Positions 1 to 41,800 of a DNA stretch of 41,800 nt are shown here, one piece after another (position 1 is the first letter of the stretch; every line of letters begins with the position of its first letter). The stretch spans positions 1-41,800 of the forward strand of contig JAJFTU010000107.1 of NCBI GenBank assembly GCA_021372775.1, written 5' to 3'. The translations under genes and the position numbers were made by a program. Source of the stretch: a bacterium. GTDB lineage: Bacteria > Acidobacteriota > Polarisedimenticolia > J045. The notes below the pieces were generated by a model. That model made no database searches. It was not told where the DNA came from and was given only the letters and a program-made list of their open reading frames with translations.

Positions 1-333
1 TCCGCCGAGCAGCAGCTGCGCCGACTCGATGCGCCGCGTCGCGGCCGTCGCCCCGCTTCGCTCCTCGACGAGCGCGGCGCCGCGGCGCACCGCGACCTCC
101 GCCCCGGGAAGGCCGGTCGCGGCGAGGAACGCCGCCCGCCAGCGCCGGGCCTCGCCGGCGCCGCCCCCCGCGGGGAGAGCGAGCGGCGGCCGGCGGGGGG
201 GCCACGGAGACGGAGACGGCGCGCCGGACGGCTCGTCGCCCCCCTCCTCCCAGCCGGCGATCAGCCGCTCGCCTTCTGCGTCGGCGAGCCACGCGATCTG
301 GGCGGAACGCTTGGCGTAGCCCGGTTCGGTCAT
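1..333 (-). CDS. Partial hypothetical protein downstream of TldD-like gene
   Basis: This is an open frame that starts with ATG at 333 and runs off the left edge of the window, so only the first 111 residues are visible. Its ATG overlaps the TGA of the TldD-like gene in an ATGA junction (330-333), which indicates translational coupling and one operon. The visible part is Ala/Gly/Pro/Arg-rich with no signal peptide, membrane segment or motif that I recognise. TldD and PmbA proteins often act as a pair, so this could be the partner subunit, but that is inference from position alone. Confidence 0.55.
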   Translation of the reverse strand, partial: MTEPGYAKRSAQIAWLADAEGERLIAGWEEGGDEPSGAPSPSPWPPRRPPLALPAGGGAGEARRWRAAFLAATGLPGAEVAVRRGAALVEERSGATAATRRIESAQLLLGG

Positions 334-1679
334 CGGCGGGCCCCGGGGAGCAGGACGCGCGCCCCGTCGATCCAGACGGCGGGCGCCTCGGCCCGCACCG
401 CCGCGCGCGCTCCGAGACGACTGCAGGCGGCCCGCCGCGCGCAGGTCGCCGCGCCCGCTCCGGTCGGCGCGACTGAGCAGGTCGCCGCGCCCGCTCCGGC
501 CGGCGCGACGGCGCAGGTTGCCGTGCCCGTCGCTGTCGCCGCGGCGCCGCCGAGGCGCTGGGACGCCTCGAGCGCCGCCAAGGTGGCGGCGGCCTGGGCG
601 GCGTCGACCACGACGACCGCGCCGCGCAGGCGGCCGTCGTCGCCGGCGAATTCGCCGCCGCTCAAGACGATCGTCCGCGAGGCCGGATCGAAGCGGCCGG
701 CGGCCGCGCCGCGCAGGAGGGGCGCGTCGCCGGCCCCGAGCGGCGCGGGACGCGTCGCGACGAGCCGCGTCGCCGACAAGGCCGGGGAGGCGGCGGAGCG
801 GACGGAGTCGCGCCGCCGGGCCGCGCGGCCGAGGCGGGCGTCCGGGGCGAGAGAGGCGTCACCCCACAGCGCGACGGCGCGGGCGGCGTCGCCGGCGTCG
901 TCCCAAGCGAACCCGACCGGCCAGGGGGCGGCGAGCGGGTCGTCGATCAGGGCCGCGCCCTCGCAGCCCGGCGGCAGCGCCCCCTCGATCGCGGCGTGGC
1001 CGAGTTCGTGGACCAGCCACGCGGCGGCGGCCGCGTCGAGCCGCAACGGCCCCGCCGCGCCGATGCGGGGAGGGGGGCCGTCCGCGATTTCCGCGCCCGC
1101 CTCGCCGCGCCGAAACTCGGGTCCGCGGGCGGCGGCGCGGAGCCGCGCGTCCCGCGCCGCGGCGGGGGACGCCCAGTCGTCCGGCCTCTCCGCCTCGACG
1201 TCGAGTTCGCCGCGTCCCCGCGCGGTCTCGATCAAGCCGCGGAGGCGGCAGCCGGCGTCGAGCGCGACCGCGGGGGCGCCGCCGATCGGCCGCCAGGCGC
1301 GGAGCCGCAGCCGGACCTCGAGCCGGATGTCCGCGAGCGTCGCCGACCGCGGAAGCGACGCCTCGAAGTGACGGACGGCGCGGCGCGTTTCCTCGGCCAG
1401 GCGTCGCGCCTCCGCGTCCAGCCAGGCGAGGGCGTCCCGCCAGCCGTCGGGATCGGGACCTTCCGCGGCCGCGGCGCCGGTCGCCGCGGCGCACGCCGTC
1501 GGACCGGCCCCGACGACGAACCATGCGTCCCCGCCCGCTCCCTCGCTTCGCGCGCCGCCGTCGAAGTCCAGACGCCGTCCGTCGTGGCCGGCGTCGAGCG
1601 CCGCGCGCGCCTCCCAAAGGGCGAACCGCCCCGGGGGGGCGTCGGCGAGGGCGTCGGCGGCGCGGTTCCAGTCGAACAC
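330..1679 (-). CDS. Divergent TldD/PmbA-family metalloprotease-like protein
   Basis: The protein has 449 residues and starts at GTG 1679. The centre carries WLVHELGHAAIEG, which corresponds to the HEAVGHGLEGD metal site of TldD, followed by IDDP, an Arg-Arg-Asp-Ser stretch matching the RRESYAHLPMPRMTNT region, and an ILSGGEF-like strand. In the family, TldD/PmbA are cytoplasmic proteases that degrade or mature small peptides such as microcin B17 and CcdA. The first His-Glu is separated from the second His by two residues (HExxH), whereas TldD has three (HExxxH). A 12-residue Cys-containing repeat is inserted near the C terminus. Similarity is weak, so the family call is moderate and activity is uncertain. 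It is coupled to the downstream partial gene. Confidence 0.6.
   Translation of the reverse strand: MFDWNRAADALADAPPGRFALWEARAALDAGHDGRRLDFDGGARSEGAGGDAWFVVGAGPTACAAATGAAAAEGPDPDGWRDALAWLDAEARRLAEETRRAVRHFEASLPRSATLADIRLEVRLRLRAWRPIGGAPAVALDAGCRLRGLIETARGRGELDVEAERPDDWASPAAARDARLRAAARGPEFRRGEAGAEIADGPPPRIGAAGPLRLDAAAAAWLVHELGHAAIEGALPPGCEGAALIDDPLAAPWPVGFAWDDAGDAARAVALWGDASLAPDARLGRAARRRDSVRSAASPALSATRLVATRPAPLGAGDAPLLRGAAAGRFDPASRTIVLSGGEFAGDDGRLRGAVVVVDAAQAAATLAALEASQRLGGAAATATGTATCAVAPAGAGAATCSVAPTGAGAATCARRAACSRLGARAAVRAEAPAVWIDGARVLLPGARR
441..541. repeat. 36-bp tandem repeat inside the TldD-like gene
   Basis: Two nearly identical 36-bp units (441-476 and 477-512) and a degenerate third (513-541) encode a 12-residue repeat with one Cys per unit (CAVAPAGAGAAT type). 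The period is a multiple of three, so copy number can change without a frameshift. It sits in the poorly conserved C-terminal part of the protein. Confidence 0.8.
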
Positions 1680-1953
1680 GAACGCATTGTAGTCGCCCGG
1701 CGCGGCCGCACCGGCGGCGCCGCCGCCCGTTCACCCCGCGGCCGCCGCGCGCTCCCCGCGGGACGACGCCGGGGCGAGTCGCGCCACGTTTCGCCATGTT
1801 CGATCGCGTCCAGCGCCCTGTTGAAATAAACTAGCAGCGGCCCCGAGGTGGCCCGGCCGGAGATGGCCGCGCCGACCTGCGGAACCTATCTTCTGACAGG
1901 CACAGGGGATGTTCGGCCCCGTCCTTTCGCGGAGGACGCGGCCGGAGACGCGC

Positions 1954-4900
1954 GTGAGCCGACGCATTCTCCTCATCGATTTCGATCGGCGGGCGTTGTC
2001 CGCGGCCCAGGCCAAACTCGAGGCCGAGGGGTTCGAAGTCCTGTGCGCCCAAAGCGGCAAGGAAGCCGAGCAGGTCCTGCGCGGGACGAAGATCGACTTG
2101 GTCGTCCTGGAGCCGATGATCCCCGGCTTGGACGGCTTCAAGTTCTGCACGGCGATGAAGCGCCGCGAATTCGGTCCGGCGCCGTACGTCATCCTCGCCT
2201 CGCGCATCTACCGCGCCCCGCGGTACCGGGCGATGGCGAAGGACGCCGGGGCCGACCTCTACGCCGAGCGCCCGCAGCAGGACCATATCCTGCTGGAAAC
2301 CGCGCGACGCCTGCTGCCGCCGGAGGCGGCGGCGGAGGCCGGCGCGCCGCCGGTCGCCGACGAGCGCGCGCCCCGCGTCTCCCAGGCCGTGCCGGTTCAG
2401 GACGTCGCCGCGCCGCGGGCCCACCGCGGCTCGCGGCGCGAAGTCCCGCCCGCGGCGGCGCCCGAACCGGCGCGCCACGCGTCGGAGGACCGCCGTCCCC
2501 CCAGGCGGATCCCCGCGGAACGCGCCCCCGCGCCCGCCGCGCCGGCTCCCCCCGAGCCGCCCGCGCCGCGCCTCTCTCCGGCCGACGATCCGCTGAGCAC
2601 CGCGCCGCGCGTCGCCATTCAGGGGACGGTCGATCTGGCCGACTTCCGTCTGGGAAGCCGCGAAGACGGTTCCGATTCCGTGCCGATCGCCGACGTCTCG
2701 GACGAGGAGATCGTCGACGCGCTCGACCGCGTGATCGATCTGCCCGAAGACACGGCGATCTGTCCGCCCGTGGACGCCTCCGCGGCGCCGGCGGCCTCGG
2801 CCGGGGCCTGGTTCGGCGAGCCCGCGCCGCTCCCGCCGCAGCCGGACGAGCCGGCCGCGCCGGCGTCTTCGTCCTTCGTCTCCGACGCGCCGGGGGCCGC
2901 CCCGCTGCCGCCGCTGCCGGGCGTCAGCCCGGTCTTCGCCTCGGCGGCGGCGATGGGGCCGATTCCGGTGCTGGCCGAAGCGGGGGAGGACGAGATCGAG
3001 CGGATGCTCGACGCCCTCTCGCCCCTGGAGAACACGGAAGCCTTCACCACGGAGGTCGCCGCGGAGGAATCCGGTCCGGCGGAGGACGCGGGCGACGTTC
3101 GCCCGCCGCCGCCCGCGCCCGAACCGGAGGAACTCCGCGCGCCGTCGGCGGAGACGGCGTTCGAGTTCGTCGGCGCCGAGCCGCCGCCGGCGTGGCCGGC
3201 CGAGCCGGAAGGCGCCGCGCCGCCCGACGAGCCGGCCGTGGTCGTCGCCGCGGAATACGCGCCGGCCGACGAGCCGGCCGTGGTCGTCGCCGCGGAATAC
3301 GCGCCGGCCGAAGAGGCGCCGGCCGTGGTCGTCGTGGCGGAATACGCGCCGGCCGACGAGGCACCGGCCTGGCCGGTCGCCGTGGCGGACGAGGCCGTCC
3401 CCGCGGACGCCGCGGACGTTTCGCTCGTCCGGGACGCCGCCGGCCCGAGCGCGGAGCAAGCGGCCGCGCCGACGGACGTCGCGGAACGGGAAGAGCCGGC
3501 CGCGCCGGCGACGCCCGCGGAGGGGATTCCGCTCGGGTTGGCGTCGGCGCTCGATCGCTTGGACTGCGCCGGCGACCTCACGTCGCTCGCCGACGACGCG
3601 CCCGTCTCGTACACGACGGAAGTCGACGTCGAGGCGATCGCGATGCCGGATCTGCCGGCGTTCGAGTTCCGGGGCGAGCGGGCGGGCGGCGGAGGCCGCA
3701 GTCTCGACAACGTCTGCGAGTTCGAGGAAGCGCCGGCTTCCGGCGGCGCGGAGATTCCCGACGACATCGGCCGGCTGTTCCCCGGCGCCGAAGAAGACGT
3801 CGCGGACGAGGTTCCCGCCGCGACGGCTCTCGAAGCGCGGGCCGCCGCGCTCGAGGCCGAAGCGCCGGGCGCGTCCGTCGAACCCGCGGCGGTCGTCGAA
3901 GAAGCGCGCGAATCGATCGAGCAGCTCGTCGAACCCGCGGCGTTCGTCGAAGAGCCGCGCGAATCGAGCGAGCAGGTCGTCGAGCCCGCGGCGTTCGTCG
4001 AAGAACCGCGCGAATCGAGCGAGCAGGTCGTCGAGCCCGCGGCGTTCGTCGAAGAACCGCGCGAATCGAGCGAGCAGGTCGTCGAACCCGCGGCGTTCGT
4101 CGAAGAGCGGCCCGAAGCGGTCGCGTCGAGCGAAGAGCCCGCCGCGTTCGTCGAAGAGCCCGCCGCGTCCGAAGTCGCCTCCCCGCGCAGCCTCGTCGAC
4201 GAACCGGCCGCGCCCGCCGCGGCGGCGCCGGCGAAGTTCCGTTTCGACGGCCCCACGCCGAAGCCCGCGCTTCGGCCGCGGCCGCACTTCCATCTCCTCG
4301 GCGAGACGGAGGACACCTCCAGCAATCAGGGCTTTGCGCCCACGCCTTCGTTCGACCACACCGGCCCGTCCAGCCCGATCGGGCCACATCACGGCGTTTC
4401 GGCCGGCGTCGCCCCCCCGGGGCCGCCGCCGCCGCGCCCGGGCGCGCCTGCCGCGCCTCCCGCTCCGATCGGGCAGTGGTCGTATCAACGCTTCGTCGCC
4501 CCCCGTCCGGCCCCCGCGCCGGTCCCGGCGACGGCGTCGTCGGCGCCCCAGCAGCGTTTCCACACGGGGCCCGACCTCGACTCACAGCTCGATCGCGCAT
4601 TTGCTGGCCAGGGGGGCCAGAGCGACGCCGCACGCGGCGCCGGAGGCGACGGGCAGGGAGGCACGTCGGGCGGCGACGCGGAAGATCCCGCAGAGCCGAT
4701 CCTCCATTCGGACGCGCGGGAGTTCGATCCCGCGACGGCCGCTCTCCTCTCGAGTCTCGAGGGGTTGGACGCCGTTTGCCGCGAGGACGCCGCGGAGGAC
4801 GACGATCTCGACCAGTGGCTGACCGACGGCGGCGCGGTCCTCGACGAGACGTTCCCGGAAGAGTTCGAGTCCTCGCCTCCTTGCCCGCCTCCGCCGACCG

Positions 4901-5799
4901 ACGACGACGAGCGCAGCCTCGAAACGCTCCTCTCCGCCCCGGTCGAGCGCGCCGCCGCGCCGGCGGACGAAGAGGACATCCCCGACTTCTGGACCTCCCC
5001 GACCGGCCCGGCCGACGTCGAGCCGGTGGCCGGACCGCTCGTCGGCCCCCGCGCCGACGACGAGCCGCGGCCCGACGACGAGGCGCCCCGCGGAACGGCC
5101 CCCTCGGCGCCGCCGCTCGAGGAGCCGACGGCGCGCTCGATGGGGCTCGTCCTTTCCGCGGCCGCGGTGCTGGTGGTCCTGATCGGCGTCGGCAGCGGGG
5201 CGCTCCTGCTGCGCGGCGCAGGGGCGGCGCCCGCCGCGCCGGCCGCGATCCGCGCCGAGCGCGCTTCGGACGCGACGCCCGCGGCGCCGGACGCAACCCG
5301 CGCCGAGCGCGCGTCGGTCGAGGCCTCCGCGGCCGGAACCGGCGCGGCGTACGAGCCGACGACGCCCGCTTCGGAACGGCGGACCGCCGCCGCGAGCCCG
5401 GAACCGGCGCCCGCCGCGCCGGAGATCGTGCGGCCCGTCCCGCGCGCCGTCTCCGACCGCCTCGACGGCCAGACCGCCCGGCCGACGCCGCGGGCCGCGG
5501 TCGGCTCGACCGCGCCGGAACTGGCGCGGCCGGCCGAACTCGACCGTCCGCTCGAGCGGGTCGCCGGCGAGATCCCCGCCGAGGCGGCGCACGCCGCCGC
5601 GCCCGGGAAGGCGGTCCTGAGCGTCCTGGTCGGCCCGGACGGCGACGTCCGCGACGTCCGGCTGATGAGCGATCCGGGGCAGGGATTGGGCGAGGCGGCG
5701 CGCCGCGCCGTCGCCGGCTGGCGGTACACCGCGCCCCGCCGGGCCGGGGAGCCGGTCCAAGTCTGGCGGACGGAAACGGTTTCGTTCGGCCGGCCGTGA
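1954..5799 (+). CDS. Receiver-like / long disordered region / TM / TonB C-terminal fusion protein
   Basis: The start chosen is GTG 1954, which has GGAG eight bases upstream and leads directly into SRRILLIDFD; ATG 1909 is an in-frame alternative. Residues 1-117 form a response-regulator receiver fold, but the phosphoacceptor Asp is replaced by Glu (E53, in LVVLEPMIPGLDG) and the conserved Lys near the end is Arg (YAERP). Residues about 120-1060 are Ala/Pro/Glu-rich with two sets of internal repeats. A single membrane helix lies at about 1063-1086, and residues 1218-1281 form a TonB C-terminal domain (GKAVLSVLVGPDGDV, then GWRY). The order puts the receiver and about 1000 residues in the cytoplasm and the TonB domain in the periplasm. 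TonB domains contact outer-membrane transporters, but no ExbB/ExbD genes are seen here. The function is unknown: it may be a scaffold or envelope-linked regulator. It has a divergent neighbour on the left and faces rpsU on the right. Confidence 0.85.
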   Translation: MSRRILLIDFDRRALSAAQAKLEAEGFEVLCAQSGKEAEQVLRGTKIDLVVLEPMIPGLDGFKFCTAMKRREFGPAPYVILASRIYRAPRYRAMAKDAGADLYAERPQQDHILLETARRLLPPEAAAEAGAPPVADERAPRVSQAVPVQDVAAPRAHRGSRREVPPAAAPEPARHASEDRRPPRRIPAERAPAPAAPAPPEPPAPRLSPADDPLSTAPRVAIQGTVDLADFRLGSREDGSDSVPIADVSDEEIVDALDRVIDLPEDTAICPPVDASAAPAASAGAWFGEPAPLPPQPDEPAAPASSSFVSDAPGAAPLPPLPGVSPVFASAAAMGPIPVLAEAGEDEIERMLDALSPLENTEAFTTEVAAEESGPAEDAGDVRPPPPAPEPEELRAPSAETAFEFVGAEPPPAWPAEPEGAAPPDEPAVVVAAEYAPADEPAVVVAAEYAPAEEAPAVVVVAEYAPADEAPAWPVAVADEAVPADAADVSLVRDAAGPSAEQAAAPTDVAEREEPAAPATPAEGIPLGLASALDRLDCAGDLTSLADDAPVSYTTEVDVEAIAMPDLPAFEFRGERAGGGGRSLDNVCEFEEAPASGGAEIPDDIGRLFPGAEEDVADEVPAATALEARAAALEAEAPGASVEPAAVVEEARESIEQLVEPAAFVEEPRESSEQVVEPAAFVEEPRESSEQVVEPAAFVEEPRESSEQVVEPAAFVEERPEAVASSEEPAAFVEEPAASEVASPRSLVDEPAAPAAAAPAKFRFDGPTPKPALRPRPHFHLLGETEDTSSNQGFAPTPSFDHTGPSSPIGPHHGVSAGVAPPGPPPPRPGAPAAPPAPIGQWSYQRFVAPRPAPAPVPATASSAPQQRFHTGPDLDSQLDRAFAGQGGQSDAARGAGGDGQGGTSGGDAEDPAEPILHSDAREFDPATAALLSSLEGLDAVCREDAAEDDDLDQWLTDGGAVLDETFPEEFESSPPCPPPPTDDDERSLETLLSAPVERAAAPADEEDIPDFWTSPTGPADVEPVAGPLVGPRADDEPRPDDEAPRGTAPSAPPLEEPTARSMGLVLSAAAVLVVLIGVGSGALLLRGAGAAPAAPAAIRAERASDATPAAPDATRAERASVEASAAGTGAAYEPTTPASERRTAAASPEPAPAAPEIVRPVPRAVSDRLDGQTARPTPRAAVGSTAPELARPAELDRPLERVAGEIPAEAAHAAAPGKAVLSVLVGPDGDVRDVRLMSDPGQGLGEAARRAVAGWRYTAPRRAGEPVQVWRTETVSFGRP
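3226..3360 (+). repeat. 42-bp in-frame tandem repeat (14-residue unit)
   Basis: Three units (3226-3267, 3268-3309, 3310-3354) plus a partial fourth encode DEPAVVVAAEYAPA-type repeats in the disordered region of the receiver-TonB protein. The first two units are nearly identical in DNA, which suggests recent duplication. The third unit has an extra codon. Confidence 0.85.
3880..4107 (+). repeat. 51-bp in-frame tandem repeat (17-residue unit)
   Basis: Units begin at 3880, 3931, 3982, 4033 and 4084 and encode EPAAFVEEPRESSEQVV-type acidic repeats. The three middle units are almost identical in DNA while the first is degenerate, a sign of recent expansion by slippage or recombination. The unit is likely helical or disordered and strongly acidic. 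Confidence 0.9.
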
Positions 5800-5820
5800 A
5801 CGGCCCGCGAGCGGCAAATT

Positions 5821-5850
5821 AAAAGGGGACGGCGAGTCGCCGTCCCCTTG
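5821..5850. terminator. Bidirectional rho-independent terminator
   Basis: A perfect inverted repeat, AAGGGGACGGCGA (5823-5835) against TCGCCGTCCCCTT (5837-5849), lies between two convergent genes. On the minus strand it is followed by TTTTAATTT, so it fits rpsU best. It can also end the receiver-TonB transcript. Confidence 0.75.
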
Positions 5851-5909
5851 TCTCGATAGACTCCAAGCGGCGAACGAACGTTCGCGCCGCGCCCGGAGCG
5901 TCCCGGGCG

Positions 5910-6113
5910 TCAGGCCAGCGAGGCCTTGCGCTCGGCCTTGCGGCGCTTGCGGTCGTTCTCGCGGCGGCGACGACGACGGCGCTCCGACGGCTTCTCGTAG
6001 TACTCGTGCTGCCGGATCGCCTTGCGGATGCCGAACTTCTCCACCTTGCGGCGGAACCGGCGCAGGGCCTTTTCCAGGTCGTCCTTCACCACCACGTACG
6101 TCGAATCAGGCAT
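5910..6113 (-). CDS. rpsU: 30S ribosomal protein S21
   Basis: The protein has 67 residues and belongs to the bS21 family, a small basic protein of the 30S head/platform near the anti-Shine-Dalgarno region. The start is ATG 6113 (MPDSTYVVVKDDLEKALRRF), which matches the usual N terminus and has TTGGAG seven bases upstream. The frame stays open further upstream, but those residues do not look like S21. The sequence has the typical FGIRKAIRQHEYYEKPSERR core and a Lys/Arg-rich tail. It is transcribed alone, with a near-consensus promoter at 6248-6274, a leader of about 130 bases and a strong terminator. Confidence 0.96.
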   Translation of the reverse strand: MPDSTYVVVKDDLEKALRRFRRKVEKFGIRKAIRQHEYYEKPSERRRRRRRENDRKRRKAERKASLA

Positions 6114-6247
6114 CGTCCAACTCCAAGAGGTCCGGCCGGCGCGGCCGCGCCGCCGGTTCTTCGCCAAGCGCGCACAAAGCCCTTCACTCCCGAGCTTCCC
6201 ATCCGAAGCCGGAAGGAAGGGCCACGTCCAACTGCGGCAGCGGAAAG

Positions 6248-6274
6248 ATTATGTGCGGCGGCGGCGACTGTCAA
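6248..6274 (-). promoter_or_regulatory. Probable sigma-70 promoter of rpsU
   Basis: On the minus strand a perfect TTGACA (6269-6274) is followed after 15 bases by CATAAT (6248-6253). The spacer is shorter than the ideal 17. The predicted leader to the rpsU ATG is about 130 bases, long enough for autoregulation, although I see no specific structure in it. Confidence 0.55.
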
Positions 6275-6275
6275 C

Positions 6276-6304
6276 TTGAAAGGCGCCGCGGCGGCGTCTA
6301 CGCT
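6276..6304 (+). promoter_or_regulatory. Possible divergent promoter of the accD operon
   Basis: TTGAAA (6276-6281) and TACGCT (6299-6304) are 17 bases apart. The expected start point is only about five bases before the accD ATG at 6316, and that gene lacks a Shine-Dalgarno sequence, which would fit a nearly leaderless mRNA. The -10 match is weak. Confidence 0.3.
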
Positions 6305-6315
6305 CCCCGTCCGCG

Positions 6316-7179
6316 ATGGTCTGGTTCCGCAAAGAGCGCCCCGAGGGGCCGCGGGCCGTCGGCCGCGGCGAGGTGGTCGGACTGCACGTCGTCTGCCCCG
6401 CCTGCGGCGGCCGCTCGGAGCGTCCCCGCGCCGCGGAACGGGGCTGGCGCTGCGCGGCGTGCGGCGCGCTGCTGCCGATGCCGGCGCGGGCGCGGCTCGA
6501 CGCGCTGCTCGACCCGGGGGCGGAGCCGCTCTTCGGGCGGCTGATCTCCTCCGACCCGCTGCGCTTCGCGGGCCGCACCCCCTACCGCGACCGGCTGCGC
6601 GCCGCGCGCGCGACCTGCGGTCTGGGGGACGCGATCCTCGCGATGCGCGGCGCGATCGACGGGATCGAGGTCGTCGCCGCGGCGTTCGAGCCGGGGTTCC
6701 TCGACGGGACCTTCGGCGCGGTCGTCGGCGCGACCATCGCCGGCTGCGCCGACCTCGCCAAGGCGGAGCGCCGGCCGTTCGTCCTCGTCGCGCAGTCGGC
6801 GGGGCCGCGGCTCGAGGAAGGCGCCGTCGCGCTGGCCCACGCCGCGCGCGCCGGGGCGGCGCTGGCCGCGCTGGCGGCGTCCAAGACGCCGTTCCTCGCG
6901 GTCGCCGCCGATCCGCTGCGCGGGCCGGCCGCGGCGCTGGCGCTGCAGGCGGACGTCGTCGCGGCCGAGCCGGGGGCGCGGATCGCCCTCGCCGGCGCGG
7001 CCGACCTGGAGCCGCGGGCGACGAAGGCTCTTGCCGGCGCGTGCGCGGCCGAAGAGTTGATTGCCCGCGGACTGGTGGACCTCGTCGCGCCGCGGGCGGA
7101 ACTGCGGGCGACGCTCGCGCAGTTGCTGCGGCTGTTGTGGAGTTCCCCGTCCGCGAGACCCGCGCCCTGCGGCGCGTGA
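6316..7179 (+). CDS. accD: Acetyl-CoA carboxylase carboxyltransferase subunit beta
   Basis: The protein has 287 residues and is the beta half of the carboxyltransferase that moves CO2 from carboxybiotin to acetyl-CoA, the first step of fatty-acid synthesis. The N terminus has the expected zinc ribbon, Cys27-x2-Cys30 and Cys46-x2-Cys49, followed by SSDPLRF, a YRDRL segment and the crotonase-like core. The core is divergent: the usual SGGARMQEG becomes SAGPRLEEG, and TDPTTGGV becomes ADPLRGPA. Gene order accD-folC is common in bacteria and supports the call. No accA is present in the window. Expression probably continues into folC, 29 bases downstream. Confidence 0.85.
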   Translation: MVWFRKERPEGPRAVGRGEVVGLHVVCPACGGRSERPRAAERGWRCAACGALLPMPARARLDALLDPGAEPLFGRLISSDPLRFAGRTPYRDRLRAARATCGLGDAILAMRGAIDGIEVVAAAFEPGFLDGTFGAVVGATIAGCADLAKAERRPFVLVAQSAGPRLEEGAVALAHAARAGAALAALAASKTPFLAVAADPLRGPAAALALQADVVAAEPGARIALAGAADLEPRATKALAGACAAEELIARGLVDLVAPRAELRATLAQLLRLLWSSPSARPAPCGA

Positions 7180-7208
7180 ACGATTCCGCGCAAGAAGAAG
7201 GCAACGCT

Positions 7209-8591
7209 GTGGACACCGCCCAAGATCCGCTCGTCTCGTGGCTCTTCTCGCTGCAAGGTCCGGCCCTCAAGTGGGACATGGACACGGCGCGCTCGTTCTG
7301 CGTCTGGCTCGGCCGGCCGGAGCGCGGCTTCCCCGCGCTGCACGTCGCGGGGACGAACGGCAAGGGCTCGGTCGCGGCGCTCGCCGAGTCGATCGCCCGC
7401 GTCTCCGGCCTCTCCACCGGCCTCTACACGAGCCCGCATCTGGTGCGGCCCGAGGAGCGGATCCGCCTCGGCGCCGCGGACATCTCGCGCGACGCCTTCC
7501 GCTCGCTGATCGAGCGGCTGCGCCGCGCCGCCGCGGCCGCGGTCGCGGCCGGCGCCGTGCCGCGCCATCCGTCGTTCTTCGAGATGATGACCGCCGCCGC
7601 CTTCGTCGCCTTCGCCGAGCGGCGCGTCGATCTCGGCGTCGTCGAGACCGGCCTCGGCGGCCGCCTCGACGCGACGAACGTCCTCGATCCGCGCGTCTCG
7701 GTGATCACGACGATCGCGCTCGACCACGTGAAGACGCTCGGCGGGACGCTCGAGGCGATCGCGCGCGAGAAGGCGGGGATCATCAAGCCCGAGGCGCCGG
7801 TCCTCGTCGGCTGGGTGCCGCCGGAAGCGCGCGAGGTCTTCGAGGCGACGGCGCGGGAGCGCGAGGCGCCGCTGCACCTCGCCGAACGGGAACTCGACGT
7901 GGCCGCGCGCGACGACGGCTCGTTCGACGTGACGACGCCGCTGCGCGCGTACCGCTCGCTGCGCTGCGCGCTCGCCGGCCCGCACCAACGGCGCAACGCG
8001 GCGCTGGCGATCCGCGCCGCGGAACTGCTGCGCGAGCGCGGGATCGCGATCGACCTCGACGCCGTGGCCGACGGCCTCGTCGCGACGCACTGGCCGGGAC
8101 GGCTGGAGCGGCTCGACGGCGCGCTGCTCGCGGCGGACCTGCCGCCGGTGCGCTCGTGCCTGCTCGACGGCGCGCACAACATGGAAGGGATCGGCGTGCT
8201 GGCCGCGGCGCTGGCCGACGCCGACCGCCGCGCGCCGACGCGGCGTGCGCTCGTCTTCGGCCTGACCGAGGGACGCGATGCCCACAGGATGATCGGCCCC
8301 TTGGCGCCGCACGTGTCGCGGGTCGTCGTCGCGCGCCCCGGCATCGTCAAGGCGATCGACCCGGCCGAAGTGCACGCCGCGCTCGTCGAGGCCGCGCCCC
8401 AACTCGCGCCGGAGCTCGTGCCCGATCCGGCCGAGGCGCTGCGCCGCGCGGCGGAGCTCGCCGGGCCGGACGGCGAACTGCTCGTCGCCGGCTCGCTCTA
8501 CCTCGTCGGCGACGCGCGCCGCGTCCTTCTCGACCTCGACGGCACGGGGCACCCGCGCCGCGAAACGCAGATCGCCCCCGCGCTGGTCTGA
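7209..8591 (+). CDS. folC: Bifunctional folylpolyglutamate / dihydrofolate synthase
   Basis: The protein has 460 residues and adds glutamate to dihydropteroate or folates, using ATP, in the cytoplasm. The start chosen is GTG 7209, which has AGAAGG seven bases upstream. Another GTG at 7176 overlaps the accD stop but lacks a ribosome-binding site. Motifs are the ATP-binding P-loop GTNGKGS at residues 48-54, the Mur-ligase-type ETGLGGRLDATN segment, EKAGIIK, a GPHQRRNAA substrate-binding region and LDGAHN in the C-terminal domain. Length and motif order are those of the family. It lies between accD and trmB in one operon. Confidence 0.95.
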   Translation: MDTAQDPLVSWLFSLQGPALKWDMDTARSFCVWLGRPERGFPALHVAGTNGKGSVAALAESIARVSGLSTGLYTSPHLVRPEERIRLGAADISRDAFRSLIERLRRAAAAAVAAGAVPRHPSFFEMMTAAAFVAFAERRVDLGVVETGLGGRLDATNVLDPRVSVITTIALDHVKTLGGTLEAIAREKAGIIKPEAPVLVGWVPPEAREVFEATAREREAPLHLAERELDVAARDDGSFDVTTPLRAYRSLRCALAGPHQRRNAALAIRAAELLRERGIAIDLDAVADGLVATHWPGRLERLDGALLAADLPPVRSCLLDGAHNMEGIGVLAAALADADRRAPTRRALVFGLTEGRDAHRMIGPLAPHVSRVVVARPGIVKAIDPAEVHAALVEAAPQLAPELVPDPAEALRRAAELAGPDGELLVAGSLYLVGDARRVLLDLDGTGHPRRETQIAPALV

Positions 8592-8608
8592 ACGGAGACG
8601 TTCGACGG

Positions 8609-9289
8609 ATGAACTTGCTGCCCGACATTCCGACGCCGCATCTGGCCGACCTGCCGGTCGCCGAGCGCCGCAACGACCGCGAGGTCGAACTGATCGTGCC
8701 CGAAGGGGACGCGCCGCTCGACTTCGCGCGGATCTTCGGCCGCGCGCGCGAGCTGGAGCTCGAGGTCGGCTCGGGGAAGGGGCGCTTCGTCCTGCTCGCC
8801 GCGACCGCGCGTCCCGACGTGGACTTCGTCGGCGTCGAGTACGCGCGCAAGTTCTACCTCAAGGCGCTCGACCGCGTCGCCAAGCGCGACCTCGCGAACG
8901 TGCGGCTGATCAACCACGACGTCTTCCCGCTGCTGCGGAGCCGCTTCGCTTCGGCCTGCTTCGCCGCGGTCCACGTCTACTTCCCCGATCCGTGGCCGAA
9001 GAAGCGGCACCACAAGCGGCGCTTCTTCCGCGACGAGGTGCTCGACGACGTCGCCCGCGTGCTGAGCCCCGGCGGCCTGCTGCGCGCCGCGACCGACCAC
9101 CCGCTCTACGCGGCGGCGATCCGCGAGGTGATGGCCGCGCGGACCGACTTCGAGGACGCCGGGCCGGACCAGGCGCTGTGGGAGCTCCCCGGAATGGGGG
9201 ACTACACGACGCTCGGCGTGACGAACTTCGAGATCAAGTACCGCCGCGAGGGCCGTCCGATTCACCGCTTCGCCTGGCGTCGCCGCTGA
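8609..9289 (+). CDS. trmB: tRNA (guanine-N7-)-methyltransferase
   Basis: The protein has 226 residues and forms m7G46 in the tRNA variable loop using S-adenosylmethionine. The Rossmann methyltransferase motif is LELEVGSGKGRF, and the TrmB signature YFPDPWPKKRHHKRR is complete, followed by the C-terminal TNFEIKYRREG segment. It starts 18 bases after folC. The length is normal for the bacterial single-subunit enzyme. Confidence 0.96.
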   Translation: MNLLPDIPTPHLADLPVAERRNDREVELIVPEGDAPLDFARIFGRARELELEVGSGKGRFVLLAATARPDVDFVGVEYARKFYLKALDRVAKRDLANVRLINHDVFPLLRSRFASACFAAVHVYFPDPWPKKRHHKRRFFRDEVLDDVARVLSPGGLLRAATDHPLYAAAIREVMAARTDFEDAGPDQALWELPGMGDYTTLGVTNFEIKYRREGRPIHRFAWRRR

Positions 9290-9465
9290 CCCTGCGCCGA
9301 GCGGCGGCCGCGCCCCGGAACGCCGTTGTCGCGCGCGCGCGCTTGCGTCCGCCGCGCGCCGTCCGCGCCGCGCATCCGCCCCGCGCGTCCGCGCCGTCCC
9401 GCGGGCGGGAGAGTGCCCCGCCGCGTCGCGGCGCCGCGCGGCGCGGGGCGGCGGATCTTCCCCGC

Positions 9466-10653
9466 GTGGGCGCCGAACTCGCGATCGATCCCGAACTGTC
9501 GGCGTGGCTCAAGCTGGCCCGCCTGCCGGGGCTGACGCCGGAGACGACGGACGATCTCGTCCGCCTCTTCGGCGGCGCGGCGCGCGTCGTCGATCCCGCC
9601 GCCGGCCGCCCCGCCGAAGCGGCGGGCTGCGCGGACCTGCTGGCCGCGCTGCGCTCTCCGGCGCACGACGCCGCGGTGCGCCGCGAACTTGATCTCGCCG
9701 CGCGCACGGGGTGGCTCCATCTCCACCGCGGCGGCCCCGGCTACCCCGAGCCGCTGGAGGACCTCGGCGCGCCGCCGCGCGTCCTCGCCGTCCGCGGCGA
9801 CGTGTCGGTTCTCGGCCGGCCGGCGGCGGCGATCGTCGGCAGCCGCCGGGCTTCGGACTACGGCCGGCGGATGGCGCAGGAACTCGCGGCGGGGCTCGCG
9901 CGGGTCGGCGTCGTCGTCGTCAGCGGCCTCGCCCGGGGCGTGGACGGCGCGGCGCACGCCGCGGCGCTCGAAGCCGGCGGGACGACCGTCGCGGTGATGG
10001 GGACCGGGTTCGACCGCGTCTATCCGCGCGAACACGGCCCGCTCGCCGAACGGATCGTCGCCGGCGGCGCGCTCGTGACGGAGTTTGGTCCCGGCGTCCC
10101 GCCGGCGCCGGAAAACTTTCCGCGCCGCAACCGGATCATCGCCGCCCTTGCCGACGTCGTGATCGTCGTCGAGGCGGCGCTCCGCTCGGGGGCGCTGATC
10201 ACGGCGCGCCTCGCGCTCGACCTCGGGCGGGAGGTCCTCGCCGTGCCGGGGCGGGTCGGCGATCCGCTGGCCGCCGGCGCGTTGAGTCTGCTGCGGGACG
10301 GCGCGCCGCCGGCCCTCGGCGCGCTCGACGCCCTCCTCGCGCTTTCCCCGCGCCGCTTCCCGGAGCTCGCGGCGGCGGCCGCGGCGGCGCTGCGCGGCGA
10401 GGAGGCCGCGGCCCTCGCCGCCGAGCGTCCCGGGCCGAGCCCCGCCGCGGAGCTCGGCGTCGAGGCCGAGGCGGTCTTCGGGGCGTTGCCGCGCGACGAG
10501 GACCGGCAGGTGGACGAGCTCGCCGCGGCCGCGAACCTCCCGCTCGACGCCGTTCTCGCGGCCCTCTTCGCCCTGCAGTTGGCCGGTTTGGCGGAGGCGC
10601 TCCCCGGCGCGCGGTTCCGCCGGACCGTCCGCCCCGGCGGCGGGCGTGTTTGA
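9466..10653 (+). CDS. dprA: DNA-processing protein DprA/Smf
   Basis: The protein has 395 residues when started at GTG 9466; the frame is open further upstream, so the start is uncertain. DprA binds incoming single-stranded DNA and loads RecA during natural transformation. The Rossmann-like domain contains the family signatures IVGSRRASDYG, VSGLARGVDGAAHAAAL, VMGTGFDRVYP, a PENFPRRNRIIAALAD segment, the ALRSGALITAR motif and AVPGRVGD. The last 70 residues look like the winged-helix domain often found at the C terminus. It is followed by topA, a very common bacterial gene pair. No other competence gene is visible. Confidence 0.94.
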   Translation: MGAELAIDPELSAWLKLARLPGLTPETTDDLVRLFGGAARVVDPAAGRPAEAAGCADLLAALRSPAHDAAVRRELDLAARTGWLHLHRGGPGYPEPLEDLGAPPRVLAVRGDVSVLGRPAAAIVGSRRASDYGRRMAQELAAGLARVGVVVVSGLARGVDGAAHAAALEAGGTTVAVMGTGFDRVYPREHGPLAERIVAGGALVTEFGPGVPPAPENFPRRNRIIAALADVVIVVEAALRSGALITARLALDLGREVLAVPGRVGDPLAAGALSLLRDGAPPALGALDALLALSPRRFPELAAAAAAALRGEEAAALAAERPGPSPAAELGVEAEAVFGALPRDEDRQVDELAAAANLPLDAVLAALFALQLAGLAEALPGARFRRTVRPGGGRV

Positions 10654-10680
10654 CACGTAGCGCGGGCAAGATTATTCCTA
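10650..10680 (+). promoter_or_regulatory. Possible promoter of topA
   Basis: A perfect -35 TTGACA (10650-10655) overlaps the dprA stop codon. The -10 is poor: candidates are ATTATT or TATTCC at 10671-10678, with spacers of 15 to 17 bases. The 135-base gap before topA fits a separate start of transcription. Confidence 0.35.
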
Positions 10681-10788
10681 GCCCGCCCCGGGGCCTGCGG
10701 CGGCGAGTCGCCACAAGGGCCCGGCAGGGCGCGGCGCGCCGGCTTTCCGCGGCCGCGCCCGGACACGGACACCTGAGGGAGTTGCAGC

Positions 10789-13233
<2,445 letters not shown>

Positions 13234-13273
13234 CGCCGACCGTTTGAAACGGCGCCGCGACCGCGGAGCGCAT

Positions 13274-13296
13274 CGGCCCGCCCGATCGGCGGGCCG
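13274..13296 (+). terminator. Hairpin after topA
   Basis: A perfect 9-bp stem, CGGCCCGCC (13274-13282) with GGCGGGCCG (13288-13296), and a 5-base loop lie 41 bases after the topA stop. Only TT follows, so it is a weak intrinsic terminator or a transcript-end stabiliser. Confidence 0.45.
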
Positions 13297-13350
13297 TTGC
13301 ATACTGTGGCCCTGCGGGGCGGCGGGAGCGGCCCTCGCGGAGGATGGCCG

Positions 13351-15030
13351 ATGGACGCCGCACGGGCCCTGTCCGTTTCCTTGGCGCTTTGCGCCGTCCT
13401 GACCGGCGCCGCCGGCGCGCAGACGCCGCCGGACGCGCGCCCCTCGGGACTCGTCGAAGAGGTCAAGGTCTCGCTGGTGCAGTTCAACGTGCTGGCGACC
13501 GACAAGGACGGCCGCCCGATCGCCGACCTCAAGCCGGAAGACCTCGCGGTGCGCTGGGACGGCGCCGAGCGGAAGCTGGCCTTCCTGCAGGGCTGGGCGG
13601 AAGGGACGCCCGCGCCGGCCGCGACCCCCGCGCCGGCCGCGCCCGGGCCGGCCGCGGCGCCGGCCGCTTCGCGCGGCCGCTGGCTCGTCCTCTTCTTCGA
13701 CGACTTCCTCTCCACGCAGTACACGCGCCTCCGCTCGCTCGCCGCGGCGCGGACCTTCGCGCGCGAGCATCTGCGTCCGAACGACCACGTCTCGGTCGTC
13801 GCCTTCAACGGCAAGGTCAACGTGCTGCTGCCGTTCAGCGTCGACCGCTCCGCCCTCGCCGCCGCCCTCGACCAGAGCGAGGCGCTGACCAAGCGGGCGA
13901 CCGAGGACCGCTACGACGAGCTGACCTCGCTCGTGGTGATGATCCGCGAGCAGTGCAATCCCGACGGCGACCCCGCCTCGGGCATCGTGACGACCACGAC
14001 GCTGCAGCGCCGCGCGGCCTGCGCCTCGCGCTTCATCGGCATGTGGCGCACGCAGAACGAGCGGTACGTGGACGTCTACACGGCCGGCCTGATCGCGCTG
14101 ATCCGCTCGCTCGGCGCCGTGCCCGACGCCAAGCTGCTCGTCCTCTTCGGCGACGGCGTGCCGCGCGACCCCGCGCTCGAGGCGCTCGACGCGAGCGAGA
14201 TCGCCCTCGGCGCCGGCGCCTCGCGCTGGATCGCCACGCGCCCGCCCTACTCCTACGAGACGGTCTACCGCCATCTCGCGGACGCCGCGGCCTCGGCCCG
14301 CGTCTCGATCTTCCCCGTGCTCTCCGGCGAGCGGGTCCGCTCGGCGACGCTCGGCCCGTCGCTCTACTGGAAGCTGGGCGGCGGCACTCGTCCGCCGACG
14401 GTGGACATCGCCGCGCGCACGCAGCGGAACATGAAGGACGGCCTCGAGGAGATCGCCGCGCGGACCGGCGGCGCGGTCGTCGAGTCGATGGATCCGGGCG
14501 CTTCGGTGACGAAGATCTCCGACCTCTCGCTCGGCCTCTACACCGCCGGCTTCTACCCGCCGCGCGCCGCGGAAGAAGGCGCGACGCCGGAACTGAAGAT
14601 CACGTCGCGGCGTCCCGGCGTGACGCTGAAGTTCGGCGCCGGCCTGGCGCGTCCGGTCGCGGCCGCCCCGCGCGGCGAACTCCGCGCGACCCCCGCCGGG
14701 GCCTGCGCCGCGGGGCAGCGGCGGGCGATCACCGTGCGCGCGCGGGTCGAGCGCGCGTCCCTTTCGTTCGAGCGGGTGCGCGACGCCTACTCCGCCAACC
14801 TCGCGCTGCTCTTCACCGTCGTCCGCCCCGACGACGGCGAGGCGCTGTTCACGCAGTACCGCTTCTTCAACCTCGCCGAGACGGTCGAGGAGCACCAAGC
14901 CGCCGGCCGGCCCGATCCGGAACTGGAGTTCCTGATCACGGCGCCGTGCGAGACGCTCGTCGTCTCCTGCACCGCGACCGACGCCTGGACCGGCGCCTCG
15001 GGCGTCTACTCGGCGCTCGTCGCGAAGTAG
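13351..15030 (+). CDS. Secreted VWFA-related domain protein (acidobacterial type)
   Basis: The protein has 559 residues. The start is ATG 13351, with GGAGG seven bases upstream; the more upstream ATG 13297 lacks a ribosome-binding site. A signal peptide is evident (hydrophobic residues 6-19, cleavage after AGA23), followed by a beta segment VKVSLVQFNVLATDKDGRPI and then a von Willebrand factor A domain at about 105-300 starting LVLFFDDFLS. The classical MIDAS DxSxS is degenerate (DDFLS). This layout matches the VWFA-related family that is abundant in Acidobacteriota. The molecular role of that family is not known; a periplasmic or surface protein-binding role is plausible. A Pro/Ala-rich linker lies at about 85-110. 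Confidence 0.85.
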   Translation: MDAARALSVSLALCAVLTGAAGAQTPPDARPSGLVEEVKVSLVQFNVLATDKDGRPIADLKPEDLAVRWDGAERKLAFLQGWAEGTPAPAATPAPAAPGPAAAPAASRGRWLVLFFDDFLSTQYTRLRSLAAARTFAREHLRPNDHVSVVAFNGKVNVLLPFSVDRSALAAALDQSEALTKRATEDRYDELTSLVVMIREQCNPDGDPASGIVTTTTLQRRAACASRFIGMWRTQNERYVDVYTAGLIALIRSLGAVPDAKLLVLFGDGVPRDPALEALDASEIALGAGASRWIATRPPYSYETVYRHLADAAASARVSIFPVLSGERVRSATLGPSLYWKLGGGTRPPTVDIAARTQRNMKDGLEEIAARTGGAVVESMDPGASVTKISDLSLGLYTAGFYPPRAAEEGATPELKITSRRPGVTLKFGAGLARPVAAAPRGELRATPAGACAAGQRRAITVRARVERASLSFERVRDAYSANLALLFTVVRPDDGEALFTQYRFFNLAETVEEHQAAGRPDPELEFLITAPCETLVVSCTATDAWTGASGVYSALVAK

Positions 15031-15079
15031 CGCCGCGCGGAGGGCGCGGCGGAAAGGCGCCGCCGCGCGGCGCGGCCGC

Positions 15080-15742
15080 TCAGCGCGGCGCGAGCAGGCG
15101 CAGCGCGAGCCGCGGCGTGAACTGCTCGAGCGAGTCGAGGACCGCGTCGGCGAGCGCGAAGCGCGGGTCGCGCGGATCTTCCGGCACGACCACGACCGCC
15201 ATCCGCGCCGCCTTGGCGGCGACGACGCCGCCGAGCGAGTCTTCGAGCGCCAGCGCCTCGCCCGGCGCGGCGCCGAGGCGGCGCAGCGCGTCGAGATAGA
15301 CCGCCGGATGCGGCTTGCCGAGCGCCTCCTCCTCGGCGGAGTGGACGACGGCGAAGGCGTCCTCGAGGCCGTTGCGCCGCAGCGCGGCGAAGATCAGCCG
15401 GTAGGAGGAGGACGAGGCCAAGGCGAGGCGGAAACCGGCCTCGCGGCACGACGCGACCGCCTCCGCGGCGCCGGGACGGAGCGCGCCGCGCTCCTCCAGC
15501 AGCTCCTCCATCCGCGCGACGATCATCCGCGCGAGCGCGGCGGGGGACGGCCCGCGCCACGGCCGGCGCGCGAACCAGTGCCGCGTCACCTCGTCCACGC
15601 GGAGCCCCATCGTCGTGCGGCAGAGGTCCGGCGTCAGCGCGACGCCGACCGTCCCGAACAGCTCGATCTCCGCCTCGCGCCAGAGCGGCTCGGAGTCGAT
15701 CAGCAGGCCGTCGAGGTCGAAGACGACGGCGAAGGCGCTCAC
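15080..15742 (-). CDS. hxpB: HAD-family sugar-phosphate phosphatase, HxpB/YniC-like
   Basis: The protein has 220 residues and starts at GTG 15742. Haloacid-dehalogenase motifs are all present: VVFDLDGLLIDSEP (nucleophile and acid Asp), ALASSSS (motif II), LGKPHP (motif III Lys) and ALEDSLGG (motif IV). The insertions LWREAEIELFG, MGLRVDEV and WFARRPW closely resemble E. coli HxpB (YniC), which dephosphorylates 2-deoxyglucose 6-phosphate and hexitol phosphates. The substrate here is inferred. It is 43 bases after the ThyX-like gene on the same strand, so it is probably the last gene of that operon. Confidence 0.88.
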   Translation of the reverse strand: MSAFAVVFDLDGLLIDSEPLWREAEIELFGTVGVALTPDLCRTTMGLRVDEVTRHWFARRPWRGPSPAALARMIVARMEELLEERGALRPGAAEAVASCREAGFRLALASSSSYRLIFAALRRNGLEDAFAVVHSAEEEALGKPHPAVYLDALRRLGAAPGEALALEDSLGGVVAAKAARMAVVVVPEDPRDPRFALADAVLDSLEQFTPRLALRLLAPR

Positions 15743-15785
15743 GCGGAGCGTCCTGCGCCGCGGCGCCGCGCGAAGCGACTCCCGC

Positions 15786-17372
15786 TCACAGCGTCCGCTC
15801 GTAGCGCGAAAGCTCGAGCTTCCACGCCGGCACGCCGCAGTAGCGCCGCCCTTCCGGGCAGATCGGCCGCGCGCCGGCCCGCGCCCGCGCCGCGCACGGC
15901 GGCAGCAGCAGCGCGCCGAGCCGCGGATGGACCGCCGCGACCTGCCGCGCCTCGTCGAGGCTCGCGCGCCAGATCTCCTCCTGCGCGTTGAAGCAGAGGC
16001 GCATGGCGTGCTTGTGCCGCAGCGCGGCGAAGTCGGACGACTCGGTGAAGCGGACCGCCGTCGCGTTCGGCAGCAGATAGACCAGCGCCTCGTCCGGCGC
16101 GCCGAGCGCGCGCAGGCGGGCGATGCCGTCCCACGCCGCCGCCGTCGCGTCGTCGAAGATCCGCCGCGCCTCGTCCGTCTCGACGACGATCCGCGGCGCG
16201 ACGACGTCCGGCGCGTCGAACAGATGCGCGAGCAGCGCCGGCCGCGCCGCGGGGGTCATGCGGTGCCGCTGGTCCTGCGAGTCGGCGCTGTGGGAGAGCT
16301 TCTTGCGGAACGTGTACGAGGCGTGATGCAGCGCGCGCGTCGTCCGCCCGAGCGTGCCGACGTTGAGCGATTCGCCGAGCAGCGGGTTGCGCGCCGGGTC
16401 GGCGGCGAGGGCGATCGCGTCGTCGTCGGAGAGGTACGAGCGCGGCATCCCCAGCGCGTCGCGCACCGCCTGGGCCACGACCTGCTCGGCGCGCGGATCG
16501 AACGAAACGAGCCGCGAAACCTTGCCTTCGAGCTCCGCGTCGAACTCCGCCGCGAACGCCGCGGCGCGCCGCGGATCGACGAGCCCGCCGGCCGCGGCGA
16601 GCGCCGCCGACTCCGGATGCGCGTCGGTCGGCAGCGCCTTCTCGGCCAGGTCGGCGAACGTCGGGTCGAGCTTCGCGACCTCGGCCACCATCGCCTCGAC
16701 GATCAGCTTCGTCTCCGAAGGGACGTCGGGCTGCGCCGCCATCCGCGCGTAGCGGAGCAGCGTCAGGCCGGAGATGGTGTGGTAGAGCCGCGCCCACGCG
16801 GCGACCGGCAGCGCGTAGCGCGCCGCCTCCTGCGCGCGCCGGCGCACGTCGAGCCGCCACTCCTCCGGCTTCCGCCCGCGGGCGGGGAAGAGGGCGAAGA
16901 ACCGCTCGGCGGCGGGCGCGGCGAGGGCCGCGGCGAGCGCGTGGTACGCCTCCTCGAGCCGGGCGAGCGTCCCCTCGTAGACCGCCTGCGCCTCGCCTTC
17001 CAACTCCGGCACGACGGCCGCGCCGCGCCCGACCTTCACGTAGCGCTGGCTGACCTGCTCGGAGTTGTAGAACGGATGGGCGTGGAAGAAGCTCCAGACG
17101 GCGTGGCGCGAGACGCGGTCGAGCGCGAACTGGAAGTGGGCGTGCTGGAAGATCGTGTGGTGGCCGGCGCCGTACAGCTCGCGGGCCAGCTCGTCGCGCT
17201 TGCGCCGGGCCTCCTCGAGCGCTTCCCCCTCGAGCCCGTCGCCGCCGACCTCCTCCGCGGTCACGAGCCCCTTCGCGGCGTAGCAGCTCCGCGCCGCCGC
17301 GACCGACTGGTCGATCGGCCGCGCGAACGACGCGACGAGACGAACGTCGGGTTGGACGCGGAAACGGAGCAT
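15786..17372 (-). CDS. Long ThyX-like FAD-dependent thymidylate synthase family protein
   Basis: The protein has 528 residues, about twice the usual ThyX length. The N-terminal half has HHTIFQHAHFQFALDRVSRH and FYNSEQVSQRYVKV, corresponding to the ThyX elements before and within the RHRxxSxNExSxRY motif, but with extra residues between the Arg-His and the NSEQVSQRY part. The C-terminal half has a second related segment with SQDQRHR, so the protein looks like two fused ThyX repeats. ThyX enzymes methylate dUMP with methylene-tetrahydrofolate and FADH2. Whether this long form makes dTMP or has another flavin-dependent role is open. It lies 15 bases after the rhodanese gene in an operon with etfBA. 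Confidence 0.8.
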   Translation of the reverse strand: MLRFRVQPDVRLVASFARPIDQSVAAARSCYAAKGLVTAEEVGGDGLEGEALEEARRKRDELARELYGAGHHTIFQHAHFQFALDRVSRHAVWSFFHAHPFYNSEQVSQRYVKVGRGAAVVPELEGEAQAVYEGTLARLEEAYHALAAALAAPAAERFFALFPARGRKPEEWRLDVRRRAQEAARYALPVAAWARLYHTISGLTLLRYARMAAQPDVPSETKLIVEAMVAEVAKLDPTFADLAEKALPTDAHPESAALAAAGGLVDPRRAAAFAAEFDAELEGKVSRLVSFDPRAEQVVAQAVRDALGMPRSYLSDDDAIALAADPARNPLLGESLNVGTLGRTTRALHHASYTFRKKLSHSADSQDQRHRMTPAARPALLAHLFDAPDVVAPRIVVETDEARRIFDDATAAAWDGIARLRALGAPDEALVYLLPNATAVRFTESSDFAALRHKHAMRLCFNAQEEIWRASLDEARQVAAVHPRLGALLLPPCAARARAGARPICPEGRRYCGVPAWKLELSRYERTL

Positions 17373-17387
17373 CGCTGCGCCGCGCGG

Positions 17388-17849
17388 CTACGGACGCCCG
17401 GCGACGGCCGGGTCGCCGGCCTTCCACGGCACGGCGCGCGACGCCTTGAACTCCTCGCGCGTCCCGTCGGCCGCGGCGGCGCCGTCGCCCGCCGGCCCGC
17501 CGACGGCGATCGGCAGGCCCGCCGCGCGCCAGCCGGCGAAGCCGCCGGCGAGGACGCCGACGCGCCGGAACCACTTGTGCGCCAGCTCGGCCGCGGCGGC
17601 GTGCGCCGCGCCGCGCGGCGCGCCGTCCTCGTCCACGAGGACGACCAGCTCCGCCGCCTGCGCCGACTGGTGCGGGCGCCGGGCGAGCTGCGCTTCGGGA
17701 AGGTGGATCGCCCGCGGAAGATGACCGGCGAGGAACGCCTCCTCCGCGCGCAGATCGAAGATCCAGGCGCGGCCGCCCGGAACCTCCGGATCGGCGAGGT
17801 CTCCCTCGACGAGCCGGAGGACCTCCTCCGCGGCGATCGGTCCGATCAC
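17388..17849 (-). CDS. Rhodanese-like domain protein lacking the catalytic Cys
   Basis: The protein has 153 residues. It starts at GTG 17849, whose bases overlap the etfA stop (GTGA), so translation is coupled. The rhodanese fold is recognisable from WIFDLRAEEAFLAGHLPRAIHLPE and the C-terminal GVLAGGFAGWRAAGLP. At the active-site loop, where rhodaneses have CRSGxRS, this protein has VDEDGAPRG, and there is no Cys anywhere in it. It cannot use the normal persulfide chemistry and is likely a binding or regulatory domain. Its place between etfA and the ThyX-like gene suggests a role with these flavoproteins, which is inference. Confidence 0.8.
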   Translation of the reverse strand: MIGPIAAEEVLRLVEGDLADPEVPGGRAWIFDLRAEEAFLAGHLPRAIHLPEAQLARRPHQSAQAAELVVLVDEDGAPRGAAHAAAAELAHKWFRRVGVLAGGFAGWRAAGLPIAVGGPAGDGAAAADGTREEFKASRAVPWKAGDPAVAGRP

Positions 17850-18835
17850 CCCTTCGTCTCCAGGACCGCCTTGATCAGCTCGGGGACGAGCTCGGCGACG
17901 TCGCCGACGATGCCGTAGTTCGCCTCGTTGAAGATCGGCGCGTCCTTGTCCTTGTTGACCGCGACGATGCACTGCGCGCCGCGCACGCCGACCATGTGCT
18001 GGATCGCGCCGGAGATCGCCAGCGCGACGTAGAGCTTCGGCGCGACCGACTGCCCGGAGCTGCCGATCTGGTGCTCGTGCGGCAGCCATTCGGCGTCGAT
18101 GACCGGACGCGAGGCACCGACCGCGGCGCCGAGCGCCTCGGCGAGGCCGCCGACCAATGCGCCGAACTTCTCCTTCGAGCCGAGCCCTCGGCCGCCGGCG
18201 ACGATCATCGGCGCGGCGGCGAGATCGACGGCGTGGCCGCCGGTCGCGCGGATCTCGAGCACGGCGCGGCGCAGCGCGGCCGGGTCGAGCTCGACGCGCG
18301 CCGCGCTGACCAGCGCCTCGGTCCCTTCCGGCAGTTCGTCGGCCGGGAACGCGCCGGTCTGCAGCGTAGCGAAGCGCGGCGCGGGGCCGTCGTCGATCGT
18401 GCGGGCGACGAACTTCGCGTCGTACGGCTGGCGCTGGAAGACGACCTTGCCGTCCTCGACGTCGGCGGCGACGACGTCGGTCACGACCGGCGCGCCGAAC
18501 GAGGCCGCGACGAGCGGCAGCATGTCCTGCGCCAGATAGGTGTGCCCCATCAGGACCCACTCCGGCTGCAGGTCGCGCACAACCGCGCCGATCGGCAGAC
18601 GCCAGCCGTCCGGCGTGTACGTCTCGAGCTGCGGGTGGTCGGCCAGCAGGACGCCGTCCGCGCCGCGCGCCGCGAGCTCGCGGGCCAGCGGCTCGACGCC
18701 GCGCCCGAGAACGAGCGCGTAGGCGTGCCCGCCGAACGACTGGGCGAGCCGCCGCGCCAGCGCGAGCGCCTCGAACGTGCCGCGGCGCAGCTTGCCGCCT
18801 TCGTGCTCCGCGACGACCAGGATGTCATTCGCCAT
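17846..18835 (-). CDS. etfA: Electron transfer flavoprotein subunit alpha
   Basis: The protein has 329 residues and pairs with EtfB to carry electrons from acyl-CoA and similar dehydrogenases to ETF-quinone oxidoreductase. The C-terminal FAD domain is well conserved: [49 protein letters not shown] and [12 protein letters not shown]. The start ATG 18835 has AAAGG upstream. It is 24 bases after etfB and overlaps the rhodanese gene. No ETF dehydrogenase or acyl-CoA dehydrogenase is in the window. Confidence 0.96.
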
Positions 18836-18859
18836 CGGTTGTCACCTTTCCGCGCCGGC

Positions 18860-19651
18860 TCAAAGGACCTTGGCGTCTTTGCGCAGCTTCTCGACCAGAG
18901 CCTGGGCCGCCTCGGCCGGCTTCCCCTCGATCATTTCGCAGTGCCCCTTCTTCTCCGGCGGGGCGAGCGAGAGGATCTTCAGGCGGCTGCCGGTCCGGCC
19001 CATGTGGGACATGTCGAGATGCAGCTCGTCCGGGGTCGGCTGGTCCACCGGCTTCTTCTTGGCGGCCATGATCCCCTTGAGCGACGTGTAGCGGACTTCG
19101 TGGATGCCGGACTGGATCGCCAGCACCGCGGGGAGCGGAATCTCGGAGACTTCCTGCCGTCCGGCCTCGAGCTCGCGCACGACGCGCAGCTTCCCGTCGA
19201 GCGGCTCGACGCCCATCGTCAGGAAGACGCAGGGCCAGTCGAGCAGCCCGGCGAGCAGCGCCGGCGTCTGGCCGTAGCCGGAGTCGTCGGAGCGGGCGCC
19301 GCCGAGAACGAGGTCGTAGCCGTCGCGCCGGACGAGCGCGGCGAGCGTGTGGGCCACGGCGATCGGATCGCCGCCCTGGAATTCCGGGGCGTTGAGGTGC
19401 ACGCCGCGGTCGGCCCCCATCGCCAACGCCGCGGCCAGCGCCTTGCGCGCGCGGTCGGGCCCGACGGTCGCCGCCGCGACTTCGCCCTCGCCCTGCGCTT
19501 CCTTCAGGCGGAGCGCGGTCTCCAGCGCGTAGCGGTCGGCTTCGTTGATTTCCCAGTTGAGGTCCGTCTCGACGATCCCCCGGCCCGCGCTGTCGAGCGT
19601 CAGCCGGGAGTCCCGTTCGGGGACCTGCTTGATGGCGACAAGGATCTTCAT
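18860..19651 (-). CDS. etfB: Electron transfer flavoprotein subunit beta
   Basis: The protein has 263 residues. It begins MKILVAIKQVPERDSRL and has the EtfB signature VRYTSLKGIMAAKKKP, with an ALAMGADRGVHL and GGARSDDSGYGQTPALLAG nucleotide-binding region. It has AAAGGAAG in front of ATG 19651 and is the first gene of the etfB-etfA-rhodanese-ThyX-HAD series. The 105 bases upstream contain an A/T-rich patch (19713-19737) that may hold the promoter, but no clear -35/-10 pair is visible. Confidence 0.96.
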   Translation of the reverse strand: MKILVAIKQVPERDSRLTLDSAGRGIVETDLNWEINEADRYALETALRLKEAQGEGEVAAATVGPDRARKALAAALAMGADRGVHLNAPEFQGGDPIAVAHTLAALVRRDGYDLVLGGARSDDSGYGQTPALLAGLLDWPCVFLTMGVEPLDGKLRVVRELEAGRQEVSEIPLPAVLAIQSGIHEVRYTSLKGIMAAKKKPVDQPTPDELHLDMSHMGRTGSRLKILSLAPPEKKGHCEMIEGKPAEAAQALVEKLRKDAKVL

Positions 19652-19756
19652 GCGGCGCTTCCTTTACACAGAAGAGCCCCGCCGCGCGCGAGGCGCTGCG
19701 GAGGACGAAATCGTACCTGTTTTTTGGGGAAGCGGGGGAACGGCCGCCGGGCGGCC

Positions 19757-20590
19757 TCAGGAGCTGAGGGTCGTCCGGGCCTCGAGCAGGAGCATCCGCA
19801 CCGCTTCGGCGTCCTGGCCGTGCGGATTGCGCGAGAGGTAGGTCTCGAACGCCCCGATCGCCTCGCGGAGCCGTCCTTCGAGGAACAGCAGGCGGCCGCG
19901 GTCGCGGACCTCCCGCGGATCCTCGGGCCGGATCGCCAGCAGCAGGTCGATCGCCTCCAGCGCGAGGTCGTAGGCGCCGATGCGCCAGTGGAAGGCCTTC
20001 AGCCCGTTGGCCACGCGGGCCAGCGACTGCTCGCGGACCGCGGCGCGCAGCCACCCTTCGGAGAACTCGAGCCGGCCGCCGCAGGCGGCGACGGCGAGGG
20101 CGCGGCACTCGTCCGGGGTGAGGGGCCGGCCGTTCCGCGCAAGATCCATGAAGGCGGCCTTGCCGCCGCCGTCGGCCCGCAGGAGCGCCGCCCCGGGGGC
20201 GGCGACGGGGCGGATCGGCAACGCCGCGCGCTCGGCCGCCTCCGCGACGATCAGCGCGAGGAGATGCGGCGCGGCCGACCGCGCGGCGATCGCCGCGTCG
20301 ATGAAGAAGTCCTCGGCGCGTTCGGCGCCGGTCCGGGCCGTCGTCCAGCCGAGCTGCTCGAAAAGGGCGCGTGCGACGCCGGCGAGAAGGAAGCGGGGAT
20401 GGGCGGCGACGCCGACCGCGAGGGCCAGCGTTCCCGCCAGCTCGTCCAGCGCCCGCTCGACCGCCTCGCCGTCGGGGAGCCGTCCGCCGAGGCGCGCGAT
20501 CGCCAGCGCCCCCGCGGTCAGCGAGGTCGATTCCTCCGGCCGGGACAGCACTTCGCGCAGCGCGCTTGCGGCGTCGGCTTGCTCGAGCAT
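19757..20590 (-). CDS. SirB1-like transglutaminase-fold / TPR protein
   Basis: The protein has 277 residues and starts at ATG 20590. The middle part (FFIDAAIAARSAAPHLLALI, then ALPIRPVAAPG) matches the SirB1 transglutaminase-like domain. The C-terminal part, with NGLKAFHWRIGAYDLALEAI and RPEDPREVRDRGRLLFLEGR, matches the TPR-like tail of the same family. The catalytic Cys/His/Asp set of active transglutaminases is not evident. SirB1 proteins have no firm biochemical role. It shares strand and proximity with the HDOD gene upstream. Confidence 0.75.
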   Translation of the reverse strand: MLEQADAASALREVLSRPEESTSLTAGALAIARLGGRLPDGEAVERALDELAGTLALAVGVAAHPRFLLAGVARALFEQLGWTTARTGAERAEDFFIDAAIAARSAAPHLLALIVAEAAERAALPIRPVAAPGAALLRADGGGKAAFMDLARNGRPLTPDECRALAVAACGGRLEFSEGWLRAAVREQSLARVANGLKAFHWRIGAYDLALEAIDLLLAIRPEDPREVRDRGRLLFLEGRLREAIGAFETYLSRNPHGQDAEAVRMLLLEARTTLSS

Positions 20591-20691
20591 CGTCGTCGGG
20601 CCACTCCCACGGCGAATATAGGCCGCGGGCGGCGCGGTGCACGGCCTTGACCGGGCCGGCCTCCGACGACGGGAACGGGCGGCGCGAACGA

Positions 20692-21807
20692 TCAGCCGAA
20701 GAGCTTCTGGTATTCCTTCAGCTCGGCGCGCGCCTGCTCCAACGCCTCGAGCAGTTGCCCCGGGGAGAGCCCCGCCGCGGCGCGGACCGGATCGTCGTTC
20801 GCGATCGGCAGGGGGGCCGCGGGGGGATTGTCCACGCCGTGCGCGAGGAGGTTGCCGAGATAGACCGCGCGGTCGAGCGGCTCGCCGGCCGCGGCTCGGG
20901 GATCGTGGTGGCGCGCGATCGCGGCGACGATCTGCGGCGGGAACTCCCAGCGCCGGCAGGCCGCCTCGCCGACCACGGCGTGGAAGGCGTCGAACGCGGA
21001 ATGGACCAGCGGCGCCGGCGCGGTGCGCTTCAGGCGGCGCTGCACCTGGCCGACGATGCCGAGGATCACCAGCTTGCCGACGTCGTGGAAGAGGCCGCCG
21101 AGGAACGCGTCGGGCGGCGAGGCCTGCCCGCGGCGCGCGACGGCCTGCGCCGCGAGCGCCGCGGCGAGGCCGTGCCGCGACAGTTCCCGCGCCAGTGCGT
21201 CGTGCCCGGGGACGCGGAAGATCCGCGCCTGATACGTCTGCAGCAGCGCGATCCGCTCCACCTCGCGCACGCCGATCCGCACCATCGCCTGGGAGAGCGA
21301 CGTGCATTCGGCGAGGGAGGCGTAGAACGACGAGTTGGCGAGCCGCAGCACCGTCTTGACGAGCCCCGGATCCCCCTCGACGACCTTGGCGTACTCGTCC
21401 ACGCCCGCGCCCGGCTTGCGCGCCAGCTCCATCACGCGCGCGGCGCTGCGCGGCAGCGGCGCGAGGTCGTGCTCGCCGACGTAGATCGCCCGCGACAGAT
21501 GGGCGCGGAAGAGGATCTCGTCGGCCGAGGCGTCGGGGGCGGCGCGGCCGATGATCCGCGCGAGGTCGGTTTCGGAGGGGTGGTCGCCGAGGGCGGCGAT
21601 CTCGCGCCGGTCGGGCCAGCCCGGCGGGGCGTTCGCCGCGGCGGACGCCTCCGGCGCGGAGATCGGCGCCGTGTCGGCCGATTCGTCGTCCGGCTCGCCC
21701 GAGCGGCGCGTCACGGCGCCGCGCGGCGGGGCCTCGGCCGCGGCCGGCTTCGCGCGGGGCGCGGCGGCCGCACGACCGTTTCGCCGCCAAAACGACCAGA
21801 TCGCCAA
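20692..21807 (-). CDS. HDOD-domain signalling protein
   Basis: The protein has 371 residues. The frame starts at TTG 21807, which has GGAGGGAG just upstream. Residues 1-80 are low-complexity. The HDOD domain covers about 110-310, with LPRSAARVMELARKPG, LRLANSSFYAS, SQAMVRIGVREV and FLGGLFHDVGKLVILG, so the central His-Asp is kept. A C-terminal helix ends in EQARAELKEYQKLFG. HDOD proteins act in bacterial signalling and motility; catalysis has rarely been shown. It is divergent from the SDR gene, with 105 bases between them. Confidence 0.88.
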   Translation of the reverse strand: MAIWSFWRRNGRAAAAPRAKPAAAEAPPRGAVTRRSGEPDDESADTAPISAPEASAAANAPPGWPDRREIAALGDHPSETDLARIIGRAAPDASADEILFRAHLSRAIYVGEHDLAPLPRSAARVMELARKPGAGVDEYAKVVEGDPGLVKTVLRLANSSFYASLAECTSLSQAMVRIGVREVERIALLQTYQARIFRVPGHDALARELSRHGLAAALAAQAVARRGQASPPDAFLGGLFHDVGKLVILGIVGQVQRRLKRTAPAPLVHSAFDAFHAVVGEAACRRWEFPPQIVAAIARHHDPRAAAGEPLDRAVYLGNLLAHGVDNPPAAPLPIANDDPVRAAAGLSPGQLLEALEQARAELKEYQKLFG

Positions 21808-21912
21808 CGCTCCCTCCGCCTTCGCGCCGCGGCCGCCGCCCGGCGGCGAAGCGACGCCCGATTCCTTTTGTTACCATGATTCGGGCCGGTTCGGGCGGCC
21901 GCGGAGGGAGAA

Positions 21913-22689
21913 ATGGATCGTTTGGCGGGGAAGACGGCGCTGGTCACCGGCGCCAGCTCCGGCATCGGACGCGCGACCGCGCTGGCTCTGGCCGGCGAAG
22001 GGGCGCGGATCATCGCCGCCGCGCGCCGCGGCGACCGCTTGGGCGAACTGTGCGACGAGATCATTCGCCGGCACGGCGCCGAGGCCTGCGGAAAGCTGGA
22101 GCTCGACGTGCGCGACCGCGAGGACGTGCGGAAGTCGATCGACGAGCTCGAGGGCGCGGGGTGGGGCGAGATCGACATCCTCGTCAACAACGCCGGCCTC
22201 GCCGCGGGGCTCGACCCGATCCAGTCCGGCCTGTTCGACGACTGGGACCGAATGATCGACACGAACGTCAAGGGGCTGCTCAACGTCTCGCGCCTCGTCC
22301 TGCCGGGGATGATCGCGCGCGGCCGCGGGCACGTCGTCAACATCGGCTCGGTCGCCGGGCGGGAGACCTATCCGAACGGCAACGTCTACTGCGCGACGAA
22401 GGCCGCGGAGCGGGCGATCAACAAGGGGATGCGCCTCGACCTGCACGGCGCGGGGATCCGCGTGACGACCGTCGATCCGGGAATGGTCAAGACGGACTTC
22501 AGCCTCGTGCGGTTCCACGGCGACGACGAGAAGGCGGACAAGGTCTACGCCGGCGCGGCGCCGCTCGGCCCCGAGGACGTCGCGGACGCGATCCTCTGGG
22601 CGGTGACCCGTCCCGCGCACGTGAACGTGGAGGAGATCCTGCTCATGCCGACGATGCAGGCCTCCGCGACGATGATCAAGCGTTCCTGA
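21913..22689 (+). CDS. Short-chain dehydrogenase/reductase, YdfG-like
   Basis: The protein has 258 residues and belongs to the classical SDR family. The cofactor site is TGASSGIGR at residues 12-20, with a basic AARRGDR suggesting NADP. The structural NNAG is at 92-95 and the catalytic triad is S146, Y159 and K163. The segments LPGMIARGRGHVVNIGS, GNVYCATKA, DLHGAGIRVT and RPAHVNVEEILLMPT closely resemble E. coli YdfG, an NADP-dependent 3-hydroxy-acid (serine/allo-threonine) dehydrogenase. The substrate is inferred by resemblance. GGAGGGAGAA precedes the ATG, and a strong terminator follows. Confidence 0.92.
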   Translation: MDRLAGKTALVTGASSGIGRATALALAGEGARIIAAARRGDRLGELCDEIIRRHGAEACGKLELDVRDREDVRKSIDELEGAGWGEIDILVNNAGLAAGLDPIQSGLFDDWDRMIDTNVKGLLNVSRLVLPGMIARGRGHVVNIGSVAGRETYPNGNVYCATKAAERAINKGMRLDLHGAGIRVTTVDPGMVKTDFSLVRFHGDDEKADKVYAGAAPLGPEDVADAILWAVTRPAHVNVEEILLMPTMQASATMIKRS

Positions 22690-22707
22690 AGCGCGCGCCG
22701 AAACGAC

Positions 22708-22750
22708 GAAGGGCCGCGTCGCCTGCGTGCGGCGCGGCCCTTCTCTTTGC
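22708..22750. terminator. Rho-independent terminator shared by convergent genes
   Basis: GAAGGGCCGCG (22708-22718) pairs perfectly with CGCGGCCCTTC (22733-22743), and TCTCTTT follows on the plus strand. It lies 19 bases after the SDR stop and 80 bases past the end of the acylase gene, which reads toward it. Confidence 0.65.
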
Positions 22751-22823
22751 GTCGCGCGGCGCTCCGTCGCCGCGGCCGTCGCGCGCCGCGCGGACGCAGG
22801 GCGCCCGCGTCGCGCGCGGCGGC

Positions 22824-25208
22824 CTACGGCTCGAGCGTCGTCGTCGTTCCCGCCGGCGGCGCCGGCCACAGCTCCGCCCCCTCGCCCCGCGCGAACGCGG
22901 CGAGCCGGTCGGCGGCGTGCTTCGACGCGGGGTGCTCGTCCGCGCCGCCGGGAAGGCCGGAGAACGAGCGGATCCGCCCCGCGCCGTCGAACGCGGCGAC
23001 GAGGCGGTAGCTCGGCCCGTGCGTCACGGCGAGCGGCGCGCCGCTCCAGCCGTCGCGCGGCAGCGGCGCGGCCATCGCGTTCGGCGCGTCGCCGCTTCCC
23101 TCGACGCCGGCCGCGGGCGGATTGAAGAGGCGCGCCAGCGGCCCCACGCCGATCGGCGAGCGGGGCGCGAGGACGTGCGCCGCGGTGTACGTCCAGAGCG
23201 CCGGATCGCCCCCCAAACGGGTCCGCGCGTCGTCCCACGCGGCGTCGAGCGCGGCGCGGACGTGGTCGCACGGCTGCTCGTCCCACGACGTCGCCGGGTT
23301 GTCGAGCAGGCCGGCGATGTACTGGTCGTCCTGCGCCGCGGCGAAGAGGCCGCGCAGGCAGCGGGTGCGCGCGAACCACGCGCCTCCCTCGAGGCCCAGC
23401 CTCGTGCTTCGGCGGATCCGCTCGTGGAGCCGCGCGCGGAACAGCTCGTGCAGCAGCGGCGCGCCGGCGCCGCGGAGCTCGCCGTCCCACGCGAGGTAGA
23501 GCCTCGCCGCGGGGGAGTCGAGGGCGCATCCCTTGACCAGCCCCTGCAGGTCGGCGGCGCTGCCGGCGCGGGCGTCGCGCTGGATCGCCTGCATGTCGGC
23601 GGGGGAGACCTTCGGCAGCGCGGCGAGCCGCTCGGCGATGCGGCGCGCGCGGAAGCCGGCGTCGTAGTCGCCGACGAGCGCGCGCTGCGCCGGGTCGGTC
23701 GGCGCGGCGGCGATCGAGCCGTCGTTCGCCGAGACGAGCGTCCCTCCGGCGGGATCGACCGCGAGCGGCATCGCCTCGCGCGGCACGAGCCCTTCCCATG
23801 CCCCCTCGCCGGTCCACGGCGCGGGGATCCGCCCGTCCCAGCCCTCGCCGCGCCGCGCCGGCGCGGCGCCGACGACGGCGTGCGCCACGGCGCCCGCGGC
23901 GTCGGCGCAGAGGAAGTTGAAGCCGGCGTTCTCGTACCGTCTCGCGCCGGCGACGGCCGAGGCGACGTCGCGCGCGCGGTCGATCGCGAAGAAGGCGTCG
24001 ATCACGCCGCCCCGCTCGCGCGCCGTCCAGCGCTGCAGCAGGCCGCGTCCGGCGAGCCCCGAGGGGCCGACGTAGACCGCGGGGCCGGCGCGCCGCACGA
24101 CGAACGGCCGCGGCGCCTTCTCGCCGGCGACGACGATCGGCGCCGGGACGAGCTCGAACCGCTTCCACGCGCCGTTCTCGCGGTAGCGCGTCGGCGCCTC
24201 GACGTCGTCCACCTCGACGACGAAGAGGTCGGCGTCGTCGAACGGCGCGACGGTGAACGTCCAGGCCACGCGCTCGTTGTGGCCGATCATCACGCCGGGG
24301 GCGCCGGCGAGCGTCGCGCCGGCGAGCGTCCCGCCGGGCCACTCGAGGCGCGCCTCGAGCCAGACGCTCGGCCATTCCACGCCCAGATGCGGATCGCCGG
24401 CGAGGATCGCGCCGCCGGTCGTGCCGCGCGCCGGGGCGACGATCCAGGCGTTCGAGGCGCGGGCCAGGTCGTCTTCGTCCACGGCCGCGGCGGCGGCGCG
24501 CGGCGCCGCATGGGCGGCCGCGAGCAACGCCCTCGTCCCTTCCGGCACGGGCGGAAGCGGCTCGCCGTAGGCGGCCGCCCAGAGCCGTTGCGTCCCCTCG
24601 ACGCCGAACGCGAGAAGCAGGTCCCAGCGCGCCCGCTCCATCTCCTCGCCGTCGCTCATCGTGCCGGCGAAGAGGCGGCCGAAGGCGGCGACGTCCTCCG
24701 CGGTCCACGGCGTCGCCTGGATCCCGGCGGCGCGCAGCTCCGGCGGACGGCGCCGGCCGGCTTCGGCGAGCCCGGCGTTGAGCCCGCCGACGTACGCCTC
24801 GAGCGCGCGACGCGCTTCGGCGTCGAGCGCGCGGACGTCGTCCTTGGCCCGCTCGACCCGCGCGTCGCGGCGCGCCTCCTCGTCCTCCTCGACGAACGCC
24901 GCGCCGAACGCCGCGGCCAGCTCGCCGCGCGCCGCGCGGCGCCGCAATTCGACCTGGAAGGGGCGCAGCAGTCCGTGGACGTAGCCGAGCGCGCGGAGCG
25001 CGTCGTCGAGGCCGGCCGCCTTGATCGTCGGCGTGCCGCGCTCGTCCCACAAGACGGCCGCGCGCGCCGAAAGCCCCGGCAGCCGCGCGTCCCCGTCGCG
25101 CCGCGGCAGCGTCCCGCGCCACCACCAGAGCGACGTTCCCGCCGCGATCAAGAGAACGGCGGCGAGGCCGCCGGCGACCCAAAGTGCGACTCGCGTCCTT
25201 TTGCGCAT
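22824..25208 (-). CDS. Penicillin acylase-family (peptidase S45) amidase
   Basis: The protein has 794 residues. It starts at ATG 25208, with a basic MRKRTR and an N-terminal hydrophobic segment at about 8-28 that acts as export signal or anchor. Family landmarks are the alpha-chain region RALGYVHGLLRPFQVELRRR, then the autoprocessing site RASNAWIVAPARGTTGGAIL with nucleophile Ser252, AGDPHLG, VMIGHNERVAWTFT and the late GPSYRLVAAF region. S45 enzymes are Ntn hydrolases that cut themselves into two chains in the periplasm and cleave amide bonds in substrates such as penicillins or acyl-homoserine lactones. The substrate cannot be read from sequence. Confidence 0.93.
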   Translation of the reverse strand: MRKRTRVALWVAGGLAAVLLIAAGTSLWWWRGTLPRRDGDARLPGLSARAAVLWDERGTPTIKAAGLDDALRALGYVHGLLRPFQVELRRRAARGELAAAFGAAFVEEDEEARRDARVERAKDDVRALDAEARRALEAYVGGLNAGLAEAGRRRPPELRAAGIQATPWTAEDVAAFGRLFAGTMSDGEEMERARWDLLLAFGVEGTQRLWAAAYGEPLPPVPEGTRALLAAAHAAPRAAAAAVDEDDLARASNAWIVAPARGTTGGAILAGDPHLGVEWPSVWLEARLEWPGGTLAGATLAGAPGVMIGHNERVAWTFTVAPFDDADLFVVEVDDVEAPTRYRENGAWKRFELVPAPIVVAGEKAPRPFVVRRAGPAVYVGPSGLAGRGLLQRWTARERGGVIDAFFAIDRARDVASAVAGARRYENAGFNFLCADAAGAVAHAVVGAAPARRGEGWDGRIPAPWTGEGAWEGLVPREAMPLAVDPAGGTLVSANDGSIAAAPTDPAQRALVGDYDAGFRARRIAERLAALPKVSPADMQAIQRDARAGSAADLQGLVKGCALDSPAARLYLAWDGELRGAGAPLLHELFRARLHERIRRSTRLGLEGGAWFARTRCLRGLFAAAQDDQYIAGLLDNPATSWDEQPCDHVRAALDAAWDDARTRLGGDPALWTYTAAHVLAPRSPIGVGPLARLFNPPAAGVEGSGDAPNAMAAPLPRDGWSGAPLAVTHGPSYRLVAAFDGAGRIRSFSGLPGGADEHPASKHAADRLAAFARGEGAELWPAPPAGTTTTLEP

Positions 25209-25289
25209 GGCCCAAGGATAATCGGGAAAAGCGCGCGCTGCGGAACCGCCGGACCCGCGCGTAGAATCGCGCCCGAAGGAGTCCCGGCG

Positions 25290-25973
25290 ATGAACGAGGA
25301 GCGGTTCGACGGCTACGAGACGGGTCCGGACGACGCGGACGCGGCGGTGATTTGGCTGCACGGCCTCGGGGCCGACTGCTACGACTTCGCCCCGGTCGTG
25401 CCGGAACTCGGCCTGCCCGACGAGCTCAAGGTCCGCTTCGTCTTTCCGAACGCGCCGCGCCGCCCGGTCACGCTCAACGGCGGCTCGCGGATGCGGGCGT
25501 GGTACGACATCCGCCAGCTCGACTTCGACAAGCGGTCCTCCGACGAGACCGGGGCCCGCGAGTCGCTCGGGATCGTCGCCGGCCTGATCGTCCGCGAGAA
25601 CGCGCGCGGCGTGCGGACCGACCGGATCGTCGTCGCCGGCTTCTCGCAGGGCGGAGCGATCTCCATCCTGACCGGCCTGCTCCACCCCGAGCGGCTGGCC
25701 GGGGCCGTCGCGCTTTCCACCTACCTCCTGCTCGGCGACCGGATCGACGCCGAACGCTCCGCGGCGAACCGCGGCCTCCCGTTCTTCATGGCCCACGGGA
25801 TGTCCGATCCGGTCGTGCCGCTCCCGGCGGGGACCGACGCCCGCGACCGCCTCGTCGCCTGGGGGCATCCGGTCGAGTGGCGCACCTACCCGATGCCGCA
25901 CGCCGTCCACCCGCACGAGATCGAGGACGTCGGCCGCTTCCTCGCCGCCCGCTTCGGCGCGTCGCGCGCCTGA
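25290..25973 (+). CDS. Alpha/beta-hydrolase, carboxylesterase (phospholipase/carboxylesterase family)
   Basis: The protein has 227 residues, with AAGGAG nine bases before the ATG. It has VIWLHGLGADCYDF at the oxyanion side, the nucleophile elbow GFSQGGA, Asp in HGMSDPVVP and His in MPHAVHPHE. These features and the length match bacterial carboxylesterase II (EstB-like) and acyl-protein thioesterase relatives. It hydrolyses short-chain esters in the cytoplasm. The transcript may end at, or read through, the hairpin at 25993-26016 into the sigma-factor operon. Confidence 0.92.
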   Translation: MNEERFDGYETGPDDADAAVIWLHGLGADCYDFAPVVPELGLPDELKVRFVFPNAPRRPVTLNGGSRMRAWYDIRQLDFDKRSSDETGARESLGIVAGLIVRENARGVRTDRIVVAGFSQGGAISILTGLLHPERLAGAVALSTYLLLGDRIDAERSAANRGLPFFMAHGMSDPVVPLPAGTDARDRLVAWGHPVEWRTYPMPHAVHPHEIEDVGRFLAARFGASRA

Positions 25974-25992
25974 GCGTCAACCAAGACCGCGT

Positions 25993-26016
25993 GTCCTCGT
26001 CTTGATGGACGAGGAC
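25993..26016 (+). other. Perfect hairpin in front of the ECF sigma gene
   Basis: GTCCTCGTC (25993-26001) pairs with GACGAGGAC (26008-26016) around the loop TTGATG. It lies 20 bases after the esterase stop. No T-run follows. The right arm contains the only Shine-Dalgarno-like bases (GAGGA) before the sigma gene, so the hairpin could hide the ribosome-binding site or be a weak terminator. Confidence 0.5.
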
Positions 26017-26032
26017 GGGACAGTTGCCGACG

Positions 26033-26599
26033 ATGGCCGAAACGATCCCCCCCGAGCCCGACGAGGCGCTCGTCGCCCGCGCGCGGCGGGGGGAGCAGGA
26101 CGCCTTCGCCGAACTGGTGACGCGGTGGCAGCGGCCGCTCTTCGCCAAGGCGCTGCGCAATTCCCGCAACCTCGAAGACGCCGACGACCTGGTGCAGGAA
26201 ACGTTCCTCAGGGCGTGGCGCGAACTGGGGCGTTTCCGCGACGACGCCGCCTTCGGCGGGTGGCTGTTGCGGATCATGGCCAATCTGCTCGCCGACCGCG
26301 GCCGGCGGCGCGGACGGGAAACGCCGGGCGCGGAGACGCTGGCCGAGGCGACGCCCGATCCGCGGCCCGGGCCGGACGACGAGCTGGCCCGCGGCGAACT
26401 CGAGGACGAGCTGCGGCGGGCGCTCGAAGCGATTCCGCCGGGACGGCGGCGGGAGGTATTCCGGATGCGCTTCGTCGAGGGAATGCCCTTGAACCAGATC
26501 GCCGACGCCTTGGGCGTGCACTCCGGCACGGTGAAGGTCCACGTCTTCCGGCTCGTCCGCGACCTGAGGCGGCGCCTGACCGGAAAGGAGGATGCATGA
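26033..26599 (+). CDS. ECF-family RNA polymerase sigma factor
   Basis: The protein has 188 residues from ATG 26033. A TTG at 26024 in the same frame has better Shine-Dalgarno spacing and would add three residues. Region 2 runs AFAELVTRWQRPLFAKA to the -10 recognition segment DADDLVQETFLRAWREL, and region 4 has the helix-turn-helix PLNQIADALGVHSGTVKVH. A Pro/Asp-rich linker joins them, as in ECF factors. Its stop codon overlaps the next ATG (ATGA). The downstream single-TM protein is the likely partner and the Spy-like protein a likely target, suggesting an envelope-stress unit. Confidence 0.95.
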   Translation: MAETIPPEPDEALVARARRGEQDAFAELVTRWQRPLFAKALRNSRNLEDADDLVQETFLRAWRELGRFRDDAAFGGWLLRIMANLLADRGRRRGRETPGAETLAEATPDPRPGPDDELARGELEDELRRALEAIPPGRRREVFRMRFVEGMPLNQIADALGVHSGTVKVHVFRLVRDLRRRLTGKEDA

Positions 26600-27018
26600 G
26601 CGACGAATCGCGGCGCCGCGACGCGGCGCGCACGGACGCGCGACGCGCCTCCTCGCCGCCCGAAGACGTCGCGGAGCGTTTCTTCGCCCGCCAGCGCGCC
26701 GAGGTGATGGCGCGCGTGGCCGCGGCGGAGACGCGCCGGCGGCGCCGCCGCGCGGCGCTCCCCGCGGCGGCGGCGATTCTGGTCGGCGCCGCGCTCGTCG
26801 GCGGGTACGCCCTGCGCGGGACGCCCCGGCCGCCCGAGACGGCGACGCTCGCCGTCTGGGAGCAGGTCGCCGAGACCGCCACGGAAGACCCGCTCAGCCC
26901 CTTCGACCCGATCGCCGTCGAGCGCACGTCGAACGACGACGACGCCCGCTTCGAATCCGACCTGCTGCTGCCCCCGCTCGACGAACCGGACGCGACGTCC
27001 GACGAGCCCGAGGCTTGA
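26596..27018 (+). CDS. Single-pass membrane protein, candidate anti-sigma factor
   Basis: The protein has 140 residues. ATG 26596 overlaps the sigma stop and has AAAGGAGG five bases upstream. The N-terminal 52 residues are Arg-rich and cytoplasmic, a hydrophobic helix lies at about 53-72, and the periplasmic part is rich in Asp/Glu. There is no Cys or HxxxCxxC zinc motif, so it is not a ZAS-type anti-sigma factor. Position and topology are the only support for an anti-sigma role. It contains no recognisable sensor domain. Confidence 0.75.
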   Translation: MSDESRRRDAARTDARRASSPPEDVAERFFARQRAEVMARVAAAETRRRRRRAALPAAAAILVGAALVGGYALRGTPRPPETATLAVWEQVAETATEDPLSPFDPIAVERTSNDDDARFESDLLLPPLDEPDATSDEPEA

Positions 27019-27061
27019 CCCTGCGCCCGCCGACGCGAGGCGAGAGATGGGAGGGAAACCG

Positions 27062-27559
27062 ATGAAGACCATGACCCGAGCGATCCTCTTCGCCTTCGCC
27101 GCCGCCTGCGGCGCCGCCGCCGCGCTCGCCGCGCCGCCGGCCCCCGCGACGGAAGCCGCGGCCGCGACGCCGGGGATCCGCGCGTGGTGGGAAAACCCGC
27201 GGGTCGTCGAGCGGCTGAACCTCGCGCCCGATCAACAGAAGCGGATCCAGGAGCTCGTCTTCCGGCACACCGAGAAGATGATCGATCTGCGCGCGGAGAA
27301 GCAGCGCGCCCAACTCGACCTCTCGCGCCTGCTCGACGCCGAGGCGCTCAACGACGGCGCCCTCGACAAGGCGGCCGAGGCGCTCGACGCCGCGCAGTGC
27401 TCCGTCGAGAGAGCGCAGACGCGGCTGCGGATCGAGATCGCCCGCGTGCTCAGCCGCGAGCAGCGGCGGGCGCTCCGGGATCTCGTGCGGGAGCGGGGCG
27501 AGGAGATCAAGCGGACGCTGCGGGACGCGGCGCGGGATCGTCGGCAGCAGCAACGCTGA
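27062..27559 (+). CDS. Spy/CpxP-like periplasmic helical protein
   Basis: The protein has 165 residues. ATG 27062 is preferred over ATG 27047 because GGGAGG stands just before it. A signal peptide covers about residues 1-24 (cleavage after ALA). The mature part is almost all helical and charged, with LNLAPDQQKRIQELVF resembling the LTxxQ motif of Spy/CpxP, then long Arg/Glu-rich helices ending QQQR. Relatives are periplasmic chaperones or metal-stress sensors. It has a single Cys in the mature form. It is the third gene of the sigma-factor operon and is followed by a terminator. Confidence 0.78.
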   Translation: MKTMTRAILFAFAAACGAAAALAAPPAPATEAAAATPGIRAWWENPRVVERLNLAPDQQKRIQELVFRHTEKMIDLRAEKQRAQLDLSRLLDAEALNDGALDKAAEALDAAQCSVERAQTRLRIEIARVLSREQRRALRDLVRERGEEIKRTLRDAARDRRQQQR

Positions 27560-27584
27560 CGGCCGGCGACGGGGCGGAACGAAA

Positions 27585-27617
27585 AGGGCGCGGCCCGCGC
27601 GGCCGCGCCCTCTTTGT
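27585..27617. terminator. Bidirectional terminator between Spy-like and DUF2007 genes
   Basis: AGGGCGCGGCC (27585-27595) pairs perfectly with GGCCGCGCCCT (27601-27611), with CTTTG after it on the plus strand and a T-run (from AAAA at 27582-27585) after it on the minus strand. Both flanking genes read toward it. Confidence 0.7.
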
Positions 27618-27662
27618 GTCCGCATGCGGCGGCATCCGCCCCGCGGGCCGCTCGCGCCGCGG

Positions 27663-27920
27663 TCACTCCGGCGGAGCTTCGTCCTCGTCGAACTCCTCCC
27701 CCTCGACGAGCGCTTCCCGGGCCCGCTCCAGATCGGCGCGCCGGACGAGCACCGCGACCCCGGCCAGCGCGTCGAGGCTCGGCAGCTGCCCCCCCGCGTC
27801 GTTGCCGAAAAGGGCGCTTTCGATCCCTTCGGCCTCGAGCAGGCCCTGGACGATCTCCGCCTCGGCCATCGTCGGGACGCGGACCAGAACCTCGAGCTTT
27901 TCGTCGTCGGCCGCGCGCAT
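27663..27920 (-). CDS. DUF2007-type small protein
   Basis: The protein has 85 residues and starts at ATG 27920 with CGGAGGAA upstream. It begins with a KLEVLVRVPTMAEAEIVQGL strand-helix unit, continues LLEAEGIESALFGNDAGG and has VAVLVRRADLERAREAL, the usual pattern of the DUF2007 putative signal-transducing family (one ferredoxin-like fold of about 65 residues). The tail is acidic. The function of the family is not established. It appears monocistronic. Confidence 0.85.
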   Translation of the reverse strand: MRAADDEKLEVLVRVPTMAEAEIVQGLLEAEGIESALFGNDAGGQLPSLDALAGVAVLVRRADLERAREALVEGEEFDEDEAPPE

Positions 27921-28063
27921 CGTCGCGTTCCTCCGTTTCCCGCCGCCGACGCGCGCCCAGCGGCCGCGTTCCGCGCGCGCCGCCGGCGCCGTCGCCGTCT
28001 TGGACCGGGATCCTAATATTCGACGAAACGGCCCCTAGACGCCAAAAAATCCCTTTCCGGTGC

Positions 28064-28092
28064 TTGATGCGCGTCGCGGGCGGTGATACCAA
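28064..28092 (+). promoter_or_regulatory. Possible promoter of the histone-fold gene
   Basis: TTGATG (28064-28069) and TACCAA (28087-28092) are 17 bases apart, in a stretch of clearly lower GC than its surroundings (28040-28110). The -10 matches only half the consensus. The predicted leader is about 60 bases. Confidence 0.35.
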
Positions 28093-28160
28093 TTACGCGA
28101 CGTTCAACGCTTCCGACGCCAACGTGCGTCCGCAACCCAGAGCATGGAGGAATGGCAAGC

Positions 28161-28397
28161 ATGGCGAAGAAGGCTCCGGCGAAGAAGGCCGCCAAGGGCG
28201 GGAAGAAGCAGGTCGAGAAGGAAATGCTGATCGTCGCCAGCAAGGTGAAGAACGCGCTGCGCGAGCACGACGTCAACGTCGCTTCGGACGCGCCGGCGGC
28301 GCTCAACGAAGTGATCTACTGGTACATCGCGCAGGCGGCGAAGCGCGCGGTGGCCAACGGCCGCAAGACCGTTCGCCCCCACGACTTCACTGTTTGA
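28161..28397 (+). CDS. Bacterial histone-fold protein with lysine-rich N-terminal tail
   Basis: The protein has 78 residues. ATG 28161 is chosen because GGAGG ends ten bases before it; ATG 28152 would add MAS. Residues 1-20 form a tail with eight Lys among Ala and Gly. Residues 20-78 read as a histone fold: helix 1 about 20-37 (EMLIVASKVKNALREHD), loop 1 VNVASD, long helix 2 about 44-68 ending AKRAVANGRK, and loop 2 plus a very short helix 3 (TVRPHDFTV). The NGRKTVRPHDF ending is the same kind of signature as in archaeal histones and in the Bdellovibrio histone HBb (Bd0055). Such proteins bind DNA as dimers. The gene stands alone between its own promoter region and a strong terminator, as expected for an abundant nucleoid protein. 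Binding mode and abundance are inferred. Confidence 0.85.
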   Translation: MAKKAPAKKAAKGGKKQVEKEMLIVASKVKNALREHDVNVASDAPAALNEVIYWYIAQAAKRAVANGRKTVRPHDFTV

Positions 28398-28417
28398 CGG
28401 CGTTCCGGATCGCGTGA

Positions 28418-28450
28418 GGCGGTCCCGCTTTCGGCGGGGCCGCCTTTTTT
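28418..28450 (+). terminator. Strong rho-independent terminator of the histone-fold gene
   Basis: GGCGGTCCCGC (28418-28428) pairs with GCGGGGCCGCC (28434-28444), with one G-U pair and a TTTCG loop, followed by six T (28445-28450). It lies 20 bases after the stop codon. Confidence 0.9.
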
Positions 28451-28574
28451 GTGCGGCCCCGGACCGGCCGCGGCGTTCCCCGCGCCGCGGCGCCGCGGCG
28501 TCTTCCGCGTGAAAGGGACTTGACCGCAGGGCGCGCGAGGCACGAACATCGCGGACGCCATCCTAGGGATTTCC

Positions 28575-29048
28575 ATGAACGGATCGAAGTTGTCCCCCAG
28601 CGAAGCGGCTTTCCGCGAGGGGCTGGAGTTGTGCCGCGCGAAGCGCTGTCCGGAGGCGTTTCCGCACCTCGAAACGGCGTTGGCGCTGCTCGTGGACGAG
28701 CCGGAGGCCCGCCACGGCCGGCTGCTGCGTTCCTTCTACGGCATGGCCCTCGCCGTGGTGCGCGGCGACCTGCCCCGCTCCCGGCGGCTGTGCGAGGAGG
28801 CGATCGCCGACGGCCCGATGGACGCCGACCTCTACTGCAATCTGGCGCGGGTCTACTCCCTGATGGGGAAGCGCCAGTTGGCGGTGGAGTCGATCGCCAC
28901 GGCGCTGTCCGTCAACCCGGCGCACGGCCCCTCGCTGCAGCTGCAGCGGGAGATCGGACGGCGCCGCCGTCCCGTCCTGCCGTTCCTGTCCCGCGACAAT
29001 CCGCTCAACATCGCCCTCGGCAGAATGCGGCACCGGATGCTCGGTTGA
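28575..29048 (+). CDS. TPR-repeat protein
   Basis: The protein has 157 residues, no signal peptide and no membrane helix. Two to three tetratricopeptide-like helix pairs can be read: AFREGLELCRAKRCPEAFPH, LCEEAIADGPMDADLYCNLA and YSLMGKRQLAVESIATALSV, then a basic C-terminal tail. It is probably a protein-protein interaction scaffold. Partners are unknown. It lies 177 bases after the histone-fold gene, beyond its terminator, so it is a separate unit. Confidence 0.75.
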   Translation: MNGSKLSPSEAAFREGLELCRAKRCPEAFPHLETALALLVDEPEARHGRLLRSFYGMALAVVRGDLPRSRRLCEEAIADGPMDADLYCNLARVYSLMGKRQLAVESIATALSVNPAHGPSLQLQREIGRRRRPVLPFLSRDNPLNIALGRMRHRMLG

Positions 29049-29187
29049 CCCTTCCGCGGGGCCGACCGCTGGCCGCGGCCGCGCGACCGCTGGCCCTCCG
29101 GGGGAACTCCGGCCGCTGCGTCGGCGGATGTTTCGGCCAAGACTATCCTTGCCGCGGGGGACGTTCCCCGCGCGGATGGGAGGCACG

Positions 29188-29982
29188 ATGAAGCGCAGAT
29201 TCGCACTCTTCGCGGTCGCGGTTTCGACGGCGACGCTTTTGGCCGCCGGCTGCTCCTTCGGCGCCTTCGCCGGGTTGACGGGGCTGCGCGGTTCGGGCCG
29301 CAAGGGGACCGAGTCGCGCGCGGTCGGCTCGTTCACGAAGATCGAGCTCCGGGGCTCGGTGGACGCCGAGGTCAAGGTCGGCGCCTCCGGCCCGCTCGTC
29401 GTCGAAGGGGACGACAACCTTCTCTCGAACGTCACCGCCGAGGTCCGCGGCGACACGCTCGTCGTCTCGACCAAGGAGCAGTACACCACCTCCAGGGTCG
29501 GCCTCAAGGTGCGCGTCTCGACGCCGCGGCTCGAGGGGCTCTCCATCGAAGGGTCGGCGGACGCGGTCGTCGAAGACCTCAAGGGCGAGCGGTTCAAGGC
29601 GAGCATCGCCGGCTCGGGCGACATGAGCATCCACGGCGGCGCCGACGTCTTCGAGATCGCGATCGCCGGCTCGGGCGACGTGAACGCCAGCGACGTGACC
29701 GCGCGCAAGGTCTCGGTCCACATCGACGGTTCGGGCGACGTCCGGCTCGTCGGCTCGGCGGAGGAGCTCGCGTTCCGCACGAACGGCTCGGGCGACATCA
29801 ACGCCGGCGACTTCAAGGTCAAGCGGGCGAAGGTCGAGCTCAACGGCAGCGGCGACGCGACGATCAACGCCTCCGAGGCGGTCGAGGCCGCGCTCAACGG
29901 CAGCGGCGACATTTTCCTCTTCGGGCAGCCGCCGCAGGTCAAGACGTCGGGCCACGGCAGCGGCGACATCGTTCGGAAGTGA
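29188..29982 (+). CDS. DUF2807 (head GIN domain) lipoprotein 1
   Basis: The protein has 264 residues. ATG 29188 has GGGAGG upstream. The lipoprotein signal ends in the lipobox LAAGC (Cys22), so the protein is lipid-anchored. The DUF2807 head domain starts at SFTKIELRGSVDAEVKVG and continues as a right-handed beta-helix-like part with seven GSGD turns (GSGDM, GSGDV and similar), the hallmark of this family. These proteins are cell-envelope proteins of unknown function, often found with sigma-factor or PspC genes. It is 10 bases from its paralogue downstream. Confidence 0.88.
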   Translation: MKRRFALFAVAVSTATLLAAGCSFGAFAGLTGLRGSGRKGTESRAVGSFTKIELRGSVDAEVKVGASGPLVVEGDDNLLSNVTAEVRGDTLVVSTKEQYTTSRVGLKVRVSTPRLEGLSIEGSADAVVEDLKGERFKASIAGSGDMSIHGGADVFEIAIAGSGDVNASDVTARKVSVHIDGSGDVRLVGSAEELAFRTNGSGDINAGDFKVKRAKVELNGSGDATINASEAVEAALNGSGDIFLFGQPPQVKTSGHGSGDIVRK

Positions 29983-29992
29983 GGGAGCGACG

Positions 29993-30661
29993 ATGAAGCG
30001 ATCCGCTTGGACGGTTGCGGTGTTGGCGGCGGCGGCCCTCGCGGCCGCGGGATGCGACTCCGCGCCGATCTCCCTGCCGGTCTCCGGCTCGGGCAACGTC
30101 GTGGAGAAGGTCCGCGACGTCGCCCCGTTCGAGCGGATCGCCGTCGGCGGCGCGGTGCGCCTCGAGGTCGCGGCGGGGCCGCGGCGCGTCGTGGTCGTCG
30201 GGGACGACAACGTCGTGCCGCTCGTCGCGACCGAGGTCCACGGCAAGACGCTGCGGATCTCCCAGGAAAGCTCCTTCTCGCTCCGCTCGGGCCGCGAAAT
30301 CACCGTGCGCGTCACGACGCCGAACCTCGCCGCGGTCGAGATCGGCGGCGCGGCGAAGGGCGACGTCCGCGGCGTCGCCGGGCCGCGCTTCGAGGTCTCG
30401 GTGGGCGGCGCGGCGGCGATGGACGTCGCGGGGAAGACCGACGACCTCGTGATCAAGATCACCGGCGCCGCGTCGATCGACGCCGCGTCGCTCGAGGCGA
30501 AGCGGGCCGACGTGGACGTCTCCGGCGCCGGACGGGTGAAGGTCCGCGCGACCGAGGCGCTGTCGGCCAAGGTCACCGGACTGGGGGACATCCGCTACGC
30601 CGGCGACCCCAAGACGGTCGAGCGGAAGATCCTCGGGGCGGGGCACGTCGAGCCGCTGTAG
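29993..30661 (+). CDS. DUF2807 (head GIN domain) lipoprotein 2
   Basis: The protein has 222 residues and is a paralogue of the preceding gene. The lipobox is AAAGC (Cys21). The head domain starts at PFERIAVGGAVRLEVAAG and has VGDDNVVPLV and ITVRVTTPNLAAVEIGG. Here the GSGD turns are replaced by GGAA, GAAS and GAGR, so the beta-helix surface differs from that of its neighbour. GAGGGAG precedes the ATG, and the spacing shows an operon. It probably arose by tandem duplication followed by divergence. Confidence 0.86.
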   Translation: MKRSAWTVAVLAAAALAAAGCDSAPISLPVSGSGNVVEKVRDVAPFERIAVGGAVRLEVAAGPRRVVVVGDDNVVPLVATEVHGKTLRISQESSFSLRSGREITVRVTTPNLAAVEIGGAAKGDVRGVAGPRFEVSVGGAAAMDVAGKTDDLVIKITGAASIDAASLEAKRADVDVSGAGRVKVRATEALSAKVTGLGDIRYAGDPKTVERKILGAGHVEPL

Positions 30662-30703
30662 CCTTCCGCCCCCGCGGGCGTGCGGGGCGCCGCGCGGCAA
30701 ACG

Positions 30704-30709
30704 TATAAT
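30704..30709 (+). promoter_or_regulatory. Consensus -10 box in front of lepA
   Basis: A perfect TATAAT lies 46 bases before the lepA ATG, in an otherwise very GC-rich stretch. No good -35 is found 16-18 bases upstream, so an activator or extended contacts may be needed. Confidence 0.45.
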
Positions 30710-30754
30710 CCCGCGCCGGTTTCATTGGCGCGCGCCGCGCGGTTTGGACCCCTT

Positions 30755-32554
<1,800 letters not shown>

Positions 32555-32597
32555 CCGCCCGCGCCGCGCGGCGTCTCCCTCCGCTCGACGTCCCGCG

Positions 32598-32627
32598 CCG
32601 CGCGATGTCCTGATCCGCGCGATGTCC
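32598..32627. repeat. Short 17-bp period direct repeat between lepA and the Nif3-like gene
   Basis: CCGCGCGATGTCC occurs at 32598-32610 and again at 32615-32627, with a further partial version nearby. It is intergenic and could be a binding site or a simple slippage product. No clear terminator is seen in this 117-base gap. Confidence 0.5.
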
Positions 32628-32671
32628 CGCCGCGCGACGGGACCCGGGCGGCCCGCGGTCCGTGCCGCCGG

Positions 32672-33436
32672 TCAGACCGGGTTGTTGATCTCGATGATCG
32701 TCGTCTCCAGCGAGTAGTGGGTCCGCACCCACTCCGCCAGCGCGGCGACGCCGAACCGCTCCGTCGCGTGGTGCCCGGCGGCGAGAAAGTGGATCCCCTC
32801 CTCGCGCGCCAGATGGACCGCCGCCTCCGACGGCTCGCCGGTGACGAAGGCGTCGAGCCCGCGCCGCGCCGCCTCCTCGACCGACCGCGCCCCGCCGCCG
32901 GTGACGACGCCGAACGTGCGGACCTCCGCCGGCCCCGCCCCCTCGACGAGCGGATCGCGCCGCGTGGCGGCGGCGACGGCCGCGACGAACTCCCCGAACG
33001 GCAGCGGCTTCTCGTACGCCGCCGCCAGCCCGATCGGCGTCCCTTCCCACTCGAACGCCGGCGCCGTCTTCGCCGCGCCGAGGCGGCGCGCGAAGACCGC
33101 GTTGTTCCCGACCTCGGGGTGGCGGTCGAGCGGCAGGTGATAGCCGAAGAGGCTCATCTCGTGGTCGAGGAGCGTCTTCAGCCGCCCGCGGAGCGAGCGC
33201 TCCACGCGGACCTCCCCCTGGCCGCGCCAGAAGAGGCCGTGGTGGACGACGACCGCGTCGGCGCCCCACGCCGCGGCCCGCTCGAGCAGCGCGAGCGAGG
33301 CGGTCACGCCGAAGGCGACGCGGCCGATCTCCTCCCGCCCCTCGACCTGCAGCCCGTTCGGGCCGAAATCCCGCATCCGGTCCGGATCGAGGAACGCGTC
33401 CAGCCCCGCCCCGAAGTCGCTCCGCTTGACGGTCAT
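32672..33436 (-). CDS. Nif3-like dinuclear metal-centre protein (YbgI family)
   Basis: The protein has 254 residues and starts at ATG 33436 with CGGAGG upstream. Metal-ligand regions of the Nif3/YbgI family are present: NGLQVEG, VVVHHGLFW, LPLDRHPEVGNN and, near the end, AGHHATERFG. Members form hexameric toroids with two metal ions. The true reaction is unknown, and the database name GTP cyclohydrolase 1 type 2 is not well supported. It is divergent from the RmlC-like gene. Confidence 0.93.
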   Translation of the reverse strand: MTVKRSDFGAGLDAFLDPDRMRDFGPNGLQVEGREEIGRVAFGVTASLALLERAAAWGADAVVVHHGLFWRGQGEVRVERSLRGRLKTLLDHEMSLFGYHLPLDRHPEVGNNAVFARRLGAAKTAPAFEWEGTPIGLAAAYEKPLPFGEFVAAVAAATRRDPLVEGAGPAEVRTFGVVTGGGARSVEEAARRGLDAFVTGEPSEAAVHLAREEGIHFLAAGHHATERFGVAALAEWVRTHYSLETTIIEINNPV

Positions 33437-33549
33437 CGTGGTCCTCCGGCGACGATTTTAGCCCGCCGCCCCGTTTGTCATCGCGGCCGTCCCGGCACAG
33501 ATTTGCACTGGCGCAGGGAAGGGCGACACGCCCTCCGAGGGAGAGAGCC

Positions 33550-34038
33550 ATGGACGCGAAGGGATACGCCGGGGCGGGACGGAAGACGAAGGTCGAGGGG
33601 GTCGTCGTCGTGCCGCTCGAGGCGCACGTGGACGAGCGCGGCTACCTGATCGAGATCCTGCGCGCGGTGGACCCGCACTTCACCAAGTTCGGGCAGGTCT
33701 ACCTCGTCGGCGACATGGCGCGCGGCGCGGTCCGCGCCTTCCACAAGCACGAGCGGCTCTGGGACTGGTTCTTCATCGGCCACGGCTCGGCGAAGTTCGC
33801 CGTGCGCGACGACCGCAAGGAGAGCCCGACCTACGAGGCGATGGACACGATCGTGATCGGCGACCGCAACCCGAGCCTGATCGTCGTTCCCCCCGGCGTC
33901 TACCACGGCTGGATGGCCCTCGAGGACGACACGCAGCTCATTTCGATCGGCAGCGAGGTCTACGACCGCGAGCATCCGGACGAGGTCCGCGTGCCGCCGG
34001 ACTCGTGGGGCTACGACTGGTCGATCAAGGGGCGCTGA
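33550..34038 (+). CDS. dTDP-4-dehydrorhamnose 3,5-epimerase-like cupin
   Basis: The protein has 162 residues; ATG 33550 follows GAGGGAGAGAG. The RmlC-type cupin is seen from DERGYLIEILR, VRAFHKHERLWDWFFIGHG, RDDRKESPTYEAM and VVPPGVYHGWMAL. The usual VRGLHYQ is VRAFHKH, so the substrate may not be the standard rhamnose intermediate. It is three bases before an RmlD-like gene, which makes a sugar-nucleotide function likely. A weak TTGTCA/CAGATT promoter could lie at 33475-33503. Confidence 0.82.
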   Translation: MDAKGYAGAGRKTKVEGVVVVPLEAHVDERGYLIEILRAVDPHFTKFGQVYLVGDMARGAVRAFHKHERLWDWFFIGHGSAKFAVRDDRKESPTYEAMDTIVIGDRNPSLIVVPPGVYHGWMALEDDTQLISIGSEVYDREHPDEVRVPPDSWGYDWSIKGR

Positions 34039-34041
34039 GCG

Positions 34042-34911
34042 ATGCGCACGGCGGTCTTCGGCGCCGAGGGGATGCTCGGCCGCGACCTGCTCGAGGTCCT
34101 CGGCCCCGACGGGGTCGGCCTCGGCCACGCCGACGCGGACATCGTCGATGCGGACGCCGTGGCGCGCGCGCTCGACCGCGCGGCGCCGGAGGCGGTCGTC
34201 CTCGCCGCGGCGTTCCACGACGTCCCGCGCTGCGAGCGCGAGCCGGAGCCGGCGTTCCGCGTCAACGCCGTCGGCGCGCTCAACGTCGCGCGCGCCGCCG
34301 CGGCCCGCGGCCTCAAGCTCCTCTTCGTCGGCACCGACTACGTCTTCTCCGGCGAGAAGGGCGCGCCGTACGTCGAGGACGACCTGCCGGCGCCGGTCAA
34401 CGTCTACGGCGTGGCGAAGCTCGCCGCGGAGCACGCGACGCTGGAGGCGCACCCCGGCGCGATCGTCGCCCGCACCTGCGGCCTCTACGGCGTCCATCCC
34501 TGCCGCGCCAAGAAGGGACACCACATCGTCGAGTTCATCCTCGGACGGCTGGAGCGCGGCGAGCCGCTCAAGATGGTCGCCGACGAGTTCGCCTGCCCGA
34601 CCTCGACGATCAGCCTCGCGCGGCAGATCGTCGCGCTGCTCGAACGGGGCGGGGCGGGGATCTACCACGCGGTGAACGGCCCCGGCGGGAGCTGGTACGA
34701 CTTCGCGCGCGCCGCGGCCCGCGCCGCGGGACTGCCCGGCGAGGCGATCGAGAAGGCCTCCGCGGCGACGTTCCCCTCGCCGGTGCGCAAGCCGCGCGAT
34801 TCGCGCCTCGCCTGCGCGCGCCTCGCCGCCGAGGGGCTCCTCGTCCTCGACTCGACCGAAGCGGCGCTGGCCGAGTACGTCGCGCGCCGGCGCGCCGCGC
34901 GAGGACTCTGA
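34042..34911 (+). CDS. dTDP-4-dehydrorhamnose reductase-like protein (RmlD family)
   Basis: The protein has 289 residues and an extended-SDR fold. The nucleotide site is VFGAEGMLGRD and the catalytic pair is in VNVYGVAKLAAE (YxxxK). Other family segments are LLFVGTDYVFSG, VARTCGLYG and FACPTSTISLARQI. RmlD reduces dTDP-4-keto-rhamnose to dTDP-rhamnose. Coupling with the RmlC-like gene supports a deoxysugar product for cell-surface glycans, but RmlA and RmlB are absent from the window. Confidence 0.87.
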   Translation: MRTAVFGAEGMLGRDLLEVLGPDGVGLGHADADIVDADAVARALDRAAPEAVVLAAAFHDVPRCEREPEPAFRVNAVGALNVARAAAARGLKLLFVGTDYVFSGEKGAPYVEDDLPAPVNVYGVAKLAAEHATLEAHPGAIVARTCGLYGVHPCRAKKGHHIVEFILGRLERGEPLKMVADEFACPTSTISLARQIVALLERGGAGIYHAVNGPGGSWYDFARAAARAAGLPGEAIEKASAATFPSPVRKPRDSRLACARLAAEGLLVLDSTEAALAEYVARRRAARGL

Positions 34912-34952
34912 CCGTCCGAACGCCCGCGCGCCGCGGCGGCGCGCGGCGTGCG

Positions 34953-36041
34953 TCAGGCGCGTTGCCGGTCGGGGGCCGCGGCGGCGAACTCGCGGTCGGC
35001 GATCCCCCGCTCCTTGAACCAGCGGATGTTGAAGTAGTACGGGTCGGCCGCCGGGTCGTCGCCGAAGCGTCCCGACTCCAGCGCGTCCCAGATCTCGAGC
35101 ACCCCCTGCGTGATCCCCTTCTCGGCGCGGAAGCCGAGCGTCTTGGAGATCTTCTCGGCCAGCACGTAGTAGCTGCGCGCGCCGTCGGCGCTCGAACGGT
35201 CGCGGCGCACGTCCACCTGCACGCCGCGGTTCCGCTCCAGCACCTCGGTCACCCAGTGGGCCAGCTCGAGCACGCGGTAGTTCTTGTGCGAGACGTTGAA
35301 GATCCGCCCGCGCACCGCCTCGGTCGGCGCGAGGAGGCAGTAGATGTACGCGTCCGCCGCGTCGCGGACGTGGAGCAGCGGCCGCCACGCCTCGCCGCTG
35401 CCGTTGACCGTCAGGCGGCGCTTCTTCCACGCGTGGAGCGTGAAGGCGTTGACGACGAGGTCGAAGCGCATCTTGGGGGCGAGGCCGAACAGCGTCCCCT
35501 TGCGCAGCATCACCGGGCAGAACTCTTCGTGGCGGGAGGCGACGTCGAGGAACGCCATCTCCGCCATCCGCTTCGTCTTGCTGTAGTTGGCGACCGGCGC
35601 GACGAGGCTCTCCTCGTCCTGGGCCTCGACCTCGGCCGCGCCGCGCGTCGGGCAGTAGTAGACGGAGCAGGAGGAGGCGGCGACGAAGCGGATCTCGCGC
35701 CCCTCCGCGCGCGCCCGCAGGGCCGTCGCCTCGGCCAACTGCCGCGCGGCCTGCACGTTGACCTCGGCGTTGAGGTGCGGGGCGAAGTCGGCCGTCGGGT
35801 CGTTGGAGAGGCCGGCGAGGTGGATCACGCCGCGCACGCCGTCGAGCCACGCCGGATCGATGCGCCGCAGGTCCCCCTCGATCACCTCGAGGTTCGGTTG
35901 GGCGGGGGGCGCGGTGCGGAACCACATGTTGTCCACGATCCGGACCTGCTCGCCGAGGGCGAGAAGCTCGGGGACCACGACCGAGCCGACGTAACCGCAT
36001 CCGCCGGTGACGAGAACCACGCCGCGTTCGCCGATCGTCAT
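34953..36041 (-). CDS. NAD-dependent epimerase/dehydratase (sugar nucleotide)
   Basis: The protein has 362 residues. It starts at ATG 36041, with GGGAGG upstream in minus-strand sense. The extended-SDR motifs are VTGGCGYVGS, IHLAGLSNDP, the SSCSVYY serine region and YSKTKRMAE (YxxxK), plus GTLFGLAPKMRFD and RPLLHVRDAADAY for substrate binding. The product is likely a UDP- or dTDP-sugar epimerase or dehydratase for surface polysaccharide. It is convergent with the RmlCD-like pair and may act in the same glycan pathway. Confidence 0.9.
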   Translation of the reverse strand: MTIGERGVVLVTGGCGYVGSVVVPELLALGEQVRIVDNMWFRTAPPAQPNLEVIEGDLRRIDPAWLDGVRGVIHLAGLSNDPTADFAPHLNAEVNVQAARQLAEATALRARAEGREIRFVAASSCSVYYCPTRGAAEVEAQDEESLVAPVANYSKTKRMAEMAFLDVASRHEEFCPVMLRKGTLFGLAPKMRFDLVVNAFTLHAWKKRRLTVNGSGEAWRPLLHVRDAADAYIYCLLAPTEAVRGRIFNVSHKNYRVLELAHWVTEVLERNRGVQVDVRRDRSSADGARSYYVLAEKISKTLGFRAEKGITQGVLEIWDALESGRFGDDPAADPYYFNIRWFKERGIADREFAAAAPDRQRA

Positions 36042-36189
36042 GCCCGTGCGCCTCCCGCGCCGGCCGTTCTCCGCGGCCGATCCATCGATCGAACGGCTCA
36101 TCGGCGGCCGCGGCCCGAAACTTGACCGCCCGCCGGAAGACGGACGCGCCGCGAGGGCGCTTCGCCGGGCGTCCCGTCGGCGCGGACGC

Positions 36190-36218
36190 AAAAGGGCGGC
36201 CCCGGGGGGCCGCCCTTT
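36190..36218 (-). terminator. Rho-independent terminator of the OmpA-family gene
   Basis: AAAGGGCGGCCC (36191-36202) pairs perfectly with GGGCCGCCCTTT (36207-36218). On the minus strand the stem is followed by TTTTGC, 25 bases beyond the stop of the OmpA-family gene. Confidence 0.7.
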
Positions 36219-36242
36219 CGCGCGTGCAGGATGCAGGAGAGG

Positions 36243-37640
36243 CTAGTCGAGCCGGCTCAGCTCGACGCGCCGGTTCTTGGCGCGCCCTTCGTCGGTGGTG
36301 TTCGGGGCGATCGGCTTGTCCATGCCGTACCCCTTGGCGGCCAGCCGGCCGGCGTCCACGCCCTTGCCGACCAGGTAGTCCATCACCGTCTTGGCGCGGG
36401 CCTCGGAGAGCTTCTGGTTGTGGGCCTTGGCGCCGCGGCTGTCGGTGTGTCCGGCGACCTCGAGGCGGACGGCCGGGAACGCCTTCAGGGAGGCGGCCAC
36501 GCGGTCGAGCGTCTCGACCGACTCCGGCTTCAGCGTCGCCTTGTCCGTGTCGAAGTAGACCCCTTCGAGGACCAGCGTCTGGCCCTTCTCGGGGATCATC
36601 TCCGGCTTCGGCTCGGGCAGCGGGCAGCCGGTCGCGTCCACCTTGACGCCCTTGGGGGTGCCGGGGCACTTGTCGATGCCGTCGGGCACGCCGTCGCCGT
36701 CGGTGTCGAGCGGGCAGCCGACCTTGTCCACCGGCCAGCCCTTGGGGGTGCCGGGGCACTTGTCGAGCCCGTCGTAGACGCCGTCGCCGTCGCTGTCGAG
36801 CGGGCAGCCGTCCTCGTTGACCTTCGCGCCCAGCGGGGTGTTCGGGCACTTGTCCTTGCCGTCCGGCACGCCGTCCTTGTCGGAGTCGATCGGGCAGCCC
36901 TTCGCGTCCACCGGCCAGCCCTTCGGGGTGTTCGGGCACTGGTCGATGCCGTCGAAGACGCCGTCGCCGTCGGAGTCGAGCGGGCAGCCGTTCAGGTCGA
37001 CCTTGGCGCCGGCCGGGGTGCCCGGGCACTTGTCCTTGAAGTCCGGCACGCCGTCGCCGTCGGTGTCCTTCGGATGGCCGCCGAGGCCCCACGCGTAGCC
37101 GAGGAGCGCCTGGACGTTGAGGACCTTCCCGCCGTCCACCAGGCCCTTCGAGCCGAGCGTCTGGTCGGCGCGGACCTGCCAGATGAAGTGGTCGAGGCCG
37201 CGGGTGAGGATCCGCTGGCCGACGCCGACCGAGACCATGGCGCGGCTCATGTCGAGGTCGCCCGGCTCGCTCGCCTTCATCCAGCCGACCGACGGGGCGA
37301 CGAACCACCGCGCGCGGTGGGTGTCGTTGTTGAGGAAGAACTCGGGCCCGGTCCGGACGGTCCAGACTTCGGGGTCGTCCGGCATGATGTCGGTCTTGAA
37401 CTTGGTGTAGGTGGCGTCGGCGAACCACGACCACTTGGCGTCGAAGATGTGGGCGAATCGGAGGCCGAACGTCGGAGCGATCGACGTTTCGTCGCCGCGA
37501 AGATCCTTGTCGGCATGGGAAGCGCCCAACAGCACGCCGAGCTCGTTCTGCGGCTCGTCGTCCCCGCCGGCCAAAGCCGGCGCCGGAGCGGCCAGCATCG
37601 CGAGCGCGGCCGCGGCCAACCACCAACGGGTAATGCGCAT
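36243..37640 (-). CDS. OmpA-family outer-membrane protein with thrombospondin type-3 repeats
   Basis: The protein has 465 residues. AGGAGGAGAC precedes ATG 37640, and a signal peptide ends at ALA24. Residues about 30-185 form an OmpA-like beta-barrel. Residues about 192-340 hold five 30-residue thrombospondin type-3 units, each with DxDGDGVxDxxDxCP and GCPL, which bind calcium. The C-terminal OmpA domain (about 355-465) has YFDTDKATLKPES, VAGHTDSRGAKAHNQKLSEA and NRRVEL, which bind peptidoglycan. It links the outer membrane to the cell wall. It ends in a good terminator. Confidence 0.95.
   Translation of the reverse strand: MRITRWWLAAAALAMLAAPAPALAGGDDEPQNELGVLLGASHADKDLRGDETSIAPTFGLRFAHIFDAKWSWFADATYTKFKTDIMPDDPEVWTVRTGPEFFLNNDTHRARWFVAPSVGWMKASEPGDLDMSRAMVSVGVGQRILTRGLDHFIWQVRADQTLGSKGLVDGGKVLNVQALLGYAWGLGGHPKDTDGDGVPDFKDKCPGTPAGAKVDLNGCPLDSDGDGVFDGIDQCPNTPKGWPVDAKGCPIDSDKDGVPDGKDKCPNTPLGAKVNEDGCPLDSDGDGVYDGLDKCPGTPKGWPVDKVGCPLDTDGDGVPDGIDKCPGTPKGVKVDATGCPLPEPKPEMIPEKGQTLVLEGVYFDTDKATLKPESVETLDRVAASLKAFPAVRLEVAGHTDSRGAKAHNQKLSEARAKTVMDYLVGKGVDAGRLAAKGYGMDKPIAPNTTDEGRAKNRRVELSRLD
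36621..37067 (-). repeat. Five 90-bp in-frame repeats encoding calcium-binding units
   Basis: Five units of exactly 30 codons encode the thrombospondin type-3 segment of the OmpA-family protein. DNA identity among units is high, especially at the DGDGV codons, and two sub-types alternate (AGAKV and KGWPV forms). Confidence 0.9.
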
Positions 37641-37726
37641 GTCGTCTCCTCCTGGCGTCGCGCGGGCCTAGTCGCCCGGGCAACGCTCCCACGGTACGCC
37701 GATTGAGCTTGGGCGACAGGCGAAAA

Positions 37727-38764
37727 TCAGTCAGGGAGGCGCAGCGGACCCCGCGGGACGAGGCAAAGCAGCGCCGCGGAGAACGCGGCCGCCCGGACCG
37801 CGCGCCGCGGCACCTTGATCGAACGGGCCGGATCGAGGCGGGCCGCCGGCGGGGCTTCGGCGAGCGCGCGCAGCGTCAGGACGCCGATGCGCGCCGGCAG
37901 GACCGAGGCGAACCGCAGGCGCCACGCCGGGACGGGCAGGGCGGCGGCGTACTGCAGCCCGGCGAGGAGATCGAGCCGGGCGATCCGCTCCCACTTCCGC
38001 AGGACCGGCAGGAGGCGCGGCGCGGCGCCGGGGTCGAGCAGATCGGCGGGGGCGAGGCCGACGGCGGCGAGGTCGGCCGCGGGAAGGAAGCAACGCCCGC
38101 GGCGCAGGTCCCGCGGCAGGTCGCGGAGGACGTTCACCAACTGCAGGCCGCGGCCGTAGCGCCGTCCGGCGCGCGAGAGCCAAAGGGCGCGGGGCGCGAG
38201 GCGCGGCGCCTTGCGGGCGACGAGGCGGGTCCAGAACTCCCCCACGCAGCCGGCGATCCCCTCGGTGTAGGCCTCGAGGGCGGCGCCGTCGGGCAGGGCG
38301 CGGAGGGCCGCGCCGCCGGCGCCGAAGAAGGCCAGCTCGCGGTCCATCGTCGCGGCCAGCGTTTCGACGATCCAGGCCGCGTCGGCGCGGTCGGCGGGGG
38401 GGAGGGCGCCGAGCCGCGCGAGGACGACCCCGAGGCGGTCGAGCAGGGCGCGCTCGGCCGCGTCCACGGCGTCGGCCGGCTCGCCGTCCGCGGCGACGTC
38501 GAGCGCGGCGAGGGCCGCCTCGTCCGCGCGGCGTTGTCCGGCCTCCGCGGCGGCGGCGACCGCGCGGCGGAGCGCGGCCAGCGAGGCGCGGCGGCGGTCC
38601 GGCGGCACGAGGTCGCGGTCGGCCACCGTGTCGGCGGCGCGGGCGAGGAGGTAGGCGATCTCCACCGGGGCGCGCAGCCCGCGGGGCAGGGCGCGGATCG
38701 TCAGCGCGAAGGAGCGGCTGACCCGGTCGAGGATCTCCCGGTCGGAAGGCACGGCGGCGTCCAT
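37727..38764 (-). CDS. Squalene/phytoene synthase family protein
   Basis: The protein has 345 residues from ATG 38764; the reading frame is open much further upstream but runs into the repeat region and does not look coding there. It has SRSFALTIRALP, the first Asp motif ARAADTVADRD, a central DRELAFFG and GCVGEFWTRL region, and the second Asp motif NVLRDLPRDLRRGRCFLP. These are the two Mg-diphosphate sites of head-to-head prenyl synthases. It joins two farnesyl or geranylgeranyl diphosphates for hopanoid or carotenoid synthesis. No other isoprenoid gene is nearby, so squalene versus phytoene cannot be decided. Confidence 0.9.
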   Translation of the reverse strand: MDAAVPSDREILDRVSRSFALTIRALPRGLRAPVEIAYLLARAADTVADRDLVPPDRRRASLAALRRAVAAAAEAGQRRADEAALAALDVAADGEPADAVDAAERALLDRLGVVLARLGALPPADRADAAWIVETLAATMDRELAFFGAGGAALRALPDGAALEAYTEGIAGCVGEFWTRLVARKAPRLAPRALWLSRAGRRYGRGLQLVNVLRDLPRDLRRGRCFLPAADLAAVGLAPADLLDPGAAPRLLPVLRKWERIARLDLLAGLQYAAALPVPAWRLRFASVLPARIGVLTLRALAEAPPAARLDPARSIKVPRRAVRAAAFSAALLCLVPRGPLRLPD

Positions 38765-38836
38765 GCGTCGATCGTACCCCGCGCCGGGCCGAGATGAGCG
38801 AAAATGAACCGCTCGACGATCGAGGAGGCTGGGACC

Positions 38837-39202
38837 GTGCGCGGACAAAAGGGCGAAGGGCGGCTCGGGCTGATCATCTGGCTGGCGATCTTCGCGGCGG
38901 CGATCTTCGCCGCGGCGCGCATCATTCCGGCCAAGACCCACGTCATGGACCTGCACGACTACTGCGACCGCGAACTGCAGAACGTCGTCTCCTCGGGGCG
39001 GGACTTCGACCAGGAGCGGTTCCTGCAGAACGTCCTGGCGAAGGCCAAGGAAGTGAACATCCCGCTGGAGAAGAACCAGCTTCAGCTCACGATGACCAGC
39101 GAAACCGTGACGCTGCGGATGCAGCACGAGGTCGTCGTGGACCTCGCGGTCTACAAATGGGTTTGGCCCTACGACAAGACCTTCGTCCACCGCCGCTTCT
39201 GA
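38837..39202 (+). CDS. Hypothetical single-pass membrane protein
   Basis: The protein has 121 residues. GTG 38837 is preferred because GAGGAGG lies eight bases upstream; ATG 38804 in the same frame would add 11 residues and lacks such a site. An N-terminal membrane helix (LGLIIWLAIFAAAIFAAARI) is followed by a 90-residue domain, probably periplasmic, with MDLHDYCDRELQNVVSSG and a beta-rich LQLTMTSETVTLRMQHEVVV. The pattern resembles pilin-like or DUF4845-type small proteins in shape, but I do not recognise the family. It is divergent from the squalene/phytoene synthase gene. Confidence 0.75.
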   Translation: MRGQKGEGRLGLIIWLAIFAAAIFAAARIIPAKTHVMDLHDYCDRELQNVVSSGRDFDQERFLQNVLAKAKEVNIPLEKNQLQLTMTSETVTLRMQHEVVVDLAVYKWVWPYDKTFVHRRF

Positions 39203-39318
39203 CGGCGGCGGCGATCCCGCCGATCGCGGTCTCCGTCGCGCGCGACCTTCATCGCGCGCGGCCTTCGTCGCGCGACGCGTGCGGCGATTGGGCCGGCGGC
39301 GGCGATTGGGATTCGCTG

Positions 39319-39509
39319 TAGGGGCGGCTGGCGCGCTCCGATGATCGTCGGAACAACGACGCCTCCACCGCGCCTGCCGCCCGAGGTGATTCACGCGCAA
39401 TCCTGCCTTTAACGACGAAAGGCAACGTTGCGCGTGAATCAGGTCGGGCGGCAGGCGCGGAGGAATCCTGAGCGCGGCAACGATCATCGGAGCGCGCCAG
39501 CCGCCCCTA
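39319..39509. mobile_element. 191-bp inverted repeat, MITE-like, flanked by TA
   Basis: The outer arms 39319-39348 and 39480-39509 are perfect 30-bp inverted repeats beginning TAGGGGCGGCTGG. Inner arms 39368-39400 and 39428-39460 pair over 33 bases with two mismatches, and TGCCTTT/AAAGGCA closes around a 7-base loop at 39411-39417. Nineteen bases on each side between the arms do not pair. The TA at each tip fits the target duplication of IS630/Tc1-mariner-type elements, and non-coding elements with GTAGGGGC-type ends are known. No transposase is present. Confidence 0.7.
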
Positions 39510-39624
39510 CCGCCCATCCCGATCACGGCGCCTATCAGCATCACGACGACCGACCCAGTCACGGCGGCCGTCGCCATCACGACGTCGAATTCACGCCGTC
39601 GAATGAACGTGTCGAACACGACAA

Positions 39625-39699
39625 GCGGGTCGTGTGGCGGGGGGCGGCGGCGGAGCATTGCCCCGTCGCGGAGCCGCCGCCCCCCGCCGCCCGACCCGC
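39625..39699. repeat. Long GC-rich palindrome A
   Basis: Arms 39625-39650 and 39674-39699 pair at 24 of 26 positions around a 23-base loop. The inner part (GCGGCGGCGGAGC, then GCGGAGCCGCCGCC) is shared with palindrome B about 230 bases to the right, which suggests copies of one repetitive extragenic element. Confidence 0.75.
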
Positions 39700-39857
39700 G
39701 ACCGTCAAGACGCACGCGCCCTATCGGCTCAGCGCGGAAAACGACGCAGCCGCCGCGAGCCAACGCCGTGACGCGCGGCGAGACGAGACGCACGGACCAT
39801 CGAAGAAGGACCACCACCCCGCGGACAATCAGCACGTCGCCCGACCGAACACGACAG

Positions 39858-39930
39858 CGCGTCGGGCGTGCGGGGGCGGCGGCGAGCCGATGCCCGGTCC
39901 GCGGAGCCGCCGCCCCCGCCGCACGACGCG
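39858..39930. repeat. Long GC-rich palindrome B
   Basis: Arms 39858-39883 and 39906-39930 pair with only three irregular positions around a 22-base loop. Its core resembles palindrome A (CGGAGCCGCCGCC right arm, and a GCCCGGTC loop against GCCCCGTC). Confidence 0.75.
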
Positions 39931-39935
39931 CGTCC

Positions 39936-39980
39936 CGCGAGACGCGCGGGCAGTACGCCGCGAAACGCGCGGGCAGTGCG
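39936..39980. repeat. 23-bp tandem direct repeat
   Basis: CGCGAGACGCGCGGGCAGT (39936 on) is repeated as CGCGAAACGCGCGGGCAGT (39959 on), two units with two substitutions. It ends eight bases before the hutI stop codon on the opposite strand. Confidence 0.75.
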
Positions 39981-39988
39981 TTGAGGAA

Positions 39989-41263
39989 TTACGCGGTCAA
40001 CACGTGCCCCGCGGCGACCGTCGCGAAGAGACGCGGCGCGCCGAACTGGTAGAGGAGCTGCCGACGCTCCGCCGCGTCGAGAACCAGCAGATCGCAGCGC
40101 TTCCCGACCTCGACGCTCCCCGCGACCTCCGCGAGCCCCGCGGCCGCGGCGCCGTTGAGCGTCGCGGCGACGATCGCCTCGTCCACCGTCAGACCGCACA
40201 GCAGGCAGCCGAGCTGCATCGTCACCGGCAGCGACTCGCAAGGGCAGGAGCCGGGGTTCACGTCGGTCGAGAGGGCCACCGGCACGCCGAGCTCGACCAT
40301 CCGCCGCGCCGGCGCCGCTTCCTTCATCCGCAGGAAAAGCGTGGCCGCCGGCAGCAGCACGGCCACCGTGCCGGCCGCGGCGAGCGCCTTCAGCCCCGCC
40401 TCGCTGGCGTGCTCCAGATGCTCCGCGCTGACCGCGCCCATCTCCCCCGCGAGCTCCGCCCCGCCGTCCGAGGCGAGCTGGTCGGCGTGGACCTTGAGCC
40501 CGAGCCCCGCGCGCCGTCCGGCGTCGAGCACCCGCCGCGCTTCCTCGACGCCGAAGGCGTTGGCGTCCACGAAGACGTCCACGAACCGCGCGAGGCCGGC
40601 CTCGGCGACGTGCGGGATCATCTCGCCGCAGAGCGCGTCCACGTAGCGCGCCCGCGCGGCGGCGTCGCCGCGCGCCTCGGGCGGCATCGTGTGCGCGCCG
40701 AGGAACGTCGTCGCCAGCGCGTACGGCCGCGTGGCCGCCGCGCGCCGCGCCGCCTCGAGCATCTTGTACTCGGCCTCGGCGCAGAGGCCGTAGCCGCTCT
40801 TGACCTCGAAGGAGGTCACGCCCCAGCGGGCCATCCGGTCCATCCGCGCGCCGGCCGACGCCGTCAACTCGTCGAGCGAGGCGGCGCGCGTCTTCTTCAC
40901 CGTGCCGAGGATCCCGCCGCCGGCGGCGGCGATCTCGGAATAGGTCGCCCCGGCGAGCCGCTTCTCGAACTCGTCGGCCCGGTCGCCGCCCCAGACGAGG
41001 TGCGTGTGCGCGTCCACGAGGCCGGGCAGCACCGCGCGCCCCTCGACGTCGAGGCGCCGCGCCCCCGGAAGCGGCTCGACCGACGCGGCCAGCGCGTCCT
41101 CGGGGCCGACCCAGACGATCTTCCCCTCGCGGGCGGCGACGGCGCCGCGCGGCAGCACGGCGACGCGCCCCTGATCGGCGCCGCGCGCCGGCGCCGGACC
41201 GGCGCAGGTCGCGAGCTCCGAGGCGCCGCGGACGACGAAATCGGCGCGGACGCGGTCAGTCAC
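39989..41263 (-). CDS. hutI: Imidazolonepropionase
   Basis: The protein has 424 residues and starts at GTG 41263. It is a metal-dependent amidohydrolase that opens imidazolone-propionate to formimino-glutamate in histidine breakdown. Metal and substrate residues appear in LVDAHTHLVWGGDR, a KSGYGL region, FLGAHTMPPEA, LKVHADQL, SAEHLEHAS and LSTDVNPGSCPCESL. Length and motif order are normal. The start overlaps the end of the DivIVA-like gene by 8 bases. No other hut gene is in the window. Confidence 0.97.
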   Translation of the reverse strand: MTDRVRADFVVRGASELATCAGPAPARGADQGRVAVLPRGAVAAREGKIVWVGPEDALAASVEPLPGARRLDVEGRAVLPGLVDAHTHLVWGGDRADEFEKRLAGATYSEIAAAGGGILGTVKKTRAASLDELTASAGARMDRMARWGVTSFEVKSGYGLCAEAEYKMLEAARRAAATRPYALATTFLGAHTMPPEARGDAAARARYVDALCGEMIPHVAEAGLARFVDVFVDANAFGVEEARRVLDAGRRAGLGLKVHADQLASDGGAELAGEMGAVSAEHLEHASEAGLKALAAAGTVAVLLPAATLFLRMKEAAPARRMVELGVPVALSTDVNPGSCPCESLPVTMQLGCLLCGLTVDEAIVAATLNGAAAAGLAEVAGSVEVGKRCDLLVLDAAERRQLLYQFGAPRLFATVAAGHVLTA

Positions 41264-41771
41264 GGCCGTCTGGCCCCTGCGGACCGGTGGACGGGCCGCG
41301 GCGCATCTTGTCCGCGATCCCCGATTCCTGACGACGCAGCTCGACCAGCCGCCGGTGCTCCTCGAGCAGCGCCAGCAGCTTGTTCTCGAACGTTTCCCGC
41401 TCGACCTTCAGCCGCAGGATCTGCTGCTCGATCCGCGTCACCTCGGCCCGCGTGCGCTGGAGCAGCTGCTCGCACTGCGTGCGGGTGTCGGCCATCAGCT
41501 TCTCGGCCTCGGCCTGGGCGAGCGCCTTCCGCTCTTCGGTCAGCCGCTCGGCGGCGGCGAGCGACTCGATCAGCGTCTTCTCGCGGCGGCGGTACTCGTC
41601 CACCTCGGCGCGCGTCGCCTGCATCATCCGCTGCAGCTCCTCGCGGTCCAGATTGACCTGCGAGAGGGCGTCGGCGGCGGAACGCAGCGCGGCGTCCACC
41701 TCGCGGCGGCTGTAACCAAGGACCTCGCGCTTGAAGTGCTGCGATTCGATGTCGAGCGGCGTCAGCGGCAT
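41256..41771 (-). CDS. DivIVA-domain coiled-coil protein
   Basis: The protein has 171 residues. It begins with PLTPLDIESQHFKREVLGYS, the N-terminal DivIVA membrane-curvature module (here with REVDAALR), followed by a long coiled coil rich in Glu, Arg and Gln to about residue 145, and a short disordered tail. DivIVA/GpsB relatives mark cell poles or division sites and recruit partners. GGGAG lies ten bases before ATG 41771. The stop overlaps hutI, so the two genes are co-translated although no functional link is known. Anything further upstream is outside the window. Confidence 0.88.
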   Translation of the reverse strand: MPLTPLDIESQHFKREVLGYSRREVDAALRSAADALSQVNLDREELQRMMQATRAEVDEYRRREKTLIESLAAAERLTEERKALAQAEAEKLMADTRTQCEQLLQRTRAEVTRIEQQILRLKVERETFENKLLALLEEHRRLVELRRQESGIADKMRRGPSTGPQGPDGRD

Positions 41772-41800
41772 GAAGATCGTCTCCCGAAGGCCGCGCCGGG

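Follow-up and report, generated by a model that had tools for sequence, protein, structure and literature searches.

A predicted FtF-type histone with a lysine-rich N-terminal tail in a probable member of the Acidobacteriota

The window analyzed here, a stretch of 41,800 nucleotides, encodes a protein of 78 residues (ORF 28161-28397; translation MAKKAPAKKAAKGGKKQVEKEMLIVASKVKNALREHDVNVASDAPAALNEVIYWYIAQAAKRAVANGRKTVRPHDFTV) that, judged by its residues, is a face-to-face (FtF) alpha3 histone preceded by a disordered, lysine-rich tail. The explanation that we favor, with a probability of about 0.8, is that this protein forms a torus-shaped tetramer around which DNA is wrapped, that the tail adds DNA contacts, and that the histone works beside HU. 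The closest known structure is HLp from Leptospira perolatii (PDB codes: 9QT0, 9QT1, and 9QT2; PMC12701072), which shares with the window protein the fold, the one-turn alpha3, the R/N/R tetramer residues, the RD clamp, and the main DNA contacts. The coordinates of the gene, its elements, and its neighbors are given in Table 1.

Table 1. Location of the histone gene, its predicted elements, and neighboring genes in the window
Feature	Positions	Strand	Remarks
ECF sigma-70 family sigma factor	26024..26599	+	Upstream neighbor, kept in several orthologous loci
Metal_resist (PF13801) family protein	27047..27559	+	Upstream neighbor, conserved
Shine-Dalgarno-like GGAGG	28146..28150	+	10 nt 5' of the start codon; read in the sequence
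Predicted FtF-type alpha3 histone gene	28161..28397	+	78 aa plus stop
Predicted disordered lysine-rich N-terminal tail	28161..28220	+	Codons 1-20; 8 Lys, net charge +7; AlphaFold pLDDT 52-54
Predicted helix alpha1	28236..28262	+	Codons 26-34; DNA-contact positions S27, K28, K30, and R34 mapped on HLp S14, K15, K17, and K21
Predicted helix alpha2	28290..28355	+	Codons 44-65; putative dimer-dimer residue R62 inside, N66 just after
RKTVRPHD, RxTxxxxD loop-2 motif with RD clamp (R68, D75)	28362..28385	+	Codons 68-75; motif as in PMC11390915
Predicted helix alpha3, one turn	28377..28391	+	Codons 73-77; AlphaFold2 model
Intrinsic-terminator-like hairpin followed by a T-run	28416..28446	+	14 pairs
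TPR protein	28575..29048	+	Downstream neighbor, conserved in six family members

The AlphaFold2 model, calculated as a single chain from the window protein with ten relatives, contains three helices (residues 26-34, 44-65, and 73-77); pLDDT values exceed 90 in the core, whereas the tail is disordered. In alpha3 histones, alpha3 is cut to about one turn (3-4 residues), and in the model this helix is indeed a single turn, of five residues according to DSSP. Also, alpha2 is 4-5 residues shorter in alpha3 histones than in nucleosomal ones; here the comparison covers HLp, on whose shortened alpha2 the 22-residue helix of the model superposes. HLp is the top match of a Foldseek search against the PDB, with an rmsd of 0.5 Å over 57 residues, 47% identity, and a TM score of 0.97 by target length. 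In the same search, HBb from Bdellovibrio bacteriovorus superposes with an rmsd of 1.4-1.5 Å and the archaeal FtF histone HTkC from Thermococcus kodakarensis (PDB code: 9F2C; PMC11390915) with 0.8-1.2 Å, with higher E-values. Sequence comparisons give the same best relative. A phmmer search of the PDB sequences ranks HLp first (9qt0, E-value of 7.3e-9; HBb, 2.1e-3), and the profile of the family scores HLp at 67.7 bits, HBb at 47.6, HTkC at 39.1, and the nucleosomal HMfA at 17.5. HTkC belongs to the same FtF alpha3 fold class, but its identity is only about 30% and archaeal FtF histones are generally tailless (PMC11390915).

The curated histone models match weakly: with a score of 15.3 bits, PF00808 stays below its cut-off of 21.4 (residues 34-75), as does the archaeal histone model NF043032 with 20.3 bits and a cut-off of 50 (residues 29-75). 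Pfam and NCBIfam histone models alone would leave this gene hypothetical. Two other matches were discarded. EccE (PF11203) scores 17.9 bits against a cut-off of 23.7, is matched by only 2 of 18 homologs, and is contradicted by the fold; the matches of the family profile to H2B tails reflect lysine composition, at E-values of 0.2 or worse. A prior sequence-only reading had proposed a complete single histone fold, and the predicted helices together with the HLp match bear it out; the protein is a bacterial histone.

In FtF histones, an arginine and an asparagine lie at the dimer-dimer interface beside the RxTxxxxD loop, whereas the bacterial dimers lack this pair, and a torus-shaped tetramer is the defining feature of the group (PMC11390915). 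The pair corresponds to R41 and N45 in D4GZE0 and to R49 and N53 in HLp, where R55 also serves the dimer-dimer contact (PMC12701072). All three HLp residues have a counterpart in the window protein, namely R62, N66, and R68. Among 18 homologs, N66, R68, K69, T70, R72, D75, and F76 are invariant, which includes the three fixed positions of the loop-2 motif (R68, T70, and D75), and R62 is nearly so (at least 90%). The DNA-binding lysine conserved in alpha1 of FtF histones is likewise represented, by K28 and K30, invariant in the 18 homologs and aligned with K15 and K17 of HLp. Moreover, the five residues that make up 52% of the computed DNA-binding energy of HLp (R59, K21, K15, S14, and K17; PMC12701072) are all kept, as R72, R34, K28, S27, and K30, respectively.

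Not every HLp position is preserved. Five of its seven tetramer and clamp residues are kept, the exceptions being the tetramer contacts S52 (A65) and T61 (H74), which count against the tetramer, itself proposed from residue homology. Other changes are T56 to K69, which makes loop 2 read RKT, and K54 to G67, and in loop 1 the window protein has V40 and S42 in place of the DNA-contacting T27 and G29 of HLp.

The RKT sequence recalls HBb (Bd0055; PDB codes: 8CMP, 8FVX, and 9EZZ; PMC11317129 and PMC10627809), the second-best relative, which also has an alpha3 histone fold with a truncated helix 3 but no lysine-rich tail. HBb is a dimer that bends DNA. Bacterial dimers share RKT in loop 2 with nucleosomal histones; a strongly conserved K or R at this position is lacking in FtF histones (PMC11390915). 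A window protein that stays dimeric and bends or coats DNA is nevertheless unlikely. HBb lacks the FtF arginine and asparagine, which are present and conserved here; its loop 1 holds one extra residue that is absent from both the window protein and HLp; and it falls behind HLp by 20 bits in the family profile and by the rmsd of the model. The sequence-only reading had taken the very short helix 3 as favoring a bending or coating dimer. This argument does not hold because the feature is common to HBb, which bends DNA, and to HLp, which with a one-turn helix 3 is a tetramer in the crystal and in solution and wraps about 60 bp (PMC12701072). By analogy with HLp, the most likely state of the window protein is a torus-shaped tetramer wrapping a similar length of DNA.

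In such a particle, two chains would dimerize through a handshake of their alpha2 helices. Two dimers would then form the closed torus by way of loop 2, alpha3, and the C-terminal end of alpha2, with R62 and N66 of one chain facing R68, position 74, and F76 of its partner. The tetramer would carry about 60 bp of non-specifically wrapped DNA, held by S27, K28, K30, R34, K69, T70, and R72. The disordered lysine tail may then make non-specific electrostatic contacts with the same or a neighboring DNA segment, which would increase affinity and compaction in a way similar to the K/A/P-rich tails of HupB-type HU and of H1.

In the window protein, residues 1-20 hold exactly the eight lysines expected from the sequence-only reading, and K/R-rich tails with almost no acidic residues are present in all 12 strong orthologs of the class, the window gene included (20-33 residues, net charge of +7 to +18). 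The mean pairwise identity of these 12 proteins is 51% in the tail and 69% in the core. The tail is therefore conserved by composition, as expected for non-specific electrostatics. It is absent in two homologs from other classes of the phylum (L034 and L035) and in a deltaproteobacterial one (L003), all of which keep the same core, so the tail is dispensable in the wider family.

Tails of this kind raise the question of whether the protein mainly bridges or condenses DNA in the manner of H1, with the core docked on one duplex and the lysine tail on another. The presence of a tail in every strong ortholog of the class, with AKK/TRK-like repeats, speaks in its favor, as does a Phycisphaerae homolog with seven AKKAP repeats. 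However, the core residues that would contact wrapped DNA are intact, few class orthologs have a shorter or less charged tail than the window protein, and the tailless homologs retain the core. We consider this reading, as an account of the main role, rather unlikely, although bridging could also occur in addition to wrapping.

Concerning the gene itself, a second in-frame ATG occurs at 28152, only 1 nt after the GGAGG. The ATG at 28161 is preferred because its spacing is 10 nt, and most orthologs also show purine-rich, GGAG-like sites ahead of their start codons. The gene is flanked by a DUF2007 gene on the minus strand and, 177 nt downstream, by the TPR gene, so that transcription as a single-gene unit is plausible. 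Two terminator-like sites occur in the region, against an average of 1.3 in shuffled sequences, and the hairpin is the better one; a scan for a sigma-70 consensus promoter found none. The monocistronic layout described from the sequence alone is plausible and the hairpin is a good terminator-like one, but the high expression suggested on this basis does not follow, since a terminator is no measure of expression. Codon usage was also tried as a sign of high expression and is uninformative: the histone gene (CAI of 0.79) is not set apart by it from ribosomal-protein genes or from ordinary neighbors.

A further 11 class genomes carry orthologs that are 62-72% identical to the window protein in alignments spanning almost all of it. 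With its own genome included, 12 of the 41 genomes of the class and 8 of the 12 genomes of the family have a strong ortholog; 2 more class genomes give weak, divergent matches, and in a phylum-wide sample of 396 genomes, 17 show any match at all. The window genome contains no second significant copy. Substitutions between orthologs are most frequent at third codon positions; relative to L013, there are 23 changes at third, 5 at first, and 9 at second positions. Because of the orthologs and this concentration of changes at third positions, the ORF is not a chance one. In a tree of the core, which has modest support and only 58 columns, the sequences group largely by family and class. This grouping, the neighborhoods shared within the family, and the distribution agree with a vertically inherited gene that some lineages of the class have lost.

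The host lineage is probably Acidobacteriota, in line with the sequence-only reading. Nine proteins of the genome exceed the curated cut-off of acidobact_VWFA (TIGR03436), and none does in 14 control genomes. One of the nine is encoded in the window itself (13459-14631, +).

Three HU-family genes are present in the window genome and HU is found in 41 of 41 class genomes, which rules out a loss of HU as a correlate of the histone. The histone would thus work beside HU and not instead of it, probably as an accessory architect. This differs from HLp, whose host has neither HU nor Dps (PMC12701072).

The coexistence with HU, in every genome searched, could also be taken to mean that the histone fold serves something other than packaging, for example, regulation or the assembly of a complex of which the protein is a subunit. 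The patchy distribution and the nearby ECF sigma factor would agree with such a role. It is, however, very unlikely given that the main DNA-contact positions of HLp are kept and that all strong class orthologs have a positive tail; the neighbors vary between families and therefore give no functional link. As a functional clue, the neighborhood was in fact set aside: it is partly conserved within the family, differs between families, and includes no chromatin gene. Loci of family relatives contain extra intervening genes, which read as membrane-TPR and CinA-like and are absent in the window. Downstream of the TPR gene, the window carries a tandem pair of DUF2807 (head GIN domain) genes (29128-30661, +), probably a duplication.

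Bacterial FtF histones are known from Leptospirales, Planctomycetota, Bacteriovoracia, and Myxococcota (PMC11390915), phyla other than that of the window genome. They share the FtF core and mostly have charged N-terminal tails, and positively charged tails without conserved sequence have been reported as common among them (PMC11390915). The tail is therefore not new in kind, and the case made for it in the sequence-only reading loses part of its novelty. The possible novelty lies in the taxonomic group, probably Acidobacteriota, and in a clade that lies below the cut-offs of curated models, the kind of protein being already known. Acidobacteriota are absent from the main text of one survey (PMC11390915), and the main texts of the surveys consulted do not mention an Acidobacteriota clade, which may be listed in their supplementary tables.

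The bacteria with histones of the DNA-wrapping type would thus probably gain another phylum, and in this class both HU and a histone are kept, unlike in Leptospira, which has a histone without HU. Moreover, bacterial histone counts based on the Pfam and NCBIfam models may be low, since these proteins fall below the cut-offs. The natural variation in length and charge of the tail, including its absence, on a conserved core offers a comparative set for the function of histone tails outside eukaryotes. As a tentative and rather speculative extension, the class-wide tailed FtF clade, below the standard-model cut-offs, may combine the FtF interface with the nucleosomal RKT loop 2 and an H1-like tail of variable length, giving nucleosome-like particles with tails that occur alongside HU and in which the tail would tune compaction or be regulated by lysine modification.

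The searches also returned other histone-like proteins. The Phycisphaerae homolog comes from a MAG (L005, 4884-5168, +), and its tail of about seven AKKAP repeats is H1- or HupB-like. Two loci from the class of the window genome (L025 and L026) encode a different short histone-like protein with the core LIISKSRTK...NKRKTLxPQDL, for which L026 gives no match to any Pfam family; in genome G017, a protein of this type is encoded beside another histone-like gene (L024). In a viral contig of 63.9 kb (IMGVR_UViG_3300009506_000024; L054, 3980-4174, +), a 64-residue histone shows the full FtF signature (ERAKANGRKTVRATDL) and has no C-terminal tetramerisation domain; published "phage histones" differ, lacking the RxTxxxD motif. 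A second viral contig (IMGVR_UViG_3300023444_000001; L055, 3986-4177, +) contains a histone-like ORF of 63 residues that ends in YRAKANGRKTVREEDI.

Follow-up and report, generated by a model that had tools for sequence, protein, structure and literature searches.

The closest described systems are the GTAG REPs (Di Nocera et al. 2013, PMC3733652). According to the parts of that paper available to us, GTAG REPs have stems of 6 to 13 bp with complementary stem variants, form dimers that mostly carry GTAG outside, and lie downstream of genes, between convergent and co-directional genes. Some of the dimers are inserted within longer palindromes, and a family is often found in one species. Their size is described in the same parts as 20 to 50 nt, mostly with short loops; the stems of GTAG-24 reach 12 to 13 bp with mismatches, and the loops of GTAG-14 reach 27. 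For the REPs of the E. coli type, the available sections of PMC8266576 report that irregularity of the stem is needed by the enzyme and that cleavage takes place at CT beside the structure. In REPINs, singlets are decayed compared with doublets, as described in sections of PMC3116915, and a model in print, available to us in part (PMC3686654), holds that REPs persist after their RAYT is lost and decay later.

The element in the 41,800-nt stretch of DNA analyzed here (the window, contig C107) is best explained as two REP-type hairpins with GTAG tags, joined head to head. With a probability that we put at roughly 0.77, it represents a high-copy, non-autonomous intergenic repeat of this type that is confined, as far as searched, to its own genome. 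This reading is based on the anatomy of the element, its copy number, its intergenic placement, the conservation of the stem within the hairpin, and the presence of the same element in unrelated flanks.

The inverted repeats at 39319-39509 are present, exact, and far beyond chance. Conserved ends of the form GTAG...CTAC add an outer G and C and give the element an extent of 193 bp (Table 1), and the TA that appears at the tips is therefore only the inner two letters of a tetranucleotide that is conserved. The architecture is not that of a simple TIR element. Two 66-nt hairpins with their tails facing in are joined by a 61-bp palindrome, and each unit consists of GTAG, a stem in which one T.T mismatch separates 7 bp from 6 bp, a 33-nt variable loop, and a 26-nt tail. 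Folded as RNA, the whole element reaches -155.7 kcal/mol (z = -15.8), with none of 200 dinucleotide shuffles as good; this extreme fold and the recurrence of the element across the genome confirm the inverted-repeat element that the original prediction had placed here. The 61-bp linker is also found at C454:875-935, free of units kept by the profile described below. Two more long G+C palindromes, at 39636-39690 and 39870-39920, belong to a second repeat family, and similar sequences were seen by eye, uncounted, in the flanks on the GTAG side of several further copies.

Table 1. Positions of the element, its parts, and the neighboring features in the window.
Feature	Position	Strand	Remark
Whole head-to-head dimer: hairpin, palindromic linker, inverted hairpin; ends GTAG...CTAC	39318-39510		
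Left hairpin: GTAG 39318-39321; stem arms 39322-39335 and 39369-39382; loop 39336-39368	39318-39383	+	RNAalifold stem, 72 units
Stem of left hairpin: 13 bp, one T.T mismatch	39322-39335 / 39369-39382	+	
Right hairpin, inverse: GTAG 39510-39507; stem arms 39506-39493 and 39459-39446; loop 39492-39460	39445-39510	-	
Palindromic linker: two 26-nt tails and 9-nt center (39410-39418)	39384-39444		DNA fold z -6.8
Degenerate 18-bp direct repeats, starting right at the CTAC end	39511-39582		
Upstream gene, 132 aa, no Pfam match; ends 115 bp before the element	38804-39202	+	
Convergent neighbor: amidohydrolase, imidazolonepropionase-like (HutI); 478 bp from the element	39989-41263	-	

The genome that carries the element is a 3.67-Mb draft in 494 contigs that is 99.6% complete. 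A genome-wide search for further copies, suggested by the original prediction, gave 107 blastn matches on both strands with the 191-bp sequence. A pattern for the canonical hairpin gave 103 matches and its reversed control none, and the exact 18-nt core occurs at 96 places, compared with one for the control. The proposal of a dispersed, non-autonomous element is borne out by these copies and by the same element in unrelated flanks. Outside this genome, the 18-nt core is found exactly in only one other of the 396 genomes of the phylum, as a single match. With one mismatch allowed, the 41 genomes of the class include 5 with a match; apart from the present genome, each of these has one match, which equals the level of the reversed control, and none of 59 other genomes from the family, class, and phylum has a blastn match to the element. 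A search of the window at the Rfam gathering threshold matched no family.

A profile of the half element (92 nt, from GTAG inward) gave 132 matches in the genome stretches searched; eight of these at 33 bits or below were dropped, leaving 124 units at 68 sites. Many of the blastn matches correspond to half an element, some of them in tandem and others as solo hairpins that lack a second end. Counting neighbors no more than 150 bp apart, the kept units form 54 pairs, with GTAG outside in 40, direct order in 9, and GTAG inside in 5. Clusters in which two or three dimers follow one another, their stem, loop, and tail types combined in different ways, occur at C426:4903-5381, C405:5804-6304, and C12:3322-3877.

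The pairing that is conserved among the copies is that of the single hairpin. RNAalifold on 72 aligned units returns GTAG and the 13-bp stem with its T.T mismatch, exactly the unit stem, and the 13 stem pairs are paired in 100% of cells, one pair being A-T in 44 units and C-G in 28. Among 97 ungapped units (from 111 of the 124 kept units, the 97 whose inner motif sits in its usual position), bases 8 and 62 form A-T in 56 and C-G in 41, and are never mismatched. Covariation in the stem is limited to this change between two states at one pair, with very little variation at the remaining 12. The GTAG, unpaired and beside the stem, is conserved in the same 97 units at G 96, T 93, A 97, and G 95, figures that are somewhat biased because these units were picked by a near-GTAG start. 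The loop occurs in two broad types, which are distributed over the stem states as AT/type 2 in 54, AT/type 1 in 2, CG/type 1 in 26, and CG/type 2 in 15 (51, 5, 24, and 17 in a rough first split, same order). Both stem states are found with either loop type, so simple linkage does not fully explain the 8/62 pairing.

In 35 intact dimers, the 8/62 pair within the hairpin is kept in all 68 readable arms (two of the 70 arms being unreadable), whereas base 8 is the same in both outer arms of just 9 dimers and differs in the other 26. The unit is therefore the short hairpin and not a long TIR, and the long cruciform of the window copy arises simply from the similarity of its two hairpins. Dimers mostly pair one A-type with one C-type hairpin (26 of 35), and as a consequence of this joining their outer arms are not perfect inverted repeats. 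Outer arms match perfectly over 7 nt in 21 of the intact dimers, over 31 nt in the window copy alone, and over at most 20 nt in the others. The perfect 30-bp outer repeats reported originally thus exist in the window copy, where they extend to 31 nt with the flanking G and C, but they are peculiar to that copy among the 35 dimers. The accompanying suggestion, that perfect arms imply recent activity, fails for the family as a whole, in which the arms pair within the hairpin and most dimers differ at position 8.

The original prediction also took the TA tips as a sign of IS630/mariner-like mobilization. An IS630/Tc1/mariner-type MITE would have 30-bp TIRs, would duplicate TA on insertion, and would be moved by a DDE transposase, and the TA at both tips, the inverted termini, and the duplication of the whole 193-bp element in unrelated flanks are what such an element would display. 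However, the G before and the C after the TA are as conserved as the TA itself, with GTAG at both ends in 28 of the 35 intact dimers, and around the 35 dimers no target duplication of 2 to 10 nt was found above the level of shuffled pairs. The disagreement of the outer arms at position 8 is at odds with terminal repeats, and hairpins often stand singly, with no second end. The search for an IS630-like transposase with these ends turned up a single DDE_3 match in the whole genome; its frame is broken, and its contig has neither the core motif nor these ends. We consider an IS630/mariner origin very unlikely.

The window element and the copy at C30:16425-16617 are identical at 181 of 193 positions, with only 24 and 29 identical positions in the 100-bp flanks, and a near-identical element in unrelated flanks shows that copying took place, with GTAG/CTAC as its ends. 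The base preceding GTAG (n = 101) is C in 64, T in 25, G in 12, and never A. Hairpin identity is 0.732 among solo units (n = 42) and 0.719 among dimer units (n = 80); tail identity is 0.463 in solos compared with 0.605 in dimers (0 of 300 shuffles), two solos near contig ends being left out. Solo hairpins are thus as alike as those of dimers, which suggests that the hairpin may be a unit on its own. Synteny around the HutI neighbor in named genomes yielded 27 relatives from several phyla at 39 to 55% identity, too distant for a comparison of empty sites.

With genes called by a codon-usage script, none of the 68 sites overlaps a called gene by more than 30%, the maximum being 6%. The sites are convergent in 26 cases, co-directional in 18, and divergent in 2 (2 of 46 classified), with one side unknown in 22; a baseline of intergenic regions from 100 kb gave 17 convergent, 37 co-directional, and 15 divergent. 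The window copy is itself located between a convergent gene pair. The TAG of GTAG serves as the called stop codon of the adjacent gene at 12 of the 114 ends. This placement would be expected of a selected RNA or DNA structure at gene 3' ends, such as a bidirectional terminator, an mRNA stabilizer, or a gyrase or nucleoid site, with copies made by recombination instead of a transposase, and the very stable fold and equal conservation of solo hairpins are in keeping with it. Yet just one genome of 396 has the structure at such copy number, its ends are precise in unrelated flanks, Rfam offers no match, and the GTAG tag is conserved although it lies outside the stem. A structure of this kind, spread by recombination, is an unlikely but not far-fetched alternative.

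It is far harder to credit that the repeat is a palindromic element read in frame within proteins, like the Rickettsia RPEs. In most units one frame is almost open and gives RGGWRAP.IV...PPRLPPD, with the A/C and T/G variants at third-codon positions, but entropy is equal over the codon positions (0.64, 0.70, and 0.69 bits), several units contain frame-shifting single-base indels, and no site lies in a called gene. Readings as attC sites, group II intron ends, or Helitron ends were considered and dropped.

As the original prediction states, the element has no transposase next to it as far as was seen. In the draft genome (99.6% complete, 494 contigs), the Y1 transposase model PF01797 has no matches and the RAYT model NF047646 none at E <= 1. 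NF047646 matches 6 of 12 genomes of the family, in no case above the curated cut-off. In G007, which belongs to another genus of the same family, a 165-aa RAYT-like protein (NF047646 E 2e-22, 79.4 bits, cut-off 80) is encoded by a gene flanked by GTAGCGGCGCCCCTTGGGGCGCCG hairpins. This genome has 57 copies of GTAGCGGCGCCCCTTGGGGCGCCG within two mismatches, with none for the control, and 31 copies read by eye in 20 stretches have a similar tail and an inverted partner in most cases. In G010, a RAYT-like gene adjoins GTAGGGGCGGGATGCATCCCGCCCC, which has seven matches within three mismatches. The RAYT-like genes beside GTAG hairpins in these two genomes indicate that RAYT-type REPs exist in the same family. 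A further family member, G008, has several RAYT-like or Y1 transposase genes (L110, L116, and L118).

We infer that the elements described here were probably mobilized in the RAYT manner. Copies would spread as single-stranded folded DNA, and an HUH tyrosine transposase (RAYT/TnpA-REP-like) would recognize and cut the GTAG plus hairpin. Family relatives still encode such an enzyme beside their own GTAG hairpins, and in this genome the enzyme has been lost or has escaped detection. Once transcribed, a hairpin at the 3' end of a gene may serve as an mRNA end or stability element.

The GTAG ends have a second association, with tandem repeats. Arrays with a score of at least 50, a period of 9 to 36, and 2.3 to 23.5 copies end within 3 nt of GTAG at 10 of 101 ends, compared with 0.39% of random non-coding positions from the same stretches, an enrichment of about 25-fold in stretches that were chosen for holding units and in which arrays beside contig ends may be missed. 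With a score of at least 80, the figures are 8 of 101 ends and 0.16%. Arrays that start or end exactly at the GTAG border are seen at 39511-39582 in the window, C132:3371-3664, C220:23207-23548, and C269:12459-12900. The repeat units of the arrays mostly look mutually unrelated when the flanks are read by eye, an 18-bp type recurring at several sites. Those REPs of G007 that were read have few arrays and none long at GTAG, and we found no account of minisatellites abutting REPs in the literature searched, which comprised listings and parts of papers. It is conceivable, if improbable, that the GTAG end is a site that amplifies neighboring DNA, so that the hairpins would generate tandem repeats as well as being mobile repeats. 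Our guess is that a nick or a stalled fork at GTAG could cause the adjoining 9 to 36 bp to be replicated repeatedly, and that unrelated minisatellites would in this way grow outward from the element edge.

The long loop, the palindromic linker, and the tandem-repeat arrays ending at GTAG are new details with respect to the described GTAG REPs. They add a long-loop, palindrome-linked form to this group, in a lineage where other genera keep a RAYT and short-loop REPs. The genomes of the lineage, some having the enzyme and some lacking it, form a natural series for understanding how REPs spread and persist after losing RAYT, and the exact junction of GTAG and minisatellite is a testable link from REP hairpins to the birth of tandem repeats.

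The resemblance to the GTAG REP super-family, as the available parts of PMC3733652 present it, includes the unpaired GTAG outside an imperfect stem, the complementary stem variants, the high copy number, the intergenic location, and the occurrence as single units or as inverted dimers with GTAG outside. The mismatched 13-bp stem, the insertion of some dimers in longer palindromes, the siting between convergent and co-directional genes, and the narrow distribution are further common points; size is the one described feature that does not fit. In contrast to what those parts describe, the loop here is 33 nt and the hairpin 66 nt, beyond the described size, the dimer has a palindromic linker of 61 bp that includes conserved tails of its own, and tandem-repeat arrays end at the GTAG border. 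Because the 20 to 50 nt range is descriptive and not defining, we call the elements a variant.

Like the REPINs with RAYT in the sections of PMC3116915 available to us, the elements are inverted doublets that probably move as a unit, and whole dimers have been copied to new flanks. Unlike those REPINs, they are found in a genome with no RAYT detected, and their solo hairpins are not more decayed than the dimer ones; in contrast to the REPIN singlets of the same source, the solos show greater divergence in the tail only. By description, the GTAG with a long irregular stem also resembles REPtron Ec of group 2 TnpA-REP, for which the portions of PMC8266576 at hand give a single-strand cleavage model; the elements here differ from it in having no known cognate enzyme. 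Within the family, the REP/RAYT set of G007 has a perfect 9-bp stem, a 2-nt loop, and a RAYT-like gene, in which it differs, but it shares with the elements described here the GTAG, hairpin, and conserved tail, the inverse partners, and, in most copies read, a pyrimidine before GTAG.
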